Shown in pieces: positions 1 to 64,000 of a DNA stretch of 64,000 bases; the first letter of the stretch is position 1; each line of letters opens with the position of its first letter. Below the pieces are notes generated by a model. The model was not told the origin of the DNA, did no database searches, and worked only from the letters and a program-made list of their open reading frames with translations. The DNA is from Ignavibacteriales bacterium (lineage in GTDB: Bacteria; Bacteroidota; Ignavibacteria; UBA10030; SZUA-254). The DNA is taken from contig JACRMQ010000006.1 of NCBI GenBank assembly GCA_016214905.1, positions 385,008-449,007 on the forward strand, given 5' to 3'. The translations under genes and the position numbers were made by a program.

Positions 1-47
1 ATGCACCTTTGGCGCAGATATTAGGATTTCGGTTTTTTACAAAAGTT

Positions 48-1259
48 ATGTCTAAAAGTAAAAAAGTTATAGAACATTATCGGCACGTAATCGATGAATT
101 TAAATCGAGCGATATCTGTAAAGTTGAACGGATAATTCTTTCTCCTCAATCTGCAGAGATCGATGTTGAATTTCCGAAAGGTTCTCCTTCTAAAGAAGTG
201 TTGAACTTCTGCGCGAATAATTATTTAGGACTTTCAAATCATCCCGCGCTGGTTGATGCCGCGCGAAAAGGATTGGAACAGCACGGTTATGGGATGTCAT
301 CCGTCCGGTTTATCTGCGGTACTCAAGATATTCATAAGGAATTAGAACAAAAGGTTTCGGAATTTCTTGGGACCGAAGACACAATCCTATACTCATCATG
401 CTTCGATGCAAATGGCGGTGTGTTTGAAGCGTTGCTTGGAGAAGAGGATGTAATTCTCTCGGATGAATTAAATCACGCTTCTATTATCGATGGTATTCGA
501 TTGTGCAAAGCCCATCGCTATCGTTACAAACACAACGATATGAACGATCTTGAGATTCATCTCAAACAGTCGATGGATAGAAGATTCAGGATGATCGCGA
601 CTGATGGTGTTTTTTCGATGGATGGTGAACTTGCAAAGCTACCTGAACTTGTCGCGTTAGCAGAAAAATATGATGCGATTTTAATGGTAGATGATTCGCA
701 CGCCACCGGTTTCATCGGTAAAAAGGGAAGAGGCACTCCTGAACATTACGGTGTTATGGAGAAGATAGATATCATTACAACAACGCTCGGGAAAGCTCTC
801 GGCGGTGCATCGGGCGGTTGTGTATCGGGGAGTAAAATATTTATAGATGTTTTGAGACAAAAGTCGAGGCCATACATTTTTTCAAATACTGTCAGTCCGG
901 TAGTGGTTGCCGGAACAATAAAAGCTATTGAGTTGTTGGAACAATCAACAGAGCTTCGTGACAAACTTGAAGAGAATACGAAATATTTCCGTCAAAAAAT
1001 CAAGGAAGCAGGATTTGAAATTATAGATGGATTTCATCCGATTGTGCCAATCATGATTCATAATTCAAAAATTGTACAACAGATGGCGCGCGATTTATAT
1101 TATGAAGGTATTTACGTCATCGGATTTTTCTATCCCATTGTTCCGAAAGGTAAAGACAGGATAAGAGTGCAGATCTCCGCGACTCATGAAAGGCATCACA
1201 TAGACAAAGCGGTTGATGCGTTTACGAAGGTGGGTAGGAAGCTTGGGGTAATTAAATAA
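48..1259 (+). CDS. kbl: Glycine C-acetyltransferase (2-amino-3-ketobutyrate CoA ligase)
   Basis: PLP-dependent alpha-oxoamine synthase that cleaves 2-amino-3-ketobutyrate with CoA to glycine and acetyl-CoA, the second step of threonine breakdown by threonine dehydrogenase. The fold-type I pattern is complete: an 'NNYLGLSNHP' substrate-entry motif, 'DDSHATG' (PLP pyridine contact) and 'TTLGKALGG', whose lysine at about residue 249 should form the Schiff base. The frame is open to the window edge and a TTG occurs at 9, but the ATG at 48 gives 403 residues, close to the usual 395-400. The related KAS/SPT/BioF enzymes are the alternative, but the overall sequence reads as KBL. No threonine dehydrogenase is visible; it could lie just left of the window. 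Confidence 0.93.
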   Translation: MSKSKKVIEHYRHVIDEFKSSDICKVERIILSPQSAEIDVEFPKGSPSKEVLNFCANNYLGLSNHPALVDAARKGLEQHGYGMSSVRFICGTQDIHKELEQKVSEFLGTEDTILYSSCFDANGGVFEALLGEEDVILSDELNHASIIDGIRLCKAHRYRYKHNDMNDLEIHLKQSMDRRFRMIATDGVFSMDGELAKLPELVALAEKYDAILMVDDSHATGFIGKKGRGTPEHYGVMEKIDIITTTLGKALGGASGGCVSGSKIFIDVLRQKSRPYIFSNTVSPVVVAGTIKAIELLEQSTELRDKLEENTKYFRQKIKEAGFEIIDGFHPIVPIMIHNSKIVQQMARDLYYEGIYVIGFFYPIVPKGKDRIRVQISATHERHHIDKAVDAFTKVGRKLGVIK

Positions 1260-1298
1260 TCCTCACCCTCAAGGGGTCGACTAAAAAGAAAATATTTC

Positions 1299-1364
1299 TG
1301 GTAGCCGCAGACTTTATGTCTGCGAAAGCATAACAGAAACGCAACCTGAAGGTTGCGGCTACCA
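1299..1364. repeat. Y-shaped double-hairpin extragenic repeat 1
   Basis: An outer inverted repeat TGGTAGCCGCA (1299-1309) / TGCGGCTACCA (1354-1364) encloses two perfect small hairpins, GCAGAC-tttat-GTCTGC (1307-1323) and GCAACC-tgaa-GGTTGC (1341-1356). The whole could fold as a three-way junction in DNA or RNA. It lies between kbl and mrp. This is the organisation of a paired REP/BIME-type element. Flanking C/G-rich fragments (CCTCACCCTCAAGGGG at 1261 and GGGTAGGGAAGAGGGT near 1388) may be remains of another repeat. No REP-associated transposase is in the window. Confidence 0.7.
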
Positions 1365-1462
1365 CCTAAATCTTATTTATTAGTGAACCCTGGGTAGGGA
1401 AGAGGGTTAGAATTGGGACACAAGATTTAAATATAAAATTGTACATCAATTAGAAAAAGAAA

Positions 1463-2551
1463 ATGAAAAAACCATTAACAGAATCAAATATATTAGAAGC
1501 ATTAAAAATAGTCCGCGATCCCGACTTGAATAAAGATATTGTATCTCTCAATTTTATCAAAGATATAAATATCGAAGGGAAAGATGTAAGTTTTAAAATT
1601 GAACTTACAACTCCTGCCTGTCCGGTACGCGATGAATTTAAAAAACTTGCCGAGACTGCCATTCGCAATCAAATTGAAGGAGTTGGAAATCTTGCAATCG
1701 AGATGACGGCGAGTGTTCGCGCAAACAACATCCAGCAGCATATTGATCTGCTTCCCAATGTTAAAACAACAATTGCAGTTGCAAGCGGCAAAGGCGGCGT
1801 TGGCAAATCAACGGTTGCTGTTAATCTTGCAGTTTCGCTTGCGCTTGATGGTGCAAAAGTGGGTTTGCTGGATGCCGATATTTACGGACCGAGTATTCCA
1901 TTGATGATGGGAATAAATGAACGTCCAAATATCCAAAATCAAAAATTAGTCCCGCTTGAAGCGCACGGTGTTAAAGTTATGTCGATCGGATTCCTCGTTG
2001 ATCCATCGCAGGCGGTGATTTGGCGAGGACCGATGGTCAGCGGTGCCGTCAAACAGTTTATGTCGGATGTGGACTGGGGTGAGCTCGATTATCTTGTATT
2101 CGATCTTCCTCCGGGTACGGGCGATATTCATCTTACACTTGTGCAGACAATTCCACTGACAGGTTCGGTAGTCGTAACAACACCACAGGATATTTCTCTT
2201 GCCGACGCGCGAAAAGCATATGCAATGTTTGAGAAGGTAAACGTTCCGGTTCTTGGAATTATTGAGAATATGAGTTATTATATATGTAACCACTGCGGAA
2301 ACCGTGAAGATATTTTCCACACAGGCGGTGGAAAGAAAGCTGCCGGTGAGTTAGGTGTTCCTTTTTTAGGTGAGATACCTATTTACACTCCGATCAGGAT
2401 TGGCGGAGATGTTGGTAAACCGATAGTTATATCGGAACCTGATGCTGAGCAAAGCAAAATCATCCGGCAGATTACACGGAACATGGCGGCGCAATTAAGT
2501 ATTGCTCAATTATCAGGAAAATTAAATCAGAAAGTTGAGATTAGTTTGTGA
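1463..2551 (+). CDS. mrp: Mrp/ApbC/NBP35-family Fe-S carrier ATPase
   Basis: Cytosolic P-loop ATPase that holds and transfers [4Fe-4S] clusters to apoproteins. The N-terminal ~90 residues form a MIP18/DUF59 domain ('ALKIVRDPDLNKDIV', with 'TTPACPV'). A MinD-like ATPase follows, with the deviant Walker A 'SGKGGVGKS' at about 107-115 and the 'DLPPGTGD' motif. The C-terminal CxxC 'CNHCG' near residue 275 bridges the cluster in the dimer. At 362 residues it is the normal length for DUF59-Mrp fusions. The next gene is an NFU scaffold, so the pair forms a small Fe-S delivery module separate from the suf operon at 30-38 kb. Confidence 0.95.
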   Translation: MKKPLTESNILEALKIVRDPDLNKDIVSLNFIKDINIEGKDVSFKIELTTPACPVRDEFKKLAETAIRNQIEGVGNLAIEMTASVRANNIQQHIDLLPNVKTTIAVASGKGGVGKSTVAVNLAVSLALDGAKVGLLDADIYGPSIPLMMGINERPNIQNQKLVPLEAHGVKVMSIGFLVDPSQAVIWRGPMVSGAVKQFMSDVDWGELDYLVFDLPPGTGDIHLTLVQTIPLTGSVVVTTPQDISLADARKAYAMFEKVNVPVLGIIENMSYYICNHCGNREDIFHTGGGKKAAGELGVPFLGEIPIYTPIRIGGDVGKPIVISEPDAEQSKIIRQITRNMAAQLSIAQLSGKLNQKVEISL

Positions 2552-2563
2552 GAATGTTTATTG

Positions 2564-2672
2564 TTTTGACCCCTTTTGTGTTTTCCCCTCATCGAGGGGA
2601 AAAGGATAGGCTGTATTAATTTGTTGAGTCGGCTTTTTGTCCCCCTTCAGAAGGGGGACGATAGGGGGTCGT
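2564..2672. repeat. Y-shaped double-hairpin extragenic repeat 2
   Basis: An outer stem GACCCC (2568-2573) / GGGGTC (2665-2670) encloses two long hairpins: TTTTCCCCTC-atc-GAGGGGAAAA (2581-2603) and GTCCCCCTT-cag-AAGGGGGAC (2639-2659). The plan of two hairpins inside a closing stem is the same as in the element at 1299-1364, but the sequence is different. It fills most of the gap between mrp and nfu. It could act as a transcription attenuator or mRNA stabiliser, but the palindromic pair suggests a REP-like mobile repeat. Confidence 0.7.
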
Positions 2673-2709
2673 ATTATAAATATCGTCTAAAATATTTTAG
2701 GATTTGTAC

Positions 2710-2958
2710 ATGGAAGAACAGAAAGCTTTGACAGTAAAAGAAAAAGTAGAGATGGCACTTCAGATGTGCCGTCCGTATCTACAAGCCGATGGCGGCGATG
2801 TTGAGTTGGTTAGAGTTACAGACGATGGTATTGCCGAAGTGCGATTGCAGGGAATGTGCGGCGGCTGTCCAATGTCGCAGATGACACTGCGGGCAGGGAT
2901 AGAGCGTGCTGTTCTTCAATGCGCGCCAGAGATTAAAAGGGTGGAAGCGGTGAAATGA
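2710..2958 (+). CDS. NifU C-terminal-domain (NFU) Fe-S scaffold/carrier
   Basis: Single-domain NFU protein of 82 residues that binds a [4Fe-4S] cluster at a dimer interface and passes it to client proteins. It shows the family signature 'LQADGGDVELV' and the cluster cysteines in 'MCGGCPMSQ' (C50 and C53). A TTG at 2704 is possible, but AGGA at 2699-2702 sits 7 nt before the ATG at 2710, so the ATG is preferred. It lacks the N-terminal NifU/IscU scaffold domain and is not an A-type carrier. Its position after mrp supports a joint role in cluster trafficking. Confidence 0.92.
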   Translation: MEEQKALTVKEKVEMALQMCRPYLQADGGDVELVRVTDDGIAEVRLQGMCGGCPMSQMTLRAGIERAVLQCAPEIKRVEAVK

Positions 2959-3037
2959 ACAGGAAATATTGCGAAGTTTGTCCAGTTTAAACTAAGTTGA
3001 ACCATCACAAGGTTACTCTGATTCCTCCTTCGCAAGG

Positions 3038-3700
3038 TTACAAGCCCTCAATCTCACTAACCTTTCCATCCTTAATTTGAATAATTCTTCCTCCAGCTTT
3101 TCTTACAATATCATAGTTGTGTGTTGAGAGGATGACCGCAGTTCCGTGTGAGTTAATCGTTTTCATCAACTGAAGTATATCAAGCGCAGTTGTCGGATCA
3201 AGATTACCGGTTGGTTCATCTGCAAGGAGCACTATCGGTTCATTCACCATTGCTCGGGCAAAAACCACTCTCTGTTGTTCACCGCCGGAGAGTTCTTCGG
3301 GCATACTATCGCGCTTATGGCTTAAACCGACGTCGGCAAGCACCCGCAGGACACGATTACCAATTTCATTTCGTTTCACTCCGGTAACATGCAAAGCAAA
3401 TGCGACATTATCATAAACATTTTTATCTTCAAGAAGTTTGTAATCCTGAAAAACAACCCCAATCTGTCTGCGTATTTTAGGTATTTCTCTTTTTTTAATT
3501 GTAGATGATGTATAACCTGCGATAGATACGTTTCCTTCGTCAGGTAAGAGATCAAAATAAACTAATTTCAACAATGTGGTTTTTCCAACACCTGATTCTC
3601 CAACCAAAGAGACAAAATCTCCAGGTTTAATGTTAAGAGTAACATCCTGGAGAATCGGTTGTGAATTGTATGAGATGGAGACATTTTCAAAATGTATCAT
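3038..3700 (-). CDS. ftsE: FtsE-type ABC transporter ATPase
   Basis: ATP-binding subunit that with the membrane protein FtsX couples cytokinesis to septal peptidoglycan hydrolases. All ABC motifs are intact: Walker A 'GESGVGKTT' (34-42), Q-loop 'QDYKLL', signature 'LSGGEQQR', Walker B '[12 protein letters not shown]' and the H-loop 'STHNY'. The 220-residue length fits FtsE. It starts 2 nt after the pdxA stop codon, so the two are probably cotranscribed. FtsX would normally be adjacent but is absent here. LolD/MacB-type ATPases are close relatives, so the FtsE name rests on overall resemblance. Confidence 0.82.
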
Positions 3701-3702
3701 AT

Positions 3703-4701
3703 TTATTTTCGTTTTCTGTTTTTAATAATCTGAACGGCTAATCTTATCGCTTCAATCATGCTGGATGGGTTTGCAATTCCTTTACCTGCTATATCGAACG
3801 CTGTCCCATGATCGGGCGAAGTACGGACAATCGGTAGACCAGCAGTGTAATTGACTCCGATATTGAATCCCATCATCTTCAAAGGTATCAATCCCTGATC
3901 ATGATACATTGCAAGCACTGCATCGTAATTCTTGTAAGAGTTCATTCCAAAAAATCCATCAGGTGGAAATGGACCATCGACATGAATTCTATTCCGTTTT
4001 GCAACGCGAATTGCGGGTTTAATGATATCTATCTCTTCATCACCGATCGACCCATTTTCTCCCGCATGAGGATTTAAACCGAGTACGGCGATCTTCGGAT
4101 GTCGAATTCCAAAATCCCTACTCAAAGAAGAATGAACAATTGAAATCTTATCGATGATTAATTCTTTCGAAAGTCTTTTAGCAATTAATCTAACAGGCAA
4201 GTGAATGGTGGCTAATCCTATTCGTAATTTATTGGCGATGAGCATCATGCATACATTATCGGTATTGCAAATCTTCGCGAGCATTTCTGTTTGTCCGGGG
4301 AAGAGGTAATTCGCTAAATGAAGTGCTTCTTTCGAAATTGGCGCCGTGACCATTCCATCAACAATGTTTCGTTTGCAGAGTTCGGCAGCGAATGCAATTG
4401 CTTCACCTGCGTATTCACCGGCTTCGCGTGAGATTTTTCCGGATTTAATAACGGGAATCTGGAATTTCCTGAGGTGAAAAACAGGTATATCTTGAGTAGA
4501 AAATTTCCCCGGTATCGAATCTATTTCTTTAAAGTGTATCCGCTGTTTAATCCCCATCGCATAATGCTCAAAAACATCGATTGATCCGATCACCAAAGGA
4601 ACACAAAGGTTTTGAACGATTTGAGAACTCAGACCCCTCAAGATAATTTCAGGACCAATTCCATTATAATCTCCCATAGTAATTGCAATTATTGGCTTCA
4701 T
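3703..4701 (-). CDS. pdxA: 4-hydroxythreonine-4-phosphate dehydrogenase
   Basis: NAD-dependent metal enzyme of the DXP-dependent pyridoxal 5'-phosphate pathway. It oxidises 4-phosphohydroxy-L-threonine to an intermediate that condenses with deoxyxylulose 5-phosphate. Family motifs are 'ITMGDYNGIGPEI' at the N terminus, 'TAPISKEAL', 'GLNPHAGENG' and 'MYHDQGLIPLK', which supplies a metal-binding histidine. Its 332 residues are full length. The product, PLP, is the cofactor of the three PLP enzymes elsewhere in the window (kbl, iscS, sufS). ftsE follows on the same strand. Confidence 0.95.
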   Translation of the reverse strand: MKPIIAITMGDYNGIGPEIILRGLSSQIVQNLCVPLVIGSIDVFEHYAMGIKQRIHFKEIDSIPGKFSTQDIPVFHLRKFQIPVIKSGKISREAGEYAGEAIAFAAELCKRNIVDGMVTAPISKEALHLANYLFPGQTEMLAKICNTDNVCMMLIANKLRIGLATIHLPVRLIAKRLSKELIIDKISIVHSSLSRDFGIRHPKIAVLGLNPHAGENGSIGDEEIDIIKPAIRVAKRNRIHVDGPFPPDGFFGMNSYKNYDAVLAMYHDQGLIPLKMMGFNIGVNYTAGLPIVRTSPDHGTAFDIAGKGIANPSSMIEAIRLAVQIIKNRKRK

Positions 4702-4809
4702 TCAGCGGTACAAATAAATTTTAAAAAGATGAAAATTAAAAGAAAATCACAAATAATGTACAAATGCTGGTGTAGAAATCCAAAAAATCTGATATTAGCA
4801 ACAATCCTC

Positions 4810-4838
4810 TTGACTCTAAGTGATAAGTTTCATATCTT
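4810..4838 (+). promoter_or_regulatory. Candidate sigma-70-type promoter
   Basis: TTGACT at 4810-4815, exactly 17 bp, then TATCTT at 4833-4838. It faces the exported-protein genes at 4969 and 6825. The predicted start, near 4845, would give a 5' leader of about 120 nt containing a terminator-like hairpin. Confidence 0.45.
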
Positions 4839-4886
4839 CATGGCGATGGAGTCACTATCATCAAAGATAAAGTATTAACTATATTT

Positions 4887-4929
4887 ACCTCTTCGGAACT
4901 GAATCAGCTCTGATGAGGTTTTGTTTTTT
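4887..4929 (+). terminator. Possible terminator/attenuator in the leader of the 4969 gene
   Basis: ACCTC (4887-4891) can pair with GAGGT (4915-4919), followed by a T-rich run to 4929. The 5-bp stem and long loop make it weak. It lies between the candidate promoter at 4810 and the next gene start, so it could attenuate that gene or end a short RNA of about 85 nt. Confidence 0.35.
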
Positions 4930-4968
4930 ATTAATCAACAATATCAATAATTTAAATTAGGAGATATT

Positions 4969-6804
4969 ATGAAAGTATTGTTTCTGTTTATGGTGGTTAT
5001 TTGTCTGATCCTGAGCGGAATTGTTTATGCGCAGGTGGCAGTAACTTCACAACAAAGTTCCGGAACGGTTCAGCAAAGCGGTTCTAATCCAAAAACGATT
5101 GCTGCTGCACCCATTTATGTTCCGAACAAAATATCCTATCAGGGTTTACTAACAACCCCACTAGGTATGCCTGTTCCTGATGGATTGTACGATATTAAAT
5201 TCGAACTTTTCAACGATCTTTCTGCGGGGGCAAGTCAGTGGATGGAAACTCAGACTAGCATACCGGTAAAGCAGGGAACATTCAGTGTTCTTCTTGGTTC
5301 AGTAACACCGTTACTCGGGATATTCTATCAGTCGCTATGGTTAGAGGTGACTGCAGTAAGCGGTTCAGGTATCAGTTCACCTATTACATTTTCGCCTCGC
5401 AGTGAACTCGGTTCTGCGGCATATTCTCTCGGTCCGTGGCTGCAAGATCCAAATGGATATTACTTGAATAATATCAGCGCCAGCATTGGTGCAGCTCCCG
5501 GGAATTTTTACGGCCGCGCTCTTGAAGGTCTTGATATCAAACCCGGTACTGATTTTGCCGGGGTCAGGGTCCAATCAGCGTACACTTCCGGATTTTGGGC
5601 AGATAAACCAAATGCAAGCGGACGCAACTACCTTGTGCTAACAACAGGTGGAGCAGACAGATGGAGTTTGGGAACGATGTTCAATGATAATTTTGGTATT
5701 TATAATTGGCCAAATGCCAGATATGATTTTTACGCGACGATGGATGGTCTTGTTGGTATAGGTACGAGTGCCCCGACAAAAAAATTAGATGTCAATGGTA
5801 CCACCCAATTAAAAGATACGTTAATTGTTGGCAGTACAGGATCCAGTGGTAAAATTGATGTTTATCAAAACGGTTTAGCAACTCCAATGGCATCCATTGA
5901 GGAACATGTAACTTATGGCGGTAGAATTCGGTTATTTAATAACTCGGAGTATATGACACAACGCTTTGAACCGGATTTTAATGGCTCAGGAGGATTTATG
6001 TCAATCTATCGAGATATTGGTACTCCCGGTTTTGAAGTTGACGGAAATTATAATGGGACAAATAATCCCCATGTTTCCATCTACGGGTCGTCCAAATCAG
6101 CATTATTTTATATGGATCAGACAGCAGATGCATCTGTCCAATTACCGGATAGTTCTATCTCTTCATCAGAAATATTGGATGAACCGGGTATATCGAATAG
6201 CCAATCAGCATCTTTCATTAGTAATACTGCCACTGGGACTATTATTGCGATCGATTCGGTTGATATCACAATCCCGGCAGCAGGGTACATCGAGGTTACG
6301 GGTGGTGCATGGTTAAATATTAATCATGTTACAGGCACTACTACGGAAGTATGGTTAGGTATCAATAATGTAGGAGCAGCTCAAAGTACTTATCCCGGTC
6401 TCGGAGTTGTCCGGTTACCAGGTGAAATGCCAACCTCTGTTTCAGCATATGGATATCCAGGTACAACGTCAAGATTTTATTCAGTAGCAGCAGGTACTTA
6501 TCGTTATTTTTTGAATCTTCGATTTTTTGGTGCAGGCACCTATGCACAAGCCGGCATGCCACATATCCGAGCAATATATTTTCCAACTCTATATGGTACT
6601 TCGACAGTTATTAGCCCAACAGCATTTTACAATCCGGATAGCAAAACGGATGGCTCTGAGCAGATTAATATTGATCAGATAAAAATATCACCTGAAGAAC
6701 ATTTGCAGCAATTAAAAGCAAAAGCAGCTCAACTTAAGAGTGAATTGGAAGCTACTATTAAGCAGCTAGATAGTAATGGATCTCCAAACGGTTCAGAACG
6801 ATAA
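4969..6804 (+). CDS. Exported protein of unknown function with C-terminal coiled coil
   Basis: Not a named family that I recognise. A classical signal peptide (residues 1 to about 22, ending 'VYAQ') is followed by a low-complexity S/Q/T linker. Residues ~50-160 form a domain starting 'PNKISYQGLLTTPLG', of the beta-rich type seen at the start of many large surface proteins in this group. A fibre-like middle has 'KKLDVNGTTQLKD', which resembles tail-spike/adhesin stalk segments. The last ~35 residues ('LQQLKAKAAQLKSELEATI') are a heptad-rich coiled coil, suggesting a trimeric fibre. There is no T9SS sorting domain. AGGAG at 4959-4963 supports the start. The next gene, 20 nt downstream, encodes a T9SS cargo, so the two may form one surface structure. 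Confidence 0.75.
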   Translation: MKVLFLFMVVICLILSGIVYAQVAVTSQQSSGTVQQSGSNPKTIAAAPIYVPNKISYQGLLTTPLGMPVPDGLYDIKFELFNDLSAGASQWMETQTSIPVKQGTFSVLLGSVTPLLGIFYQSLWLEVTAVSGSGISSPITFSPRSELGSAAYSLGPWLQDPNGYYLNNISASIGAAPGNFYGRALEGLDIKPGTDFAGVRVQSAYTSGFWADKPNASGRNYLVLTTGGADRWSLGTMFNDNFGIYNWPNARYDFYATMDGLVGIGTSAPTKKLDVNGTTQLKDTLIVGSTGSSGKIDVYQNGLATPMASIEEHVTYGGRIRLFNNSEYMTQRFEPDFNGSGGFMSIYRDIGTPGFEVDGNYNGTNNPHVSIYGSSKSALFYMDQTADASVQLPDSSISSSEILDEPGISNSQSASFISNTATGTIIAIDSVDITIPAAGYIEVTGGAWLNINHVTGTTTEVWLGINNVGAAQSTYPGLGVVRLPGEMPTSVSAYGYPGTTSRFYSVAAGTYRYFLNLRFFGAGTYAQAGMPHIRAIYFPTLYGTSTVISPTAFYNPDSKTDGSEQINIDQIKISPEEHLQQLKAKAAQLKSELEATIKQLDSNGSPNGSER

Positions 6805-6824
6805 TTAAACCGACAGGTGAAACC

Positions 6825-8234
6825 ATGAAAACAATAATAATCATATTCACATTGCTGATCCTAAGCTTACCGCTTAGCGGTCAGTTGACCCATCCTTGGT
6901 CGGTTGCAGATGGCGGTGGCGGAAAATCCACCGGCGGAGTATTAACACTGCAATCTTCTATCGGTCAGACTGCTGCACAACGAATGGTTCATATCGATAC
7001 CGGTAAGATCATGGATGGTGGCTACATCCCGGGTATACGATCTCAGGGTGGATATTGGATGATGAGTTCTGTGGTACCACAGGCATCATGGAATTTAGTC
7101 TCCCCACCGGTTCGTACTGCAGATATGAGACCAGGAGTAATTTATCCAAGTGCAGGTCCTTATGCGTACGCATATAACGGCACGTACGCAGTTGAAGATA
7201 CCCTCAAAGCAGGAAATGCGTATTGGATAAAATATTCGACACCACCTCCCTCGGCATATCAAATCCAGGGTAGCGCAGTAACACGCGAAACTGTTTTTGT
7301 TTTTCCGGGTTGGACTATGGTTGGAGCTCTATCTTTCCCGATTAAAACATCGATGGTTACTCCGTTATCGCCCGTTACGTTCACAACCGTATTTTACGGA
7401 TACAATGGTACGTATTTTGTGGAAGACACTCTTAAACCGGGAAACGGATACTGGGTAAAAACTTCTAACCCCGGTTATGTTGTTCTGGCTAATAGTTCTT
7501 CGATGCTTGAACCGTCTATCAAAACAATTGTTGAGAATGACGATGCAGAATCAAATCCATTATCTGCAAAAAGTCAATTTTCTTCGCTTGATGTTGAAGA
7601 TAATGATGGAAATAAGCAATCGGTTCGGTTCAGTTCGTCAACTTATAAAGGTGATTTGAACAGGTTCGAGTTACCTCCGATACCACCGGGCGGAATGGAT
7701 GTTCGATTTGCATCGGGCAGATTTGCCGAAGCACCGGTTGCAGATCGTGAAGGGAAGCAGGTATTTCCGCTCAGAATCAGCGGTGGATTGTTCCCGCTAA
7801 AAATAAAATGGGATTCACCGCTCGCGCATAACGGTTACATCGAGGTAACATATCAGGGTGAAAAACCGAAACAGCATTCTTTGGCTCAACAAGGATCGGT
7901 CACTATAAACGAGGATAATTTTGTCAGTGCTAAGATAATCATTCAGCATTCTGTTACGAAAGAATTGCCGAAGGAATTCGCGCTTTATCAAAACTATCCC
8001 AATCCTTTCAATCCGACAACTAAGATAAGATACGATTTGCCGAAAAATTCGATGGTGAGTCTGAAAATCTTTAATCTAATCGGACAGGAAGTATTCACAC
8101 TTGTTGATGGAATGGAGGAAGCCGGATACAAAACGGTTGAGGTTAATGCGGAAACACTGCCGAGCGGAGTTTATTTCTACCGTTTGCAAACTGATGACGT
8201 AACATTTACGAAGAAATTTATACTGCTTCGTTAA
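6825..8234 (+). CDS. T9SS type A sorting domain-containing exported protein
   Basis: A 469-residue protein with signal peptide (1 to about 20, 'LPLSGQ'). The N-terminal segment 'HPWSVADGGGGKSTGG' is of a kind often found in Ignavibacteria surface proteins. Two related beta modules follow, each with a 'YNGTY(A/F)VEDTLK' and 'GNxYWxK' pattern. The C-terminal ~85 residues are a T9SS type A sorting domain: '[17 protein letters not shown]', 'LIGQEVFTLVDG' and 'SGVYFYRLQT'. This domain sends proteins across the outer membrane, where it is normally removed. The substrate or function of the passenger is unknown. A strong terminator follows immediately. Confidence 0.88.
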   Translation: MKTIIIIFTLLILSLPLSGQLTHPWSVADGGGGKSTGGVLTLQSSIGQTAAQRMVHIDTGKIMDGGYIPGIRSQGGYWMMSSVVPQASWNLVSPPVRTADMRPGVIYPSAGPYAYAYNGTYAVEDTLKAGNAYWIKYSTPPPSAYQIQGSAVTRETVFVFPGWTMVGALSFPIKTSMVTPLSPVTFTTVFYGYNGTYFVEDTLKPGNGYWVKTSNPGYVVLANSSSMLEPSIKTIVENDDAESNPLSAKSQFSSLDVEDNDGNKQSVRFSSSTYKGDLNRFELPPIPPGGMDVRFASGRFAEAPVADREGKQVFPLRISGGLFPLKIKWDSPLAHNGYIEVTYQGEKPKQHSLAQQGSVTINEDNFVSAKIIIQHSVTKELPKEFALYQNYPNPFNPTTKIRYDLPKNSMVSLKIFNLIGQEVFTLVDGMEEAGYKTVEVNAETLPSGVYFYRLQTDDVTFTKKFILLR

Positions 8235-8255
8235 TCAGTCATTCAAATATATTTA

Positions 8256-8287
8256 AGCGGTGCATCTGATCGATGCGCCGCTTTTTT
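8256..8287 (+). terminator. Rho-independent terminator after the T9SS gene
   Basis: An 11-bp stem, AGCGGTGCATC (8256-8266) / GATGCGCCGCT (8272-8282), with one T-G pair and a 5-nt loop, runs directly into TTTTTT. It ends the 4969-8234 transcription unit and abuts the 3' end of the convergent pepA gene. Confidence 0.9.
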
Positions 8288-9788
8288 ATTTCCAATTCTT
8301 CAAGAATTCAACCAACAATCGCACACCCACACCGGAACCACCTTTGGGTGAATAGGGTAAATTCTCTTCAAGCATTGCAGTTCCTGCAATATCGAGGTGA
8401 ACCCATTTGTACAGATTATTTCTCGGAATAAATTTCTTCAAGAATAAAGCCGCAGTGATTGCGCCTGCCCACTTGCCGCCTAAATTTTTCACATCGGCAA
8501 CGTCGCTTTTAATTTGTTTTTCATATTCATCGAAGATCGGTAACTGCCATACGCGTTCGAATGTTTTTTCACCGGCAAATCTGAGCCGGGTCATCAATTC
8601 TTCATCGTTACCGAACATTCCTGTTGCATGTTGTCCAAGAGCTACAACACACGCACCGGTTAGAGTTGCGAGGTCTATAACCGCTTTAGGTTTGTAATTT
8701 GCGGCGTAAGCAATCGCATCTGCAAGAATCAATCTTCCTTCCGCATCAGTGTTATCCACCTCCGAAGTTGTTCCGCCGTAATGTCTGATAATATCGCCTG
8801 GTTTTAATGCAGAACCGCTCGGTAAATTTTCGGTCGCAGGTATCAGTCCAACGAGATGAACCGGCAACTTCAAGCGTGCCGATGCTTCTATAGCTCCGAT
8901 TACGGCAGCGGCACCAGCCATATCCATTTTCATCTCAGACATACCGCCTGATGGTTTAATAGAGATTCCACCGCTATCGAATGTAACTCCCTTCCCGATT
9001 AAAACAATCGTGTCAAAATCTTTTTTATCTGAGTTATGTTCTAGTATAATGAACTGTGGAGGTCGAATACTGCCCGCACTCACGGCAATGAGTCCTCCAA
9101 ATCCTTCTTTCTCAATTTTCTTTTTATCCCATACAGCTACCTTATACCTATATCGCTCAGCCGAAAGTTTTGCCGCTTCAGCTAATGATTCGGGAAATAT
9201 TTCATTGCTTGGTGCGTTAGATAAATCCCTGGCGAGTTTAACCGCCTCACAAATTATACGCATTTCTGCTAACGGTTTTTTAATTTCATTGATAACTATC
9301 TCATCCGGGTCTGAAATGATTATTTCGGTTATTTTGGATTTATCTTTTTTGTCCGAGATGTATTTATCGAATTTATAAAGAGATAACATCGCTCCCTCGG
9401 CAATTGCAGATGAAGCGATCACATTTTCAAGATTATATTCATATTGCGGAAGAAGATATCCAACCTGTTTAACTTTCGAACTTTGAGCTTTCTTTGCTGC
9501 TGCGGCAGAGGCACGGCGCAATATTTCGGCAGTTACTTTACCGACCTCACCGATTCCGACAATATATAATCTTGGTGCTGCAATTTTATTATGAGTGTGA
9601 ATGCTGACAATCTCATCGATTTTACCTTTGAAATTTTCGATCTCAACAATATGATCTATTTCCTTGAATATCTTTTTTAAATTTCCGATTTCTTGGGAAA
9701 GAATATTTTTATCTTCCGGTATGAATATTGTCAGGGTGTCGGTTTTGACATTCTTAAATGTGGATTTCTGTGCTGTTATATTCATCAC
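8286..9788 (-). CDS. pepA: Leucyl aminopeptidase (M17 family)
   Basis: Cytosolic hexameric two-metal aminopeptidase that removes N-terminal residues, especially leucine, from peptides. The C-terminal catalytic domain is intact: 'GKGVTFDSGGISIKP' carries a metal ligand and catalytic lysine, and the family signature 'NTDAEGRLILADA' carries further ligands and the catalytic arginine. The N-terminal ~160 residues are the variable macro-like M17 domain. At 500 residues it is typical. It starts 21 nt after nrnA on the same strand, so cotranscription is likely. Some M17 enzymes also bind DNA (PepA/XerA of E. coli), but nothing here tests that. Confidence 0.95.
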   Translation of the reverse strand: MMNITAQKSTFKNVKTDTLTIFIPEDKNILSQEIGNLKKIFKEIDHIVEIENFKGKIDEIVSIHTHNKIAAPRLYIVGIGEVGKVTAEILRRASAAAAKKAQSSKVKQVGYLLPQYEYNLENVIASSAIAEGAMLSLYKFDKYISDKKDKSKITEIIISDPDEIVINEIKKPLAEMRIICEAVKLARDLSNAPSNEIFPESLAEAAKLSAERYRYKVAVWDKKKIEKEGFGGLIAVSAGSIRPPQFIILEHNSDKKDFDTIVLIGKGVTFDSGGISIKPSGGMSEMKMDMAGAAAVIGAIEASARLKLPVHLVGLIPATENLPSGSALKPGDIIRHYGGTTSEVDNTDAEGRLILADAIAYAANYKPKAVIDLATLTGACVVALGQHATGMFGNDEELMTRLRFAGEKTFERVWQLPIFDEYEKQIKSDVADVKNLGGKWAGAITAALFLKKFIPRNNLYKWVHLDIAGTAMLEENLPYSPKGGSGVGVRLLVEFLKNWK

Positions 9789-9809
9789 TTCTCCAAAATA
9801 AATTCTTAA

Positions 9810-10814
9810 CTATTCATTAATTTTAATATCGGCAACATATTTACCGACTTTTTCATTCACCAGTTGTATTATATCCTCAAGTTTTTTATCGAACAACCGT
9901 GCCCCTGCAGCATTAAGATGACCGTTTCCGCCGAATTCCTTTGCCAATTCGTTTATCGGGACATCACCCTTTGAGCGAAAGCTTATTTTTACTCCGTTTT
10001 GCAGTTCATTGAATAAAATTCCGACAACAACACCTTTAATACTCATAGGGTAGACGGTGAAATTGTCTGTTTCAACTTCGGTGGTTCCGGTCTCTTTAAA
10101 CATTTTTTGAGTGCATAGAATGTATGCAACTTTACCCTCGTGAATGGTTTTCATCGTATCAAGAGCTTCTCCAAGGAGGCGCATTCTGCCGCACGTCCAA
10201 TTTTCATAAACATTCACATATATTTCAGTAGGGTCAGCACCGCATTGGAGGAGATGAGCGGCGATAGTATGAGTCTCGGGATCGGTTCTTGGAAATCGGA
10301 ACGAACCGGTATCCGTCATTATCGCTGTGTAAAGGGCGATCGCAATTTCCTTATCGATGTTAAAATTATCAAGTTTCATTAATAATTTATAAAGAATTTC
10401 TCCGGTTGATGTCGCATCATGATCGATAAGGTAATGGTCGCCGAATGGATGCGGTTCAAGATGATGATCGATTACCACCTTGAGAGCTTTAGATTGTTTA
10501 ACGAAAGGTTCCAAACTCCTGAGGCGATCGGGTTGATTCACGTCGAGTATGAAAATTATATCGGCATTCAATATGTGGTCTCGGTGCTGCTCGGGGATGA
10601 AATGTAATATCATATTATCGGTATCCATCCACTGATAATTATCAGGTGTTGAATTATGATTTATAATAACAGCATTCTTCCCCAATTGACGGATTGCACG
10701 GGTAAGAGCAAGCTCGGAACCGATCGCATCACCATCGGGATTGACATGTGTAGTGATGATAAAATTCTGATTATTCTTAATTAAGTCGATTATATTATCG
10801 ATCGCATTTTCCAT
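9810..10814 (-). CDS. nrnA: DHH-family oligoribonuclease / pAp phosphatase (NrnA-like)
   Basis: Manganese-dependent phosphoesterase that degrades very short RNAs and in many species also dephosphorylates 3'-phosphoadenosine 5'-phosphate. The DHH domain shows 'THVNPDGDAIGSE', 'DHHLEPHPFGDH' and 'DTGSFRFPRT'. The DHHA1 domain at the C terminus ends with the substrate-binding 'GGNGHLNAAGA'. The 334 residues match NrnA. Relatives also hydrolyse cyclic dinucleotides or pApA, which is relevant because a diadenylate cyclase (cdaA) is encoded at 42 kb. The gene starts just past the korB terminator, so it may rely on read-through or a promoter inside that 65-bp gap. Confidence 0.9.
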   Translation of the reverse strand: MENAIDNIIDLIKNNQNFIITTHVNPDGDAIGSELALTRAIRQLGKNAVIINHNSTPDNYQWMDTDNMILHFIPEQHRDHILNADIIFILDVNQPDRLRSLEPFVKQSKALKVVIDHHLEPHPFGDHYLIDHDATSTGEILYKLLMKLDNFNIDKEIAIALYTAIMTDTGSFRFPRTDPETHTIAAHLLQCGADPTEIYVNVYENWTCGRMRLLGEALDTMKTIHEGKVAYILCTQKMFKETGTTEVETDNFTVYPMSIKGVVVGILFNELQNGVKISFRSKGDVPINELAKEFGGNGHLNAAGARLFDKKLEDIIQLVNEKVGKYVADIKINE

Positions 10815-10825
10815 ATTCTAATATA

Positions 10826-10852
10826 AGAAAAAGGCGAGAAATTATTCTCGCC
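10826..10852 (-). terminator. Rho-independent terminator after korB
   Basis: Read on the minus strand, GGCGAGAA / TTCTCGCC (10852-10845 and 10840-10833) is a perfect 8-bp stem with a 4-nt loop, followed by TTTTTCTT. It should end the ccdA-korA-korB transcript before nrnA. Confidence 0.88.
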
Positions 10853-10879
10853 CCGTTAAACAAACAATAAATTAAAATA

Positions 10880-11938
10880 CTACTTTATTATCCATGTTTC
10901 CCCATGAGCAAGCAGTTTCTCCAATGTCCCAATCCCTTGTTTATTAATCGATGATTCAATTTGTTTCGTTACTTCATGCTCGTAAGTTGGTCTCTCAACA
11001 GCGTATAGTACACCGACCGGGCGAGGCAAATTGGGCAGGTTAGTCATTCGTGCCAGTATAAAGGAGAGCATCGTATTTTTTTCGTTGTGAACAATAAGAT
11101 CATCGACCGTATGCTTTCCATCTTTGAGGGAAATGGCTACCGGTGTAAAACCTTCGAGTTTCAAACCTTTATCTTTTTCTTTTCCGAAGATCATCGGTTT
11201 TCCATTTTCAAGAACTATGACATTGTCGTCTTTTGTTTCTTTGTCAGTGAAGAGATCGAAAGCACCATCGTTGAATACGTTGCAATTCTGGTACATCTCC
11301 ATAAATGCAGTGCCTTTGTGTTCGGCGGCGCGGCGAATGATGGTTTGCAATAATTTTGGATCGCGGTCCAATCCTCGGGCAACAAAAGATGCTTCTGCTC
11401 CAAGTGCTACAAGAAGAGGATTAAAAGGATGATCAGGAGATCCGTACGGACTTGATTTCGTGACCTTCCCAAACTCTGAAGTTGGGGAGTATTGACCTTT
11501 TGTCAGTCCATAGATTTGATTGTTGAATAAAATTATTTTTATATCTATGTTCCGCCGGCATAGGTGAATAAAATGATTTCCCCCGATACTTAATCCATCT
11601 CCATCTCCTGTTGCAACCCATACCGAGAGTTCAGGGCGGGCAACTTTTAAACCGCTGGCAATAGCAGCAGCGCGACCGTGAATACCATGAAAACCGTAAG
11701 TATCCATGTAGTACGGGAAACGGCTGGAACATCCTATTCCTGAAACGAATACTATATCGTGTTTTGGAATATTCAATTCGGGAAGTACGCGTTGAACCTG
11801 AGCTAAGATCGAGTAGTCTCCGCAGCCAGGGCACCAACGAACATCCTGATCGGATTGGAAATCTTTTGGGGTGTATTTTTGTACAGGGATTTTCGGTGTG
11901 TCTTTTAATGTTTCATCAATCAAATTCATACTATTCAC
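10880..11938 (-). CDS. korB: 2-oxoacid:ferredoxin oxidoreductase, beta subunit
   Basis: Thiamine-pyrophosphate subunit of a CoA-acylating 2-oxoacid:ferredoxin oxidoreductase, most like 2-oxoglutarate:ferredoxin oxidoreductase. It carries the 'WCPGCGDY' cysteine motif that helps bind a [4Fe-4S] cluster, and the TPP/Mg motif 'GDGDGLSIGGNHF' to 'NNQIYGLTKGQ'. Translation may begin at the GTG (11938), which abuts the korA stop codon, or at the ATG at 11929, 9 nt further on. With KorA it interconverts 2-oxoglutarate and succinyl-CoA plus reduced ferredoxin. The direction, oxidative or reductive TCA, cannot be told from this window. Confidence 0.93.
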   Translation of the reverse strand: MNSMNLIDETLKDTPKIPVQKYTPKDFQSDQDVRWCPGCGDYSILAQVQRVLPELNIPKHDIVFVSGIGCSSRFPYYMDTYGFHGIHGRAAAIASGLKVARPELSVWVATGDGDGLSIGGNHFIHLCRRNIDIKIILFNNQIYGLTKGQYSPTSEFGKVTKSSPYGSPDHPFNPLLVALGAEASFVARGLDRDPKLLQTIIRRAAEHKGTAFMEMYQNCNVFNDGAFDLFTDKETKDDNVIVLENGKPMIFGKEKDKGLKLEGFTPVAISLKDGKHTVDDLIVHNEKNTMLSFILARMTNLPNLPRPVGVLYAVERPTYEHEVTKQIESSINKQGIGTLEKLLAHGETWIIK

Positions 11939-13768
11939 TTATCGTAAAATATCATCTATCTTGGCTTCGATTTCATTCGCTTTGAATGGTAATCCTTGAA
12001 CCTTATTCAACTTTATAACTGGAATTAGATATTTCGCTTGAAGAAGCTGAGATAACTGGCCAAGGTTCAATTCAGGCACTAATATATATTTGAATTTTTT
12101 CAGAATGTCGCCTATGTTTTTTTGGAACGGATTTATATATTTCAAGTGCAAATGCGAAACCGATTTACCTTCTATTCTTTTTTTCTGAACGGCAGTTTTG
12201 ATCGCTCCGTAGGTTCCGCCCCAGCCAACGACAAGGAGATCACCCGTATTATCACCTTCGATTATGGCGTCAGGTAAATCATTCGCTATGCCTTCAATTT
12301 TTTGATGTCGAAGATTTACCATAAAATCATGATTCTCGGCATCGTAACTCACATTACCGGTGATATGTTCTTTCTCAAGCCCGCCGATGCGGTGTTCTAA
12401 TCCGGGTGTTCCCGGTATTGCCCATGGGCGTGACAGTGTTTTTTCGTCTCTTGAGTAGGGGAAGAAATTTTTAGTGTCTGTATGAAATTTTACATCTATA
12501 TCCTGCAAAGAATTAACGTCAGGAATGAGCCATGGTTCTGCGCCATTGGCGAGATAGCCATCTGTGAGTAATATTACGGGTGTCATATATTTTAATGCGA
12601 TTCTCACAGCTTCGTAAGCTGCATCAAAACAACCGGCAGGTGTACATGACGCTATGACAGGAATTGGAGCTTCACTGTTTCTACCGTGAACTGCTTGTAA
12701 TAAATCGGCTTGTTCCGTTTTTGTAGGAAGACCGGTGCTTGGTCCACCGCGCTGAACGTTGACTATCACCAGTGGTAACTCCAACATAACAGCTAAACCC
12801 ATTGCTTCGGTTTTTAATGCGAGTCCGGGACCACTCGTCGTTGTAATACCGATGGCACCACCGTAAGAAGCACCGATGGCGGACGTGATACCGGCAATCT
12901 CGTCTTCAGCCTGATATGTTTTCACTCTGAAATTTTTATGATGCGAAAGCTCATGGAGAATTTCACTTGCGGGAGTTATGGGATAACTGCCGAGGAATAA
13001 ATCTAAACCGGATTTTGCAGAAGCTGCAAGCAATCCCCATGCGGTAGCTTCATTTCCGGTCATGCTTCGGTAACGGCCGGGGTGCAATTCGGCGGCTTTA
13101 ACCTCGTAACGGGCAAGAAATATTTCTGTTGTTTCACCGAAATTATATCCTGCCTTCAACACCCGTATATTGGCATCGACAATTTCCGGACTCTTTTTAA
13201 ATTTTTCCTGAATCCATTTAATAGATGACTCGAGCGGACGCGAGAACATCCAGTACATCATTCCGAGTGCAAAGAAATTTTTACTTCGTTCAACGACTTT
13301 TGTGGAGAGGTTTAATTCTCGGATTGCCAATGTCGTGAGTTTGGTAATATCAACAGAATGAAGTTGAAATTTTTCTAAAGAACCATCGTCGAGGGGATTT
13401 TTATCGTATCCGGCGAGTTTTAAATTTTTGTCATTAAATCCATCTCTGTTGGCGATTATTATACCGCCATCACGAAGACTTCTCAGATTAACTTTTAGTG
13501 CGGCAGGATTCATCGCAACGAGAACGTCGCAAGTATCGCCCGGCGTAGAAATTTCCTTTGATCCAAAATGGATCTGAAATCCGCTGACACCGAATAGAGT
13601 ACCGGCAGGTGCGCGAATTTCAGCAGGATAATCTGGTAGTGTACTTAAGTCGTTGCCTAAGAGAGCAGTTGTTGTTGTAAATTGAGAACCCGTTAACTGC
13701 ATTCCGTCTCCGGAATCTCCTGCGAATCGTATTGTTACTTCGTCTAAATTTTTTAAATCTTTTACCAT
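11939..13768 (-). CDS. korA: 2-oxoacid:ferredoxin oxidoreductase, fused gamma-alpha subunit
   Basis: Partner of KorB. The first ~200 residues are the gamma domain ('RFAGDSGDGMQLTGSQF', CoA binding region). Residues ~220-590 are the alpha pyrimidine-binding domain, with 'GSYPITPASEILHEL', 'AEDEIAGI' (the glutamate that activates TPP) and 'GPGLALKTEAMGLA'. The two-gene gamma-alpha/beta arrangement of 609 + 352 residues is the standard form in Bacteroidota and Chlorobi. It is separated from ccdA by 1 nt and from korB by none, so translational coupling is likely. 2-Oxoglutarate is the most probable substrate, but branched 2-oxoacids cannot be excluded. Confidence 0.93.
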   Translation of the reverse strand: MVKDLKNLDEVTIRFAGDSGDGMQLTGSQFTTTTALLGNDLSTLPDYPAEIRAPAGTLFGVSGFQIHFGSKEISTPGDTCDVLVAMNPAALKVNLRSLRDGGIIIANRDGFNDKNLKLAGYDKNPLDDGSLEKFQLHSVDITKLTTLAIRELNLSTKVVERSKNFFALGMMYWMFSRPLESSIKWIQEKFKKSPEIVDANIRVLKAGYNFGETTEIFLARYEVKAAELHPGRYRSMTGNEATAWGLLAASAKSGLDLFLGSYPITPASEILHELSHHKNFRVKTYQAEDEIAGITSAIGASYGGAIGITTTSGPGLALKTEAMGLAVMLELPLVIVNVQRGGPSTGLPTKTEQADLLQAVHGRNSEAPIPVIASCTPAGCFDAAYEAVRIALKYMTPVILLTDGYLANGAEPWLIPDVNSLQDIDVKFHTDTKNFFPYSRDEKTLSRPWAIPGTPGLEHRIGGLEKEHITGNVSYDAENHDFMVNLRHQKIEGIANDLPDAIIEGDNTGDLLVVGWGGTYGAIKTAVQKKRIEGKSVSHLHLKYINPFQKNIGDILKKFKYILVPELNLGQLSQLLQAKYLIPVIKLNKVQGLPFKANEIEAKIDDILR

Positions 13769-13769
13769 T

Positions 13770-14504
13770 TCAGCCCAATTCGTTTAAAAATGGAAACCAT
13801 GTTGAGAAATATCCTGAAAGAACAGTCAAGTAATTAGTCATTATAAGAACACCAAAAAGTATTAATAAAATTCCCCCGACAATTTCCACTTTATGAAGAT
13901 GTTTTTTAAATTTATTGAATACATCGATGAACAAAGAAACACTCAGACCCGCTATGAAAAATGGAATGCCTAAACCCAATGAATAAGCCGAAAGCAACAT
14001 AATACCCTGTCCGATAGTTTCTTGTTTGCTGGCATAGAGCAGAATTGTTGCGAGGAATGGACCTATGCAAGGTGTCCATCCGAAAGCAAACGCGAATCCT
14101 ATTACCATTGCGCTAAGGAGTCCCATACTCTTGCCTGCGGTGTGAAATCTTTTTTCGTAATTTAAAAAAGGAATTTTATAAATTCCGACCATGTGGATGC
14201 CAAAAATAATTATGACAACACCGGCAATTTTGCTGATGATATTCATCTGTTCTTGCAAAAATCGACCGATGAATGTTGCCGATGCACCGAGTGAGATAAA
14301 AACTATTGAGAAGCCGATTATAAAAAATAAAACATTTAAAAGAATGCGCTTTCGAATAGCAGCTTTATCGGCTGAGGTTTGCATCTCTTCGAAACTGACA
14401 CCTGAAATAAAAGATAAGTATCCCGGAACAATAGGGAGGACACAGGGTGAGATGAAAGATATAAAACCGGCAGTGAATGCTGCGAGGATCCCAACGTTTT
14501 CCAC
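13770..14504 (-). CDS. ccdA: CcdA/DsbD-family cytochrome c biogenesis protein
   Basis: Six-helix inner-membrane thiol reductant conductor that passes electrons from cytosolic thioredoxin to periplasmic partners in cytochrome c maturation or disulfide isomerisation. The two redox cysteines sit in the classical places: 'FISPCVLPIVPGY' in helix 1 and 'GWTPCIGPF' in helix 4. It lacks the periplasmic DsbD domains, so 244 residues is the usual CcdA size. It starts with GTG, with AAGGA about 9 nt upstream, and is the first gene of the ccdA-korA-korB unit. The link to korAB may be simple cotranscription, though both are redox functions. Confidence 0.9.
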   Translation of the reverse strand: MENVGILAAFTAGFISFISPCVLPIVPGYLSFISGVSFEEMQTSADKAAIRKRILLNVLFFIIGFSIVFISLGASATFIGRFLQEQMNIISKIAGVVIIIFGIHMVGIYKIPFLNYEKRFHTAGKSMGLLSAMVIGFAFAFGWTPCIGPFLATILLYASKQETIGQGIMLLSAYSLGLGIPFFIAGLSVSLFIDVFNKFKKHLHKVEIVGGILLILFGVLIMTNYLTVLSGYFSTWFPFLNELG

Positions 14505-14525
14505 AAAATAATCCTTTTTATATTA

Positions 14526-14566
14526 ATAAAAAAAATAAAACTGCACCTCATAATTAGATGCAGTTT
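14526..14566 (-). terminator. Rho-independent terminator after rplI
   Basis: On the minus strand AAACTGCA (14566-14559) pairs with TGCAGTTT (14545-14538), with partial extension inside the loop, followed by TTTTATTTTTTTTATT. It ends the prs-to-rplI operon before ccdA. Confidence 0.85.
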
Positions 14567-14610
14567 ATTAAAGAACGATTTATTTTATCGGTATTGGTTG
14601 GTTTGTAACG

Positions 14611-15054
14611 TTATTCACGGACAACCCACACCTTCAATTTGCCGCTGACTTCAGGGTGTAATTTGATGTTCACCGTATAAATACCGAGGGCTTTAATCGG
14701 CTCTTCGAGGTCAATGATTCGCTTATCAAGTGATACACCTTTTTCAATCAAAGCCTCGGCAATCATTTGAGCCGTAACAGAGCCGAAAAGTTTTTCGTCT
14801 TCGCCAACTTTGACTTTCAAAGTTATCGAAACCTTGTCGAGTTGATTTGCAATCTTTTGTGCGTGCTGCAAATCGCGTTTATCGCGGTCTACATGCTGCT
14901 TCTTTTCTTCCTCCAGAGCTCTCAAATTACCCGGTGTTGCCACAAAGGCGACATTTCGTGGTATGAGATAATTGCGGGCATAACCGTCTTTCACTTCTAC
15001 AAGATCGCCGATTTTTCCTAATTTGTCATGATCTTTACGTAATATGATTTTCAT
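14611..15054 (-). CDS. rplI: 50S ribosomal protein L9
   Basis: Binds 23S rRNA domain V near the L1 stalk and helps maintain the reading frame. The N-terminal RNA-binding domain has the family signature 'GKIGDLVEVKDGYARNYLIP' (about residues 12-31). A long connecting helix with 'EEEKKQHVDRDKRDLQHA' and the C-terminal domain follow. Its 147 residues are full length. It is the last gene of the rpsF-ssb-rpsR-rplI block, with a terminator just beyond. Confidence 0.97.
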   Translation of the reverse strand: MKIILRKDHDKLGKIGDLVEVKDGYARNYLIPRNVAFVATPGNLRALEEEKKQHVDRDKRDLQHAQKIANQLDKVSITLKVKVGEDEKLFGSVTAQMIAEALIEKGVSLDKRIIDLEEPIKALGIYTVNIKLHPEVSGKLKVWVVRE

Positions 15055-15076
15055 AAATATTCCTTCTTTTCAGTCA

Positions 15077-15316
15077 TTATCGAATTGTTTCGGAAACATA
15101 AGGGATAAGTGCAAGGTGACGCGCGCGCTTAACAGCTTGAACTAATTGGCGCTGATGCTTTGCACAAGTTCCGGTTATTCTTTTTGGGATTATCTTTCCC
15201 TGTTCCGAGATATATTTCAAAAGACGTTTTTCATCTTTATAATCGATGTAAATTTCTTTACTTTCACAAAATCGGCAGGGACGCTTTTTTTTGAGTTGTT
15301 GTTCTTGTTTTGCCAT
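15077..15316 (-). CDS. rpsR: 30S ribosomal protein S18
   Basis: Platform protein that pairs with S6 on 16S rRNA. Conserved segments are '[19 protein letters not shown]' and '[23 protein letters not shown]'. This version keeps cysteines in 'PCRFCESKE' and 'TCAKH', the zinc-binding (C+) paralogue type. It is 79 residues long, lies 21 nt after ssb, and its partner gene rpsF sits two genes upstream. Confidence 0.97.
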
Positions 15317-15337
15317 AATTAATTATCCTTAAAATCT

Positions 15338-15811
15338 TTATGCTTGTTGTTCTTTTATAAGTTGTGATTCTTCGCTCGTTAAGAATTTATCGAATGAATC
15401 GTCTTCAAGTATAAACGGATTATCATCCGGAAGAGATATATGTTCGAATTCATCCTCTTTAATCGGGCGTCGATTCAGGAATTGAATACGATGTGCTTTT
15501 ATTTCGAGTATGGTGCGCTTCATACCGTCGTTATATTTATAAATGTGGCTTTGTAATTCTCCTTCAACATATACAGCGCTCCCTTTCCGCAAAATTTCAG
15601 CACAACTTTCGGCAAGCCGGTTCCAAGAGACCACGCTAATAAAGAGAACATCTTCTTGCCATTCGTTGTTGATGTCACGATATCTTTTATTCGATGCGAT
15701 TGTAAAATTCGCAACGGCCGTACCGGTTGAAGTACGTCTGAATAAAATATCACGCGTCAAATTCCCGGTGATTGAAATGTTGTTGATTTGCGGCAGCTTG
15801 AGATTAGCCAT
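15338..15811 (-). CDS. ssb: Single-stranded DNA-binding protein, atypical C terminus
   Basis: Binds ssDNA in replication and repair. An OB fold occupies residues ~8-110: 'NNISITGNLTRDILFRRT', 'VANFTIASNKRY' and 'GSAVYVEGELQSH'. The location between rpsF and rpsR is the classical site of the housekeeping ssb. The tail is odd. Most bacterial SSBs end in an acidic tip such as DDDIPF, which docks partner proteins. Here the similar 'LPDDNPF' is about 30 residues from the end and the protein finishes '...IKEQQA'. Either partners bind the internal motif or a second ssb elsewhere carries the canonical tip. Confidence 0.92.
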   Translation of the reverse strand: MANLKLPQINNISITGNLTRDILFRRTSTGTAVANFTIASNKRYRDINNEWQEDVLFISVVSWNRLAESCAEILRKGSAVYVEGELQSHIYKYNDGMKRTILEIKAHRIQFLNRRPIKEDEFEHISLPDDNPFILEDDSFDKFLTSEESQLIKEQQA

Positions 15812-15859
15812 ATAATTTCCTCGTTCAATTCAATTGTTGAGGGATAGTGACGGGCATTC

Positions 15860-16288
15860 TCAGATATCTTTGGGAATGATTGGTATTTCTTCATCATCAT
15901 CGAATAAAGGTTTTTTGATTACTTCGTCTTGAATCGAAGAATCATCAACCGGTATAGACATGAGTGATTGTGCCTTAGCTTCCAGAGCTTTTTTATCGAG
16001 ATGTATCGTCAAGAACCGGAGAATATTTTCGTCTAACTGATAAACTCTCTCGAGTTGCGGTATCATATTACCCGGAGCTGAAAACTCTATGTTTGCGTAA
16101 TATCCGTTGTTTTTCTTGCTTATCGCGAAAGCCATCCGCTTTCTTCCCCATCGGTTTACTGCGGTTATCTCGCCGCCATTGCGCGTGATGGTTTCGGTTA
16201 CATTCGTAACTATCGTTTCGATCTGAAGATCGTCTAACGATGCGTTGGCAATGAAAGTTGTTTCGTAAGTGTGTTTATTTTGTTCCAT
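15860..16288 (-). CDS. rpsF: 30S ribosomal protein S6
   Basis: Forms a heterodimer with S18 on the 30S platform. The ferredoxin-like fold is seen in 'YETTFIANASLDDLQIE', 'NGGEITAVNRWGRKRMAF', 'NNGYYANIEF' and 'LDENILRFLTIHLDK'. Residues ~115-142 are an acidic C-terminal extension, as in many S6 proteins. It heads the rpsF-ssb-rpsR-rplI block and is separated from pth by 108 nt. That leader contains CCGAAGG near the start codon and could hold an S6:S18 autoregulatory site. Confidence 0.97.
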   Translation of the reverse strand: MEQNKHTYETTFIANASLDDLQIETIVTNVTETITRNGGEITAVNRWGRKRMAFAISKKNNGYYANIEFSAPGNMIPQLERVYQLDENILRFLTIHLDKKALEAKAQSLMSIPVDDSSIQDEVIKKPLFDDDEEIPIIPKDI

Positions 16289-16396
16289 GTATAATCCCTT
16301 CGGACGTTTTTGATTGATCCATGAATAATTTTTTCTCTCGAAAAAAATTCACAGATAGGGTGAATTAAAATTATTTACCGTTATACTATTGCACGG

Positions 16397-16942
16397 CTAA
16401 ATTGTATCATTGTGTATCAATTTTATTACGGCATCGCGTGCCGCCAATATCATCTGCTTTGTTTTATCTTTTTCAAAATCGGAAAAAGTGGAGAGCACAA
16501 AATCAGATTTCGGCTCATTCTGTTTTGGCATCGATTCCGAACCGATTCCGCATCTCAATCTTGAAAATTGCTCTGTCCCTAATGTATATATAATCGAAGC
16601 CAAACCATTGTGCCCGCCGTCGCTTCCTCGTTTTCGAAATCTTATTCTTCCTAATGGTAAATAAAAATCGTCAACAATAATAAGGAGATCTTCAATGCTA
16701 GCTTCATATTTATGAAGAACTTCCTGAACCGCCAATCCTGAATTGTTCATATATGTCAGCGGTTTAACAAGTCTAATATCTCTTCCGGCAATCGACGTAT
16801 GAGTCGTTAAGTATCTGCTCTTTGCGCGTTTAAAAGTCAAATGCAAATATTCGGCAATTGAATCGATGACCTCAAAACCGATGTTGTGTCTGGTATTTTC
16901 GTATTCAGAACCGTAATTGCCAAGCCCGACAATGATAAACAC
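16397..16942 (-). CDS. pth: Peptidyl-tRNA hydrolase
   Basis: Frees tRNAs from prematurely released peptidyl-tRNA. The bacterial Pth1 signatures are complete: 'IVGLGNYGSEYENTRHNIGF', with the asparagine and catalytic histidine, 'KPLTYMNNSG', and 'DDFYLPLGRIRFRKRGSDGGHNGL'. Its 181 residues are normal. It sits between rplY and rpsF, a common arrangement. The gap to rplY is 24 nt. Confidence 0.97.
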   Translation of the reverse strand: MFIIVGLGNYGSEYENTRHNIGFEVIDSIAEYLHLTFKRAKSRYLTTHTSIAGRDIRLVKPLTYMNNSGLAVQEVLHKYEASIEDLLIIVDDFYLPLGRIRFRKRGSDGGHNGLASIIYTLGTEQFSRLRCGIGSESMPKQNEPKSDFVLSTFSDFEKDKTKQMILAARDAVIKLIHNDTI

Positions 16943-16966
16943 TCAACATCAACCGAAAAAAGGATT

Positions 16967-17671
16967 TTATTTTTTCTCTTCTTTTGGAGCAGGAGCAGCT
17001 TTTGTTGAGGCGGCCGGTTTTGCTTCGCCTTCTGCACCTTCTTCAACCTTCTTGCCTTTGGTTATCACTTCGGGTTCAACGGTTTCTTCAGCGCCCGGCA
17101 CTGCCGCGGCAGCTTCTTTCTCAACAGTTGGAGGCATAATGCCAACGATGGATGTGCCGGCATTATCTAATATTGTGACGTTGTCAATCTTAATATCCGA
17201 GACGTGAACAAAAGCGTTGATCTTCAAATCCTCAACATTAATTTCGATATGTTCCGGAATAAATTTTGGAAGGCACGAGACTTTCAATCTATATATTAAC
17301 TGCTGAAGCACTCCGCCATCTCGAACACCAACAGGTGTACCACCGGTTATAATAACCGGCACTTCGAGCGAAATTTCTTCGTCTTCTCTTAATCCTTGCA
17401 AATCGAAATGAATCGGCTTATCGGTGACTGCGTCGTATTGTACGTCGCGAAGAATGCAATTCTTCATCTTACCATCACCTAGTTTCAAACTGATGATATG
17501 AGCTTCAGATGTATAGATAAGCGGTTTAAGATTTTTCTCGATTACCGAGATAGGTATATTCTCTTCTCCATGAAGATAGAATACACCCGGCACCTTTCCG
17601 CTTCTTCGAACTACGTTCGAATGTTTTTTAAGTTGAGTTCTTACTTCTGCTTCTAAAATTAGTTCACGCAT
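16967..17671 (-). CDS. rplY: 50S ribosomal protein L25/Ctc (long form)
   Basis: 5S rRNA-binding protein with general stress relatives (Ctc/TL5). The N-terminal L25 domain covers ~1-95 ('GKVPGVFYLHGEENIPISV', 'RDVQYDAVTDKPIHFD') and the TL5/CTC C-terminal beta domain covers ~100-185 ('GTPVGVRDGGVLQQ', 'IPEHIEINVEDLKI'). An Ala/Glu/Lys-rich flexible tail follows. The 234-residue length is the long Ctc form rather than the ~95-residue E. coli type. It lies 14 nt after prs, the usual pairing. Confidence 0.95.
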   Translation of the reverse strand: MRELILEAEVRTQLKKHSNVVRRSGKVPGVFYLHGEENIPISVIEKNLKPLIYTSEAHIISLKLGDGKMKNCILRDVQYDAVTDKPIHFDLQGLREDEEISLEVPVIITGGTPVGVRDGGVLQQLIYRLKVSCLPKFIPEHIEINVEDLKINAFVHVSDIKIDNVTILDNAGTSIVGIMPPTVEKEAAAAVPGAEETVEPEVITKGKKVEEGAEGEAKPAASTKAAPAPKEEKK

Positions 17672-17685
17672 AATTTATCCTTGAG

Positions 17686-18633
17686 TTATCCTTTGTCTAC
17701 ATCAAATAGAGAACTTATCGATTGATTCGAAAATCCTCTCTTTATCGCTTCACCGAATAAATCGGTGACCGACAATATTTCAATCTTATCGAATTTCGAT
17801 GCCGCATTATGGAGCGGAATCGAATCGGTTACATAAATCATTTCCACATCCGATGCCTTGATACGTTCGATTGCTCCGCCTGAAAATAACGGATGGGTGC
17901 AAGCTCCATAAATCTTTTTTGCTCCGGCGTTCCTCAACGCTTTAACAGCGTTGCAGAATGTGCCGGCCGTATCGATGAGGTCGTCTACAATTAAAATATT
18001 CCGGTTATTCACATTACCGATTACATTCATAACCTCAACCTCGTTTGGTTTCGGACGTCGCTTATCTATCAATACCAATTCAGCGTTTAACCGCCGTGCG
18101 AATGCCCGTGCCATTTTTATTCCGCCAACATCCGGTGATACTACCGTAAGGTCAGGAATATTATTCTTAGCGAAAAACGAAGTATATACTGCCGATGAAT
18201 ATAAATGGTCCACCGGTATATCAAAAAATCCTTGGATCTGCGGTGCGTGCAAATCCATTGTAATCACTCTATCAGCCCCGGCAGTTGTTACAAGATTCGC
18301 AATCAACTTAGCAGTGATTGAGACGCGCGGCTGATCTTTGCGATCTTGCCGGGCATAACCGAAATACGGAATCACAGCCGTAATGCGCCTTGCTGAAGCA
18401 CGCTTTGCCGCATCAATCAAAACCAACAGTTCAATCAAATTTTCTGCCGGCGGATTTGTTGATTGGACAATGAATACATTTGTACCTCGAATGTTTTCGT
18501 TGTACTTAACCCAGATTTCGCCATCGCTGAAGTTCTGGATCTCAACTTTCCCTAAAGGGATACCTATGACATCCGAGACTTTCTCAGCAAAATTCGGGTT
18601 CGAACGACCGGAAAAAAGTTTTAGCTCTGACAT
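17686..18633 (-). CDS. prs: Ribose-phosphate pyrophosphokinase
   Basis: Makes phosphoribosyl pyrophosphate from ribose 5-phosphate and ATP, feeding nucleotide, histidine, tryptophan and NAD synthesis as well as the UPRTase encoded by upp at 49.4 kb. Key motifs are 'FSDGEIWVKYNENIRG', the pyrophosphate/ATP segment 'RQDRKDQPRVSITAKL' and the PRPP loop 'ILIVDDLIDTAGT'. Full length at 315 residues. It is the first gene of the seven-gene operon to rplI, with a candidate promoter at 18721-18749 on the minus strand. Confidence 0.97.
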   Translation of the reverse strand: MSELKLFSGRSNPNFAEKVSDVIGIPLGKVEIQNFSDGEIWVKYNENIRGTNVFIVQSTNPPAENLIELLVLIDAAKRASARRITAVIPYFGYARQDRKDQPRVSITAKLIANLVTTAGADRVITMDLHAPQIQGFFDIPVDHLYSSAVYTSFFAKNNIPDLTVVSPDVGGIKMARAFARRLNAELVLIDKRRPKPNEVEVMNVIGNVNNRNILIVDDLIDTAGTFCNAVKALRNAGAKKIYGACTHPLFSGGAIERIKASDVEMIYVTDSIPLHNAASKFDKIEILSVTDLFGEAIKRGFSNQSISSLFDVDKG

Positions 18634-18720
18634 CTAAGTAATCGGTGATAGGGATGATTATTCCTTAAAATTCGCCGGATAGCTTAAAAACTTGAAGCTT
18701 TCGGTTTAAAATTGCAAATA

Positions 18721-18749
18721 AATATAAAGAAAATTAGTGATTCTTGCAA
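18721..18749 (-). promoter_or_regulatory. Candidate sigma-70-type promoter for prs operon
   Basis: Read on the minus strand: TTGCAA (18749-18744), 17 bp, TATATT (18726-18721). It lies about 90 bp upstream of the prs start codon. Confidence 0.5.
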
Positions 18750-18774
18750 GATTTATTATTATTGGATGAAAATA

Positions 18775-18803
18775 AAAAACCTCGCACGATGATGCGGGGT
18801 TTT
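18775..18803 (-). terminator. Rho-independent terminator after the M4-like peptidase gene
   Basis: On the minus strand AAAACCCCGCA and TGCGAGGTT form a near-perfect hairpin (about 18802-18778), followed by TTTTTTATTTTC. It lies 22 bp past the stop codon and insulates the prs promoter. Confidence 0.87.
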
Positions 18804-18824
18804 AAAATTATTGACTAACATGGA

Positions 18825-21800
18825 TTACTTTATCACCACAGCCTTTTCGGTATTAAGATATAATTGCTTACCATCTTCATCTGTTACGAGCAACCGCAAA
18901 TAATAAATTCCGCTCGGTATGTTGGTTGCATCCCAAGTTCTTTCGTAGTATCCGGCTTCCTGAGTTTCATTTGTAAGTAATGCAACCTGCTGACCAAGTT
19001 GATTATAGATTGATAGAGATACATTGCTTGTTTTAGCAATCTGATACCGCACTGTTGTCAATGGATTGAACGGATTGGGATAACTCGCTTCCAATCGAGT
19101 ATCCTCCGGTATCTCGCCATCACGAGCACCGTTCTTCCAAATTATATCGTAATTTGTTATATACGAAACCGTATTCGATCTTCCTGATAATTGATTTTGT
19201 GCATTCTTGGCTCTTACGATGTAGTTTACATATCCATTTCCGTACTTTATTGCCACTACCATGGAATAATCAGTGAAAGTCAACGCGCTTCCTTGATAAA
19301 CAATTTCGCTCGATTGATCAACTCCGTCATCGCAATCGTTTATCTCGCCGCATTCGTGGCGGTACAGTATATAAGATGTTGCACCCGGAACAGATGTCCA
19401 TGTTAACTTAGGCCGTCGTACCGTTCCATCTACTATCTTTGTACCCGATAAAGAGGGTCCGGGGAATGGGTCTGGGGTTGTTGTAAATGACCGTGTTGGC
19501 GAGAATCCGCTTTCACCTGCTTCGTTAATCGCTTTGACCTGCCAATAATATGTTATAGAATAAGTCAGATTTGATATTTGATAAGATGTGTTTGTGATAT
19601 TATAATGGTCTAGGATCAAATTTTCTTCGGCAAAATCAGATGTTCTCGATACCTGAAGATGATACTTCGAAGCATCGAATGTGCAATCCCACGATAAAAT
19701 TGGATTAATTGATACATTTTCTTGCGCATCGGTTGGTGTAGATAGCATCGGGATTGCTGGAATTGCTCCGAGGACATTTGAGATTATTGAGTAAGGTTGA
19801 CTTGTACCGCTTGTGAAGTAAGTTGTTGGATATGTTGGTGTATATGGATCATCCTCAAAGGATGAAACTGCTGGACCATAACCTTGGCACATATCACATA
19901 ATGTGTACCATGTTGAACCCGATAGTGATTTTGATTTTCGTGCAAGATGATTCCCGCAATCGAATACTACATTCACTTTTAATGTTTGTTTATCAATACC
20001 AATGGATGGAGAGCTTAGTATGTGTGTTCCGTGAGTAAATTCAGATACAGTTTGCCATGCACCCGATGCATCACACTCCTTGACAAATATATACCGTGCT
20101 GTTCCGTTCAATCCATCCCACGCTACAAATATCCTACCATCAGAATTAACAGCTATTGACGGATTTGAGCAATCGGTATAGCTGCCGGATATAACTAAAG
20201 GCGTTGTCTGGTTGTACATTGCTCCAACGTTATCTATCAGAAAATTCTGATATACAACCTGACCGATTGAGTTGACATATACTAAATGATGTTTGTCACC
20301 ATAGCGGAGAATAGAAGGTTGTCTACTATTTGAAGCTATCTGATAATTACTGCCATATACAACTGATAATCTTAATCCGGTATAAGCAGTAGATTTCTCC
20401 CTCCATAGAATCACTGGTCCATACGATCCATTGGGACCATGTTCAAATAGATCATCTGCCACCGGCGTATTATCCTCATCTGATTCCCCGATAATCTCAT
20501 TAAATGGAATTGGAACACCATTCTTGAATATCTTATTTAACAATACTGCATGTTTTCCAAATACATCTTGTTGATCCCATACTATATAAACATAATTTGC
20601 ATTAGATGATATCGAGGGATTTTTTGCGTTCGCAGAACCAAATACCCTGTATTCATTAGACCAACCGGTCCCTAAATCGTAAATAAAAAAGATCATTCCT
20701 CCAGATTCATATACCGCATATTTTTTATCTCCTTCAACTATCAATTTTCGTTGACCGCTTAGTTTAGTGGCAAAAGATGTTGTTGATGCGAGGTGCTTTT
20801 TATATATAGCATAAATGTTCACATGGTCGGTCGGTAAAATTACTCTGGGATTGTCATACACATTATCACTCCAACCTACAAAAATATAACCCGTAGGGGG
20901 TACTGCTTTTACTGTAAAGGGAGAAGATTTTGTTTGGGTAAAGGTGGTATTCAATGATGAGCCAATATTTACACCATCCTTCTCATAATATCCACCCGTG
21001 GATGATTCAACATAAAATGCCGGTTCAATATTAATATTAAACTGTTTATTATAATATGCTGTATATGTGATATCTTTTGTAATATGAACAGATCTTGTTG
21101 CATCGAAAGTTTCATCATTATCATCGGTATCCCAATAATCAAACACTCTAAAATAATTAACACCATTAGATGGATCTACAAAATTTTGATTTTCCGCCTT
21201 AATTATATGATTTGTCTTTTTTACCCAATCAAAAGTTGTTGGGAGATTTTCATGTTTGTCGAAATTTATTAGATTGTTACTTACATAACAATATCCACCA
21301 TTGAAATCGTTTTTAACTGTGATTGCATGAGAGAGATTTACAGCAATTATTGCCTGTTCAACTGCAAGATATTCGATACTCCCAAAACTATATATTGAGA
21401 TAGCGGCATCTAAGAAATATTTACCAACATTTTCAAAAGTTGATGAAGTGGTTAACTTTTCATTTAATACTTTGTATGCAATTCTTTCTGCTTTATGCAT
21501 ACCAATACCTTCAACATTATATTCTTTACCGAACTCGTTTGTATCGACACCGCCACTTCCGTTAGCAATGAGGTAAAAGGCATAACCTAAAACTTCAGCC
21601 ATATTATGTTCGTCGGGATTGGTGCCCCAACGTTTATCCTTGTAAGCCCTTTCATTACTCAATGCACGAGTTAGATAGCAGCCGATATCTGAACCAACGA
21701 TCCAATTTGGTATGATGTTATTGGGGTAATTCTCCTTTGTATAAAATTCAACCGAGGTACCAAAAATATCTGCAAATCCTTCTGTCATTCCCCCAATTTC

Positions 21801-22382
21801 ACCTGTGAGTGCTGCGCCTGTAAATCCTAATTCATTATAAATAACTGCGTGTGTATATTCATGGGCACAGGCATCAAGAGCTACCCACGGACTGCATGTA
21901 TTTTCTCCATCGCCGAAGATAAACCATTTCTCTATGTTGTCCCATGCTGCAATATTATATTCTTGATCTATTAACACATTATTTCTATCATAAATTTTAT
22001 GAATATACTTTACTAAGATATTAATTGGCCTATTGATACCGGTCTTGCCGTGCCGATAATAAAAATAAGAATACGTTTGTTCGAAAGCCCAATGAGCCGA
22101 TACAGCCGATCGAACAGTTGTGCTTCCCCAGTTTGTATTGGTATTAAATACTGCTTGAACTATAGGAGGGGGATAGGAGCCGTCATATTCACATGTTGAT
22201 ATCCCCCAGCTATCCTTTAATCTATAACCTGATCCGTCTGTAGAAGTTTGGAATGAAACATCACCGTTATATTGTGAAGTTCCATATCCGGTCACCATTT
22301 GAGATTCACAAACATTCCTAGAAATATGGCCTGAAATGAAGAAAATTGTTAGAAAGAAAAAAATCTTACAATATTTTTTCAT
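18825..22382 (-). CDS. T9SS-sorted M4-like metallopeptidase with FN3 domains
   Basis: Predicted secreted zinc endopeptidase of 1185 residues. A signal peptide (1 to about 25) is followed by a thermolysin-like catalytic region: 'CAHEYTHAV' gives H174, E175 and H178, and 'GGMTEGFADIFG' gives the third zinc ligand E201, spaced as in M4. Upstream 'RSAVSAHWAFEQTYSYF' matches the M4 N-lobe. The usual FTP/PepSY propeptide is missing: the catalytic region begins within 10 residues of the signal peptide. Later parts are a 'GYIFVGWSDN' bacterial-repeat module (~500-525), a beta-propeller-like stretch (~540-890), two fibronectin III-like modules (~900-1085) and a T9SS type A domain ('SYPNPFNPLTTVRYQ' to 'SGIYYLRL'). 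Likely cell-surface or released. Confidence 0.85.
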   Translation of the reverse strand: MKKYCKIFFFLTIFFISGHISRNVCESQMVTGYGTSQYNGDVSFQTSTDGSGYRLKDSWGISTCEYDGSYPPPIVQAVFNTNTNWGSTTVRSAVSAHWAFEQTYSYFYYRHGKTGINRPINILVKYIHKIYDRNNVLIDQEYNIAAWDNIEKWFIFGDGENTCSPWVALDACAHEYTHAVIYNELGFTGAALTGEIGGMTEGFADIFGTSVEFYTKENYPNNIIPNWIVGSDIGCYLTRALSNERAYKDKRWGTNPDEHNMAEVLGYAFYLIANGSGGVDTNEFGKEYNVEGIGMHKAERIAYKVLNEKLTTSSTFENVGKYFLDAAISIYSFGSIEYLAVEQAIIAVNLSHAITVKNDFNGGYCYVSNNLINFDKHENLPTTFDWVKKTNHIIKAENQNFVDPSNGVNYFRVFDYWDTDDNDETFDATRSVHITKDITYTAYYNKQFNINIEPAFYVESSTGGYYEKDGVNIGSSLNTTFTQTKSSPFTVKAVPPTGYIFVGWSDNVYDNPRVILPTDHVNIYAIYKKHLASTTSFATKLSGQRKLIVEGDKKYAVYESGGMIFFIYDLGTGWSNEYRVFGSANAKNPSISSNANYVYIVWDQQDVFGKHAVLLNKIFKNGVPIPFNEIIGESDEDNTPVADDLFEHGPNGSYGPVILWREKSTAYTGLRLSVVYGSNYQIASNSRQPSILRYGDKHHLVYVNSIGQVVYQNFLIDNVGAMYNQTTPLVISGSYTDCSNPSIAVNSDGRIFVAWDGLNGTARYIFVKECDASGAWQTVSEFTHGTHILSSPSIGIDKQTLKVNVVFDCGNHLARKSKSLSGSTWYTLCDMCQGYGPAVSSFEDDPYTPTYPTTYFTSGTSQPYSIISNVLGAIPAIPMLSTPTDAQENVSINPILSWDCTFDASKYHLQVSRTSDFAEENLILDHYNITNTSYQISNLTYSITYYWQVKAINEAGESGFSPTRSFTTTPDPFPGPSLSGTKIVDGTVRRPKLTWTSVPGATSYILYRHECGEINDCDDGVDQSSEIVYQGSALTFTDYSMVVAIKYGNGYVNYIVRAKNAQNQLSGRSNTVSYITNYDIIWKNGARDGEIPEDTRLEASYPNPFNPLTTVRYQIAKTSNVSLSIYNQLGQQVALLTNETQEAGYYERTWDATNIPSGIYYLRLLVTDEDGKQLYLNTEKAVVIK

Positions 22383-22406
22383 AAAATCTCCATTATTTTA
22401 ATATTT

Positions 22407-22435
22407 TTGTTATTTATTTGTTTTATTAGTATTAT
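22407..22435 (+). promoter_or_regulatory. Candidate sigma-70-type promoter driving a short RNA
   Basis: TTGTTA (22407-22412), 17 bp, TATTAT (22430-22435). It points away from the peptidase gene and towards a terminator about 65 bp further on, with no coding frame between them. The surrounding sequence is A+T rich, so chance is possible. Confidence 0.35.
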
Positions 22436-22441
22436 TCGTAT

Positions 22442-22540
22442 GCAAAAAAATATCCCGAGTAATCATGTAATTTGGCTGCGATTATCGGATTTTTTGCATT
22501 ATGCCGTTCCGATGTTCTAATCATTGGAACGGTTTTTTTT
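22442..22540 (+). ncRNA. Candidate small RNA ending in an intrinsic terminator
   Basis: About 100 nt between a plausible promoter (22407-22435) and a strong terminator (22503-22540), in a 259-bp gap between two minus-strand genes. No plus-strand gene lies upstream that would need this terminator, so an independent transcript is the natural explanation. There is no recognisable RNA family. Confidence 0.35.
22503..22540 (+). terminator. Rho-independent terminator on the plus strand
   Basis: GCCGTTCC (22503-22510) pairs with GGAACGG (22526-22532) around an A/T-rich loop and runs into eight T residues (22533-22540). The T run is only on the plus-strand side, so it cannot serve the minus-strand lipoprotein gene well. 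Confidence 0.75.
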
Positions 22541-22641
22541 ATAAATATTTATATCATCTTCATCTTACAAAAATTATTGTAAGGAGATAAAAAGTATATT
22601 ATAACTTTATTTTAAATTGATTTTATGGGAAAGATTTAATT

Positions 22642-23727
22642 CTATCTCCCATGGATAATATAAGTTGCCCAGCCGTTATCGCTAAGAATAAATGTTTCAA
22701 CACCGTTTGTCCATGCTTTTCTCATTGTGGTAGTGGTATTATTTTTTAATTTATAAATATTTTCCCAATCGATTCCATTCCAATGAAATGCTTCGTAAGC
22801 GCTTATGGCGAAAATATTTTTTTCACTGCTACCGGAAATACGAATAGATCGATAGTAACTGAGTATGGTCTTCCATAAATTACCATCATAGCTCCAAACA
22901 TTTTGTCCTGCCGAATAGAGTTGTTGGGTATTGCAAGCCCATAAATTCCATCCAAATTTAATTTCTGTGTTAGAAGTTTCAATAAACGAATCTATCATAT
23001 TCCAATGTTCACCGTCATAGTGATATAAAGCATGATATGTGGAATCGCCCCAAAATTCTTCACCTATCTCTTTCCGGGCAACCATATAAACATCATTTGA
23101 GGATAAACCAGATATGCTCGCAATGTCAAGAGTTGTATCGAAAGATACTCTGGACCAGTCACCGTTCTTCAAATGATATAACGCGCCGTTTCTTCCTCCA
23201 GCCCAAACATCATGCCGATTGCTACCCCAAATTGTTTTTAAACCACGTTTTCTCTCTATCGGAACGTCTCGCCAGAATATTCCGTCGAAATGAATTATCA
23301 TAGACGAATCTAAAAAATTGGGTGGCGGACTCGGATTTGTATAGCCATACGATCCAACTGCATAAATATCTACACTGCTGAATCCATAAATTCCATGAAG
23401 ATCAAAACCATGTTTTATCTTTCCGCCTTCACTATAATGAAGCGGAACGGCAGACCAGCGCGAACCGTTAAAATGAAACATCGCACCCGCTCCACCCTGA
23501 TCATTGTGACCAACCGTGTATACATCTATCGGTGTGCTTCCCCAAATATCCTCCATCAGTATCTGGGCGCTGCCGGGGAAGGTAAGTGTATCCACACTCC
23601 ATTTATAATTCCTTTTACCGGGGGCATTGGGGTCTAATATCGAAGTTGGTTTCTCGCGGCAAGTGTTTAAAAGAAAACAAAGTATAAAGATAAAGGTAAT
23701 ATGCAATATTGATTTTATACATATCAT
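22642..23727 (-). CDS. Predicted lipoprotein with beta-propeller-like repeats
   Basis: Function unknown. A hydrophobic leader ends in 'CFLLNTCREKP', a plausible lipobox with C23 as the lipidated residue. The body has about six or seven repeats of ~45 residues built on 'WGS..(I/V)D(V/I)Y.VG', for example 'GFSSVDIYAVGS', 'GSNRHDVWAGGR' and 'GLSSNDVYMVAR', alternating with 'HFDGxxW' or 'HYDGEHW' strands. This looks like a 6-7-bladed propeller, likely at the outer-membrane surface. Proteins of this layout recur in Ignavibacteria genomes. No partner gene is apparent and no terminator of its own was seen. Confidence 0.75.
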   Translation of the reverse strand: MICIKSILHITFIFILCFLLNTCREKPTSILDPNAPGKRNYKWSVDTLTFPGSAQILMEDIWGSTPIDVYTVGHNDQGGAGAMFHFNGSRWSAVPLHYSEGGKIKHGFDLHGIYGFSSVDIYAVGSYGYTNPSPPPNFLDSSMIIHFDGIFWRDVPIERKRGLKTIWGSNRHDVWAGGRNGALYHLKNGDWSRVSFDTTLDIASISGLSSNDVYMVARKEIGEEFWGDSTYHALYHYDGEHWNMIDSFIETSNTEIKFGWNLWACNTQQLYSAGQNVWSYDGNLWKTILSYYRSIRISGSSEKNIFAISAYEAFHWNGIDWENIYKLKNNTTTTMRKAWTNGVETFILSDNGWATYIIHGR

Positions 23728-24013
23728 GCCTTTATCTACCAGTAAGATTTATAGCGATTTGAGAATTATAGTTTGGGGTGATTCATATATTGAACCACGT
23801 TCGATATTAACAAAAATGGATAAAATGAAACTCCTCCTCCTGTTTTTCATCGAAAATGCAAGGTTATTATTAGGTAGTTATTTACTATATAATCCACTAA
23901 TACTTGATTTTAATTCAACGATTTGCTAACTTACAAACAAAATCTACGATTGTCAAGGAATATTTTGTAATATATCACATCACATATTTCTGTTAAGATA
24001 TAATGGAGGTTTT

Positions 24014-24268
24014 ATGATCAATTCATTACAGGAAAAGTTAAAAAAGTATAGAACTAAAAACAAACTCGCACAAAAAGAGATAGCCGGGTTATTGAATATC
24101 TCACGCGAGCATTATGCTCGTATCGAGAACGCAAACTGTATTCCTTCATCAAAAGTGTTACAGAAATGTTCAGATGTCATGAACTCACCGGTTTATAGTA
24201 TATATCTGCCTAAAAAATCATCTACTCAACAAAATAAAAAACCCCGCTCACAAAAGCAGGGTTCATAA
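24014..24268 (+). CDS. XRE-family helix-turn-helix regulator
   Basis: An 84-residue DNA-binding protein. Residues ~6-60 form a Cro/C1-type HTH: 'LKKYRTKNKLAQKEIAGLL', 'NISREHYARIEN' and a following helix 'SSKVLQKCSDVM'. The tail is short and basic. GGAGG at 24004-24008 is a strong ribosome binding site 5 nt before the ATG. There is no partner toxin, phage or restriction gene beside it, so it is an orphan regulator. Its last codons contain a hairpin that serves as terminator for the convergent minus-strand gene. Confidence 0.85.
   Translation: MINSLQEKLKKYRTKNKLAQKEIAGLLNISREHYARIENANCIPSSKVLQKCSDVMNSPVYSIYLPKKSSTQQNKKPRSQKQGS
24231..24263 (-). terminator. Terminator for the minus-strand repeat-protein gene, inside the XRE gene
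   Basis: On the minus strand AACCCTGC and GCGGGGTT (about 24263-24256 and 24247-24240) form an 8-bp stem with one mismatch, followed by TTTTATTTTG. It should stop transcripts of the gene ending at 24423 after they run through repeat 3. It overlaps the coding 3' end of the XRE gene. Confidence 0.7.
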
Positions 24269-24280
24269 CCAGTTATTTCT

Positions 24281-24420
24281 ATATTAGAGACTTCTGAAAA
24301 ATAGAATAACAGTCAAGGTGAGCCTGTAGAACCATGACATTATAATCCAATTTCACGCTTCGATAAGCTCAGCGTGACAAGTTTTCTTTTTCTTAAAGAA
24401 ATTTTCAGATGTCTTATATT
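24281..24420. repeat. Y-shaped double-hairpin extragenic repeat 3
   Basis: Outer arms AGACTTCTGAAAA (24288-24300) and TTTTCAGATGTCT (24402-24414) match with one mismatch. They enclose hairpin 1, GTCAAGGT-11 nt-ACCATGAC (24312-24338), and hairpin 2, TCACGCT-11 nt-AGCGTGA (24353-24377). The two 11-nt loops, gagcctgtaga and tcgataagctc, are approximate reverse complements (8 of 11), so the hairpins are inverted copies of one unit. The unit resembles a palindrome I recall as common between genes in many bacteria (TGAGC..TCGA core). The element ends 2 bp from the stop codon of the neighbouring gene. Confidence 0.75.
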
Positions 24421-24422
24421 AA

Positions 24423-27400
24423 CTACTTTATTAAAATCATCTTCTTAACCGATGTGAAATTATCCTTTATTCCGTTTGCTGATAATCGATAGAAGTATAC
24501 CCCATTTGAAAAATTGGATCCATCAAATTGAACAGATTTGTACCCCGCAGTTTCAAATCCATTTACCAGTGTTGTTATCTCTTCCCCTAAGATGTTATAC
24601 AATTTTAGCGTTACCCAATTATCGGATGGCAATTGGTAATTGATAATCGTTGTTGGATTGAACGGATTAGGATAATTTTGAGCAAGTTCGAACACAGTTG
24701 GAACTGCTTTGACATTATGTATTGATATTGCGATCGAATTGATTTTTGGGTTATCGATTTTAAAACTTTCTCCATTACTAATCACACAGAGTATTTTGCC
24801 AGAAGATGGGTCTGAAACTTTGATGCTGTATGAAACTACCGAGGCGGAACTCCATGAAATCGTAACAGGATATTCAGCAGAGTTGATATTAATAGTCGCT
24901 GCTTTATCTCCCTGTCTTAAATATTCCACCAATCTGTTTGTTGAAAATCTGGTGTCCATAATTCCTACCGGTGGAGTTGGGGGTAGTTCAAAAAGATCCA
25001 TGTCGATATCCATGTTCTCAGAATCGGTGAAGTATAGTTTTTGTGAAATTAGATTCCGATCTGTTATTGTAAATGAATTAAACGAATCTTGCAGATTGTT
25101 ATTTGTCAATAAATTCTTCTGATATTCAATCATTGAGGAAGCAGAAACAATTAAACTTCCGGCTTGAGTTGTTTTTATCCAGTATCCCTTAGTCGGTTCA
25201 AGTGAATCGGCGATCGCATATCCTAAATTGAATTTGAAAAATGAACTGTTGATTATTCCTGCCGGGATCGATTGAATTGTATTCACGCGAATCGGTGATG
25301 CTAGTGCGCCTATTAAATTCCATCCGCTTTGAACGGTAATGGTATCTTTTGTTACCGGATAACCGTCCATCCCAGCCGTTTCAACATTTTCAAATTTGAT
25401 CCAATATCCTATACCATGTTTTAAAATATCCGCAATACGATAATTCGATTCGAAATAAAAGGCATTCGATATGGCAGTGGGGAAGATATCTCTTTTTTTA
25501 TTGCTCACAAAAAATTTAACAGGCACCGAAATCATATTCCATCCTTTAATAAACGGATAGTATGTCGGAGCTGTGTTTACGATTCGAACCTGAGATACGG
25601 ATGGATTAGTGATTGTATAACTGCTCTGTTTTCGCATATCGATCGAAAAAATTGAACCGTGTGTTGCGGCATCTTCCAAATAAATTGAACCGAGAAGAAC
25701 TGCAGCAGTGTCCCATTGAAGTGTTATTGGATACCCGCCTATTCCCGGTTGGATGTTTGCTGTAAAAATATTTTGGGCATGTGTCTTTCCCAAAATCTCT
25801 CGGACATCGATGTCTGTTCCGTTGGTCGCAGGGATAATCCATCGAATATCAAACGTCCCTGTCGGAGGAATTGCAGCGAGCGGAGTTTCGAGCCACTGTG
25901 GATCAAGGCCGTCTGTTGCTGGTGCGGCAGCGCCGAATGTTATATATCCATTACCTGTTCCATTATCGTGAACGTACAGCGTATCGAAAAATTGGTGGGG
26001 ATGTTTCCAGACAAAGTCTCCCATCCCAATGTACCATTTTGAGAGATGCCTAACGGAGTCGAGCATGATTGCCACATAGTCACTATCCAAATAATCCGTA
26101 ACACCTGCGTTAAGAACTATTCCGCTTGAATCCCGGAAGAAAGAAAGATCATATATCGGAATCGATGTTTCTGCCGGATCATAACGCAGAGAAAGGTAAG
26201 AAAGATAATCGTTTCCGCCACGAGCGGTTATAGAGTAAAACCGTTTCACAAATGCAGTATCGGGGAGATTCGGCGGGTATAAGCCCGGATATGACGAGAT
26301 CATGACGGTATCTGGAAGTGTTCCAGTAGGATAAAATCTTAAATATGAAGCTGGACTTTCGAATCGATATTCATATACCGACCCTTGTTTTATCAACCGT
26401 CGTATCGTTCCCCGGGTTATAATCCCGGGTCCCTGGAATCCTTGGGGTTCGGGATTGATTATTGTAAGAGTATCAGTTTGTTGTAAATTCAAATCGGAAA
26501 ATATGGTAAGATTATTTCTGATTTCAATATTCCCCATCGATTGAACGAATGAACTTTCCGCTATGAATAGGTTATAAAATGGTCCTCTAAGCTGGCCACC
26601 TGTTTGCAAGATGATCGAAGAATTGGCGGGTGATATTTCTCCTTGAACACTGACTGAAAAAGCTCCACCCGAAATTATTTCAAGATTAGAATTTCCTTCG
26701 ATAATTAGATTGCCTTCGATTCTTACATTGCCGCTTATCACTAATTGTTGCAATCCTGTTCCAATCGTCAATTTACCACCTTGAGCGATAGTTAACGCGC
26801 CCAGGTTTGTTTGCTGGAGAAAACTTCGATACACTGGCGGTGTTGCTGACGTCAGAATTACAATACTGTCACCATTTTGCGGTACACCCACTGGGTTCCA
26901 ATTCCCAGGGGATGTCCACGATGAATCAAAAGCCCCTGTCCATCTCCGCACAGGCATTGGTGAGACACTCGATGTAAGTATTGTTCCTCCAATACCTGTT
27001 GTTAGAAGATAACCACCACCCGTTGTAGATCGAAAGAGCTGAAGTTCCCATAGGGTATTAAAAGTATTTGTTCTTTCTTCACTCCACGTTATTCCTAAAT
27101 CGGTGGTTTTAAGTATCGATCCGTCATCGCCAGATACCCAACCGGTTGTCGTATTTAAGAAAGCAGTCCCATACAAACTCGAACCGGTAGGTACATCGGC
27201 GCTTATCCATGTTGTACCACCATCTGTAGTAGTAACAAACGTTCCAAAATCTCCCACCGCTGCAACCGTTGAAGAATTAATGATGTCTAAGGAGTATAGT
27301 GTTTGATAAGTATTACTGGTTTGCGTTATCCATGTTAATCCGCCATCTTGTGTATTAACAATATCGCCGCTATAACCTACAGCCCAACCAATGTTATTAT

Positions 27401-28766
27401 CATAAAACTTGATGCGCATTAATGGTGATGATATATCAGTTGTTTCAGCAATCCACGTTGTTCCGCCATTCGTGGTTTTTAATATCGTTCCCATATCACC
27501 GGCAACCCAACCTATACTCGTGCTTATGAAGAACGGTGAATAAAGAGTGATATCTGTGTGGCTATTTTGTTTATTCCATGAAAATCCGCCGGTCGTAGTT
27601 TTTAGAATCACTGCACTATCGCCAACAGCCCATCCTACATCATTATTAACCATATAAACACCGTAGAGAGACTGATAAACACCACTCGATGATTCAGTCC
27701 ATGTTCGTCCCCCGTCTACAGAACGAATAATTGCACCTTCTTCACCAACAGCGATACCGTTTGTGCCGCTAGGAAAATGAATTGCAGTGATTAAACTTTT
27801 TGTGCCGGTTGATTGCATATTCCAGGTTGCACCGCCATCCGTGGTTATTACTATGGTCCCAAAATCCCCAACACCCCAACCGGTTGTGCTGTTTATAAAA
27901 CGCGCACCGAATAAATCGTTTGATGTTGGGCTGGTTTGTTCGAACCAGGTAAATCCGCCATTTGTTGTTTTCACAATTACACCATAACTTCCAGTTGCCC
28001 ATCCGTTCAGAGCTGATGTGAATTGTATCGCATAGAGAGAGAAATCAACACTGCTTATTTGCGGGATCCAGTTTGTCCCGCCGTTCGTAGTCTTCAACAT
28101 CAAGCCAAAAGAACCACAAGCGTAACCTGTAGTGCTATTCACAAAATTGACACTGTAGACATTCTGGACTGTTCCGCTAACTTGAGGTGTCCAGGTAGTT
28201 CCTCCGTTTGTTGTCGAGACTATTGTTCCGTTTGTTCCAACCACATATGCGTTTGTTGAACTGATTGCATGTGTTCCGTATAATGTTGTCGTTACACCAC
28301 TGATTTGTTGAGCCCAGGTTAAACCACCATCTGTTGTTCGCAGTATTAATCCTTGACTACCGACTGCCCAGCCAGTTTGTGGGGATGAAAACGAAAGAGC
28401 ATATATGTCACGAAAGACGGGTGTATTTTGTGGAAACCACGTTGCTCCGGCATCTGTCGTTTTCAATATTCTACCAGATTCACCTCCAGCGTACCCTATT
28501 GATCCATTAATGAATTGTACAGCATATAACGGTTCAATAAATCCTGCTGCTTTTGGAGTTACTTGCCAAGTCAATCCTCCATTTGTAGTTTTAAGAATAG
28601 TACTGTAGTCACCAACGGCAAATGCAGTGTCAGCATTGATCGCCCAAACACTATTTAGAATATTACCTTGCGGTAATGGATTCACCCATTGCCACGACGA
28701 CTGATCTGCAAATAGCAATGTGGATGTTGTCAAATATAATAATATGAAGCTAAGTCTTCGGATCAT
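24423..28766 (-). CDS. Giant YCF48/BNR-type repeat protein with T9SS sorting domain
   Basis: A 1447-residue exported protein with signal peptide '[13 protein letters not shown]'. Residues ~20-605 hold 13 repeats of about 43 residues centred on 'TT(D/N)GG(x)TW', each with 'GWA(V/T)G' or 'GYA.G' strands, as in YCF48/HCF136 and sialidase BNR propellers. A second beta-rich region starts at '[17 protein letters not shown]' (~615), followed by three 'GWN(M/L)I' or 'YWIK' modules. The T9SS type A domain is at the end ('[17 protein letters not shown]', '[10 protein letters not shown]'). Function is unknown; YCF48 repeats in secreted Bacteroidota proteins need not relate to photosystem II. The repeats are in-frame protein repeats, not CRISPR. 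Confidence 0.85.
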
Positions 28767-28781
28767 ATTGGTGTCCTATCA

Positions 28782-29000
28782 TTATTTCAATAAAATCAAT
28801 TTTTGCTGAGATGAATATATCTTACGCGTTCCTGTCTCTTGAATGAATGCTTTACAGAAATAGATTCCTGAAGAAAAATTCTCAGCATAGTATCATTTAA
28901 TATCGGTACTCCAACCGTTTTACGATTGAATAAGATTGTTCTCTGTAGAAATTCTCATTCCGGATTAGGTATTATTCTAGTTGAAGAAGAAATCTGATTC
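28782..29000 (-). pseudogene. Decayed remnant of a T9SS sorting-domain gene
   Basis: This is most of a 365-bp gap without an intact gene. On the minus strand the frame ending in TAA at 28784-28782 reads 'YYAENFSSGIYFCKAF' then 'KLILLK' and stop, the exact pattern of the end of a T9SS type A domain (SGIYFY...KKLILLK). Immediately upstream are an in-frame TGA, then 'NGWSTDIK' and further stops. In another frame 'STRIIPNPE' resembles the PNPFNP start of the domain, so stops and frameshifts have accumulated. No passenger remains. It suggests deletion of a whole T9SS cargo gene next to the surviving paralogue. Confidence 0.6.
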
Positions 29001-29090
29001 ATATCAAATATATAGATAACAAACTTGAATCTCAAGGTATTTTTTCGAATTGCCCGATTTTCAGTGATAAAATGCCCATCCCTTTAATTG

Positions 29091-29123
29091 AAAAACCCCC
29101 TTCCAATCAGTATTAGAAGGGGG
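29091..29123 (-). terminator. Rho-independent terminator after the SOD gene
   Basis: On the minus strand CCCCCTTC (29123-29116) pairs with GAAGGGGG (29103-29096), 12-nt loop, followed by TTTTT. It lies 9 bp past the stop codon and is the probable end of the long Fe-S/SOD transcript. Confidence 0.85.
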
Positions 29124-29131
29124 TAATTACT

Positions 29132-29875
29132 TTACTTATTTAATACGAATTTCTTATATCGCTCGTTAATTCTGCCCCAATGCAGATTTGAGAGGAAATT
29201 ATCGATATAAGCTGCCCGCTTGGCGCCATCTTTATGGTAATAGGCATGTTCAAAAACATCCAATGCGATTACTGGAACTGCACCCCAAATTGCACCGTAT
29301 TGGTGTTCATCGACGAGGATGTTCAACATGCGATCAGACCAGAGTCTGTCGAACACTAATAAACCCCATCCGCTCAGTTTTGCCGAGACAGCGGTTGCTT
29401 TAAAATCTTCTTTCCATTTATCGAACGAGCCGAACTCTTTCTCGATAGCGGCAAGAACTTCTGGACCTTTTTTCGGGTCTCCGTCTCCGCCTAAAACTTC
29501 CCAGTAGATATCGTGGAGAAGTGCGCCGGAATGATTCCATGTGAAGCGGCGTTTTAATTCACCAACCTCGCTGTAGTTTCCGTTTGCTTTAGTTCTATCA
29601 GCAGTTTCTAAACTTTTTTCAATCGTGTTTAACGCTGTGACATATCCTTTATGATGTGTGTTGTAGTGCCAATCAGTTGTTTCGGGTGAGACAACATTCT
29701 TTAATAGTGACTTAGCTTCTTCGTCCGAATACGGACGTGGTTTGAATTTCCATTCGTATGACATATTTGCTCCTTCTTTTATTATTTGTTGATGTTGATT
29801 AAAAAATAAATTTTTATCCGACAGTGAGATTATTCCGCCAAGGACAGATGATTTTATGAAGGCACGTCTCTTCAT
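29132..29875 (-). CDS. Fe/Mn superoxide dismutase with Tat-type leader
   Basis: Converts superoxide to hydrogen peroxide and oxygen. Metal ligands can be placed by family pattern: H70 ('TDWHYNTHH'), H121 ('GALLHDIYW'), D206 and H210 ('LDVFEHAYY', where the usual tryptophan is phenylalanine). The catalytic domain begins near residue 39 ('SYEWKFKPRPY'). Residues 2-8 'KRRAFIK' followed by a hydrophobic stretch look like a twin-arginine signal, so the folded metalloenzyme is probably exported. A start at M38 would give a cytosolic form. Its ATG overlaps the TAA of the upstream gene (TAATG), so the two are translationally coupled and lie at the end of the suf operon. Iron versus manganese cannot be decided. 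Confidence 0.9.
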   Translation of the reverse strand: MKRRAFIKSSVLGGIISLSDKNLFFNQHQQIIKEGANMSYEWKFKPRPYSDEEAKSLLKNVVSPETTDWHYNTHHKGYVTALNTIEKSLETADRTKANGNYSEVGELKRRFTWNHSGALLHDIYWEVLGGDGDPKKGPEVLAAIEKEFGSFDKWKEDFKATAVSAKLSGWGLLVFDRLWSDRMLNILVDEHQYGAIWGAVPVIALDVFEHAYYHKDGAKRAAYIDNFLSNLHWGRINERYKKFVLNK

Positions 29876-30399
29876 TATTGCGCGTTTGATTTTTGGATGT
29901 GTTCAGGATTATGTTTTTTTGATATCTCTTTTAACAATTGATTTCGAGATTTAATTCCGGATTTATAGACCATCTGATAAACTACTGATGAGATAAGTTT
30001 ATTATCTCCTTTTTGTAATTCAATCGTTCGTTTAGTAGGGAATTCATCAAGTGAATGTGTCAATTCAATTCTTAATGTCAGGTAGTTTTCTTTTGTTGTC
30101 GAAGTAGAATCGATTTTTACTCGCATGATGTTTGGTGAAGATGGATTAAAAGCCCAACCGGAATTTTCAATTGCTAGTTTCACTTGACTTTCCATCTGCC
30201 TTTCATCAATTTCCCATTTGATGCAAGCTGTGTCTATCTCCAGCATTACATTTATCCCATCTTTAAACATTCCTTGAATTACTTCATGAGGAATTGTTTT
30301 GGGTTCGTCGAGGCGCTGGCGCCCAAACTGGCTTAAACTTAGGTTTAAACCGGTGAAGATGAGTAAAACTATTATTCTGAATCTAACTACTCTATTCAT
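29875..30399 (-). CDS. Secreted protein of unknown function between sufT and SOD
   Basis: No family recognised. The chosen start has GGAGGG (30409-30404) 4 nt upstream; an in-frame ATG at 30411 would place that site inside the gene. Residues 1-24 form a signal peptide ('RIIVLLIFTGLNLSLSQ'). The mature part is about 150 residues, mixed alpha/beta, with 'MLEIDTACIKWEIDERQME', 'IMRVKIDSTS' and a basic C terminus. It begins about 35 nt after sufT and overlaps the SOD start by 1 nt. The context suggests a periplasmic role linked to the exported SOD. Confidence 0.75.
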   Translation of the reverse strand: MNRVVRFRIIVLLIFTGLNLSLSQFGRQRLDEPKTIPHEVIQGMFKDGINVMLEIDTACIKWEIDERQMESQVKLAIENSGWAFNPSSPNIMRVKIDSTSTTKENYLTLRIELTHSLDEFPTKRTIELQKGDNKLISSVVYQMVYKSGIKSRNQLLKEISKKHNPEHIQKSNAQ

Positions 30400-30433
30400 A
30401 AAACCCTCCATAAATGATTAATAAATAATTTAA

Positions 30434-30769
30434 TTAAAACATTCCAAGCTCTAATTTTGCCGCTTCACTCATCCTACTCGGTTCCCAGGGTGGATCCCAA
30501 ACTACAATTACTTTCGCATCCTTCACGCCGGGGATAGTTTTTAATTTCTCCTGAACTTCAGATGGCAGCGATTGAATTGCCGGACAATTCGGACTTGTCA
30601 AAGACATCTCAACTTCCATTTCTCCTTCATCGGAAATTTTAATCTGATATATCAATCCCATTTCATAGATATTCACAGGAATTTCGGGATCGTAGCAGGT
30701 ACGCAATACTTCGATCGCCTGCGCTTCGATTACTGTCCGCTCGATTGATGTTAGAAAATTATTTGCCAT
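30434..30769 (-). CDS. sufT: SufT-like MIP18/DUF59 Fe-S assembly protein
   Basis: A 111-residue stand-alone MIP18 domain protein, which in SUF operons assists maturation of Fe-S proteins. Family features are 'LRTCYDPEIPVNIYEMGLIY', 'MSLTSPNCPAIQSLPSEV' with the conserved cysteine, and 'VVWDPPWEPSRMSEAAKLELGM' near the end. It starts 1 nt after sufU. The same domain is fused to the Mrp ATPase at 1.46 kb. PaaD is a relative, but no phenylacetate genes are near. Confidence 0.9.
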   Translation of the reverse strand: MANNFLTSIERTVIEAQAIEVLRTCYDPEIPVNIYEMGLIYQIKISDEGEMEVEMSLTSPNCPAIQSLPSEVQEKLKTIPGVKDAKVIVVWDPPWEPSRMSEAAKLELGMF

Positions 30770-30770
30770 A

Positions 30771-31226
30771 CTATGACTCCGTTGATGTACGGTGTTCTGT
30801 TGTGGTTAATGCCGTGTGCAGCGTGTGCCATGCAAGCGTTGCACATTTAACGCGTGCAGGATATTCTGAAACACCGGAAAAAGCCGCAAGCCGACCAAGC
30901 TCTTCTAAATTTTCCGAAGCGTCGATTTCTCCTTTCACTAAAGCATGAAATTGCTTGAATAATCCTTCGGCTTCGGCAATTGTTTTTCCCTTCACGGTAG
31001 CGCTCATAACAGAAGCAGATGCTTTCGATATTGCGCAACCGGCGCCGTCAAAACTAATATCTTTGATAATATCCCCGTCTAATCTTACGAACAAAGTAAA
31101 ATGATCACCACAGAGAGGATTATACCCGTCGATCTTACGATCCGGGTTTTCCATCCTGCCGTAATTTCTCGGACTCTTGTTGTGGTCGAGTATCACTTCC
31201 TGATATAATTCCCTCAGTGCAGTCAT
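30771..31226 (-). CDS. sufU: SufU-type Fe-S scaffold / sulfur acceptor
   Basis: A U-type protein of 151 residues that accepts persulfide sulfur from SufS. Active-site residues are C39 and D41 in 'PLCGDH', C64 in 'GAGCAIS' and C128 in 'RVKCATL'. The insertion between C64 and C128 and the 'KCATLAWHTL' ending are typical of SufU rather than IscU. Its ATG overlaps the sufS stop codon by 1 nt. The pairing of SufS with SufU rather than SufE is the pattern of Firmicutes, Actinobacteria and many FCB bacteria. Confidence 0.94.
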   Translation of the reverse strand: MTALRELYQEVILDHNKSPRNYGRMENPDRKIDGYNPLCGDHFTLFVRLDGDIIKDISFDGAGCAISKASASVMSATVKGKTIAEAEGLFKQFHALVKGEIDASENLEELGRLAAFSGVSEYPARVKCATLAWHTLHTALTTTEHRTSTES

Positions 31227-32488
31227 TATCCGAATACTTCCTTTACGCGATAAATACCTTTGATTAAATAATCTATTTCTTCTTTGGTATTATAAATTCC
31301 GAACGAAGCTCTGGCTGTTGCCGGAACTTCAAAACATTTCATCAGCGGTTGTGCGCAATGGTGCCCGGTACGAATCGCAATTCCTTCATCATCAAGAATT
31401 GTTCCGATATCGTGCGGGTGGATATTCTCGAGTACGAAAGAAATTACACTTGCTTTATCTTTCGCGGTTCCAATAATCCGCAATCCGTCAATTTTCATTA
31501 ATTCCTCTGTAGCGTATTTCAAGAGAAATTCTTCATGCTCTAATCCTGATTCGAAATTGATCTGATTTAGATAATCAATCGTTGCGCCAAATCCTACGCC
31601 ACCAGCGATGTTTGGTGTTCCGGCTTCAAATTTATGCGGCAGATCGTTGTAAATTGTCCGCTCGAAAGATACAGATTTTATCATATCGCCGCCACCTTGA
31701 TAGGGAGGCATTGATTCTAAAATATTTTCTTTACCGTAAAGTATTCCCACACCTGTGGGTCCGTACATCTTGTGAGCAGAGAAGGTGTAGAAATCGCAAT
31801 CCAACTCTCTGACATCAATGCGAGAGTGAGGAACAGCTTGGGCTCCGTCGATTAAAATCGGCACCCTATTTTTATGTGCGATTCTTACCATCTCTTTTAC
31901 AGGATTAATGGTGCCAAGTACATTTGAAATATGAACCAATGCTACCATCTTTGTTCGCGGGTTGAACATGTTTTCATACTTATCGATGAATAATTCTCCC
32001 TTATCGTTGATAGGAATAACACGAAGATTAATTCCTTTTTCGTCTCTCAGCATTTGCCATGGGACTATATTCGAATGATGTTCCATTGCTGAGATGATGA
32101 CTTCATCTCCTTCATTGAAATTTATTCTTCCATAACACTGTGCCACCAGATTAATTGCTTCGGTCGTACCGCGTACAAATATAACTTCTCTTTCCGAATT
32201 AGAATTGATGTGTTTATGAATTTTCTTGCGTGCCGCTTCATACGATTGGGTTGCAAGCTCACTTAGATAATGTACACCTCTGTGAATATTGGAATTTTCT
32301 TCTGTGTAGTACCGGTTCATCGCATCGATTACAAGCTTCGGTTTCTGACTTGTGGCTGCGTTATCGAGGTATACAAGTTTTTTACCACCGATCTTTTGTT
32401 TTAGGATCGGGAAATCATTACGAATATTTCCAACATCAAAGTTTTTAGTTGTTAGCATCGATAGTTGTTGTTGCGGCGTGCTTTTCAT
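31226..32488 (-). CDS. sufS: SufS-type (group II) cysteine desulfurase
   Basis: PLP enzyme that removes sulfur from cysteine for Fe-S assembly. Residues include 'VYLDNAATSQKP', 'SAMEHHSNIVPW', the PLP lysine in 'FSAHKMYGPTG' and the catalytic cysteine in 'RTGHHCAQPLM' within a short loop, which marks group II. At 420 residues, with 'RASFGIYNTKEEIDYL', it is full length. It sits 5 nt after sufD and overlaps sufU. A second desulfurase of group I is encoded at the start of the same operon (36380-37576). Confidence 0.95.
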   Translation of the reverse strand: MKSTPQQQLSMLTTKNFDVGNIRNDFPILKQKIGGKKLVYLDNAATSQKPKLVIDAMNRYYTEENSNIHRGVHYLSELATQSYEAARKKIHKHINSNSEREVIFVRGTTEAINLVAQCYGRINFNEGDEVIISAMEHHSNIVPWQMLRDEKGINLRVIPINDKGELFIDKYENMFNPRTKMVALVHISNVLGTINPVKEMVRIAHKNRVPILIDGAQAVPHSRIDVRELDCDFYTFSAHKMYGPTGVGILYGKENILESMPPYQGGGDMIKSVSFERTIYNDLPHKFEAGTPNIAGGVGFGATIDYLNQINFESGLEHEEFLLKYATEELMKIDGLRIIGTAKDKASVISFVLENIHPHDIGTILDDEGIAIRTGHHCAQPLMKCFEVPATARASFGIYNTKEEIDYLIKGIYRVKEVFG

Positions 32489-32493
32489 TTCAT

Positions 32494-33819
32494 TTATAGC
32501 CGTTGTTTTAATTTATCATGAACTTTAATACTCAAATAATCACGAACCGATTCACTCGATATTCTCGCGATTATATCGTTCGCGAATGCATGAGTAAGAA
32601 TATCGCGCGCGGTGTTTTCACTTATTCCTCTTGAACGAAGGTAAAATATCGCGTCCGCATCCAGGTAACCGATTGTTGCGCCATGAGTGCATTTTACATC
32701 GTCCGCAAAAATTTCAAGCTGGGGTTTTATATCCATCGTCGTTTCATCCGAAAGGAGCAACGTGCGGTTGGTTTGTTTAGCGTTTGTCTTTTGAGCATCT
32801 TTCCGAACAAATATTTTACCGTTGAAAACGCCGCGCGATTTACCGCTTAAAATTGATTTATATAATTCATGACTCTCGCAGTGCGGCATGGCGTGATCGA
32901 TTGTTGTATGATTATCTATGAGTTGATCACCTTCACCAAGAGATAGACCGTTAAATGTGCATTCGATATTTTCAGAATTGAGTTTCGAAATTAAATTATT
33001 TCTTCCGATGGCTCCACCTATCATTATCGTATTCTGCTTTAATTTACTCGACTCAGATTGATTGAAGTAAGTAGAACCTATGTGTATCGCGTTCACACTT
33101 TCCGCCTGTAATTTTGTGTGTTCTAATCTTGCCTCCTTATCCAAGATAATATCAGATACGACGTTCGTGAAATAAACGTTATTCGAAACACTTATGTAAT
33201 GCTCGATTATTGTTGCCTCACTGTTTCTTCCGAGAGTGATGATATTGCGGGGATGCATAACGAAAGGTGAGGGATCATTTGTGGCGATGAAAATCAAATA
33301 AATAGGAGTAGCGACTGTAGTTTCATCCGGGATTGAAATAAATGCGCCGTCTCGCATGAAAGCCGTATTCAGAGAATTAAAAAAGGTCTTATCATTAATC
33401 ATCAATCGTTCCGCAATATCAATAACGGATCTTGGATTTTTGCTAAGCATCTCGGAAAGAGTAGATACGATTATTGCAGATGAAGATTTGAGGTTAGATA
33501 ATTCAGTCGAATAAATTCCATCCACAAAAACTAATCTGTTCGTAGCATATTCCTGGATGGTCCGATTGTCTAGTTGCTTTTTTATATCTACGGTTGTTTT
33601 GTTCTTGAGCTGATTGTTATAATGAATTTTTGAGATTCGAGATGGATTAGTGAATCTCCATTCTTCGTCTTTATTTGTAGGAAAACCGGCTGATCTAAAT
33701 TCCTCAAAAGCTTTTTGCCTTAATGTCTGAATCTCGGATTTAGATTCATTGCCGGATTCTATCTCGAATTTTAAAAAATCTTCTGTATAATTTGTTACCG
33801 GATTAGATATCTCAGTCAT
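32494..33819 (-). CDS. sufD: SufD, SUF scaffold complex subunit
   Basis: Structural partner in the SufBC2D scaffold that assembles Fe-S clusters. Conserved parts are 'DEEWRFTNPS', the long right-handed beta-helix core, 'QTNRTLLLSDETTMDIKPQLEIFADDVKCTHG' in segments, and 'YLRSRGISENTARDILTHAFANDII', which carries the SufC-binding helices. The start is uncertain: an upstream in-frame ATG at 33870 would overlap sufC by 38 nt; the ATG at 33819 leaves 13 nt and starts at a more typical place. It is a paralogue of SufB without its cluster-assembly residues. Confidence 0.93.
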   Translation of the reverse strand: MTEISNPVTNYTEDFLKFEIESGNESKSEIQTLRQKAFEEFRSAGFPTNKDEEWRFTNPSRISKIHYNNQLKNKTTVDIKKQLDNRTIQEYATNRLVFVDGIYSTELSNLKSSSAIIVSTLSEMLSKNPRSVIDIAERLMINDKTFFNSLNTAFMRDGAFISIPDETTVATPIYLIFIATNDPSPFVMHPRNIITLGRNSEATIIEHYISVSNNVYFTNVVSDIILDKEARLEHTKLQAESVNAIHIGSTYFNQSESSKLKQNTIMIGGAIGRNNLISKLNSENIECTFNGLSLGEGDQLIDNHTTIDHAMPHCESHELYKSILSGKSRGVFNGKIFVRKDAQKTNAKQTNRTLLLSDETTMDIKPQLEIFADDVKCTHGATIGYLDADAIFYLRSRGISENTARDILTHAFANDIIARISSESVRDYLSIKVHDKLKQRL

Positions 33820-33832
33820 ATGCGAATCGTTT

Positions 33833-34591
33833 TTATTGTCTATTCTTAGTTTCGTCTTTAACCCAGTCATAACCTTGATCTTCGAGCTTGAGTGCGAGTT
33901 CTTTGCCGCCCGATTTTACTATTCTTCCGTCCCATAAAACGTGCACCACATCCGGGACAATATAATTCAAGAGTCGTTGGTAATGAGTTACAACTATGGC
34001 AGCGTTATCCGGTTTGCGGAGTTTATTGACACCGTCCGCAACAATTCTGAGCGCGTCGATATCCAACCCAGAATCGGTTTCGTCGAGTATCGCGAGCTTG
34101 GGTTCGAGAACAGCCATCTGAAAGATTTCGTTTCGTTTTTTCTCACCGCCGGAGAATCCTTCATTAACCGGACGGTTAAGAAGATCCTGATCGATGTCAA
34201 TAAGCTTCATTTTCTTTTTGATGTACGATAAAAATTCAACTGCATCCATCTCTTCCAGATTACGATGTTTGCGGATCGCATTCAACGCGGCTTTAAGGAA
34301 ATATGTATTGCTTACGCCGGGAATCTCCACCGGATATTGAAACGCGAGAAAAATTCCTTCGCGTGCACGCACTTCAGGGGGCATATCGATAAGATTTTTA
34401 CCATTGTAATGTATCTCACCGTCGGTCAAGTTATACAATTCACGCCCTGCAAGAACATTAGCGAGTGTGCTTTTACCCGAACCATTCGGTCCCATGATTG
34501 CGTGAACTTCACCGGCTTTAACATTTAGATTAATTCCGTTTAGAATTTTATTACCGTTAATAGAGGCATGTAAATTTTTTATTTCTAACAT
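33833..34591 (-). CDS. sufC: SufC, ABC-type ATPase of the SUF scaffold
   Basis: Soluble ATPase that drives conformational change of SufB-SufD. It has Walker A '[10 protein letters not shown]', the SUF-specific signature '[15 protein letters not shown]', Walker B '[16 protein letters not shown]' and an H-loop in 'VVTHYQRLL'. The 252 residues are the usual length. It lies between sufB (42-nt gap) and sufD in the normal sufBCD order. Confidence 0.97.
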
Positions 34592-34633
34592 AGATGATAT
34601 TCTTTTCAGTAAATATTTAAATGATAAACTTGA

Positions 34634-36079
34634 TTAACCGACACTTCCCTCAAGACTCACACCAAGCAATTTCTGAGCTTCAACGGCAAATTCCATCGGC
34701 AGTTCTCTGAATACTTCTTTGCAAAAACCGTTTACAATTAAATTCACGGCATCTTCGGTGGAAAGGCCGCGTTGCTTGCAATAAAATATCTGGTCTTCGC
34801 CAATTTTTGAAGTGGATGCTTCGTGCTCGACTTTCGAGGAAGTGTTTTTAACTTCGATATACGGAAATGTGTGAGCGCCGCATTTGTCCCCGAGAAGGAG
34901 TGAGTCGCATTGTGAGAAATTCCGCGCATTGGTTGCACCTTTTTGAACTAACACCTGTCCTCTGTAAGAATTTTGTCCGAACTTTCCCGATATACCTTTA
35001 GATACAATCGTACTTTTAGTATTTTTCCCTATGTGAATCATCTTTGTGCCGGTATCTGCCTGCTGGTAGTTTGTGGTTACTGCGACAGAGTAGAATTCTC
35101 CGATAGAATTATCGCCTTGGAGAATGCAACTTGGATATTTCCAGGTGATGGATGAACCGGTTTCTACTTGAGTCCATGAAATTTTTGAATTATCGCCCGC
35201 ACACTTGCCTCGTTTGGTTACAAAATTATAAATTCCACCTTTTCCATCTTTATCTCCGGGATACCAATTTTGGACTGTGGAATATTTTATTTGAGAATTA
35301 TTGTGGGCATATAACTCAACAACTGCCGCGTGAAGCTGGTTTTCGTCGCGCATAGGTGCGGTGCAACCTTCAAGGTAACTGACATACGAATTTTCATCAG
35401 CGATAATCAATGTCCGTTCAAATTGTCCGGTCTTTGCAGCGTTGATACGAAAATAGGTAGAAAGCTCCATCGGGCATTTAACTCCTTTCGGAATGTAACA
35501 AAACGATCCATCAGTGAATACCGCAGAATTCAGAGCGGCAAAATAATTATCGTTTGCAGGTACGACCGAGCCCAGATATTTTTTAACGAGTTCAGAATGT
35601 TCCCGGACTGCTTCAGAGAATGAACAAAAAATTATACCGAGATCTTTAAGCTTACCTTTGAAAGTGGTGGCAACTGAGACACTATCGAAAACTGCATCAA
35701 CTGCAACACCTGCAAATTGTTTCTGCTCTTCAAGCGGAATACCTAATTTTTCGTACGTTTTTAATAACTCGGGATCAACTTCATCTAAACTCTTCAGCCG
35801 ATTTTGCTTTGGTGCTGAGTAATAAATTATGTCTTGATAATCAATCGGGGGATACTGAACATTTTGCCAATGCGGTTCTATCATTGTTTGCCAGTTACGA
35901 TAAGCTTTCAACCGAAATTCCAGCAACCATTGAGGTTCATTTTTCTTTGCAGAAATAAATCGGATTATCTCTTCGTTTAATCCTTTCGGAGCGGTGTCCG
36001 ATTCAATATCGGTTACAAACCCCCATTTGTATTCGCTTTCTCCGAGATTTTCAAATGTATCGGTGTTATTCATGCTCAA
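34634..36079 (-). CDS. sufB: SufB, SUF scaffold core protein
   Basis: Subunit on which Fe-S clusters are built in the SufBC2D complex. At 481 residues it is full length, with '[18 protein letters not shown]', '[21 protein letters not shown]', '[19 protein letters not shown]' and '[21 protein letters not shown]', which carries a conserved cysteine implicated in assembly. The end '[19 protein letters not shown]' to '[12 protein letters not shown]' is the SufC-contact region. Its ATG overlaps the stop of the small upstream gene by 4 nt. Confidence 0.97.
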
Positions 36080-36387
36080 GCGACTTTCTTCTCAACTTTC
36101 GGCAATGCGAATTTCGGATAGTTGAGCATCCATGATTGGTGATCGATCGTTTTAAATATATTTCGTTGCACTAAAATCAAACCGATCTCTCTTGCCACGA
36201 TCTCTGCTTTGTGATAAGATGTTTTTATCAGATGCTCTTCGAGAAACATTTTGGTCGCATAATGGAGATCTCTGAAAAAGAAATTAGAATTGTGTATAAA
36301 TACAAATTTAGACTTTATGAATGTTAAATATTCTTCAAGATTATTAATTATAAAATCTAGATCTTTATTAACTTGAGGATTACTCAT
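36076..36387 (-). CDS. Small protein inside the suf operon, possibly DEP-like
   Basis: No confident family. It is 103 residues, predicted mostly helical, with the segment '[19 protein letters not shown]' then '[19 protein letters not shown]' and a final 'NYPKFALP'. The succession of an aromatic-rich strand, two helices (the second with IG.IL) and a basic beta ending is faintly like a DEP winged-helix fold. I give that only as a guess. It overlaps iscS by 8 nt and sufB by 4 nt, so it is translationally locked into the operon and probably has a role in SUF regulation or assembly. It has no cysteine, so it is not itself a cluster scaffold. Confidence 0.7.
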
Positions 36388-37576
36388 AGTACATCGGCTT
36401 TCTGTTTTTTAGTTTGAATGTTGACGAAGACTCTCTCAGCATTTTGATGTTCTTTATAACTTTATCAATAACATAATCAACTTCCTCTTCCGTAGTGAAT
36501 CTTCCTAATCCGAATCTGATTGCGGAATGCAAACGATCCGGAGGTAATTTTAGAGCTTTCAAGACGTGAGATGGCTCGGGATCTCCTGTTGTGCATGCAG
36601 AGCCGGTGGAGACAGCAATATCTTTCATGCTCATCATTAGTGCGCTATTTTCGATATGATGAAAATTTATATTTAGATTATTGGGTAATCTGCGTTCGGG
36701 ATCTCCGTTAAGCGAAATATCTTCAATATTTTCCTGAAACGCTTTCCACATTTTATCACGATACGATTTTAGACGTATGGTTTCTTCTTCCAAAACCTGT
36801 GATGATATCTCGATCGCTTTAGCGATTCCCACGATAGATGGAACATTAGGTGTCCCTGATCTGATTCCACGTTCATGACCGCCACCATCCATTTGCATCA
36901 TCAATTTTACTTTCGGTCCAGAGGCGCGGACAAATAAAATTCCAATACCTTTGGGACCATATATCTTATGTCCGGAGAGTGACATCATATCGATATTCAT
37001 TTTTTGAACATCAATGCGAAGTTTTCCGATTGCCTGAGCAGCATCGGTATGAAACAGTACATTCTTCTCGTGGCAAAGTTTACCTATTTCGGTGATATCT
37101 TGAATGGTTCCGATTTCGTTATTTGCCGTCATCACAGAAACTAGCATTGTTTTTGATGTGATTGATTCCGAGAGGAGGTTGAGAGATATTCTTCCATATT
37201 TATCAACCGGAAGATAGGTGATTTTGAAACCATGACGTTCCAGATTTTTACAAGAATCAAGAACAGCTTTGTGCTCAGTAGCCGCTGTTATGATATGGTC
37301 TCCCTTTTGTGCATATATTTCTGCTACACCTTTGATGGCGAGGTTGTTTGATTCTGTAGCACCGCTTGTAAATATTATTTCTTTTGGTAACGCTCCGATT
37401 GAATTGGCAACCGTCGTGCGAGATGATTCAACAGCTTCTTCAGCAATCCAACCGAATTGATGTTGGCGACTGGCAGGATTTCCGAATATTTCTCTGAAAA
37501 AAGGGAGCATAGCATCAAGCACACGCGGATCGACAGGAGTTGTTGAATGATAATCCATATAAATCGGTGTTTTCAA
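36380..37576 (-). CDS. iscS: IscS/NifS-type (group I) cysteine desulfurase
   Basis: PLP-dependent sulfur donor of 398 residues. Motifs are 'IYMDYHSTTPVDPRVLDAM', 'ATEHKAVLDS', the PLP lysine in 'SLSGHKIYGPKGIG' and the catalytic cysteine in 'STGSACTTGDPEPSHVL' on a long mobile loop, which marks group I. It overlaps the rrf2 stop by 4 nt (ATGA). It may serve thiolation or NFU/Mrp routes or work beside SufS. Having both types in one operon with no IscU or IscA gene is unusual. Confidence 0.93.
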   Translation of the reverse strand: MKTPIYMDYHSTTPVDPRVLDAMLPFFREIFGNPASRQHQFGWIAEEAVESSRTTVANSIGALPKEIIFTSGATESNNLAIKGVAEIYAQKGDHIITAATEHKAVLDSCKNLERHGFKITYLPVDKYGRISLNLLSESITSKTMLVSVMTANNEIGTIQDITEIGKLCHEKNVLFHTDAAQAIGKLRIDVQKMNIDMMSLSGHKIYGPKGIGILFVRASGPKVKLMMQMDGGGHERGIRSGTPNVPSIVGIAKAIEISSQVLEEETIRLKSYRDKMWKAFQENIEDISLNGDPERRLPNNLNINFHHIENSALMMSMKDIAVSTGSACTTGDPEPSHVLKALKLPPDRLHSAIRFGLGRFTTEEEVDYVIDKVIKNIKMLRESSSTFKLKNRKPMYYE

Positions 37577-37983
37577 GAGAACATCTCCAACACGGTTAAT
37601 TCATCTAAAACTTTATTAATATTGTTTTGCAACTTGACCAATGGATTTTTTATAGTGCATGTCGTATGAATATTGCAATCATCAGGTGTGCCTGCTTCAC
37701 AAGCGACGATTGTTACGGCTGATTTACCTTCAATAGCATTAATAATTTCTGAGACGCGTATTTCTGCAGGATTTCGGGAAAGAACATAACCGCCGTTCAC
37801 ACCTTGATAAGATGAGATAAAATGTTCTTTAACTAACCGCTGCATTATTTTCGCGAGGAGTTCGTATGGTAATTGATATTTATCTGATATCTCCTTGGTA
37901 GTATAAATTCGGCCACGGTTACCGGTTGTCATGTGTCGAATCGCTATCAAGGCATATTCTACTTTTTTTGATAATTGGAACAT
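37573..37983 (-). CDS. Rrf2-family regulator, IscR-like, with Fe-S cysteines
   Basis: Winged-helix transcription factor of 136 residues. 'LSKKVEYALIAIRHM' and 'TTKEISDKYQLPYELLAKIMQRL' form the HTH, and 'SYQGVNGGYVLSRNPAEI' the wing. Three cysteines, C95, C103 and C109 ('ACEAGTPDDC' and 'HTTC'), match the [2Fe-2S] ligand cluster of IscR-type Rrf2 proteins. It is the first gene of the Fe-S operon, and a 25-bp palindrome with GACT/AGTC arms sits 15-39 bp upstream of its start, so autoregulation is expected. CymR and NsrR are relatives, but the operon content favours IscR or SufR-like function. Confidence 0.9.
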   Translation of the reverse strand: MFQLSKKVEYALIAIRHMTTGNRGRIYTTKEISDKYQLPYELLAKIMQRLVKEHFISSYQGVNGGYVLSRNPAEIRVSEIINAIEGKSAVTIVACEAGTPDDCNIHTTCTIKNPLVKLQNNINKVLDELTVLEMFS

Positions 37984-37997
37984 ATTTTTTTAATTTG

Positions 37998-38022
37998 AAA
38001 TCGGACTAAACGAGTCTTATTT
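37998..38022. promoter_or_regulatory. IscR-like operator upstream of the suf operon
   Basis: Inverted repeat AAAT-cg-GACT-aaacg-AGTC-tt-ATTT. The GACT-5 nt-AGTC core (38004-38016) has the same spacing as the E. coli IscR type 1 site, and the outer AAAT/ATTT arms extend the symmetry. It is the only such palindrome I saw and stands in front of an Rrf2 gene. Confidence 0.65.
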
Positions 38023-38032
38023 AAATCCAAAA

Positions 38033-38058
38033 AAAGATTCCGGTATGTCCGGAATCTT
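38033..38058 (-). terminator. Rho-independent terminator after the zinc-ribbon gene
   Basis: On the minus strand AAGATTCCGG and CCGGAATCTT pair perfectly over 10 bp with a 5-nt loop (38058-38034), followed by TTTTTGG. It separates the small zinc-ribbon gene from the rrf2 promoter region. Confidence 0.88.
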
Positions 38059-38083
38059 AATTTACAACATATAACGTCGATTA

Positions 38084-38284
38084 TTAGTTCATACTGATTT
38101 TCATTCTCTTGTTTTCGGTCGCAACGGGACCGTGTAAGCTCACTTCAACCTTATCGAGATCGATATGAACAACTTCTTCGCAGTATGCACAAATTTTTGT
38201 GACTTGTCTATCAAAATTAATCGGGTTCCCGCAACACGGGCAACTGGTTATTACTAAACCAATAACTTTGGCTTTTGCCTTCAC
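38084..38284 (-). CDS. Small zinc-ribbon protein
   Basis: A 66-residue protein of unknown function. Two CxxC pairs, 'CPCCGNP' and 'CAYCEEV', about 17 residues apart, form a typical zinc ribbon. The remainder is 'VHIDLDKVEVSLHGPVATENKRMKI', beta-rich. It has its own terminator and is transcribed away from bshA across a 224-bp gap. Rubredoxin is unlikely, since the spacing and aromatic pattern differ. The gene is probably real given codon use and terminator placement. Confidence 0.75.
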   Translation of the reverse strand: MKAKAKVIGLVITSCPCCGNPINFDRQVTKICAYCEEVVHIDLDKVEVSLHGPVATENKRMKISMN

Positions 38285-38508
38285 TGTAAATATATCCTTT
38301 CAGAAATGCTAAATAATACAAAAATCGCTTATATTCGTAGGAATAGCGCTTGTAAATATAAACAAAAAAAAACAAAAAACAATCCCTATTTGGAATTATT
38401 TTTTTTTAAGGTACGTTACATCACATTAGACGGTAGAAATCCAAAAAAGTTGACTTAAAATCATAAATTTCTTGCCATTATCTGTTTTTCTCACTATTTT
38501 AAACAATT

Positions 38509-39666
38509 ATGAATATTGGAATTGCTTGTTATCCAACTTATGGCGGTAGCGGCGTTGTTGCCTCCGAACTTGGGAAATCCTTGGCTGAAAGGGGACATAA
38601 AATTCATTTTATTAGCTATGCAATGCCTTTTCGGTTGGAGGGATTCAGAGAAAATATATATTATCATGAAGTTGAGATTTCTAGTTATCCACTTTTCGAT
38701 TTTCCTCTATACACTCCGGCACTTGCCAGTAAAATTGTTGAGGTTGCAAAGTTTGAAAAGTTAGACATAATCCATGCTCATTACGCCATTCCTCATGCTA
38801 TAAGCGCTTATTTAGCAAAGCAAATTATAAACAATACTAATATAAAGATTGTTACCACGCTTCATGGAACAGATATTACCCTCGTCGGTCTGGAGCCAAG
38901 TTATTTGCCCGTTATGAAGTTCAGCATAGAGCAAAGCGATGCAGTGACGGCAGTATCCAGATTTTTAAAAGAGAAAACTTTAACGAGCTATCAAATCAAA
39001 AAGCCGATCACCGTGATACCAAATTTCGTGGATGGTTCCAAATACAGTCGTATTACTGACGAGCATGTACGCAAACAATTTGCTCCCAATGATGAAAAGA
39101 TTCTAATTCACATATCCAACTTCAGACCGCTGAAACGAGTGGGTGATGTAATTAAAATATTTAATATTGTTCGCGGAAAAGTCAAATCAAAATTATTACT
39201 CGTCGGAGATGGTCCCGATAGATCAAGCGCCGAACAGCTGGCACGGGATCTTGGGATCGTGGAAGATGTAAAATTTTTAGGTAAGCAAGTAGAAATAATT
39301 CCACTTCTCTCAATCGCCGACCTGTTTCTTATCCCAAGTCAATCAGAGAGTTTCGGTTTATCGGCGCTCGAAGCGATGGCATGCGAAGTGCCCGTGGTAG
39401 CGTCTAGTGTGGGAGGACTGCCGGAACTAGTTATTCATGGAACAACAGGATTTATTTCTGAAATCGGTGATGTTGAGAGAATGGCCAAATATGCCGTTGA
39501 ACTATTGACAAATGAAACTAAACATAAAATGTTCGCTGTTGCGAGCCGGAAGCGCGCACTTGATGAGTTCGAAGAACAAGGTATTGTGTCGCAATATGAA
39601 AATTTATATGAGAATATTCTCACTGATGAAACCAACCGCACGCAAGAGATTGCTGAATCTCGATAA
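38509..39666 (+). CDS. bshA: N-acetyl-alpha-D-glucosaminyl L-malate synthase (bacillithiol synthesis)
   Basis: GT4-type glycosyltransferase that joins UDP-GlcNAc and L-malate in the first step of bacillithiol synthesis. The N terminus 'MNIGIACYPTYGGSGVVASELG' and 'HIHFISYAMPFRL'-like segment are characteristic of BshA, followed by 'HAHYAIPHAISAYLAKQ', 'LHGTDITLVG' and the nucleotide-sugar motif 'PSQSESFGLSALEAMACEVPVVAS'. Its 385 residues are typical. bshB and bshC are not in the window. No clear ribosome binding site precedes the ATG; TTGCCA-17-TATTTT just upstream hints at an almost leaderless transcript. Confidence 0.95.
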   Translation: MNIGIACYPTYGGSGVVASELGKSLAERGHKIHFISYAMPFRLEGFRENIYYHEVEISSYPLFDFPLYTPALASKIVEVAKFEKLDIIHAHYAIPHAISAYLAKQIINNTNIKIVTTLHGTDITLVGLEPSYLPVMKFSIEQSDAVTAVSRFLKEKTLTSYQIKKPITVIPNFVDGSKYSRITDEHVRKQFAPNDEKILIHISNFRPLKRVGDVIKIFNIVRGKVKSKLLLVGDGPDRSSAEQLARDLGIVEDVKFLGKQVEIIPLLSIADLFLIPSQSESFGLSALEAMACEVPVVASSVGGLPELVIHGTTGFISEIGDVERMAKYAVELLTNETKHKMFAVASRKRALDEFEEQGIVSQYENLYENILTDETNRTQEIAESR

Positions 39667-39701
39667 AAATTTTTTTATTAACTGCTAATAATCCGCTCAT
39701 T

Positions 39702-40865
39702 ATGAGATCCATTGCATTTATTCTCTTTTTCACTTTATTTTTTGCAATCTACGGTTTAATTAATTATTACATCTTAATCCGCGGATATCAATCATTATCC
39801 CAAAATTCATTCTTCCGACCTTATTATTTAATCCTTTTTATAATTATATCATTATCATTTTTTATCGGACGGATACTTGAAAATTATTGGCTGAATCCAG
39901 TTAGCCGTACGTTCGTTTGGATTGGAGCATTCTGGCTGGCTGCGATATTATATTTTATTATTGGTATTTTACTTCTTGATTTCATACGATTGTTGAATCA
40001 TTTTTTTTCTATATATCCAACCTGGGTACGAAACAACTACGAATCAGTTAAAGGATTGCTCGGCGGAGGAGTACTGGTCATTGTCTTATCTGTTTTAGGA
40101 TTCGGATATTGGAATGCGACCGTAATCCAAATTAAAAATTTGCATTATGTAATTAAAAATAAATCTGCCGGTCTTCAACAGATTAAAATTGTCAGCATGT
40201 CCGATATCCATCTTGGATCTATCATCGGTAAATCTAAATTCGATGCCATAGTTGAGAAAATAAATTCGTTGAATTCCGATATAGTTCTATTACCCGGCGA
40301 CATTCTCGATGAAGATCTCGCTCCGGTTATCAAGGAAAATGTTGGAGAAAGTTTGAGAAAGATAGAATCCCGTTACGGAATATTCGCGGTTACAGGAAAT
40401 CATGAATATATCGGAGGAGTTGAGGAGGCATGCAAGTATTTAGAATCAAATAATGTCCGAGTATTGCGCGATGAGGCAGTAAATATAAATAATACTTTAT
40501 ATTTAATCGGCCGTGAAGATCGTTCTATCAATAGATTCGGGAAAAAGAAGCGCATATCACTTAACGAATTAATGAAACCTATCAATAAATCATATCCTGT
40601 TGTATTAATGGATCATCAACCTTTCGATCTTCAAGAAGCAGCACATAACGGAATCGATCTTCAGCTTTCGGGGCATACTCACCACGGACAATTATGGCCC
40701 CTCAATTTTATCACGGAGATGGTTTATGAAGTGAGTTGGGGAGAGGAGTCGATCGGTAACACCTTATATTATGTTTCGTGCGGAGTTGGAACATGGGGAC
40801 CGCCGGTTCGCACGGGTAATCGACCTGAGATTGTACAAATTATTCTCGATTTTCAAAATAGTTAA
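39702..40865 (+). CDS. Membrane-anchored metallophosphoesterase
   Basis: Calcineurin-like phosphoesterase of 387 residues. The first ~145 residues hold about four hydrophobic helices ('IAFILFFTLFFAIYGLINYY', 'LILFIIISLSFFIGRIL' and others). The catalytic domain has the two-metal motifs in order: 'SMSDIHLG', 'PGDILDED', 'TGNHEY' and 'LSGHTHHGQLWP'. This layout is like YkuE/YaeI enzymes, some of which act on UDP-2,3-diacylglucosamine or lipid diphosphates. The substrate is unknown here. It lies 35 nt after bshA, but a functional link is not evident. Confidence 0.88.
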   Translation: MRSIAFILFFTLFFAIYGLINYYILIRGYQSLSQNSFFRPYYLILFIIISLSFFIGRILENYWLNPVSRTFVWIGAFWLAAILYFIIGILLLDFIRLLNHFFSIYPTWVRNNYESVKGLLGGGVLVIVLSVLGFGYWNATVIQIKNLHYVIKNKSAGLQQIKIVSMSDIHLGSIIGKSKFDAIVEKINSLNSDIVLLPGDILDEDLAPVIKENVGESLRKIESRYGIFAVTGNHEYIGGVEEACKYLESNNVRVLRDEAVNINNTLYLIGREDRSINRFGKKKRISLNELMKPINKSYPVVLMDHQPFDLQEAAHNGIDLQLSGHTHHGQLWPLNFITEMVYEVSWGEESIGNTLYYVSCGVGTWGPPVRTGNRPEIVQIILDFQNS

Positions 40866-40967
40866 AAGCATGTCGACGGGAGGATAAAAAAACCTAATAA
40901 TCCATCGTTCAGTTTGATCTATTCAGCTAGGATTCATTCAATTTTTGCAAATGAATAGTAGAGATTC

Positions 40968-40996
40968 TTGATAAAGTGATGAAAAACTCGTATTTT
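40968..40996 (+). promoter_or_regulatory. Candidate sigma-70-type promoter for the 39-residue gene
   Basis: TTGATA (40968-40973), 17 bp, TATTTT (40991-40996), 43 bp before the ATG at 41040. Confidence 0.4.
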
Positions 40997-41039
40997 CATT
41001 TAGAATTTATTATAGACAACAATCACATAAGGAGAAATA

Positions 41040-41159
41040 ATGAATAAAAAAACGCAAAACGCGTGGAAAAAACATAGAAAAAATATCCAGCGTGTCAAAG
41101 CGAAACGGAAATCGATGATTGCTGCAGGCAAAAAAGCCCAGGCAACCGCCGCTCAATAA
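41040..41159 (+). CDS. 39-residue highly basic small protein
   Basis: Reads MNKKTQNAWKKHRKN in the first 15 residues, then 'IQRVKAKRKSMIAAGKKAQ' and an Ala/Thr/Gln tail; about one third Lys/Arg. It is backed by an excellent ribosome binding site, AAGGAG at 41029-41034, by its own candidate promoter and by a terminator 4 bp after the stop codon. That makes an independent, probably abundant transcript. The composition is that of a nucleic-acid or ribosome-associated protein and recalls small basic ribosomal proteins (bTHX, mS38-like), but I cannot assign it to either. Confidence 0.8.
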   Translation: MNKKTQNAWKKHRKNIQRVKAKRKSMIAAGKKAQATAAQ

Positions 41160-41163
41160 TTTT

Positions 41164-41190
41164 AAGGGTATCGGTTTGATACCCTTTTTA
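41164..41190 (+). terminator. Rho-independent terminator after the small basic gene
   Basis: AAGGGTATC (41164-41172) / GATACCCTT (41178-41186), perfect 9-bp stem, 5-nt loop, followed by a T-rich run. Confidence 0.9.
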
Positions 41191-41215
41191 TTTTTTGTAA
41201 AGAGTCATCAATAAG

Positions 41216-42043
41216 ATGATTTACAACTTCAAAAACTGTTCGTTTGATTTCTCTAAGCGGACATATTTGATGGGAATATTAAACGTAACTCCCGACTCAT
41301 TCTCTGACGGTGGTAAATTTAATAGCATCGATGGCGCTGTGAAGCATGCCCTAAAGATGGTGGATGAAGGTGCTGATATCATTGATGTCGGCGGGGAATC
41401 AACACGCCCCGGCTCTGCACAAATTTCGGTGGAAGAGGAATTAAATAGAATTCTGCCGGTGGTAGAACAATTAGTGAGACTCTCAAACGTCCCGGTATCA
41501 ATCGATACTTATAAATCAGATGTGGCGGAACTTGCGCTTAAGGCAGGTGCGCTGATTGTTAACGATATCTCGGGACTTCATTATGATCCCAAAATGGCTT
41601 CGGTAGTTTCAAAATTAAATGGTTCGCTCATTATCATGCATATCAAAGGGACACCCAGAACTATGCAAATGAATCCTGAGTACATCAATTTGATCGCTGA
41701 AATTAAATCTTATTTAGAAACGAGCATCAATTTAGCGGTGGCAGGCGGAGTTAAACAAATTATTATTGATCCCGGAATTGGTTTTGGGAAAACAGTTGAG
41801 CACAATTTAAACATCATTAAGCATCTGAAAATGTTTTCGGATTTAGGATATCCTATTATGACCGGACCTTCGAGGAAATCTTTTATCGGGAAAATACTGA
41901 ATGTTGATGTTGACGACAGATTAGAAGGAACCGCCGCGGCAGTTGCCGCCTGCGTAATGAATGGCTCCAATATCGTGCGAGTTCATGATGTCCGGGCTAT
42001 AAAACGTGTTGTTAGTCTAATAGACGCAATATGCAAAAACTAA
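41216..42043 (+). CDS. folP: Dihydropteroate synthase
   Basis: Condenses p-aminobenzoate with dihydropterin pyrophosphate in folate synthesis; the sulfonamide target. Signatures are 'MGILNVTPDSFSDGGKF', 'DVGGESTRPGS', 'NDISGL', 'IIDPGIGFGKTVEHN' and 'GPSRKSFIG', covering the pterin and pyrophosphate sites. At 275 residues it is full length. It is followed after 12 nt by cdaA, a pairing I recall as common in this group, and the run continues with pcm and miaA at short spacing. Confidence 0.97.
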   Translation: MIYNFKNCSFDFSKRTYLMGILNVTPDSFSDGGKFNSIDGAVKHALKMVDEGADIIDVGGESTRPGSAQISVEEELNRILPVVEQLVRLSNVPVSIDTYKSDVAELALKAGALIVNDISGLHYDPKMASVVSKLNGSLIIMHIKGTPRTMQMNPEYINLIAEIKSYLETSINLAVAGGVKQIIIDPGIGFGKTVEHNLNIIKHLKMFSDLGYPIMTGPSRKSFIGKILNVDVDDRLEGTAAAVAACVMNGSNIVRVHDVRAIKRVVSLIDAICKN

Positions 42044-42055
42044 CCTTGGTAAATA

Positions 42056-42871
42056 ATGGAATTATTTAAAATAGGTTTTCTAACCATCACGATTGTGGAT
42101 GTCTTCGACATCCTTCTTGTCTCGTTTATATTTTACCGCCTGTACATGGTAATGCGGGGAACAGTGGCGGCGCAAATATTCGTCGGCCTTATCCTTATTC
42201 TCGGCTTTTCATTCATCGCTCAGGCGAGTAATCTGAAGGCTATGAACTGGATCCTGCGAACGCTCACGGATATTTGGGTTATTGCTTTCATTGTTCTTTT
42301 CCAACCTGAACTTCGCCGGCTTCTCATCTTACTTGGAAGAAATAGAATTGTCCGCTCATTCATTAAATTAGATGTAGAAGAATCTATCGAGGAGATAGTA
42401 GGTGCATCTGCGGAGCTTGCGCGCAAACACCATGGAATGTTGGTTGTTATCGTCCGCTCAACCGGAATCCGAACTTTTGTCGATACCGGAACACCGTTGC
42501 AGGCGCGAATCAGCAAAGCCCTTCTCGTATCAATTTTTAATCCCCGTTCACCTCTGCACGATGGAGCGGTAGTAGTGCATGATAGAATTATCGAAGCAGC
42601 ACGAGTAACATTACCTTTATCGCAAACCTCAACTATCGGAGATACGGTTTTAGGAATGAGACACAGAGCCGCACTGGGAATATCTGAGCAAGCGGATGTT
42701 ATCGTTGTTCTTGTTTCGGAGGAAACCGGTAAAATATCGATAACAGATAATGGCATTCTTATACGCGGACTTACAACGCAAGAGCTTCGCCACGAACTTT
42801 ACACGCGTTTATCTCTGATGCCGCAAAAGTCAGCAAAATCGGTTTGGAAGATTTTAAAGTCACAGCAATAG
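42056..42871 (+). CDS. cdaA: Diadenylate cyclase (CdaA/DacA-like)
   Basis: Makes the second messenger c-di-AMP from two ATP. Three N-terminal transmembrane helices (about residues 10-80) precede the DAC domain. The two catalytic motifs are 'LHDGAVVV' (Asp-Gly-Ala) and 'GMRHRAALG' (Arg-His-Arg), both intact. Its 271 residues fit CdaA. c-di-AMP normally controls potassium and osmotic balance and wall homeostasis. The DHH protein at 9.8 kb could help clear the pApA breakdown product, but is not adjacent. Confidence 0.95.
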   Translation: MELFKIGFLTITIVDVFDILLVSFIFYRLYMVMRGTVAAQIFVGLILILGFSFIAQASNLKAMNWILRTLTDIWVIAFIVLFQPELRRLLILLGRNRIVRSFIKLDVEESIEEIVGASAELARKHHGMLVVIVRSTGIRTFVDTGTPLQARISKALLVSIFNPRSPLHDGAVVVHDRIIEAARVTLPLSQTSTIGDTVLGMRHRAALGISEQADVIVVLVSEETGKISITDNGILIRGLTTQELRHELYTRLSLMPQKSAKSVWKILKSQQ

Positions 42872-42887
42872 TAAGCATTCAATTAAA

Positions 42888-43550
42888 ATGATTCAAAGGA
42901 AATTACCGAATAAATCTCCACGATTCGATTTTGAACGCGATGAGATGATTGCCCTAATCCGACAAAGGGGAATTGAAGATGAAAGACTTCTCAAAGCGAT
43001 GGCGCTTGTTGATAGACGTGATTTTGTCCAAGCCGCTCTTCTAAACCGCGCGTATGATGATTGTGCTCTGCCGATAGGTCATTCTCAAACAATATCTCAA
43101 CCATATACGGTCGCTTTTATGACGGAGGCGCTTGAAGTTAAGCCGGGCAAGAAAATTTTGGAGATCGGAACCGGTTCAGGTTACCAGGCAGCGATATTAG
43201 CCGCTATGGGTGCGCGTGTTTATACGATCGAGCGGAACATGGATTTGCTAAATGGCGCCAGAAAAGTATTCGAACATCTGAAATATAATATTGTATCAAA
43301 ATGCGGTGACGGCACAATTGGTTGGAAAGAATTTGCACCATACGACGGTATTATTGTTACGGCAGGTGCCCCTGAAGCCCCGCAACCACTTCTTGATCAA
43401 TTAGCGGATGGAGGTATACTTGTAATTCCCGTAGGGGATAAAGATATTCAATCAATTCAAATCTCTGTCAGACACGGAGAAAAATTACAAACGCGCATGG
43501 CTCATGGATTTAAATTTGTTCCACTCATTGGAAAAATCGGATGGAAATAA
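42888..43550 (+). CDS. pcm: Protein-L-isoaspartate O-methyltransferase
   Basis: Repairs isomerised aspartyl residues in aged proteins by SAM-dependent methylation. Motifs are 'RRDFVQAALLNRAYDDCALPIGHSQT' in segments, 'SQTISQPYTVAFM', the SAM loop 'LEIGTGSGYQAAILA' and 'APYDGIIVTAGAPE'. At 220 residues it is the usual size. It is 16 nt after cdaA and 15 nt before miaA. Confidence 0.95.
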   Translation: MIQRKLPNKSPRFDFERDEMIALIRQRGIEDERLLKAMALVDRRDFVQAALLNRAYDDCALPIGHSQTISQPYTVAFMTEALEVKPGKKILEIGTGSGYQAAILAAMGARVYTIERNMDLLNGARKVFEHLKYNIVSKCGDGTIGWKEFAPYDGIIVTAGAPEAPQPLLDQLADGGILVIPVGDKDIQSIQISVRHGEKLQTRMAHGFKFVPLIGKIGWK

Positions 43551-43565
43551 TCTGAGTTGTGAGTT

Positions 43566-44540
43566 ATGAGTTTTGAGTCTTTCCCCTCATTTAATCAAAA
43601 TTTGAAAAAACAACGGAATGTACTGGTAATTTTAGGTGCGACTGCATCCGGGAAAACACCTGTATCCCTCATCATCGCTAAAAAAATAAATTGCGAAATA
43701 ATTTCTGCCGATTCCCGTCAGATTTATAAAATGATGGATATCGGAACTGCGAAACCTACTTTGGACGAATTGAAATCTGTCTCACATCATTTCATCGATC
43801 GGTTGTTACCCGATCAAAATTTCAACGCGGGTGAATTCGGTAAGCAGGGGCGACTGATTATTGATGAAATATTCAGCAAAGGGAAAATACCTTTAGTGGT
43901 AGGCGGGTCAGGATTGTACATCCGCGCATTGATTGATGGTTTTTTTGATGGACCTTCCGCGGATTCTTCTATTAGAGAAGAATTATATCGTCGGCTCGAA
44001 GTTGAAGGAGGGGAAATCCTTTTGGAAGAATTAAGACAAATCGATCCAACCTCGGCATCTCGCATGCTTCCAACAAATACTCGAAGGATTGTGCGCGCGT
44101 TGGAAGTATTTAAAACAACCGGCATTCCTATATCTGAAATGCACAAATCCAAAATCGATATTAACTTCCATCCGGTATTTGTCGGATTAAATTGGAATCG
44201 AAAAAAATTATACGACCGAATAAATAAGCGGGTTGAATTAATGTTCCAATCAGGTCTGATTGATGAAGTGAAACAGTTGAGAGCCAAGGGTTATTCCTCA
44301 ACATTGAATGCTCTTCAAACTGTAGGATATAAAGAAGTGTTTGATTATTTAGATAATAGAACAGATTACAATCGAATGGTTGAACTTATCAAACAAAATT
44401 CCCGTAGATACGCGAAGCGGCAATTGACATGGTTTCGGCACGATGAGCGGATAAAATGGTTTGATGTAAATTGTGAAGACGATTTTGAAAAAATTGGCTT
44501 GGAAATAACAAAATATTTTATTAAATCATTTAAAGTTTAA
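43566..44540 (+). CDS. miaA: tRNA dimethylallyltransferase
   Basis: Adds a dimethylallyl group to A37 of tRNAs reading UNN codons. Motifs are the P-loop 'GATASGKTPVS', 'EIISADSRQIYKMMDIGTAKPT' in parts, 'VVGGSGLYIRALIDGF' and the C-terminal 'LQTVGYKEVFDYL' and 'RYAKRQLTWFRHDE'. Its 324 residues are normal. The modified base is the substrate of MiaB, whose paralogue MtaB is encoded at the right edge. The unit ends near the bidirectional hairpin at 44570. Confidence 0.96.
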   Translation: MSFESFPSFNQNLKKQRNVLVILGATASGKTPVSLIIAKKINCEIISADSRQIYKMMDIGTAKPTLDELKSVSHHFIDRLLPDQNFNAGEFGKQGRLIIDEIFSKGKIPLVVGGSGLYIRALIDGFFDGPSADSSIREELYRRLEVEGGEILLEELRQIDPTSASRMLPTNTRRIVRALEVFKTTGIPISEMHKSKIDINFHPVFVGLNWNRKKLYDRINKRVELMFQSGLIDEVKQLRAKGYSSTLNALQTVGYKEVFDYLDNRTDYNRMVELIKQNSRRYAKRQLTWFRHDERIKWFDVNCEDDFEKIGLEITKYFIKSFKV

Positions 44541-44569
44541 TGATAAATGTGGTTTTGCAGAAATGAAAA

Positions 44570-44593
44570 AACCCGCAGAGTTATCTGCAGGTT
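44570..44593 (-). terminator. Terminator after tRNA-Pro, possibly bidirectional
   Basis: AACCCGCAGA (44570-44579) pairs with TCTGCAGGTT (44584-44593). On the minus strand TTTTTT follows the hairpin, 3 nt past the tRNA CCA. On the plus strand it lies 30 bp past miaA and is followed by TTTTAT, so it may serve both. Confidence 0.82.
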
Positions 44594-44596
44594 TTA

Positions 44597-44674
44597 TGGT
44601 CGGGGCGGGCGGATTTGAACCGCCGACCTCTTGGTCCCGAACCAAGCGCTCTAGCCGGGCTGAGCCACGCCCCG
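44597..44674 (-). tRNA. tRNA-Pro (anticodon CGG)
   Basis: The minus strand folds as a full cloverleaf: acceptor CGGGGCG/CGCCCCG, D arm GCTC/GAGC, anticodon stem CTTGG/CCAAG around loop TTCGGGA (CGG at 44639-44637), T arm GGCGG-TTCAAAT-CCGCC, discriminator A, and an encoded CCA at 44599-44597. 78 nt in all. Confidence 0.97.
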
Positions 44675-44723
44675 TAAATCTTGTATCAAAATAAGAAGAT
44701 TTCATAAAATAACCAAACAAAAT

Positions 44724-45128
44724 ATGAATATACTTATTGCTGAAGATAACCTGTCGCATCAAAAAATCACAGAATACATACTCAAAAAGAATAATGTTCC
44801 TGCTAAATATTTTGTTGTGCGAGACGGTCAGGAGGTTTTAGATTATCTTTTCCATAAGAATAATTATATTGATTCCGAAAAGTATCCGATTCCAAACCTG
44901 ATACTTCTCGATCTGAACCTTCCCAAGCGCGATGGCCGTGAGGTTTTGAAATTAATTAAGGAAGATACATCTTTAAAAAATATTCCAATTGTAATTGTAA
45001 GCACTTCCGATCGTGAAGAAGATTTAAACTACGCCACGCAGATGGGAGTTGTAGGATATATCAGCAAATCAATCGGCTTTGATAACTTTAGCGTGGAGCT
45101 GGGGTCTGTGATTAAATACGCTAAGTAA
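44724..45128 (+). CDS. Single-domain response regulator (CheY/Rcp1-like)
   Basis: A 134-residue receiver domain with no output domain. Acidic residues 'AEDN' near the start, phosphoacceptor D63 in 'LILLDLNLPKRDG', and the switch residues in 'VIVSTSDREED' are present; the usual lysine appears in 'YISKSIG'. The insertion 'YLFHKNNYIDSEKYPIPNL' is typical of the Rcp1 group that works with phytochrome-like or PAS hybrid kinases. A kinase is not adjacent; the PAS hybrid kinase at 54.6 kb is the only one in the window. Confidence 0.92.
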   Translation: MNILIAEDNLSHQKITEYILKKNNVPAKYFVVRDGQEVLDYLFHKNNYIDSEKYPIPNLILLDLNLPKRDGREVLKLIKEDTSLKNIPIVIVSTSDREEDLNYATQMGVVGYISKSIGFDNFSVELGSVIKYAK

Positions 45129-45166
45129 TCTTTAATAAATTATTCATAATAAAAAGAGAGGATCCT

Positions 45167-45442
45167 ATGAGGTTTATTGCCACTATTCTATTATTACTTT
45201 CTGTATTTTGTGGATGTAAGAAAGATCCAACATCCAGTAATCAAAATGCTGTCCCGGTAGATCCAAATAAACCTAACGCGAACAAGAATATCATTCTTGA
45301 AGTCAAGAATGGTGATTATGCAATGATTAATGTTTTTACGATTACGCTTGAAGGGATTGACGGTAATATTATTTTATCCGGGATTGTGAATAATGAATAT
45401 GCAATTTTAAAAGTCAAAAAAACGGAGAATCAATTTGGATGA
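45167..45442 (+). CDS. Lipoprotein N-terminal fragment (apparently frameshifted)
   Basis: 91 residues with lipoprotein leader 'LLLLSVFCGCKKDPTSS', then a short linker 'VDPNKPNANKNIILEVKNG' and beta strands, stopping abruptly after 'VKKTENQFG'. The next frame begins 4 nt before this stop and lacks any signal peptide. The two together look like a single lipoprotein of about 450 residues broken by a -1 shift. Function unknown. Confidence 0.6.
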   Translation: MRFIATILLLLSVFCGCKKDPTSSNQNAVPVDPNKPNANKNIILEVKNGDYAMINVFTITLEGIDGNIILSGIVNNEYAILKVKKTENQFG

Positions 45443-46533
45443 AAAATTCACCGTTCATGATTAAAAATATTGTTCGTCTTCCTTCTTCCAATTCCGTATT
45501 CCCGTATGGAATAGTTACCATTGGTGATGTAAGTAATGGGATAGGTTTCATAATATATGATGATAATGGAAATATTGTTAATGAAAACTATATATCCTTG
45601 CCCGATTATAAAATTTGGACAAACTCTGTTGGTGTACTAAACTCGACAAATGACTCAGTAAAGTTTGCAGGATGTGGTAAGATCCAAGCCACCGGAAATA
45701 ACAATTGGTACGCCTTTTTAATCAATTTTACCCTACTTAAGGATGGCGGTATAAAAATAGATACAAGTAAGATTTTTGTCAACATCCGTTTCGATCTAAA
45801 AGGTATGGTAATAAATAAAGATTCTTTAGGATTGAAATATTATTTTTCTGGCGAGTTGAGAAATTGGGATTCATCAATGTATTCACCTTTCGTTTGCCGA
45901 GTGAATGATTCGTTAGAATTCGATTGGCATAAGTATATCTCCTCAGGTAGTTTAAAAAATCCTAGGTTGGAGAATGATCAACTTTTAGAATATGATAATT
46001 CTCTGATTATTGTTGGGAATTATGAGGTTGAAAAAAACAAGAATTCTAAAAGTACCGGATATTGGTCTTCGGGATTTCTGGCTTCTTATGGAAAAGATGG
46101 AACAATGAAGTGGATAAAATCACAGCCAATCACTGATTACGATGATGTTTTTTTATCTGCTAAGATTAATCAAAATTATCTTTTTGTTACTGGCTTTTGT
46201 GCAGCCGGGTTAAACACTTTAACAGGAAACTATGCTGGTTTAGGATTGTTAATGAAGTATAATCTTAGTAACGGAGAGCAGATATGGGCGATGAAGATAG
46301 GGCAAGATTATTATCAGTCGGGTATAAATGCAGTTAGCATTCAATCTGCTCATGCTTATGTAGCTGGCTGGGCAAACCTATATACTTTAATAATGGGTTG
46401 TAAAAGTTGGTATGCGGATATAGATATAAGTAAACCTCCACTAGGAAAAGTGGATGATCATTTTAATAAGGAATTTATTTTGACGCCATCCAATAGTTAC
46501 AATAAAATGAATAAGATGTTATTATTGAGATAG
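45439..46533 (+). CDS. Downstream part of the split lipoprotein, function unknown
   Basis: 364 residues with no signal sequence, overlapping the preceding fragment by 4 nt (ATGA). The content is beta-rich and propeller-like: 'GIVTIGDVSNGIGFIIYDD', 'NNWYAFLINFTLL', 'DNSLIIVGNYEVEKN', 'NYLFVTGFCAAGL' and 'SAHAYVAGWANLY'. These resemble the 'kept track of item, reported value' repeat lipoproteins common in FCB genomes. A cytosolic 364-residue protein of this composition would be odd, so it is most likely the body of the lipoprotein starting at 45167. A terminator follows at 46573. Confidence 0.6.
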   Translation: MKNSPFMIKNIVRLPSSNSVFPYGIVTIGDVSNGIGFIIYDDNGNIVNENYISLPDYKIWTNSVGVLNSTNDSVKFAGCGKIQATGNNNWYAFLINFTLLKDGGIKIDTSKIFVNIRFDLKGMVINKDSLGLKYYFSGELRNWDSSMYSPFVCRVNDSLEFDWHKYISSGSLKNPRLENDQLLEYDNSLIIVGNYEVEKNKNSKSTGYWSSGFLASYGKDGTMKWIKSQPITDYDDVFLSAKINQNYLFVTGFCAAGLNTLTGNYAGLGLLMKYNLSNGEQIWAMKIGQDYYQSGINAVSIQSAHAYVAGWANLYTLIMGCKSWYADIDISKPPLGKVDDHFNKEFILTPSNSYNKMNKMLLLR

Positions 46534-46572
46534 CATTGCCGATCTAATTAATCCCCAATAATAAATTCTTAT

Positions 46573-46610
46573 ATGCCGATTTACGAAAGTGAGTCGGCAT
46601 CTTCTTTTTG
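46573..46610 (+). terminator. Rho-independent terminator after the split lipoprotein
   Basis: ATGCCGA (46573-46579) / TCGGCAT (46594-46600) with a 14-nt loop, followed by CTTCTTTTTG. Confidence 0.72.
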
Positions 46611-46653
46611 AATCTCTTGCAGGAAATTCGTATACTTAATCGGAAAATAAAAT

Positions 46654-47964
46654 ATGACAAATATTCTTGCAATTATTGGTCGACCGAATGTCGGCAAATC
46701 AACTCTCTTTAACCGAATTCTCGGCGCCCGCGATGCCATTGTGCACGATGAACCGGGTGTGACACGCGATCGTTTGTATGCAATTTCCGACTGGGCGGGT
46801 AAGCAATTCACTCTCATAGATACCGGCGGTTACGTTCCGAACTCTGAAGACCTTTTCGAACGCGCTATACGAGAACAAGCCGAGATTGCCATAAGTGAGG
46901 CCGATAGCGTTATCTTTCTTGTTGATGCCACTACAGGTGTCACAACCCTCGACGAAGAAATTGCTACGATCATTCGTAAGGCTAATAAAAAAATTCATCT
47001 TGTAGTGAACAAAGTCGATAGCGATAACCGTGAACGAGATGCGGCTCAATTTTATAAGTTGGGTTTAGGTGAGCCCATAACGATCTCAGCATTACTTGGG
47101 AGAAAAATTGGGGATTTCCTTGACGAGGTGACAAAAGAATTTAAAACTTCCGATGAAGATCAAGACGACAAAAGGTTGAAACTTGCAGTTATCGGTAAAC
47201 CGAACGTTGGTAAGTCATCTTTTGTTAATGGGGTACTGGGCAAAACGCGCCAGATTGTTACACCGATCCCCGGCACCACTCGAGATTCAATCGACTCGGT
47301 TCTTAAATATGAAAAAGAAGAAATCATTCTCATTGATACTGCCGGTTTGCGGCGAAAAAGTAGAGTAAAGGAAAATGTGGAGTTCTATAGTGCACTCCGT
47401 TCGCTCAAAAGTATAGAGCGATGCAATGTAGCGATATTGATGGTAGATGTCGAGGCAGGTATCGATAAGCAAGACCTCCGGATTCTTGAAGATGTGATAG
47501 AGCGGAAGCGCGGAGTTGTGTTTGCCGTGAATAAATGGGATACAATTGAAAAAAACGATCAGACCGCCCGTCATTTTGAAAAATCTATAAAGTCATTTCT
47601 CCGTGTGTACGATTATATACCTGTAATATTTATTTCCGCGCTCGAGAAACAACGCATCTTCAAAACAATAGATATGGCAAAAGCAGTTTTCGCGGAACAA
47701 ACAAAACGTATATCGACGAACAAGTTGAACAATTTATTGCAGCGCGATATTCAACAAAAACCTCCGGCCGCAAAATCAGGTAAAGAAATCAAAATCAATT
47801 ACATTACGCAGGTAAAAACCAATCCTCCCGCGTTTAGTTTTTTCGTGAATGAACCGAAGTTGATTGAAGAGAAGTATAAGCGCTTTTTGGAGAATCGGTT
47901 AAGAGAACATTTCAAATTTGTAGGTGTCCCAATATCATTATATTTTAAAAAGAAAAATAAATGA
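46654..47964 (+). CDS. der: Ribosome-assembly GTPase Der (EngA)
   Basis: Essential double-GTPase for 50S subunit maturation. Domain 1 begins 'AIIGRPNVGKSTLFNRI', with 'DTGG' and 'NKVD'. Domain 2 begins near residue 178 with 'VIGKPNVGKSSFVNGVLG', then 'DTAGLRRKS' and 'NKWD'. A C-terminal KH-like domain ('IKINYITQVKTNPPAFSFF') ends the 436-residue protein. All G motifs are intact. Confidence 0.97.
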   Translation: MTNILAIIGRPNVGKSTLFNRILGARDAIVHDEPGVTRDRLYAISDWAGKQFTLIDTGGYVPNSEDLFERAIREQAEIAISEADSVIFLVDATTGVTTLDEEIATIIRKANKKIHLVVNKVDSDNRERDAAQFYKLGLGEPITISALLGRKIGDFLDEVTKEFKTSDEDQDDKRLKLAVIGKPNVGKSSFVNGVLGKTRQIVTPIPGTTRDSIDSVLKYEKEEIILIDTAGLRRKSRVKENVEFYSALRSLKSIERCNVAILMVDVEAGIDKQDLRILEDVIERKRGVVFAVNKWDTIEKNDQTARHFEKSIKSFLRVYDYIPVIFISALEKQRIFKTIDMAKAVFAEQTKRISTNKLNNLLQRDIQQKPPAAKSGKEIKINYITQVKTNPPAFSFFVNEPKLIEEKYKRFLENRLREHFKFVGVPISLYFKKKNK

Positions 47965-48022
47965 TGCTACCAATCCTCACATTATTCATCAGCTTAATGA
48001 TCAGATTATATCATTCAGAAAA

Positions 48023-49393
48023 ATGAATTTGAAGAGTAGACGAATAATTGTTGTGGGTGGACTTGCGGCAGGTCCAAGCGCGGCAGCGAAAGCCAAACGA
48101 ACCAATCCAAATGCCGAAGTAAAGATGTATGAGGCATCGGAATCTATTTCATACGCTATCTGCGAAACGCCTTATTTGATAGGTGGTTTGATAGAAGGTG
48201 AATCAAGATTAGAAGTATATTCTCCCGAAAAATTTCAAAAAGAAAAAGGGGTCAGTGTCCATACCTCGCACCTTGTCGAAAAAATTATATCTTCTAAACA
48301 TAAAATTATTATCCGTGATCTACGTTCCCGAGATGTTTTTGAGGAAGGGTACGATAAACTGATAATCGCAACCGGGTCGTGCTCACGACGATTGGGCATG
48401 GAGGGAGAGAGTTGCAGAAACGTGTTCAGCTTAAAATATCGCAACGATGCTTTAAATATCTTAAATTTCTTGAAAACCGAGAAACCTAAATCGGCTGTGA
48501 TAATTGGCGGTGGATATGTGAGTATGGAAATTGTCGAAGCGCTTCGATTGAGAAATATTGAAGTTACAATGCTTCATCAATTAAAACTTCCAATGGAAGG
48601 ACTCGAACAGGAAACTCGCGAGAGGGTTTTGACTGAGCTTAATAATAACGATGTTCAATTCATCCCCAATGTTAAGATTGAAGCGCTCCAGCAGGAAGCA
48701 GCAGGTTTAGTGAAACATGTTATTACAGATCGAGGTTCATTTGAATCGGATATGGTGATAATCTCGATAGGGGTTTCACCGAACACAGATTTGGCGCGGG
48801 ATGCAAACATTCGGATTGGAACATTTGGAGGAATCATCACGGATGAACGGCAGCAGACAAGTGCAGATGATATTTATGCCGCTGGTGATTGCTGTGAAGT
48901 GAAAAATATAGTTACCGGAAAACAAATTTACCTCCCGTTAGCAACTGTCGCGAGCAGGTCAGGGTGGGTTGCAGGTGAGAATGCTGCCGGCGGGCGCGCA
49001 ACATTCAAAGGCGCTATCAGAGCGATGGCTGTGAAGATATTTAATTTGCACGTCGCTCAAGTCGGAATCGGTTCCGAAGAAGCGTCGCATTACGGATATA
49101 AAACTATAACGGAAATTGTAAATGCCCGATCGAAGAATAAGTTAATGCCGGGCAGCGAAGAAGTGGTCATCAAATTTATCGTCGACAAACCAAGTGGTCG
49201 ATTGTTGGGCGCGAATTTATTTAGTTGCTGCGGGGCATTTCAGCGGGCGAATACGCTGGCAGTGGCAATTCAGCAAAAAATGACTATCGATGAAATATCG
49301 CGTCTCGATTTGATCTATGCGCCGCCATTCTCGCCGTTATGGGATCCGATTCTTATCGGAGCAAATCAAATAAAGAAAAAATTATTACTGTAA
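48023..49393 (+). CDS. CoA-disulfide reductase-like FAD/NAD(P) oxidoreductase
   Basis: Flavoprotein disulfide reductase of 457 residues. The FAD Rossmann motif is 'VVGGLAAGPSAAAKAKR', the redox cysteine C47 lies in 'SYAICETPYLIGG', the NAD(P)H site in 'VIIGGGYVSMEIVEAL', and 'YAAGDCCEV' is the second FAD motif. The C terminus has the dimerisation domain with 'DLIYAPPFSPLWDPI'. A single cysteine in this position is typical of CoADR and NADH oxidase/Npsr. The frame is open from 47924, overlapping der, but the ATG at 48023 just before the Rossmann fold is preferred. Substrate could be CoA disulfide, polysulfide or oxygen. With bshA it points to low-molecular-weight thiol redox control. Confidence 0.87.
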   Translation: MNLKSRRIIVVGGLAAGPSAAAKAKRTNPNAEVKMYEASESISYAICETPYLIGGLIEGESRLEVYSPEKFQKEKGVSVHTSHLVEKIISSKHKIIIRDLRSRDVFEEGYDKLIIATGSCSRRLGMEGESCRNVFSLKYRNDALNILNFLKTEKPKSAVIIGGGYVSMEIVEALRLRNIEVTMLHQLKLPMEGLEQETRERVLTELNNNDVQFIPNVKIEALQQEAAGLVKHVITDRGSFESDMVIISIGVSPNTDLARDANIRIGTFGGIITDERQQTSADDIYAAGDCCEVKNIVTGKQIYLPLATVASRSGWVAGENAAGGRATFKGAIRAMAVKIFNLHVAQVGIGSEEASHYGYKTITEIVNARSKNKLMPGSEEVVIKFIVDKPSGRLLGANLFSCCGAFQRANTLAVAIQQKMTIDEISRLDLIYAPPFSPLWDPILIGANQIKKKLLL

Positions 49394-49442
49394 TCATAAA
49401 TAAATGGATTAAAACAATCTACCCAAAATAATAAAGGATCAT

Positions 49443-50072
49443 ATGAAGAAACCGATTATTATTTCCCATCCATTAGTAAAACGAGATCTATCAATATTAC
49501 GAGACAAAAATACTTCGAGTCCAACTTTCCGTGCAGTGCTAAGAAGAACCGCAAGTTTGATGGCATATGCCGTTACCGAAGATTTAATACTTCGGAAGAA
49601 AAAAATCGTTACACCGCTCGAAAAAACTATCGGATACGAAATAGTTGAACAAACGATACTCGTACCAATATTACGCGCAGGTTTGGGACTTGTGGGTGGT
49701 TTTGTTGAAATATTACCGAACGCTCGTGTTGGTCACATTGGTATGTACCGGGACGAGGAAACTCTGAAGCCGGTTGATTATTATTTAAAACTTCCGAAGA
49801 ATCTGAAGGACGCACTTGTATTGATTCTTGATCCGATGCTCGCAACAGGTGGAAGTGCCGAAGCGGCAGTTACAGTGTTAAAGGAAAAAGGAGCGCGAAA
49901 AATACGCTTCGTAAGTTTGGTTGCATCACCCGAAGGTGTGCGGATATTATCTAAAGCTCATCCTGATGTTCGAATCTATACATGTGCATTGGATCGGAAA
50001 TTGAACGATCGCGGCTACATATTACCGGGATTGGGAGATGCGGGCGATAGAATTTTCGGGACGGGTGAATAG
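49443..50072 (+). CDS. upp: Uracil phosphoribosyltransferase
   Basis: Salvages uracil to UMP using PRPP. Motifs are 'HPLVKRDLSILRDKNTSSPTF', 'PILRAGLGLVGGF', the PRPP loop 'LILDPMLATGGSAEAA' and the uracil site 'YILPGLGDAGDRIFGT'. 209 residues, full length. It stands alone with a 125-bp gap before rel. Confidence 0.97.
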   Translation: MKKPIIISHPLVKRDLSILRDKNTSSPTFRAVLRRTASLMAYAVTEDLILRKKKIVTPLEKTIGYEIVEQTILVPILRAGLGLVGGFVEILPNARVGHIGMYRDEETLKPVDYYLKLPKNLKDALVLILDPMLATGGSAEAAVTVLKEKGARKIRFVSLVASPEGVRILSKAHPDVRIYTCALDRKLNDRGYILPGLGDAGDRIFGTGE

Positions 50073-50115
50073 AACCGATTGTCAAATTGGGAGCAAATAT
50101 TCACACGATAGTTGC

Positions 50116-50144
50116 TTGACATTCATCCAGCATCAGATTATATT
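50116..50144 (+). promoter_or_regulatory. Strong sigma-70-type promoter for rel
   Basis: TTGACA (50116-50121) matches the consensus exactly, 17 bp, then TATATT (50139-50144; five of six). It lies 54 bp upstream of the rel ATG. Confidence 0.72.
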
Positions 50145-50197
50145 GGGTAAGAGCAAGTACTAAATAATGAACGACTTAGAGTCGGGAAAAACAACTG

Positions 50198-52381
50198 ATG
50201 CGTGATGGAATTTATAAAAAGAAATTAGAAGATTTACTGGTGGCTTGCCGGAAGAATCTAAGGTCGGTAAACGAAGACCTGATTCGTCGGGCATTTCAAT
50301 TCAGTTTAGAAGCGCATAAAAATAACGTGCGTGCATCGGGTGATCCGTTTTTTAATCACCCTTATGAAGTTGCGCTCGTAGTTGCGAAAGAAATTCCGCT
50401 CGATGATGTATCTGTTGCAAGCGCATTAATGCATGATGTAGCCGAAGACACAGAATTTACAATCAAAGATATCCGTCACGAATTCGGAGATACTATCGCC
50501 GAAATTGTTGACGGTGCTACCAAAATTTCGGATATCTTCAGATCCCACGAAGTTACTCAAGCCGAAAATTACCGCAAGATGCTCCTTTCCATGGTGAACG
50601 ATATTCGCGTTATGTTACTCAAGTTTGCAGACCGTTTACACAATATGCGGACGTTGGAGTATTTGCCGGACGAGAAACAAATCCGGCTGGCGAAGGAAAC
50701 ACTCGATATCTACGCGCCTTTCGCGCATCGTTTTGGTTTGGCGAAAATTAAATGGGAGTTGGAAGATTTATCTTTCAAATACCTTCACCCTTCGGAGTAC
50801 GAGGAAATTGCTCATAAATTAAAATCGAAAAGGAAGGAACGCGAATCATATATAAAAAAATTCATCCAACCTATTGAAAAAAGAATGAAAGAGGAGGGGA
50901 TGAAGTTTGAGCTTGAAGGGAGGCCTAAGCATTTTTTCAGCATCTTCAACAAAATGAAAGCGCGTAATAAACCCTTTGACGAAATATACGATCTTTTTGC
51001 AGTCCGCGTAATACTTGATACTGATAACTCCAATGATTGCTTTACTGCGTACGGCGTGCTCACATCTATTTACATGCCGATACCTGAAAGATTTAAAAAT
51101 TATATTTCCGTTCCCAAAAAAAACGGATATCAATCTATTCATGCTACCGTTGTTGGTCCCGAAGGCAGAATGGTTGAAGTGCAAATAAGAACTCGTGCAA
51201 TGCACGAAGTGGCTGAAAAAGGTGTGGCGGCGCACTGGAAGTATAAAGAAAACCTTAACACGCTCGATGAAGAATTGGAGAACTGGATTACATGGGTGCG
51301 TGAAATATTCGATCATGCCGAGGATGAAGCCCCCGCGAAACAGTTGATGGAAAGTTTCAAGCTGACGCTGTATCAGGATGAAATATATTTATTCACTCCA
51401 AAAGGCGAATTGCGTATTCTACCCAAAGGCGCCACACCGGTCGATTTTGCGTATGCGGTGCACAGCAACATAGGCGATCATTGTCTTAGCGCGAAAGTGA
51501 ACGGCAAAATAGTTTCGTTGAATCATCAGTTGCGAAGCGGTGATCAGATCGAAATAATAACTTCTAAGAATCAAACCCCGAAACCTGATTGGGAAAAATT
51601 TGTTATAACTCATAAAGCGAAGCAACACATTCGTAAATGGGTAAAGGAAGAGGAACGGAAAGAAATAATTTCCGGAAAAGAAATATGGGAAAAAAGATCG
51701 AAGAAGTTTAAGCTTCATATCAATGATGATGATCTTGCGGAGATTCTGAGAGAGATGAAAATCGCCGATTTGAAAGATTTCTTTATCAGAATTCATCGTG
51801 TGGATATTGATGCGGACAAGATCGTTAAAGAGATAGACCAAAAATTAAAACATCCACCGGCGGAGGGGGTTAAAGATGAAAAAGTTGAAGGATTGTTCAA
51901 TAAATTTTTAACTACTGCGAGAAATATTACCGGTGGTATTACACTTTTCGGAAGTCATGATAAATTTCTTCATAGCTATGCAAAGTGTTGTAATCCGATA
52001 CCGGGAGATGATATCGTCGGATTCGTTACGCGTGGGGAAGGGGTCAAAATCCATTTGAAATCGTGCCACAACTTAATCTCGATGTCGACAAATGAGCCGC
52101 AGCGTCTCGTTGATGTCGGATGGCCCGCAACGGAGACAGGTGAGTATTCCGCCGCTATATATTTACGCGGTGAAGATCATGCAGGTATGTTGAATGAAAT
52201 AACACATTCTATTTCCTCATACCAAAATACTAATATCAGGGCTGTGAGGATTGACGTCCATGGTCATAATTTTGAAGGAACAATAATATTAAGCGTAAAA
52301 AATAAAGATCACCTTGAAAGGATCATCGAGAAGCTGCGAAAGATCGAAGGGATCCACCGGGCAGATCGGATGATAGAATAA
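50198..52381 (+). CDS. rel: Bifunctional (p)ppGpp synthetase/hydrolase
   Basis: Makes and degrades the stringent-response alarmone. The HD hydrolase domain keeps 'LMHDVAEDTEFT' (residues ~78-88). The synthetase domain has 'FDEIYDLFAVRVILDT' and 'RFKNYISVPKKNGYQSIHATV' (to ~330). A TGS domain ('IYLFTPKGELRILPKGATPVDFAYAVHS' in part) spans ~393-455, and a zinc-finger segment with 'YAKCCNPIPGDDIVG' and a C-terminal ACT domain complete the 727 residues. Both catalytic halves look intact. It leads a set with HU, ruvX and mtgA at 9-19-nt gaps or overlaps. A 12-codon frame at 50167-50205 overlaps its start. Confidence 0.96.
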   Translation: MRDGIYKKKLEDLLVACRKNLRSVNEDLIRRAFQFSLEAHKNNVRASGDPFFNHPYEVALVVAKEIPLDDVSVASALMHDVAEDTEFTIKDIRHEFGDTIAEIVDGATKISDIFRSHEVTQAENYRKMLLSMVNDIRVMLLKFADRLHNMRTLEYLPDEKQIRLAKETLDIYAPFAHRFGLAKIKWELEDLSFKYLHPSEYEEIAHKLKSKRKERESYIKKFIQPIEKRMKEEGMKFELEGRPKHFFSIFNKMKARNKPFDEIYDLFAVRVILDTDNSNDCFTAYGVLTSIYMPIPERFKNYISVPKKNGYQSIHATVVGPEGRMVEVQIRTRAMHEVAEKGVAAHWKYKENLNTLDEELENWITWVREIFDHAEDEAPAKQLMESFKLTLYQDEIYLFTPKGELRILPKGATPVDFAYAVHSNIGDHCLSAKVNGKIVSLNHQLRSGDQIEIITSKNQTPKPDWEKFVITHKAKQHIRKWVKEEERKEIISGKEIWEKRSKKFKLHINDDDLAEILREMKIADLKDFFIRIHRVDIDADKIVKEIDQKLKHPPAEGVKDEKVEGLFNKFLTTARNITGGITLFGSHDKFLHSYAKCCNPIPGDDIVGFVTRGEGVKIHLKSCHNLISMSTNEPQRLVDVGWPATETGEYSAAIYLRGEDHAGMLNEITHSISSYQNTNIRAVRIDVHGHNFEGTIILSVKNKDHLERIIEKLRKIEGIHRADRMIE

Positions 52382-52390
52382 GGAAAAAGG

Positions 52391-52735
52391 ATGATGGAAA
52401 TAGAATCAAAAAGGATAAAAACATTTACGAAGCGCGATATAGTTAAACGCGTTGCGCGCACACACGGATCTGATTTAACAACAACAGCAAAATGGGTAGA
52501 TGATATATTTTCAGCGATACGTGATATTATGATGACCGCCGATCCGGTGCTCAGAATAGAAGTGAGAGATTTCGGAGTGTTCGAAGTGAAACAAACAAAA
52601 TCGAAACCAAAAGCCCGAAATCCAAAATCAGGTGAGATTGTGCAAGTACCCCCTCGGCGTAAAACTCATTTTAAGCCGAGCAAGCTGTTAAAGAAATTCT
52701 TGTCCCAGCCGCTTGATACTGCAGTAACAGGTTAA
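52391..52735 (+). CDS. HU/IHF-family DNA-binding protein
   Basis: Nucleoid-associated protein of 114 residues that bends DNA as a dimer. 'FTKRDIVKRVARTHG' is the first helix pair, and 'VEVRDFGVFEVKQ'-like and 'ARNPKSGEIVQVPPRRKTHFKPSKLLKKFL' in parts mark the beta arms, with the conserved RNPxxG tip. It is 9 nt after rel. A short N-terminal extension (~12 residues) and a C-terminal tail distinguish it from plain 90-residue HU, so IHF-like paralogues are an alternative. Confidence 0.93.
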   Translation: MMEIESKRIKTFTKRDIVKRVARTHGSDLTTTAKWVDDIFSAIRDIMMTADPVLRIEVRDFGVFEVKQTKSKPKARNPKSGEIVQVPPRRKTHFKPSKLLKKFLSQPLDTAVTG

Positions 52736-52753
52736 CAAGAAGACATCAAATAG

Positions 52754-53182
52754 ATGAGTGATCTGCGAAGAATAATATGCTTCGATTATGGCTCGAAGCG
52801 AATAGGTGTTGCGATAAGTGATCCAATGGTGATCATTGCTCAACCTCTTTGTTTTATCGAGAATAAAATTAATTTTATTGGTCAAATTGAAAACTTAATC
52901 AATGAATATCTGCCTCAAGAAATTGTAATTGGATATCCTTTAAATCTGAAAGGAGAACAAGGACAAAAAACAAAAGAGGTTGATCAATTTATTGTGTTGT
53001 TGGAAAAACATTTTACACTTCCATTAATAAAATGGGATGAGAGATTTACAACTCAAATCGCGACGAACTCGATGCGGGAAATGAACTTGACAAAGAAGAA
53101 GCGCGAATCAAGGCAGAACATAGATGCCATGGCGGCTGCACTTATTCTTCAGGGTTATTTAGATTACCGGAAATCCAGATGA
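52754..53182 (+). CDS. ruvX: RuvX/YqgF Holliday-junction resolvase-like RNase H-fold protein
   Basis: RNase H-fold nuclease implicated in 16S rRNA maturation and recombination. The family pattern is 'IICFDYGSKRIGVAISDP' with the first catalytic aspartate, 'EIVIGYPLNLKGEQG', 'KWDERFTT' with the glutamate, and 'RQNIDAMAAALILQGYL' with the last aspartate. 142 residues, normal. Its TGA overlaps the mtgA ATG by 4 nt (ATGA). Confidence 0.95.
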   Translation: MSDLRRIICFDYGSKRIGVAISDPMVIIAQPLCFIENKINFIGQIENLINEYLPQEIVIGYPLNLKGEQGQKTKEVDQFIVLLEKHFTLPLIKWDERFTTQIATNSMREMNLTKKKRESRQNIDAMAAALILQGYLDYRKSR

Positions 53183-53919
53183 ACAGGTCGAAGTTGGTGA
53201 ATATTCTAAAAATATTGTGGCAATGGATCAAGACGCATAAATTAATAACCATAATTATTTTATTCTTATTTTATGCTCTAATTGAATATATGCGGCTCCC
53301 GGATCGGGAAGATATTCGAAGTTTAAAAAAACAAACTCCGAAGGTAACCGCATTGATGGATGCTCGTCGTGAAGATGCCAACGATGACGGTAAAAAATAC
53401 TTCATTAAACAACAAACAATACCGCTCAATCAGATATCAATTCATCTTAAACACGCAGTGATCGCAGCTGAGGACGGAGCGTTTTATGAACACGAGGGTG
53501 TTGATTGGTATGAAGTGAAAGAATCACTCAAGAAGGATATCGCAAAAGGAAGATTTGCCCGGGGTGCAAGCACTATCACCCAGCAATTGGCAAAAAATAT
53601 TTATTTATCCATATCAAAAAATCCTGTGCGGAAAATCAAGGAAATATTCATTGCGTGGATGATGGAGGATGAATTATCAAAATCGAGGATCCTGGAATTA
53701 TATTTGAATTTAATCGAATGGGGAGACGGAATATTCGGAATTGAATCTGCTTCATTGATATATTTTGGAAAACATGCCTCCGATTTATCTCGCGAGGAAG
53801 CGGCAAGTTTAGCAGCGGTTATTCCCAGTCCGCTAAAGCATAAACCGAATGTCGAAAGCAGATATCTTAAATACAGAAGGAAGATCGTTCTTGCCCGTAT
53901 GTCGGCACGTGGCTGGTAA
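53179..53919 (+). CDS. mtgA: Monofunctional peptidoglycan transglycosylase (GT51)
   Basis: Polymerises lipid II into glycan strands. One N-terminal transmembrane helix ('LITIIILFLFYALIEY') anchors it in the inner membrane. The GT51 domain has the catalytic glutamate in 'AAEDGAFYEHEGVDW', 'RGASTITQQLAKNIYLS', 'MEDELSKSRILELYLN' and 'EAASLAAVIPSPL'. There is no penicillin-binding transpeptidase domain; 246 residues match MtgA. It closes the rel-HU-ruvX-mtgA run and is 6 nt from the next gene. Confidence 0.95.
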   Translation: MNRSKLVNILKILWQWIKTHKLITIIILFLFYALIEYMRLPDREDIRSLKKQTPKVTALMDARREDANDDGKKYFIKQQTIPLNQISIHLKHAVIAAEDGAFYEHEGVDWYEVKESLKKDIAKGRFARGASTITQQLAKNIYLSISKNPVRKIKEIFIAWMMEDELSKSRILELYLNLIEWGDGIFGIESASLIYFGKHASDLSREEAASLAAVIPSPLKHKPNVESRYLKYRRKIVLARMSARGW

Positions 53920-53925
53920 GATGAG

Positions 53926-54600
53926 ATGAGTGTTATGAATTATCGTGATGTTAAATTAATGATAGAAGAGGGTGAAGGATTTATGCTTGAGTTCAAGCGG
54001 CGAATATCCTCACCCGAAAAAATCGCAAGGACAATCATTTCACTGGCGAATACAAAAGGCGGCACGATATTATTCGGTGTCGATGATGATGGTTCTATTG
54101 TGGGTGTTGAAAGTGAAAAGTCGGAAATTGAGTTGATCGAAATAGCCGGACGTGATTTCAGTGATCCAAGAATTGAACCGTTGATCCAAATTGTTCCATT
54201 CGACGGGAAGGATGTAATAGTGTGCTATATCCCCGAAAGCCGCACTAAGCCGCATTATTTTCTCGGACCGGTGGATCAGGCGAATGGTGAAAATACTCGT
54301 GTCTATATCCGTGTAAACGATAAGACGATGATGGCAAGTAAAGAAGTTATTAAAATACTTAAAGATGAAAATCCCGATTCACCTCCTCTGAAAGTCGCCA
54401 TCGGTGAAAATGAAAAAAGGTTATTTGCTTATCTCGAAACCAAAGAGCGAATCACTGTTCGTGAGTTCGGGAGATTGGTGAACATTAGCGACAGACGTGC
54501 ATCGCGCATTCTGGTAAGTCTTGTGCGAGCAGGTGTTGTGCGAATCCATACACATGAAAAAGAAGAATATTATACTCTTGCTCACGATGTCCAATATTAA
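53926..54600 (+). CDS. AlbA_2/Schlafen-type ATP-binding protein with C-terminal winged helix
   Basis: 224 residues. The N-terminal ~130 residues are an AlbA_2 (divergent AAA_4/Schlafen) domain: 'EGEGFMLEFKRRISSPEKIA', 'ISLANTKGGTILFGVDDDGS' and 'YIPESRTKPHYFLGP'. The C-terminal ~70 residues form a winged helix ('RLFAYLETKERITVREFGRL', 'NISDRRASRILVSLVRAG'). Such proteins are usually called transcriptional regulators, but the molecular function is unproven. It lies 9 nt before the large hybrid kinase and may be its regulatory partner. Confidence 0.85.
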   Translation: MSVMNYRDVKLMIEEGEGFMLEFKRRISSPEKIARTIISLANTKGGTILFGVDDDGSIVGVESEKSEIELIEIAGRDFSDPRIEPLIQIVPFDGKDVIVCYIPESRTKPHYFLGPVDQANGENTRVYIRVNDKTMMASKEVIKILKDENPDSPPLKVAIGENEKRLFAYLETKERITVREFGRLVNISDRRASRILVSLVRAGVVRIHTHEKEEYYTLAHDVQY

Positions 54601-54609
54601 AATAATAGG

Positions 54610-57600
54610 ATGAAAAAAGTGAAATCAAAAAACGATGAAAATAGAAACCATCTTTTAAGTTTAATTTTTGATTCAATCAGTGATTTAATTTCAATTATCG
54701 ATATTAATGGAAAAAGAATTTCGGTAAACCGTTCGCTTCAGCTTCTGCTTGGCAAAGAGAAGATGATTGATGGAAGTTCATTCTTAACGGAAGTGCATCC
54801 GGATGATAAGAATACGGTTGAAAAAGCGTTTAAAAATATCTTAAAAACAAAAAAACAAATTCATGTTACATATCGGATTATACTTTCGAAAAATAATATC
54901 CGTAATCTTGATACGATATTAACACCGGTAAATTCGAGGGATGGTGAACTTGAAAAAATTATTTCCATATCAAGGGATGTCACCGAGAAATATGAATCGG
55001 ATAATCAAATACGACTTCTTGCACACGCAGTCAGTTGTACGAAAGATTCATTTATCCTGACCGATTTAAAAAATAATCTCCTCTTCGTTAATCCGGCAAC
55101 ATCCAAGATGTATGGTTACACCGATGATGAATTGATAGGGAAGAATATCGATCTTATAATATCACCCAAGAACCGCAGTAGTATTACAGATGAGATAGAT
55201 CGATCCACATTCAACGGTGGATGGAATGGAGAATTGATTCATCGACGAAAAGACGGAACCGAACTTCCGGTTGAAATGTGGACTTCGGTGGTTCCGGACG
55301 ATAAGGGAAATGTTGTAGCAATCGAATGGATATCGCGTGACATAACCAAACGAAGTGATGTACAGGAGCAACTAAGAGAAACAGCGGCGCGATTGCAATT
55401 GATGATGGATAATTTGAATATTCTTGCATTCGAATTGGATTCTGAAGGCAAGTTTATACTCTCACGGGGAAGAGGCTTAAATCAAATCAATCTCCGACCG
55501 GATGAACTTCTCGGGAAATCAGCTTATGAGCTGTATCAGAATAACATTGAGTTGAAAACTATGCTTGATAAAGCTCTCGCCGGCGAGAATGTACAAGTTG
55601 ATCTTGAGTTAGGAGGATACATTTGGAATACGAACTTATTGCCTCTGAAAGATAAGAATGAAAAAGTTATTAAGATATTCGGAACTGCGATCGATGTTAC
55701 CGCCCGGAAGACCGCCGAGGATGCCCTGCGGAGCGAATCGGAACTATTACACTCATTGATGGATACAATACCTGATACCATTTATTTTAAGGATACTGAA
55801 TCCCGGTTCACTAGGATTAATAAAGCCCAAGCAGAAGTACTCGGATTAGTCAACGTTGAAGATGCGATTGGAAAAACCGATGCGGATTATTTCATCGAGG
55901 AGCACGCTGCGATTACAAGGAAGGATGAAATATCGGTAATAAGAGATGGAAAAAAGACATTAGGCAAACTTGAAAAAATTATTTTAAAATCCGGCAAACT
56001 TCATTGGTTTACAACATCGAAAGTGCCTTTACGCGATAAAACAGGGAAAATCATCGGGCTCGTTGGAAGTTCTCGTGATATAACGAACCTTAAACAAGCG
56101 GAAGATATCGAACTTGCTTTATACAGAATAGCGGAAGAAGCGCATTCATCACGTGATCTCAACAATTTATTTTCAACAGTTCACGCCATTATCGGTGATT
56201 TGATGTACGCGAATAATTTTTTCATTGCCTTGTATGATGCTGAACATGATAAACTCAGCTTTCCTTACTGGGTAGATGAAATAGATACACCACCGAATGA
56301 AGGTACTGCCGGCAGAGGATTGACCGCATATGTATTGCGTCATGGTAAATCGCTTCTCTGCGATCAAAAGTTATCCGATGAATTGGAAAGTCAAGGCGAA
56401 GCGGAACTTGTAGGAGTTCCCTCCCCAATTTGGCTCGGTGTGCCGCTGATAGTCGAGGGTAAAACGATTGGAGCCATGGTTGTTCAGCATTATTCCGATC
56501 CTACTGTGTACACAGAGCGAGAATTACACATACTCGAATTTGTATCAAGTCAGGTTGCAAAATCAATCGAACGTAAGCAGGCACAAACCGCTCTAAAAGA
56601 GAGCGAAGATCGGTATCGTGCGTTCGTAACTCAAAGCACTGAAGGAATCTGGAGATACGAATCGACCGAGCCGATAAGTATAAAACTTACGCCTAGTGAG
56701 CAGGTAAATTTATTTTTGAAAACTGCCTTTATAGCCGAGTGTAACGACGCGATGGCTCAGATGTACGGTTTTTTGAAATCTGAAGAATTTATTGGAACAA
56801 AATTAAGCAATATGCTAGATCCGACTGATACTAGAAATACCGACATGCTGAAGTTATTTATCGAATGCGGATATCGGTTGACCGGTGCCGAGTCGAGAGA
56901 AATCGATAAATTTGGCAACGCGAAAATATTCTTGAATAATTTCGTCGGAGTTGTTGAAAACGGATTATTTAAAGGTGTATGGGGCACGCAAACTGATATT
57001 TCGGAACGACGACATGCCGAAGAACTTATAATCCACTCAGAAGAAAAATACCGTACTTTGTTTGAAGAATCCCAAGATGCGATATTGCTGACAACTCCTG
57101 ATGGGACATTGCTCGATATTAATCAGGCTGGTATTGATTTATTCGGCTATTCTTCGCGTGACGAGATGCTTAAGTTAAAAGATGCAGATATACTTTATTT
57201 TAATCCGGATGACCGTGATTTATTCATCGGGCGTTTGGAACAGTATAAATTTGTGAAAGATTTGGAAGTCACAATCCGGCGGAAAGACGGAGAGAAAAGA
57301 TTCGTTCTTGAAAATGCTTCCGCTGTTTTCAATAATGAAGGAAATGTAACTGCCTACCGATCATTCCTCCGAGATATAACCGAGAGAAAATATCTTGAAG
57401 ATCAACTACGGCAAGCACAAAAAATGGAAAGTATCGGGACGTTAGCGGGTGGAATCGCCCATGATTTTAATAATATTCTTGGGATTATTCTCGGATATAC
57501 ATCGCTTCTTCAAAAAGGGACAACTGATCAGCAGCGTGTTTCGCAGAATCTCGAGACAATTAAACGAGCGGTTCAGCGCGGTGCCGATCTTGTTCGCCAA

Positions 57601-58578
57601 TTGTTAACATTCGCTCACAAAGGAGAACCCGAATTATCTTCGGTTAATATAAACGATATCGTAACCGAACTTGTTAAGATATTGAATCAAACATTTCCCA
57701 AGACGATAAGAATTGAAAGCAAATTATATCATCAACCTCCGTTTGTAATCGCAGATTCGAGTCAACTGCATTTAGCATTACTCAATCTGTGCGTCAATGC
57801 CCGCGATGCGATGTTAGAGAACGAGCGAGGAATCGGCGATGAAGGCGTATTGATTCTTCGTACCGACGTTGTTGCTCTGGAAAATATTATTCAGAAATAT
57901 CCGAAAGCCAAAGCGAAACATTATATAAGTATCAGCGTGACGGATAATGGAATTGGAATGGATGATGAAACACGAAATAGAATTTTTGAACCATTCTTCA
58001 CGACTAAAGAACTTGGAAAAGGAACCGGACTTGGTTTGGCAGTAGTATATGGCGTAATCAATAGCCACCAGGGAATTGTTGAGGTGGAAAGTACTAAAGG
58101 TGTTGGTACTACATTTACGTTATATATTCCGGCAGTCGAATCTGAAATCAACGACAACAATCAGCCAACATCCGAAGAACCAATTACACCTATGGGTAAC
58201 GAAACAATATTAATAGTTGAAGACGAAGAAATGTTAGCGATTCTTTTATCATCGATTATATCAGACCAGGGATATAACGTCCTGATCGCTAAAGATGGGC
58301 AAGAGGGGATACAAATTTATAAGGATAATTTGGGAAAAATAGACCTGGTTGTTTCGGATATGGGACTGCCGAAGCTGGGGGGATACGAGATGTTTATGAA
58401 AATGAAAGAAGTTGATGAGAATGTTACCGCGATCCTCGCGAGCGGTTACTTCGACTTGAACTTGAAGAAAGAATTATTATCCGCCGGCGCAAAAGATTTC
58501 ATACAGAAACCGTATGTGCCTGAATTAATTCTCGAACGCATCAGAGAAGTGTTGGATGAAAAAAAGAAAAAAAATTAA
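54610..58578 (+). CDS. Hybrid sensor histidine kinase with six PAS and one GAF domain
   Basis: 1322 residues, no transmembrane helix seen, so cytosolic. Domain order by sequence: PAS1 ~10-135 ('IFDSISDLISIIDING'), PAS2 ~135-255, PAS3 ~260-370, PAS4 ~375-495, GAF ~510-655 ('LVGVPSPIWLGVPLI'), PAS5 ~660-800, PAS6 ~805-930, HisKA with H951 in 'GGIAHDFNNILG', HATPase ~1040-1175 ('NLCVNARDAM', 'GTGLGLAVVYG') and a receiver ~1195-1320 with D1250 in 'VVSDMGLPKLGG'. The receiver sits at the C terminus, so phosphate may pass to a separate HPt or remain internal. The ligand is unknown; PAS/GAF number suggests several inputs. Overlaps the convergent trmH by 4 nt. Confidence 0.93.
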   Translation: MKKVKSKNDENRNHLLSLIFDSISDLISIIDINGKRISVNRSLQLLLGKEKMIDGSSFLTEVHPDDKNTVEKAFKNILKTKKQIHVTYRIILSKNNIRNLDTILTPVNSRDGELEKIISISRDVTEKYESDNQIRLLAHAVSCTKDSFILTDLKNNLLFVNPATSKMYGYTDDELIGKNIDLIISPKNRSSITDEIDRSTFNGGWNGELIHRRKDGTELPVEMWTSVVPDDKGNVVAIEWISRDITKRSDVQEQLRETAARLQLMMDNLNILAFELDSEGKFILSRGRGLNQINLRPDELLGKSAYELYQNNIELKTMLDKALAGENVQVDLELGGYIWNTNLLPLKDKNEKVIKIFGTAIDVTARKTAEDALRSESELLHSLMDTIPDTIYFKDTESRFTRINKAQAEVLGLVNVEDAIGKTDADYFIEEHAAITRKDEISVIRDGKKTLGKLEKIILKSGKLHWFTTSKVPLRDKTGKIIGLVGSSRDITNLKQAEDIELALYRIAEEAHSSRDLNNLFSTVHAIIGDLMYANNFFIALYDAEHDKLSFPYWVDEIDTPPNEGTAGRGLTAYVLRHGKSLLCDQKLSDELESQGEAELVGVPSPIWLGVPLIVEGKTIGAMVVQHYSDPTVYTERELHILEFVSSQVAKSIERKQAQTALKESEDRYRAFVTQSTEGIWRYESTEPISIKLTPSEQVNLFLKTAFIAECNDAMAQMYGFLKSEEFIGTKLSNMLDPTDTRNTDMLKLFIECGYRLTGAESREIDKFGNAKIFLNNFVGVVENGLFKGVWGTQTDISERRHAEELIIHSEEKYRTLFEESQDAILLTTPDGTLLDINQAGIDLFGYSSRDEMLKLKDADILYFNPDDRDLFIGRLEQYKFVKDLEVTIRRKDGEKRFVLENASAVFNNEGNVTAYRSFLRDITERKYLEDQLRQAQKMESIGTLAGGIAHDFNNILGIILGYTSLLQKGTTDQQRVSQNLETIKRAVQRGADLVRQLLTFAHKGEPELSSVNINDIVTELVKILNQTFPKTIRIESKLYHQPPFVIADSSQLHLALLNLCVNARDAMLENERGIGDEGVLILRTDVVALENIIQKYPKAKAKHYISISVTDNGIGMDDETRNRIFEPFFTTKELGKGTGLGLAVVYGVINSHQGIVEVESTKGVGTTFTLYIPAVESEINDNNQPTSEEPITPMGNETILIVEDEEMLAILLSSIISDQGYNVLIAKDGQEGIQIYKDNLGKIDLVVSDMGLPKLGGYEMFMKMKEVDENVTAILASGYFDLNLKKELLSAGAKDFIQKPYVPELILERIREVLDEKKKKN

Positions 58579-59114
58579 GGATTAGATTTTAATACCGATA
58601 CACAACCGAAAATTGTAATACCAAACGCCACTGCAGCGTTCAACGATTGTTTCATGCCGTACATCGGAATTTCTATTGCCATATCGGCGTTCTCGATGAT
58701 CTCGCGGGAAATGCCCGTTATCTCATTACCGACCACAATGCAGAGCGGAAACTCTGAACCATCCAACTTATAATAAGGACGGCTGTGTGTAGTATGTTCT
58801 AGTACACAAATTTTTATTCCCATCTCTTTAATAATGTTAACTGCCTCCAATGGTGATTGGAAATATTCCCAAGGAACCGATTCGGTTGCCCCGAGTGCAG
58901 TTTTATCAATTTCCTTCCGCGGTGGCGATGGTGTGTATCCGGTTAAAAATAATTTTGCGCAGCGGGCACCATCAGCAGATCGAAACATGGAACCGACGTT
59001 ATATAAACTTCTGATGTTATCAAGCAGTCCATAAATCGGAAACCTTTCTGAGTTTTGCAATTCCGCAATAGTGTATCTCTTTTTTGAAATTTCCTTGTGG
59101 TCTAATTTTCTCAT
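58575..59114 (-). CDS. SpoU/TrmH-family RNA 2'-O-methyltransferase
   Basis: SPOUT-fold SAM-dependent methyltransferase of 179 residues. Motif 1 is 'LDNIRSLYNVGSMFRSADG', motif 2 'VVGNEITGISREIIENAD' and motif 3 'IPMYGMKQSLNAAVAFGI'. It lacks the N-terminal substrate-binding domain of RlmB, so it is of the short TrmL/TrmH-like type. Target tRNA or rRNA cannot be told from sequence alone. It is convergent with and overlaps the histidine-kinase gene by 4 nt. Confidence 0.9.
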   Translation of the reverse strand: MRKLDHKEISKKRYTIAELQNSERFPIYGLLDNIRSLYNVGSMFRSADGARCAKLFLTGYTPSPPRKEIDKTALGATESVPWEYFQSPLEAVNIIKEMGIKICVLEHTTHSRPYYKLDGSEFPLCIVVGNEITGISREIIENADMAIEIPMYGMKQSLNAAVAFGITIFGCVSVLKSNP

Positions 59115-59140
59115 GATAGAATATAATAATTTTTACAGAA

Positions 59141-59169
59141 TTGATTCAATCATCAAAATTTTGTATATT
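59141..59169 (+). promoter_or_regulatory. Candidate sigma-70-type promoter for cmk-ispH
   Basis: TTGATT (59141-59146), 17 bp, TATATT (59164-59169), 34 bp before the cmk start codon. Confidence 0.5.
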
Positions 59170-59202
59170 TTCAAGCCGTTTAACCCTCAAATTGCGTAAA
59201 TT

Positions 59203-59874
59203 TTGAAGAAATTAGTAATTGCCATCGATGGTCCTGCTGCTTCCGGCAAAAGTACTACTTCCAAGTTAGTCGCTGAACGATTAGGTTATCTTTACATAGA
59301 TACAGGTGCAATGTATCGTGCAATCACTTGGAAAGTTATTCGGAATAAAATTAATCCGGAAGAGACAGACAGAATAGGAGAATTGGCAGAGCGAACAAGT
59401 GTCCGCTTGGAAAAAGCCAATGATAGTATAAAAGTATTTCTCGATGGGGAGGATGTATCGAAAATTATTCGAACGCAGGCAGTAACACAATCAGTGAGCG
59501 CGGTTAGTGCGCTTGAAAAAGTTCGAACTGTTATGGTTCGTGAGCAAAGAAAGATCGGCGAGCATGGTGGTGTCGTGGTTGATGGAAGGGATATCGGTAC
59601 GGTTGTTTTTCCGAACGCTGACGTAAAAATATTTATGATTGCGAATGTTAATGAGCGTGCTCGTAGACGGCAAAAAGAATTAGAGCAAGCAGGTGTTAAA
59701 GTTGATTTAAGTGAGCTTGCTGAGGAAATCGAAGTGCGTGATAGAAAAGATTCCGGAAGAGAGATAAGTCCATTGCGCAAAGCTGATGACGCAATCACAC
59801 TCGATACTACGGTTATGACGATTGATGATCAGGTTGATTTTATTGTTAAGAAAGTTATTGAGAAATTAGGATAA
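59203..59874 (+). CDS. cmk: Cytidylate kinase
   Basis: Phosphorylates CMP and dCMP. P-loop 'IDGPAASGKSTTSKLVAERL', 'YIDTGAMYRAI', the CMP-binding segment 'VVDGRDIGTVVFPNADVKIF' and 'RDRKDSGREISPLRKADDAI' are diagnostic. It appears to start at TTG (59203), with no better in-frame ATG before the P-loop; 223 residues is the normal length. Followed after 1 nt by ispH and then rpsA, a widespread gene order. Confidence 0.95.
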   Translation: MKKLVIAIDGPAASGKSTTSKLVAERLGYLYIDTGAMYRAITWKVIRNKINPEETDRIGELAERTSVRLEKANDSIKVFLDGEDVSKIIRTQAVTQSVSAVSALEKVRTVMVREQRKIGEHGGVVVDGRDIGTVVFPNADVKIFMIANVNERARRRQKELEQAGVKVDLSELAEEIEVRDRKDSGREISPLRKADDAITLDTTVMTIDDQVDFIVKKVIEKLG

Positions 59875-59875
59875 G

Positions 59876-60790
59876 ATGAAGGTGACAGTTGACGAAAGCG
59901 CCGGTTTTTGTTGGGGCGTTATCAGAACGATAGACATTGCAGAGACAGAATTGAAATCATCGAGGAATGGTAAAAACCTTTACGTTCTCGGAGATATAAT
60001 ACATAATCCGATGGAGATTGAGCGGCTGAAGAAAGAAGGATTGCAAACGATCACCCACGACCAATTGCAAAATCTTCGCGGTGAAAAAGTTTTTATCAGG
60101 GCACACGGTGAACCGCCATCGACATTCGATACCGCGAAACAATTAGGAATCGATATTGTTGATGCCACTTGTCCCGTTGTGCGAAAAGTGCAAGAGAGAA
60201 TCCGCAAGTTTTACGAAAGCGGATATCAGGTTGTAATTTACGGTAAAATCGATCATGCTGAAGTGATCGGATTGGTTGGGCAGACAAACGGTGAAGCAAT
60301 TGTGATAAAATCTCTCGAAGAGATTGATAAAGTTGACATGAATAAGAAAACCGTTTTATTCTCTCAAACGACTATGGATAAGCAAACATTTTATCGTTTG
60401 AAAGAAGAATTTCAGAATAAGATCAAAGAATTGGTAGTTGATTCATTCGAACAACAAGCCATCGAGTTTCACGCTAAAGATACGATTTGCGGACAGGTTT
60501 TCGGAAGAGATAAAAAACTTCAGGAGTTTGCAAAGAAGAACGACATAATGATTTTTGTTGCCGGAAAAAGCAGTTCAAACGGTAAAGTCTTGTATAATAT
60601 TTGCAAAGACGCGAATCCGAGAACTTATTTCGTAGAAAACGAACATCAGGTTTTACCGGATTGGTTCGATGGAATCGAATCTGTGGGTATAAGCGGTGCG
60701 ACATCCACCCCGCAGTGGGTTATGCAACAAGTCAAACAAGAAATTGAAAAACGGTTTTGTGAAGTCAAAACAAAACAAACAGCATTATAA
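59876..60790 (+). CDS. ispH: 4-hydroxy-3-methylbut-2-enyl diphosphate reductase
   Basis: Last enzyme of the MEP isoprenoid pathway, making IPP and DMAPP with a [4Fe-4S] cluster. The cluster cysteines are C12 ('GFCWGV'), C99 ('DATCPVVRK') and C205 ('DTICGQ'). Other motifs are 'RAHGEPPS', 'GKIDHAEVIGLVGQ' and 'GISGATSTPQWVM'. 304 residues, normal. It ties the window's Fe-S genes to a known client and its IPP product to MiaA. Confidence 0.95.
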   Translation: MKVTVDESAGFCWGVIRTIDIAETELKSSRNGKNLYVLGDIIHNPMEIERLKKEGLQTITHDQLQNLRGEKVFIRAHGEPPSTFDTAKQLGIDIVDATCPVVRKVQERIRKFYESGYQVVIYGKIDHAEVIGLVGQTNGEAIVIKSLEEIDKVDMNKKTVLFSQTTMDKQTFYRLKEEFQNKIKELVVDSFEQQAIEFHAKDTICGQVFGRDKKLQEFAKKNDIMIFVAGKSSSNGKVLYNICKDANPRTYFVENEHQVLPDWFDGIESVGISGATSTPQWVMQQVKQEIEKRFCEVKTKQTAL

Positions 60791-60925
60791 TTAAGTCATC
60801 ATTAAACAACTAAATAATAACCTTCAAAATCAATTTCACACATGAAACAGTTAGATGACTACTGTTCGGTGCGGGATATTTTGAGCAGTCTAATAAATGG
60901 TAGTAGTAACATTTTAGGAGATTGA

Positions 60926-62773
60926 ATGGCAGAAGAGCAGAAGGACACCATCCTTCAACAAAAAACAACCGACGTTAGTAAAACGTCATTTCAAGCATCA
61001 CCCGTTAGCTCGGGTGGGAGTAATTTTAATTTCGCGAGCGTGGAAGAGCGCGAATATACCGAGCAGGAGTACAAAGACCTTTCGAAGTTGTACGACCGCA
61101 CATTTAGCAATATTCAGGAATCACAGATCGTTAAAGGAAAGATCGTTGCAATCACAGATGACAGCGTTGCGATCGATATCGGATTCAAATCCGAAGGATT
61201 AGTTCCGATAGAAGAATTTCCGAACATTGACGAATTAAGTCCGGGCGATGAAATTGAAGTGTATTTAGAAAGTGTGGAAAACAAGGATGGTCAGCTTGTG
61301 CTTTCTCGTAAACGCGCTGATTTCATGCGGACATGGGAGCGCGTTGTCGATGCGTTCAATAAAAGCGAAATATTACAAGGTAAAATCACTCGTCGTATCA
61401 AAGGCGGTTTAGTTGTCGACCTTATGGGTTTGGATGCGTTCCTACCCGGTTCACAAATCGATATTAAACCGGTGCGCGATTTTGACCAGTTCATCGGAAA
61501 GATGATGGAATTTAAGATCGCCAAAATTAATCACCCGAATGAAAATGTTGTTGTTAGTCATAAAGTTCTCATCGAAGCTGAGATGCATGAACAACGCAGC
61601 GCAATTTTGGGCAGTCTCGAAAAAGGTCAAGTCCTTGAAGGTACAGCGAAAGCGATCACTGATTTCGGTGTATTCGTTGACCTCGGCGGTGTTGATGGTT
61701 TGATTCATATTACCGATTTATCATGGGGACGCATCAACCATCCATCTGAAGTGGTTAAGTTAGATCAGACCATCACTGTGGTGGTCATCGATTTCGACGA
61801 AGCGAAGAAACGTATTTCTCTCGGATTGAAACAACTTCAACCACATCCGTGGGAAAAGATAGATGAAAAATATCCGGTCGGCACAAAAGTTACCGGTAAA
61901 GTTGTTTCACTCGCCGACTACGGTGCGTTTATCGAAGTTGAAAAAGGAATCGAGGGCTTAATTCATATATCCGAAATGAGCTGGACTCAACATATCAAAC
62001 ATCCGTCCCAGATGGTTTCGATGGGGCAGATGATTGAAGCTATCATATTGAGCCTCGATAAGGAAAATAAAAAAATATCGCTCGGTATGAAACAACTCGA
62101 ACCAGATCCATGGTTAACACTCTTGCAAAAATATCCGATCGATTCAAAACATATCGGAACGGTCAGAAATCTAACCAACTTCGGTGTGTTTGTAGAGTTG
62201 GAAGAAGGTGTTGATGGTTTAGTGCATATCAGCGATCTATCATGGACAAAGAAAATCCGCCACCCCGGTGAAGTAGTGAAGAAGGGCGAAAAATTGGAAG
62301 TGATTATCCTTGGTATTGATGTTGAACAACGTCGTATTTCTCTCGGGCATAAACAAGTGAATGAGAATCCGTGGGATACTTTCGGTGAGTTATATAAGGT
62401 CGGTATAGAATCATCAGGTAAAATTGTTCGTTTGATTGAGAAAGGTGTCATTGTGGAATTGCCGCAAGGCGTAGACGGCTTCGTGCCGATCTCACAACTA
62501 TCAATGACTCCCCTTAAAAATATTGCAGATGCATTTAAGGTGAACGATGAATTACCGCTTCGTGTTCTTGAATTCGATAAAGAGAGCAAAAAAATTGTGC
62601 TTTCCGCCGTCGAGTATCTGAAACACAAAGAACAAAAAACAATCGATGAATATACTCAGAAACACAAGCTACCCCCGATGACTCTTAAAGAGGTTGCCGA
62701 GATGCCGATGAAACCGATCGAAGCACCTCCTGAAGAATTCACCGGACTACCTACATCCGATTTCATGAATTAA
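60926..62773 (+). CDS. rpsA: 30S ribosomal protein S1
   Basis: mRNA-binding protein for translation initiation. Six S1 (OB-fold) repeats of about 70-87 residues run from ~70 to ~560. The first two are the divergent ribosome-binding ones ('[20 protein letters not shown]', '[20 protein letters not shown]'); repeats 3-5 contain the full '[23 protein letters not shown]' type pattern. The N-terminal ~65 residues are a low-complexity extension and the last ~40 are charged. 615 residues, normal for this phylum. AGGAG lies 7 nt before the ATG. The leader has an inverted repeat AACAGT/ACTGTT at 60846-60866 that could take part in autoregulation. Confidence 0.96.
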
Positions 62774-62800
62774 TATCGTTGATTGAAGGAATAAAACAGA

Positions 62801-62830
62801 GAGTTGTCTTTTTAGGCAACTCTTTGTATT
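62801..62830 (+). terminator. Rho-independent terminator after rpsA
   Basis: GAGTTGTC (62801-62808) / GGCAACTC (62815-62822), 8-bp stem with one G-T pair, 6-nt loop, followed by TTTGTATTTT. Confidence 0.82.
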
Positions 62831-62837
62831 TTAAATC

Positions 62838-64000
62838 ATGATGAAGGTCGCATTTCATACACTCGGTTGCAAACTGAACTTCGCAGAAACGTCAACTCTC
62901 GGGAAACAATTCGTTGAAAGAGGATTTGAAACAGTAGCTGCCGGTCAACCTGCCGATGTTGTTGTGTTGAATACCTGCACAGTTACAGAAAGAGCCGATA
63001 GGGAATGCCGGCAAATAATCCGCAGGGCATTGAGGCAATCGCCAGATGCATTCATTATTGTTACAGGATGTTACGCCCAGCTGCAACCCCATGAAATATC
63101 GGCTATTGAAGGTGTTGATTTAGTTTTAGGTTCTCAGGAGAAATTTGATCTGTTCAAATACACCAACGGACTGAAAAAGAAATCGGTTCCGCAGATTTTT
63201 GTCTCGTGTATAGATGAGGCAGATAAATTCCATCCAGCTTTTTCAAGTGAGATCGGTGGCAGGACCCGGGCATTTCTTAAAGTACAAGACGGATGTGATT
63301 ATACTTGTGCTTTTTGTACAATTCCGCTGGCGCGCGGAGCAAGTCGAAGCGCTACTGAAACCGAAATCATCGAACAAGCGAAAAAAATCGTTCAGGATGG
63401 TTTTAAAGAAATTGTACTGACCGGAGTCAATGTAGGCGATTATGGCAAGAAGATTGAAACAAATTTCATAAATCTGCTGAAGGGATTGGAGCGGATAGCA
63501 GGACTTGAAAGAATCAGGATAAGTTCGATCGAACCGAACCTGCTTACGCGTGAGATGGTTGATTTTATGCTTGCTTCCCAAAAATTTTGCAATCATTTCC
63601 ATATTCCATTGCAAAGCGGTAGTGAAAATATTCTGAAGAAGATGCGCCGAAGATATTTACCACAAGATTACCGATCGATTGTTGAATATATCAGCGCAAA
63701 AGATTTAAGCGCGGGAATCGGAGTTGATGTTATTGTCGGATTCCCTGGTGAATCGGATCAATTGTTCGAAGAAACATATAAATTCATTGTTGATTTGCCG
63801 GTTTCGTATCTTCATGTATTCACATATTCCGAAAGACCTGACACAGACGCACTCACCTTCGCGGATCCGGTGAATCATCAAATCAGGCATGAGCGAAATG
63901 AACGGTTACGGATTTTAAGTCAAAAGAAGCGCCGGAATTTTTACTCTTCCTTCATAGGAAAATCTTTGCCGGTCCTTTTTGAAGGAAAGATGCAAGCGAA
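62838..64000 (+). CDS. mtaB: tRNA t6A37 methylthiotransferase MtaB, 5' part
   Basis: Radical-SAM methylthiotransferase that converts t6A37 to ms2t6A37 in ANN-decoding tRNAs. It runs off the right edge after 387 codons with no stop. The N-terminal MTTase domain has cluster cysteines in 'HTLGCKLN', 'LNTCTVT' and 'TGCYAQ'. The radical-SAM motif CxxxCxxC is at C153, C157 and C160 ('GCDYTCAFC'). Later parts are 'LTGVNVGDYG', 'RISSIEPN', 'HIPLQSGSENILKKMRR' and 'GVDVIVGFPGESD'. ATG at 62838 or 62841 is equally possible. The 'LGCKLN' and 'GVNVGDYG' forms favour MtaB over MiaB or RimO. It needs Fe-S clusters. Confidence 0.92.
   Translation, partial: MMKVAFHTLGCKLNFAETSTLGKQFVERGFETVAAGQPADVVVLNTCTVTERADRECRQIIRRALRQSPDAFIIVTGCYAQLQPHEISAIEGVDLVLGSQEKFDLFKYTNGLKKKSVPQIFVSCIDEADKFHPAFSSEIGGRTRAFLKVQDGCDYTCAFCTIPLARGASRSATETEIIEQAKKIVQDGFKEIVLTGVNVGDYGKKIETNFINLLKGLERIAGLERIRISSIEPNLLTREMVDFMLASQKFCNHFHIPLQSGSENILKKMRRRYLPQDYRSIVEYISAKDLSAGIGVDVIVGFPGESDQLFEETYKFIVDLPVSYLHVFTYSERPDTDALTFADPVNHQIRHERNERLRILSQKKRRNFYSSFIGKSLPVLFEGKMQA

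Follow-up and report, generated by a model that had tools for sequence, protein, structure and literature searches.

According to the excerpts of PMC3116915 considered here, RAYTs are regarded as the agents that spread REPINs. In the excerpts of PMC3733652, REPs of the GTAG type are assigned to Proteobacteria, Cyanobacteria, Chloroflexi and the PVC group, and not to Chlorobi, Bacteroidetes or Ignavibacteria, and a section of PMC6006769 reports REP-flanked tnpA genes in Bacteroidetes. The same excerpts of PMC3733652 describe the TIRs of Pseudomonas putida and P. fluorescens as degenerate GTAG-1 units combined with unrelated stem-loops, and also CGTC-type repeats for which no associated transposase gene was found. 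IS1272 is placed in the IS1182 family, some members of which target palindromes; it carries 16-bp ends, produces no target duplication and replaces inverted repeats (PMC5678879, in excerpts). No title or abstract start among the matches listed, a scope outside which subscription papers mostly fall, deals with REPINs of Ignavibacteria or with REPINs placed in IS1182 frames. The words of the terminal inverted repeat (TIR) described below led to no paper relevant by title among the matches listed, those recognised being primer lists. In PMC5317091 the REP phrase is confined to the reference list, and the word Ignavibacteri is absent from the portion of PMC12306157 (RepRanger) covered here.

Sequence, fold and copies of the repeat

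The repeat analysed here was found in a stretch of 64,000 nucleotides (the window) from an Ignavibacteriales bacterium (assembly GCA_016214905.1, contig JACRMQ010000006.1, positions 385,008 to 449,007). In agreement with the original prediction, the ORF list places it between a putative kbl gene (9-1259, plus strand, 416 aa) and a putative mrp gene (1463-2551, plus strand, 362 aa), and no ORF of at least 60 aa overlaps it. A perfect 11-bp inverted repeat with the arms TGGTAGCCGCA (1299-1309) and TGCGGCTACCA (1354-1364) encloses two hairpins, CGCAGAC-tttat-GTCTGCG (1306-1324) and CGCAACC-tgaa-GGTTGCG (1340-1357). The outer repeat, the perfect pairing of the hairpins and their loops of 5 and 4 nt had been described correctly before, but the stems, given as 6 bp, are actually 7 bp each. 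Because the CGCA/TGCG of the outer arms is also used by both inner hairpins, the full 11-bp closing stem competes with them. Folding of 1299-1364 (plus strand) predicts a three-way junction, as had been proposed, which consists of three 7-bp helices with the closing stem TGGTAGC/GCTACCA and a 15-nt linker. Its minimum free energy of −32.8 kcal/mol compares with an average of −15.34 for shuffled sequences (z −6.54), and none of 200 shuffles equalled it; the single-stranded DNA fold of the 119 nt from 1273 to 1391 has z −5.98 (0/200 shuffles).

Read from its own end, each half of the repeat consists of GTAG, a C and a hairpin, which is the plan of a GTAG REP. REP A (1301-1324, plus strand), recognised by the pattern and by exact copies elsewhere, has a 7-bp hairpin with the loop TTTAT and is separated by a linker (1325-1339, plus strand) from REP B (1340-1362, minus strand), which has a 7-bp hairpin with the loop TTCA and the opposite orientation. 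The two REPs thus stand head-to-head, and their stems are unlike (GAC vs. ACC). Of the 437 cells in an alignment of 24 related compact REPINs, 23 of them distinct, 97.7% are paired; versions of the alignment slid out of register pair at no more than 43%. Both-side changes occur in 10 cells (shuffled mean 1.0; 0/500 shuffles reach 10) and in 4 pairs (shuffled mean 1.0; 1/500 shuffles reach 4), counts that are no probabilities because the sequences share kinship. The relatives keep the REPIN fold with compensatory changes.

A blast search with 1265-1400 against the own genome revealed four further full copies in unrelated places (C4:159254-159367, C7:244085-244218, C7:675562-675697 and C3:39742-39862, the last two each matched in two pieces), one of them with 88% identity, and two half copies (C4:111414-111455 and C1:163879-163916). 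None of these four full copies is overlapped by an ORF of more than 89 aa, and all five copies, including that in the window, share the 15-nt linker, whose sequence is partly conserved, and AT-rich outer arms. Five full copies are a low number, but together with the matches in relatives they exclude a single copy without kin. Matches at an E-value of 0.01 or better were obtained in 11 of the 15 family genomes, the own genome counted. The REP-hairpin pattern exceeded its reversed control in G002 (34 vs. 2), G004 (38 vs. 5) and G014 (262 vs. 6), and reached only 6 vs. 2 in the own genome; at least one match was present in 153 of 245 genomes of a class sample, in many of them not above control. 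The exact REP A 24-mer was found in 41 stretches from other named genomes, which by title belong to Ignavibacteri- (19), Bacteroidetes or Bacteroidota (13), Chlorobiota (4), Zixibacteria (2), Chlorobiaceae, Melioribacter and KSB1 (one each). The assignment of the repeat as a GTAG-type REPIN (BIME), composed of two different REPs, is supported by these data, and as such the REPIN itself is a further member of an already known kind of repeat.

A second, longer GTAG REPIN family of about 100-130 bp with GCGGACATTT and CGCAATC arms was observed at L002, L010, L011, L017 and L025 of the own genome and at L057 and L188 of G001. Small two-hairpin cassettes were seen inside REP hairpin loops that are empty in sister copies, consisting for example of GAGCC..GGCTC plus CCGCC..GGCGG or of TGCC..GGCA plus TCCC..GGGA. 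In these nested palindromes, which occur in the own genome at L026 (C7:675578), L033 (C7:244085-244218), L005 (C3:39764), L013 and L036 and also at L196 of G004, the hairpin loop is used as a site.

RAYT genes near REPs in related genomes

No RAYT was matched in the own genome by PF01797, NF047646 or a three-RAYT profile at E up to 10, the last of these searches including no positive control genome. Among the 15 family genomes, 11 have PF01797 matches, and 200 of 245 class genomes have NF047646 matches at an E-value of 0.001, 104 of them above the cut-off. We built a clade profile from two RAYTs of G007 and one of G001, all three of which exceed the NF047646 cut-off, and applied it to all ORFs of at least 60 aa in the loci examined. 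Eight distinct proteins scored between 165.7 and 306 bits, with the next protein at 82.1; for the RAYT protein of L175 (G007), the sole PDB match was TnpArep (4er8).

All eight members of this clade have GTAGCCGC[A/G] hairpins within 1.5 kb in the loci examined, a figure that is biased, because three of the eight had built the profile and four of the loci (L137, L160, L163 and L164) were retrieved by means of the REP. The genes on G001:C34, G007:C107, G007:C204 and G011:C111 were found independently by PF01797, and the loci examined for this linkage cover only part of the PF01797 matches. At L160, REP A and REP B of the window occur letter for letter in two neighbouring REPINs upstream of the RAYT gene, and REP A recurs in a REPIN downstream of it; REP A is also present letter for letter in L137, L163 and L164. 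The same type of REP therefore flanks RAYT genes in relatives, which, together with the GTAG-tagged head-to-head hairpins and the dispersed copies, bears out the BIME-like REP pair of the original prediction; its proposal of a non-autonomous mobile repeat is likewise favoured.

The linkage does not extend to every genome: comparing the lists by eye, we saw none of the pattern-matched REPs of G002, G003 and G004 less than 1.5 kb away from a PF01797 gene, and the 7 kb scanned around the single RAYT-like gene of G014 contained no GTAGCCGC hairpin. G014 belongs to the same family and is rich in REPs (L184 and others). The RAYT-like genes at L116 (G003), L182 (G004) and L187 (G002) are flanked by another REP family with GTAGTAGCSRNTCACC-type hairpins, and in G001 units of the longer REPIN family stand on both sides of a clade RAYT gene.

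This genome has no detectable RAYT, which makes the window copy a probable inactive orphan, and its few, diverged copies likewise suggest that it is now inert. REPtrons may be deleted, as stated in an excerpt of PMC3733652, and we therefore keep the REPIN assignment despite the missing RAYT.

The 16-bp frame around the REPINs

Outside the GTAG, many REPINs have a sequence in common, which reads GGGGYTGWCYNAAAAG at the left end and as the complement of this at the right end; its distance from the GTAG is mostly 27-29 bp. Among 44 distinct compact REPINs, this frame is present on both sides in 23 and on one side in 6; leaving out nine REPINs fetched through the TIR, it is present on both sides in 14, on one side in 6 and on neither side in 15 of the remaining 35. 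Random positions carried it on both sides in 64 and on one side in 1023 of 20000 cases. With one mismatch allowed, the TIR pattern was also more frequent than its reversed control in the own genome (10 vs. 4), G001 (19 vs. 7), G004 (55 vs. 7) and G009 (32 vs. 0).

The window copy is among the six REPINs with a one-sided frame. Its left end GGGGTCGACTAAAAAG (1273-1288, plus strand; G000:C6:386280-386295) differs from GGGGYTGWCYNAAAAG by one mismatch, and its right end AGGGTTCACTAATAAA (1376-1391, minus strand, reverse complement) is degenerate, being identical to the left end at 11 of 16 positions and matched only with three substitutions allowed. The frame of the window copy therefore rests on its family. 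Delimited in this way, the whole element with its REPIN core spans 1273-1391, starts 13 bp after the stop codon of kbl and measures exactly 119 bp. The extent of 1299-1364 given in the original prediction is correct for the inverted repeat, but misses this larger span.

Searching viral contigs for GGGGYTGTCYNAAAAGT yielded 29 stretches, in three of which the TIR stands at the border of an IS1182-family gene. The gene of L335 codes for 527 aa (NF033551, E 3.9e-116), that of L336 for 328 aa, and L357 contains a gene remnant; only L357 has the TIR on both sides, with a single end visible in L335 and L336. From this position beside IS1182 genes, the 16-bp ends may be those of an IS1182-type element. 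Searches with the L335 and L357 proteins at an E-value of 0.001 detected no IS1182 gene in the other loci examined, including the other 26 viral stretches, and the TIR lists of four genomes, inspected by eye, showed no apparent pair at the spacing of an IS (1-2.5 kb). Direct repeats (2-9 bp) bordering framed elements, 72 of which were analysed, were no commoner than in shuffled sequences, indicating that there is no target duplication; this fits the mode of IS1272 and is weak evidence if taken alone.

The same frame encloses cores of several kinds. In 78 TIR pairs, a few loci giving two overlapping ones, we distinguished core classes by motif, which is a crude criterion: GTAGNCGC REPIN cores were present in 36 pairs (17 of them at 119 bp), CCTGAGCTTGTCGAAGG-type palindromes in 10 (8 at 119 bp), GTCATNC-type cores in 11 (4 at 129 bp), TCGACGACAAGTCGA-type cores in 5 (3 at 139 bp), a GTAGAG-type core in one (129 bp), and various others in 15. 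The GTCATNC cores appear similar to the TGTC/CGTC repeats described in the excerpts of PMC3733652. Similarity clustering of the framed cores had been tried and was rejected in favour of the motif classes, since its score threshold was too loose and left 63 of 82 cores in one cluster. The lengths of 42 of the 72 framed elements end in 9, namely 28 at 119 bp, which is the commonest length and that of the window span, 6 at 129, 5 at 139, 2 at 109 and 1 at 169 bp; because copies within a class share descent and some pairs overlap, these counts are not independent and serve as a lead rather than a test. Apart from these elements, single GGGGCTGTCTCAAAAGGGCAGCCCC hairpins and a near variant were observed at L277, L281 and L293 of G004, each followed by T-rich sequence directly after an apparent gene end, so that the frame end appears there in a terminator-like form without filling.

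We consider it reasonably probable that the REPIN is the core of a miniature inverted-repeat element 119 bp long, whose 16-bp ends are of the IS1182 type and which would be non-autonomous mobile DNA. A RAYT, as an HUH/Y1 transposase, would recognise the GTAG and hairpin on single-stranded DNA and spread bare REPINs, as in the relatives where REPINs flank RAYT genes. In the lineage of the window, the REPIN would then have become the filling of an IS1182-type MITE, and an IS1182 transposase may have moved the framed REPIN into intergenic gaps without target duplication, with the window copy left as an inactive orphan whose degenerate right end presumably once served as a functional one.

Competing explanations and known systems

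The main alternative, which we regard as clearly less likely but worth serious consideration, is a simple REPIN for whose spread a RAYT sufficed, with the outer similarity being an extension of the REPIN hairpin in this lineage that is unrelated to IS1182. It is in line with the degenerate right end of the window copy, with the 15 REPINs lacking the frame end on either side and with the loci containing a clade RAYT, where none of seven compact REPINs is framed on both sides and two are framed on one side. Against it are the same ends around non-REPIN cores, as 42 of the 78 TIR pairs lack GTAGNCGC, their occurrence at the IS1182 genes of L335, L336 and L357, and the numerous REPINs of G002-G004 with no Y1 gene near them.

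It is improbable that the repeat is kept mainly for a role in the kbl-mrp transcript as an RNA stabiliser, attenuator or terminator. Its position between two genes of the same direction (both plus strand), the stable RNA fold with compensatory changes in relatives and the known effects of REPs on mRNA (PMC3733652, in part) are consistent with such a role, but compensatory changes are equally expected of a DNA hairpin, and the other copies stand in unrelated places. At the Rfam gathering threshold, the sole match in the 64-kb window is a tRNA, with none on the repeat. In the 360 bp upstream of mrp and its start, GTAGNCGC was found in only 1 of the 15 family genomes, the own one (14 were readable; that of G013 is half masked and ends short of the gap), and G001 and G009 have a kbl-like end ahead of mrp but no REPIN. 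Because the site is not conserved, we set a conserved cis-acting RNA aside as the main account; the repeat may still play a role in the kbl-mrp RNA. Between mrp and the next gene, the window contains two further G+C-rich palindromes, CCCCTCATCGAGGGG (2585-2599) and CCCCCTTCAGAAGGGGG (2641-2657).

A chance palindrome is refuted by the fold statistics, the 88%-identity copy, the family matches and the covariation, and the only data in its favour are those of the bare word GTAGCCGCA, a count that proved uninformative as a test because it stayed near control both in the own genome (30 vs. 24 for the reversed word) and, with one mismatch, in the window (8 vs. a shuffled mean of 5.6, with 20 of 100 shuffles having as many).

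Returning to the REPIN in an IS1182-type frame, the sister species G001 offers an observation at the same site. Its kbl-mrp gap contains a 151-bp stretch with CTTAGTG palindromes, which starts 14 bp after the kbl stop codon (13 bp here) and has TIR-like ends matching each other at only 9 of 16 positions; a framed element of similar core exists elsewhere in G001 (L334). As a single weak example, this suggests that one inverted element stands at kbl-mrp where another does in the sister species. Matching of flanks in the loci examined gave no further clean case of different cores at the same site, three rows aside, and the rows mostly represented one region of the own genome duplicated at C1 and C7. 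In this duplicated region (C1 ~163-164 kb and C7 ~244 kb, flanks 89-95% identical), framed elements and members of the two REPIN families occur near one another.

We tentatively propose, as a doubtful extension, that an IS1182-type transposase may move elements of preferred lengths (119, 129 and 139 bp) with interchangeable head-to-head palindromic dimers, and possibly exchange one inverted repeat for another at the same site. Under this proposal, the fillings would include GTAG REPINs and GTCATTCC-type repeats resembling the CGTC/TGTC class of PMC3733652 (in excerpts), and the length steps come near one helical turn. If true, interchangeable fillings would couple the unrelated HUH and DDE transposase chemistries in the spread of bacterial palindromic repeats. 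The shared IS1182-type frame, the clustered lengths and the missing target duplication would provide a second route of spread that can be tested and that could account for REPINs where a genome has no RAYT, and the combination may reveal by what means repeats of this kind spread in these bacteria.

Packing a REPIN into an IS1182-type frame that other palindromic dimers share appears, in the literature covered, to be a novel variation. The following comparisons refer to the parts of the cited sources considered here. Like the REPINs of P. fluorescens (PMC3116915), the window element consists of two inverted REPs that form a single-strand hairpin, is dispersed between genes, is linked to RAYTs (here in relatives) and shows compensatory stem changes. 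Unlike them, it contains two different REPs with a 15-nt linker, has few copies and an IS1182-like frame, and resides in a genome in which no RAYT was found. With the BIMEs and GTAG-3 REP dimers of E. coli and other Enterobacteriaceae (PMC3733652) it shares GTAG REPs in head-to-head heterodimers, but the family in the window has other stems and framed copies. The TIRs and TIRtrons of P. putida and P. fluorescens (PMC3733652) are similar in joining GTAG units to other inverted repeats in many copies; these TIRs stand on either side of Y1 transposase genes, a GGGGWSAS motif being common to some of them, whereas the 16-bp ends of the window family frame the dimer and were found beside DDE (IS1182) genes. 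Compared by description, the IS1272/IS1182 family (PMC5678879) likewise has 16-bp TIRs, no target duplication and a link to inverted repeats, but IS1272 is 1.9 kb long and carries a transposase gene, whereas the window element is 119 bp long, contains no gene and has a palindromic filling.
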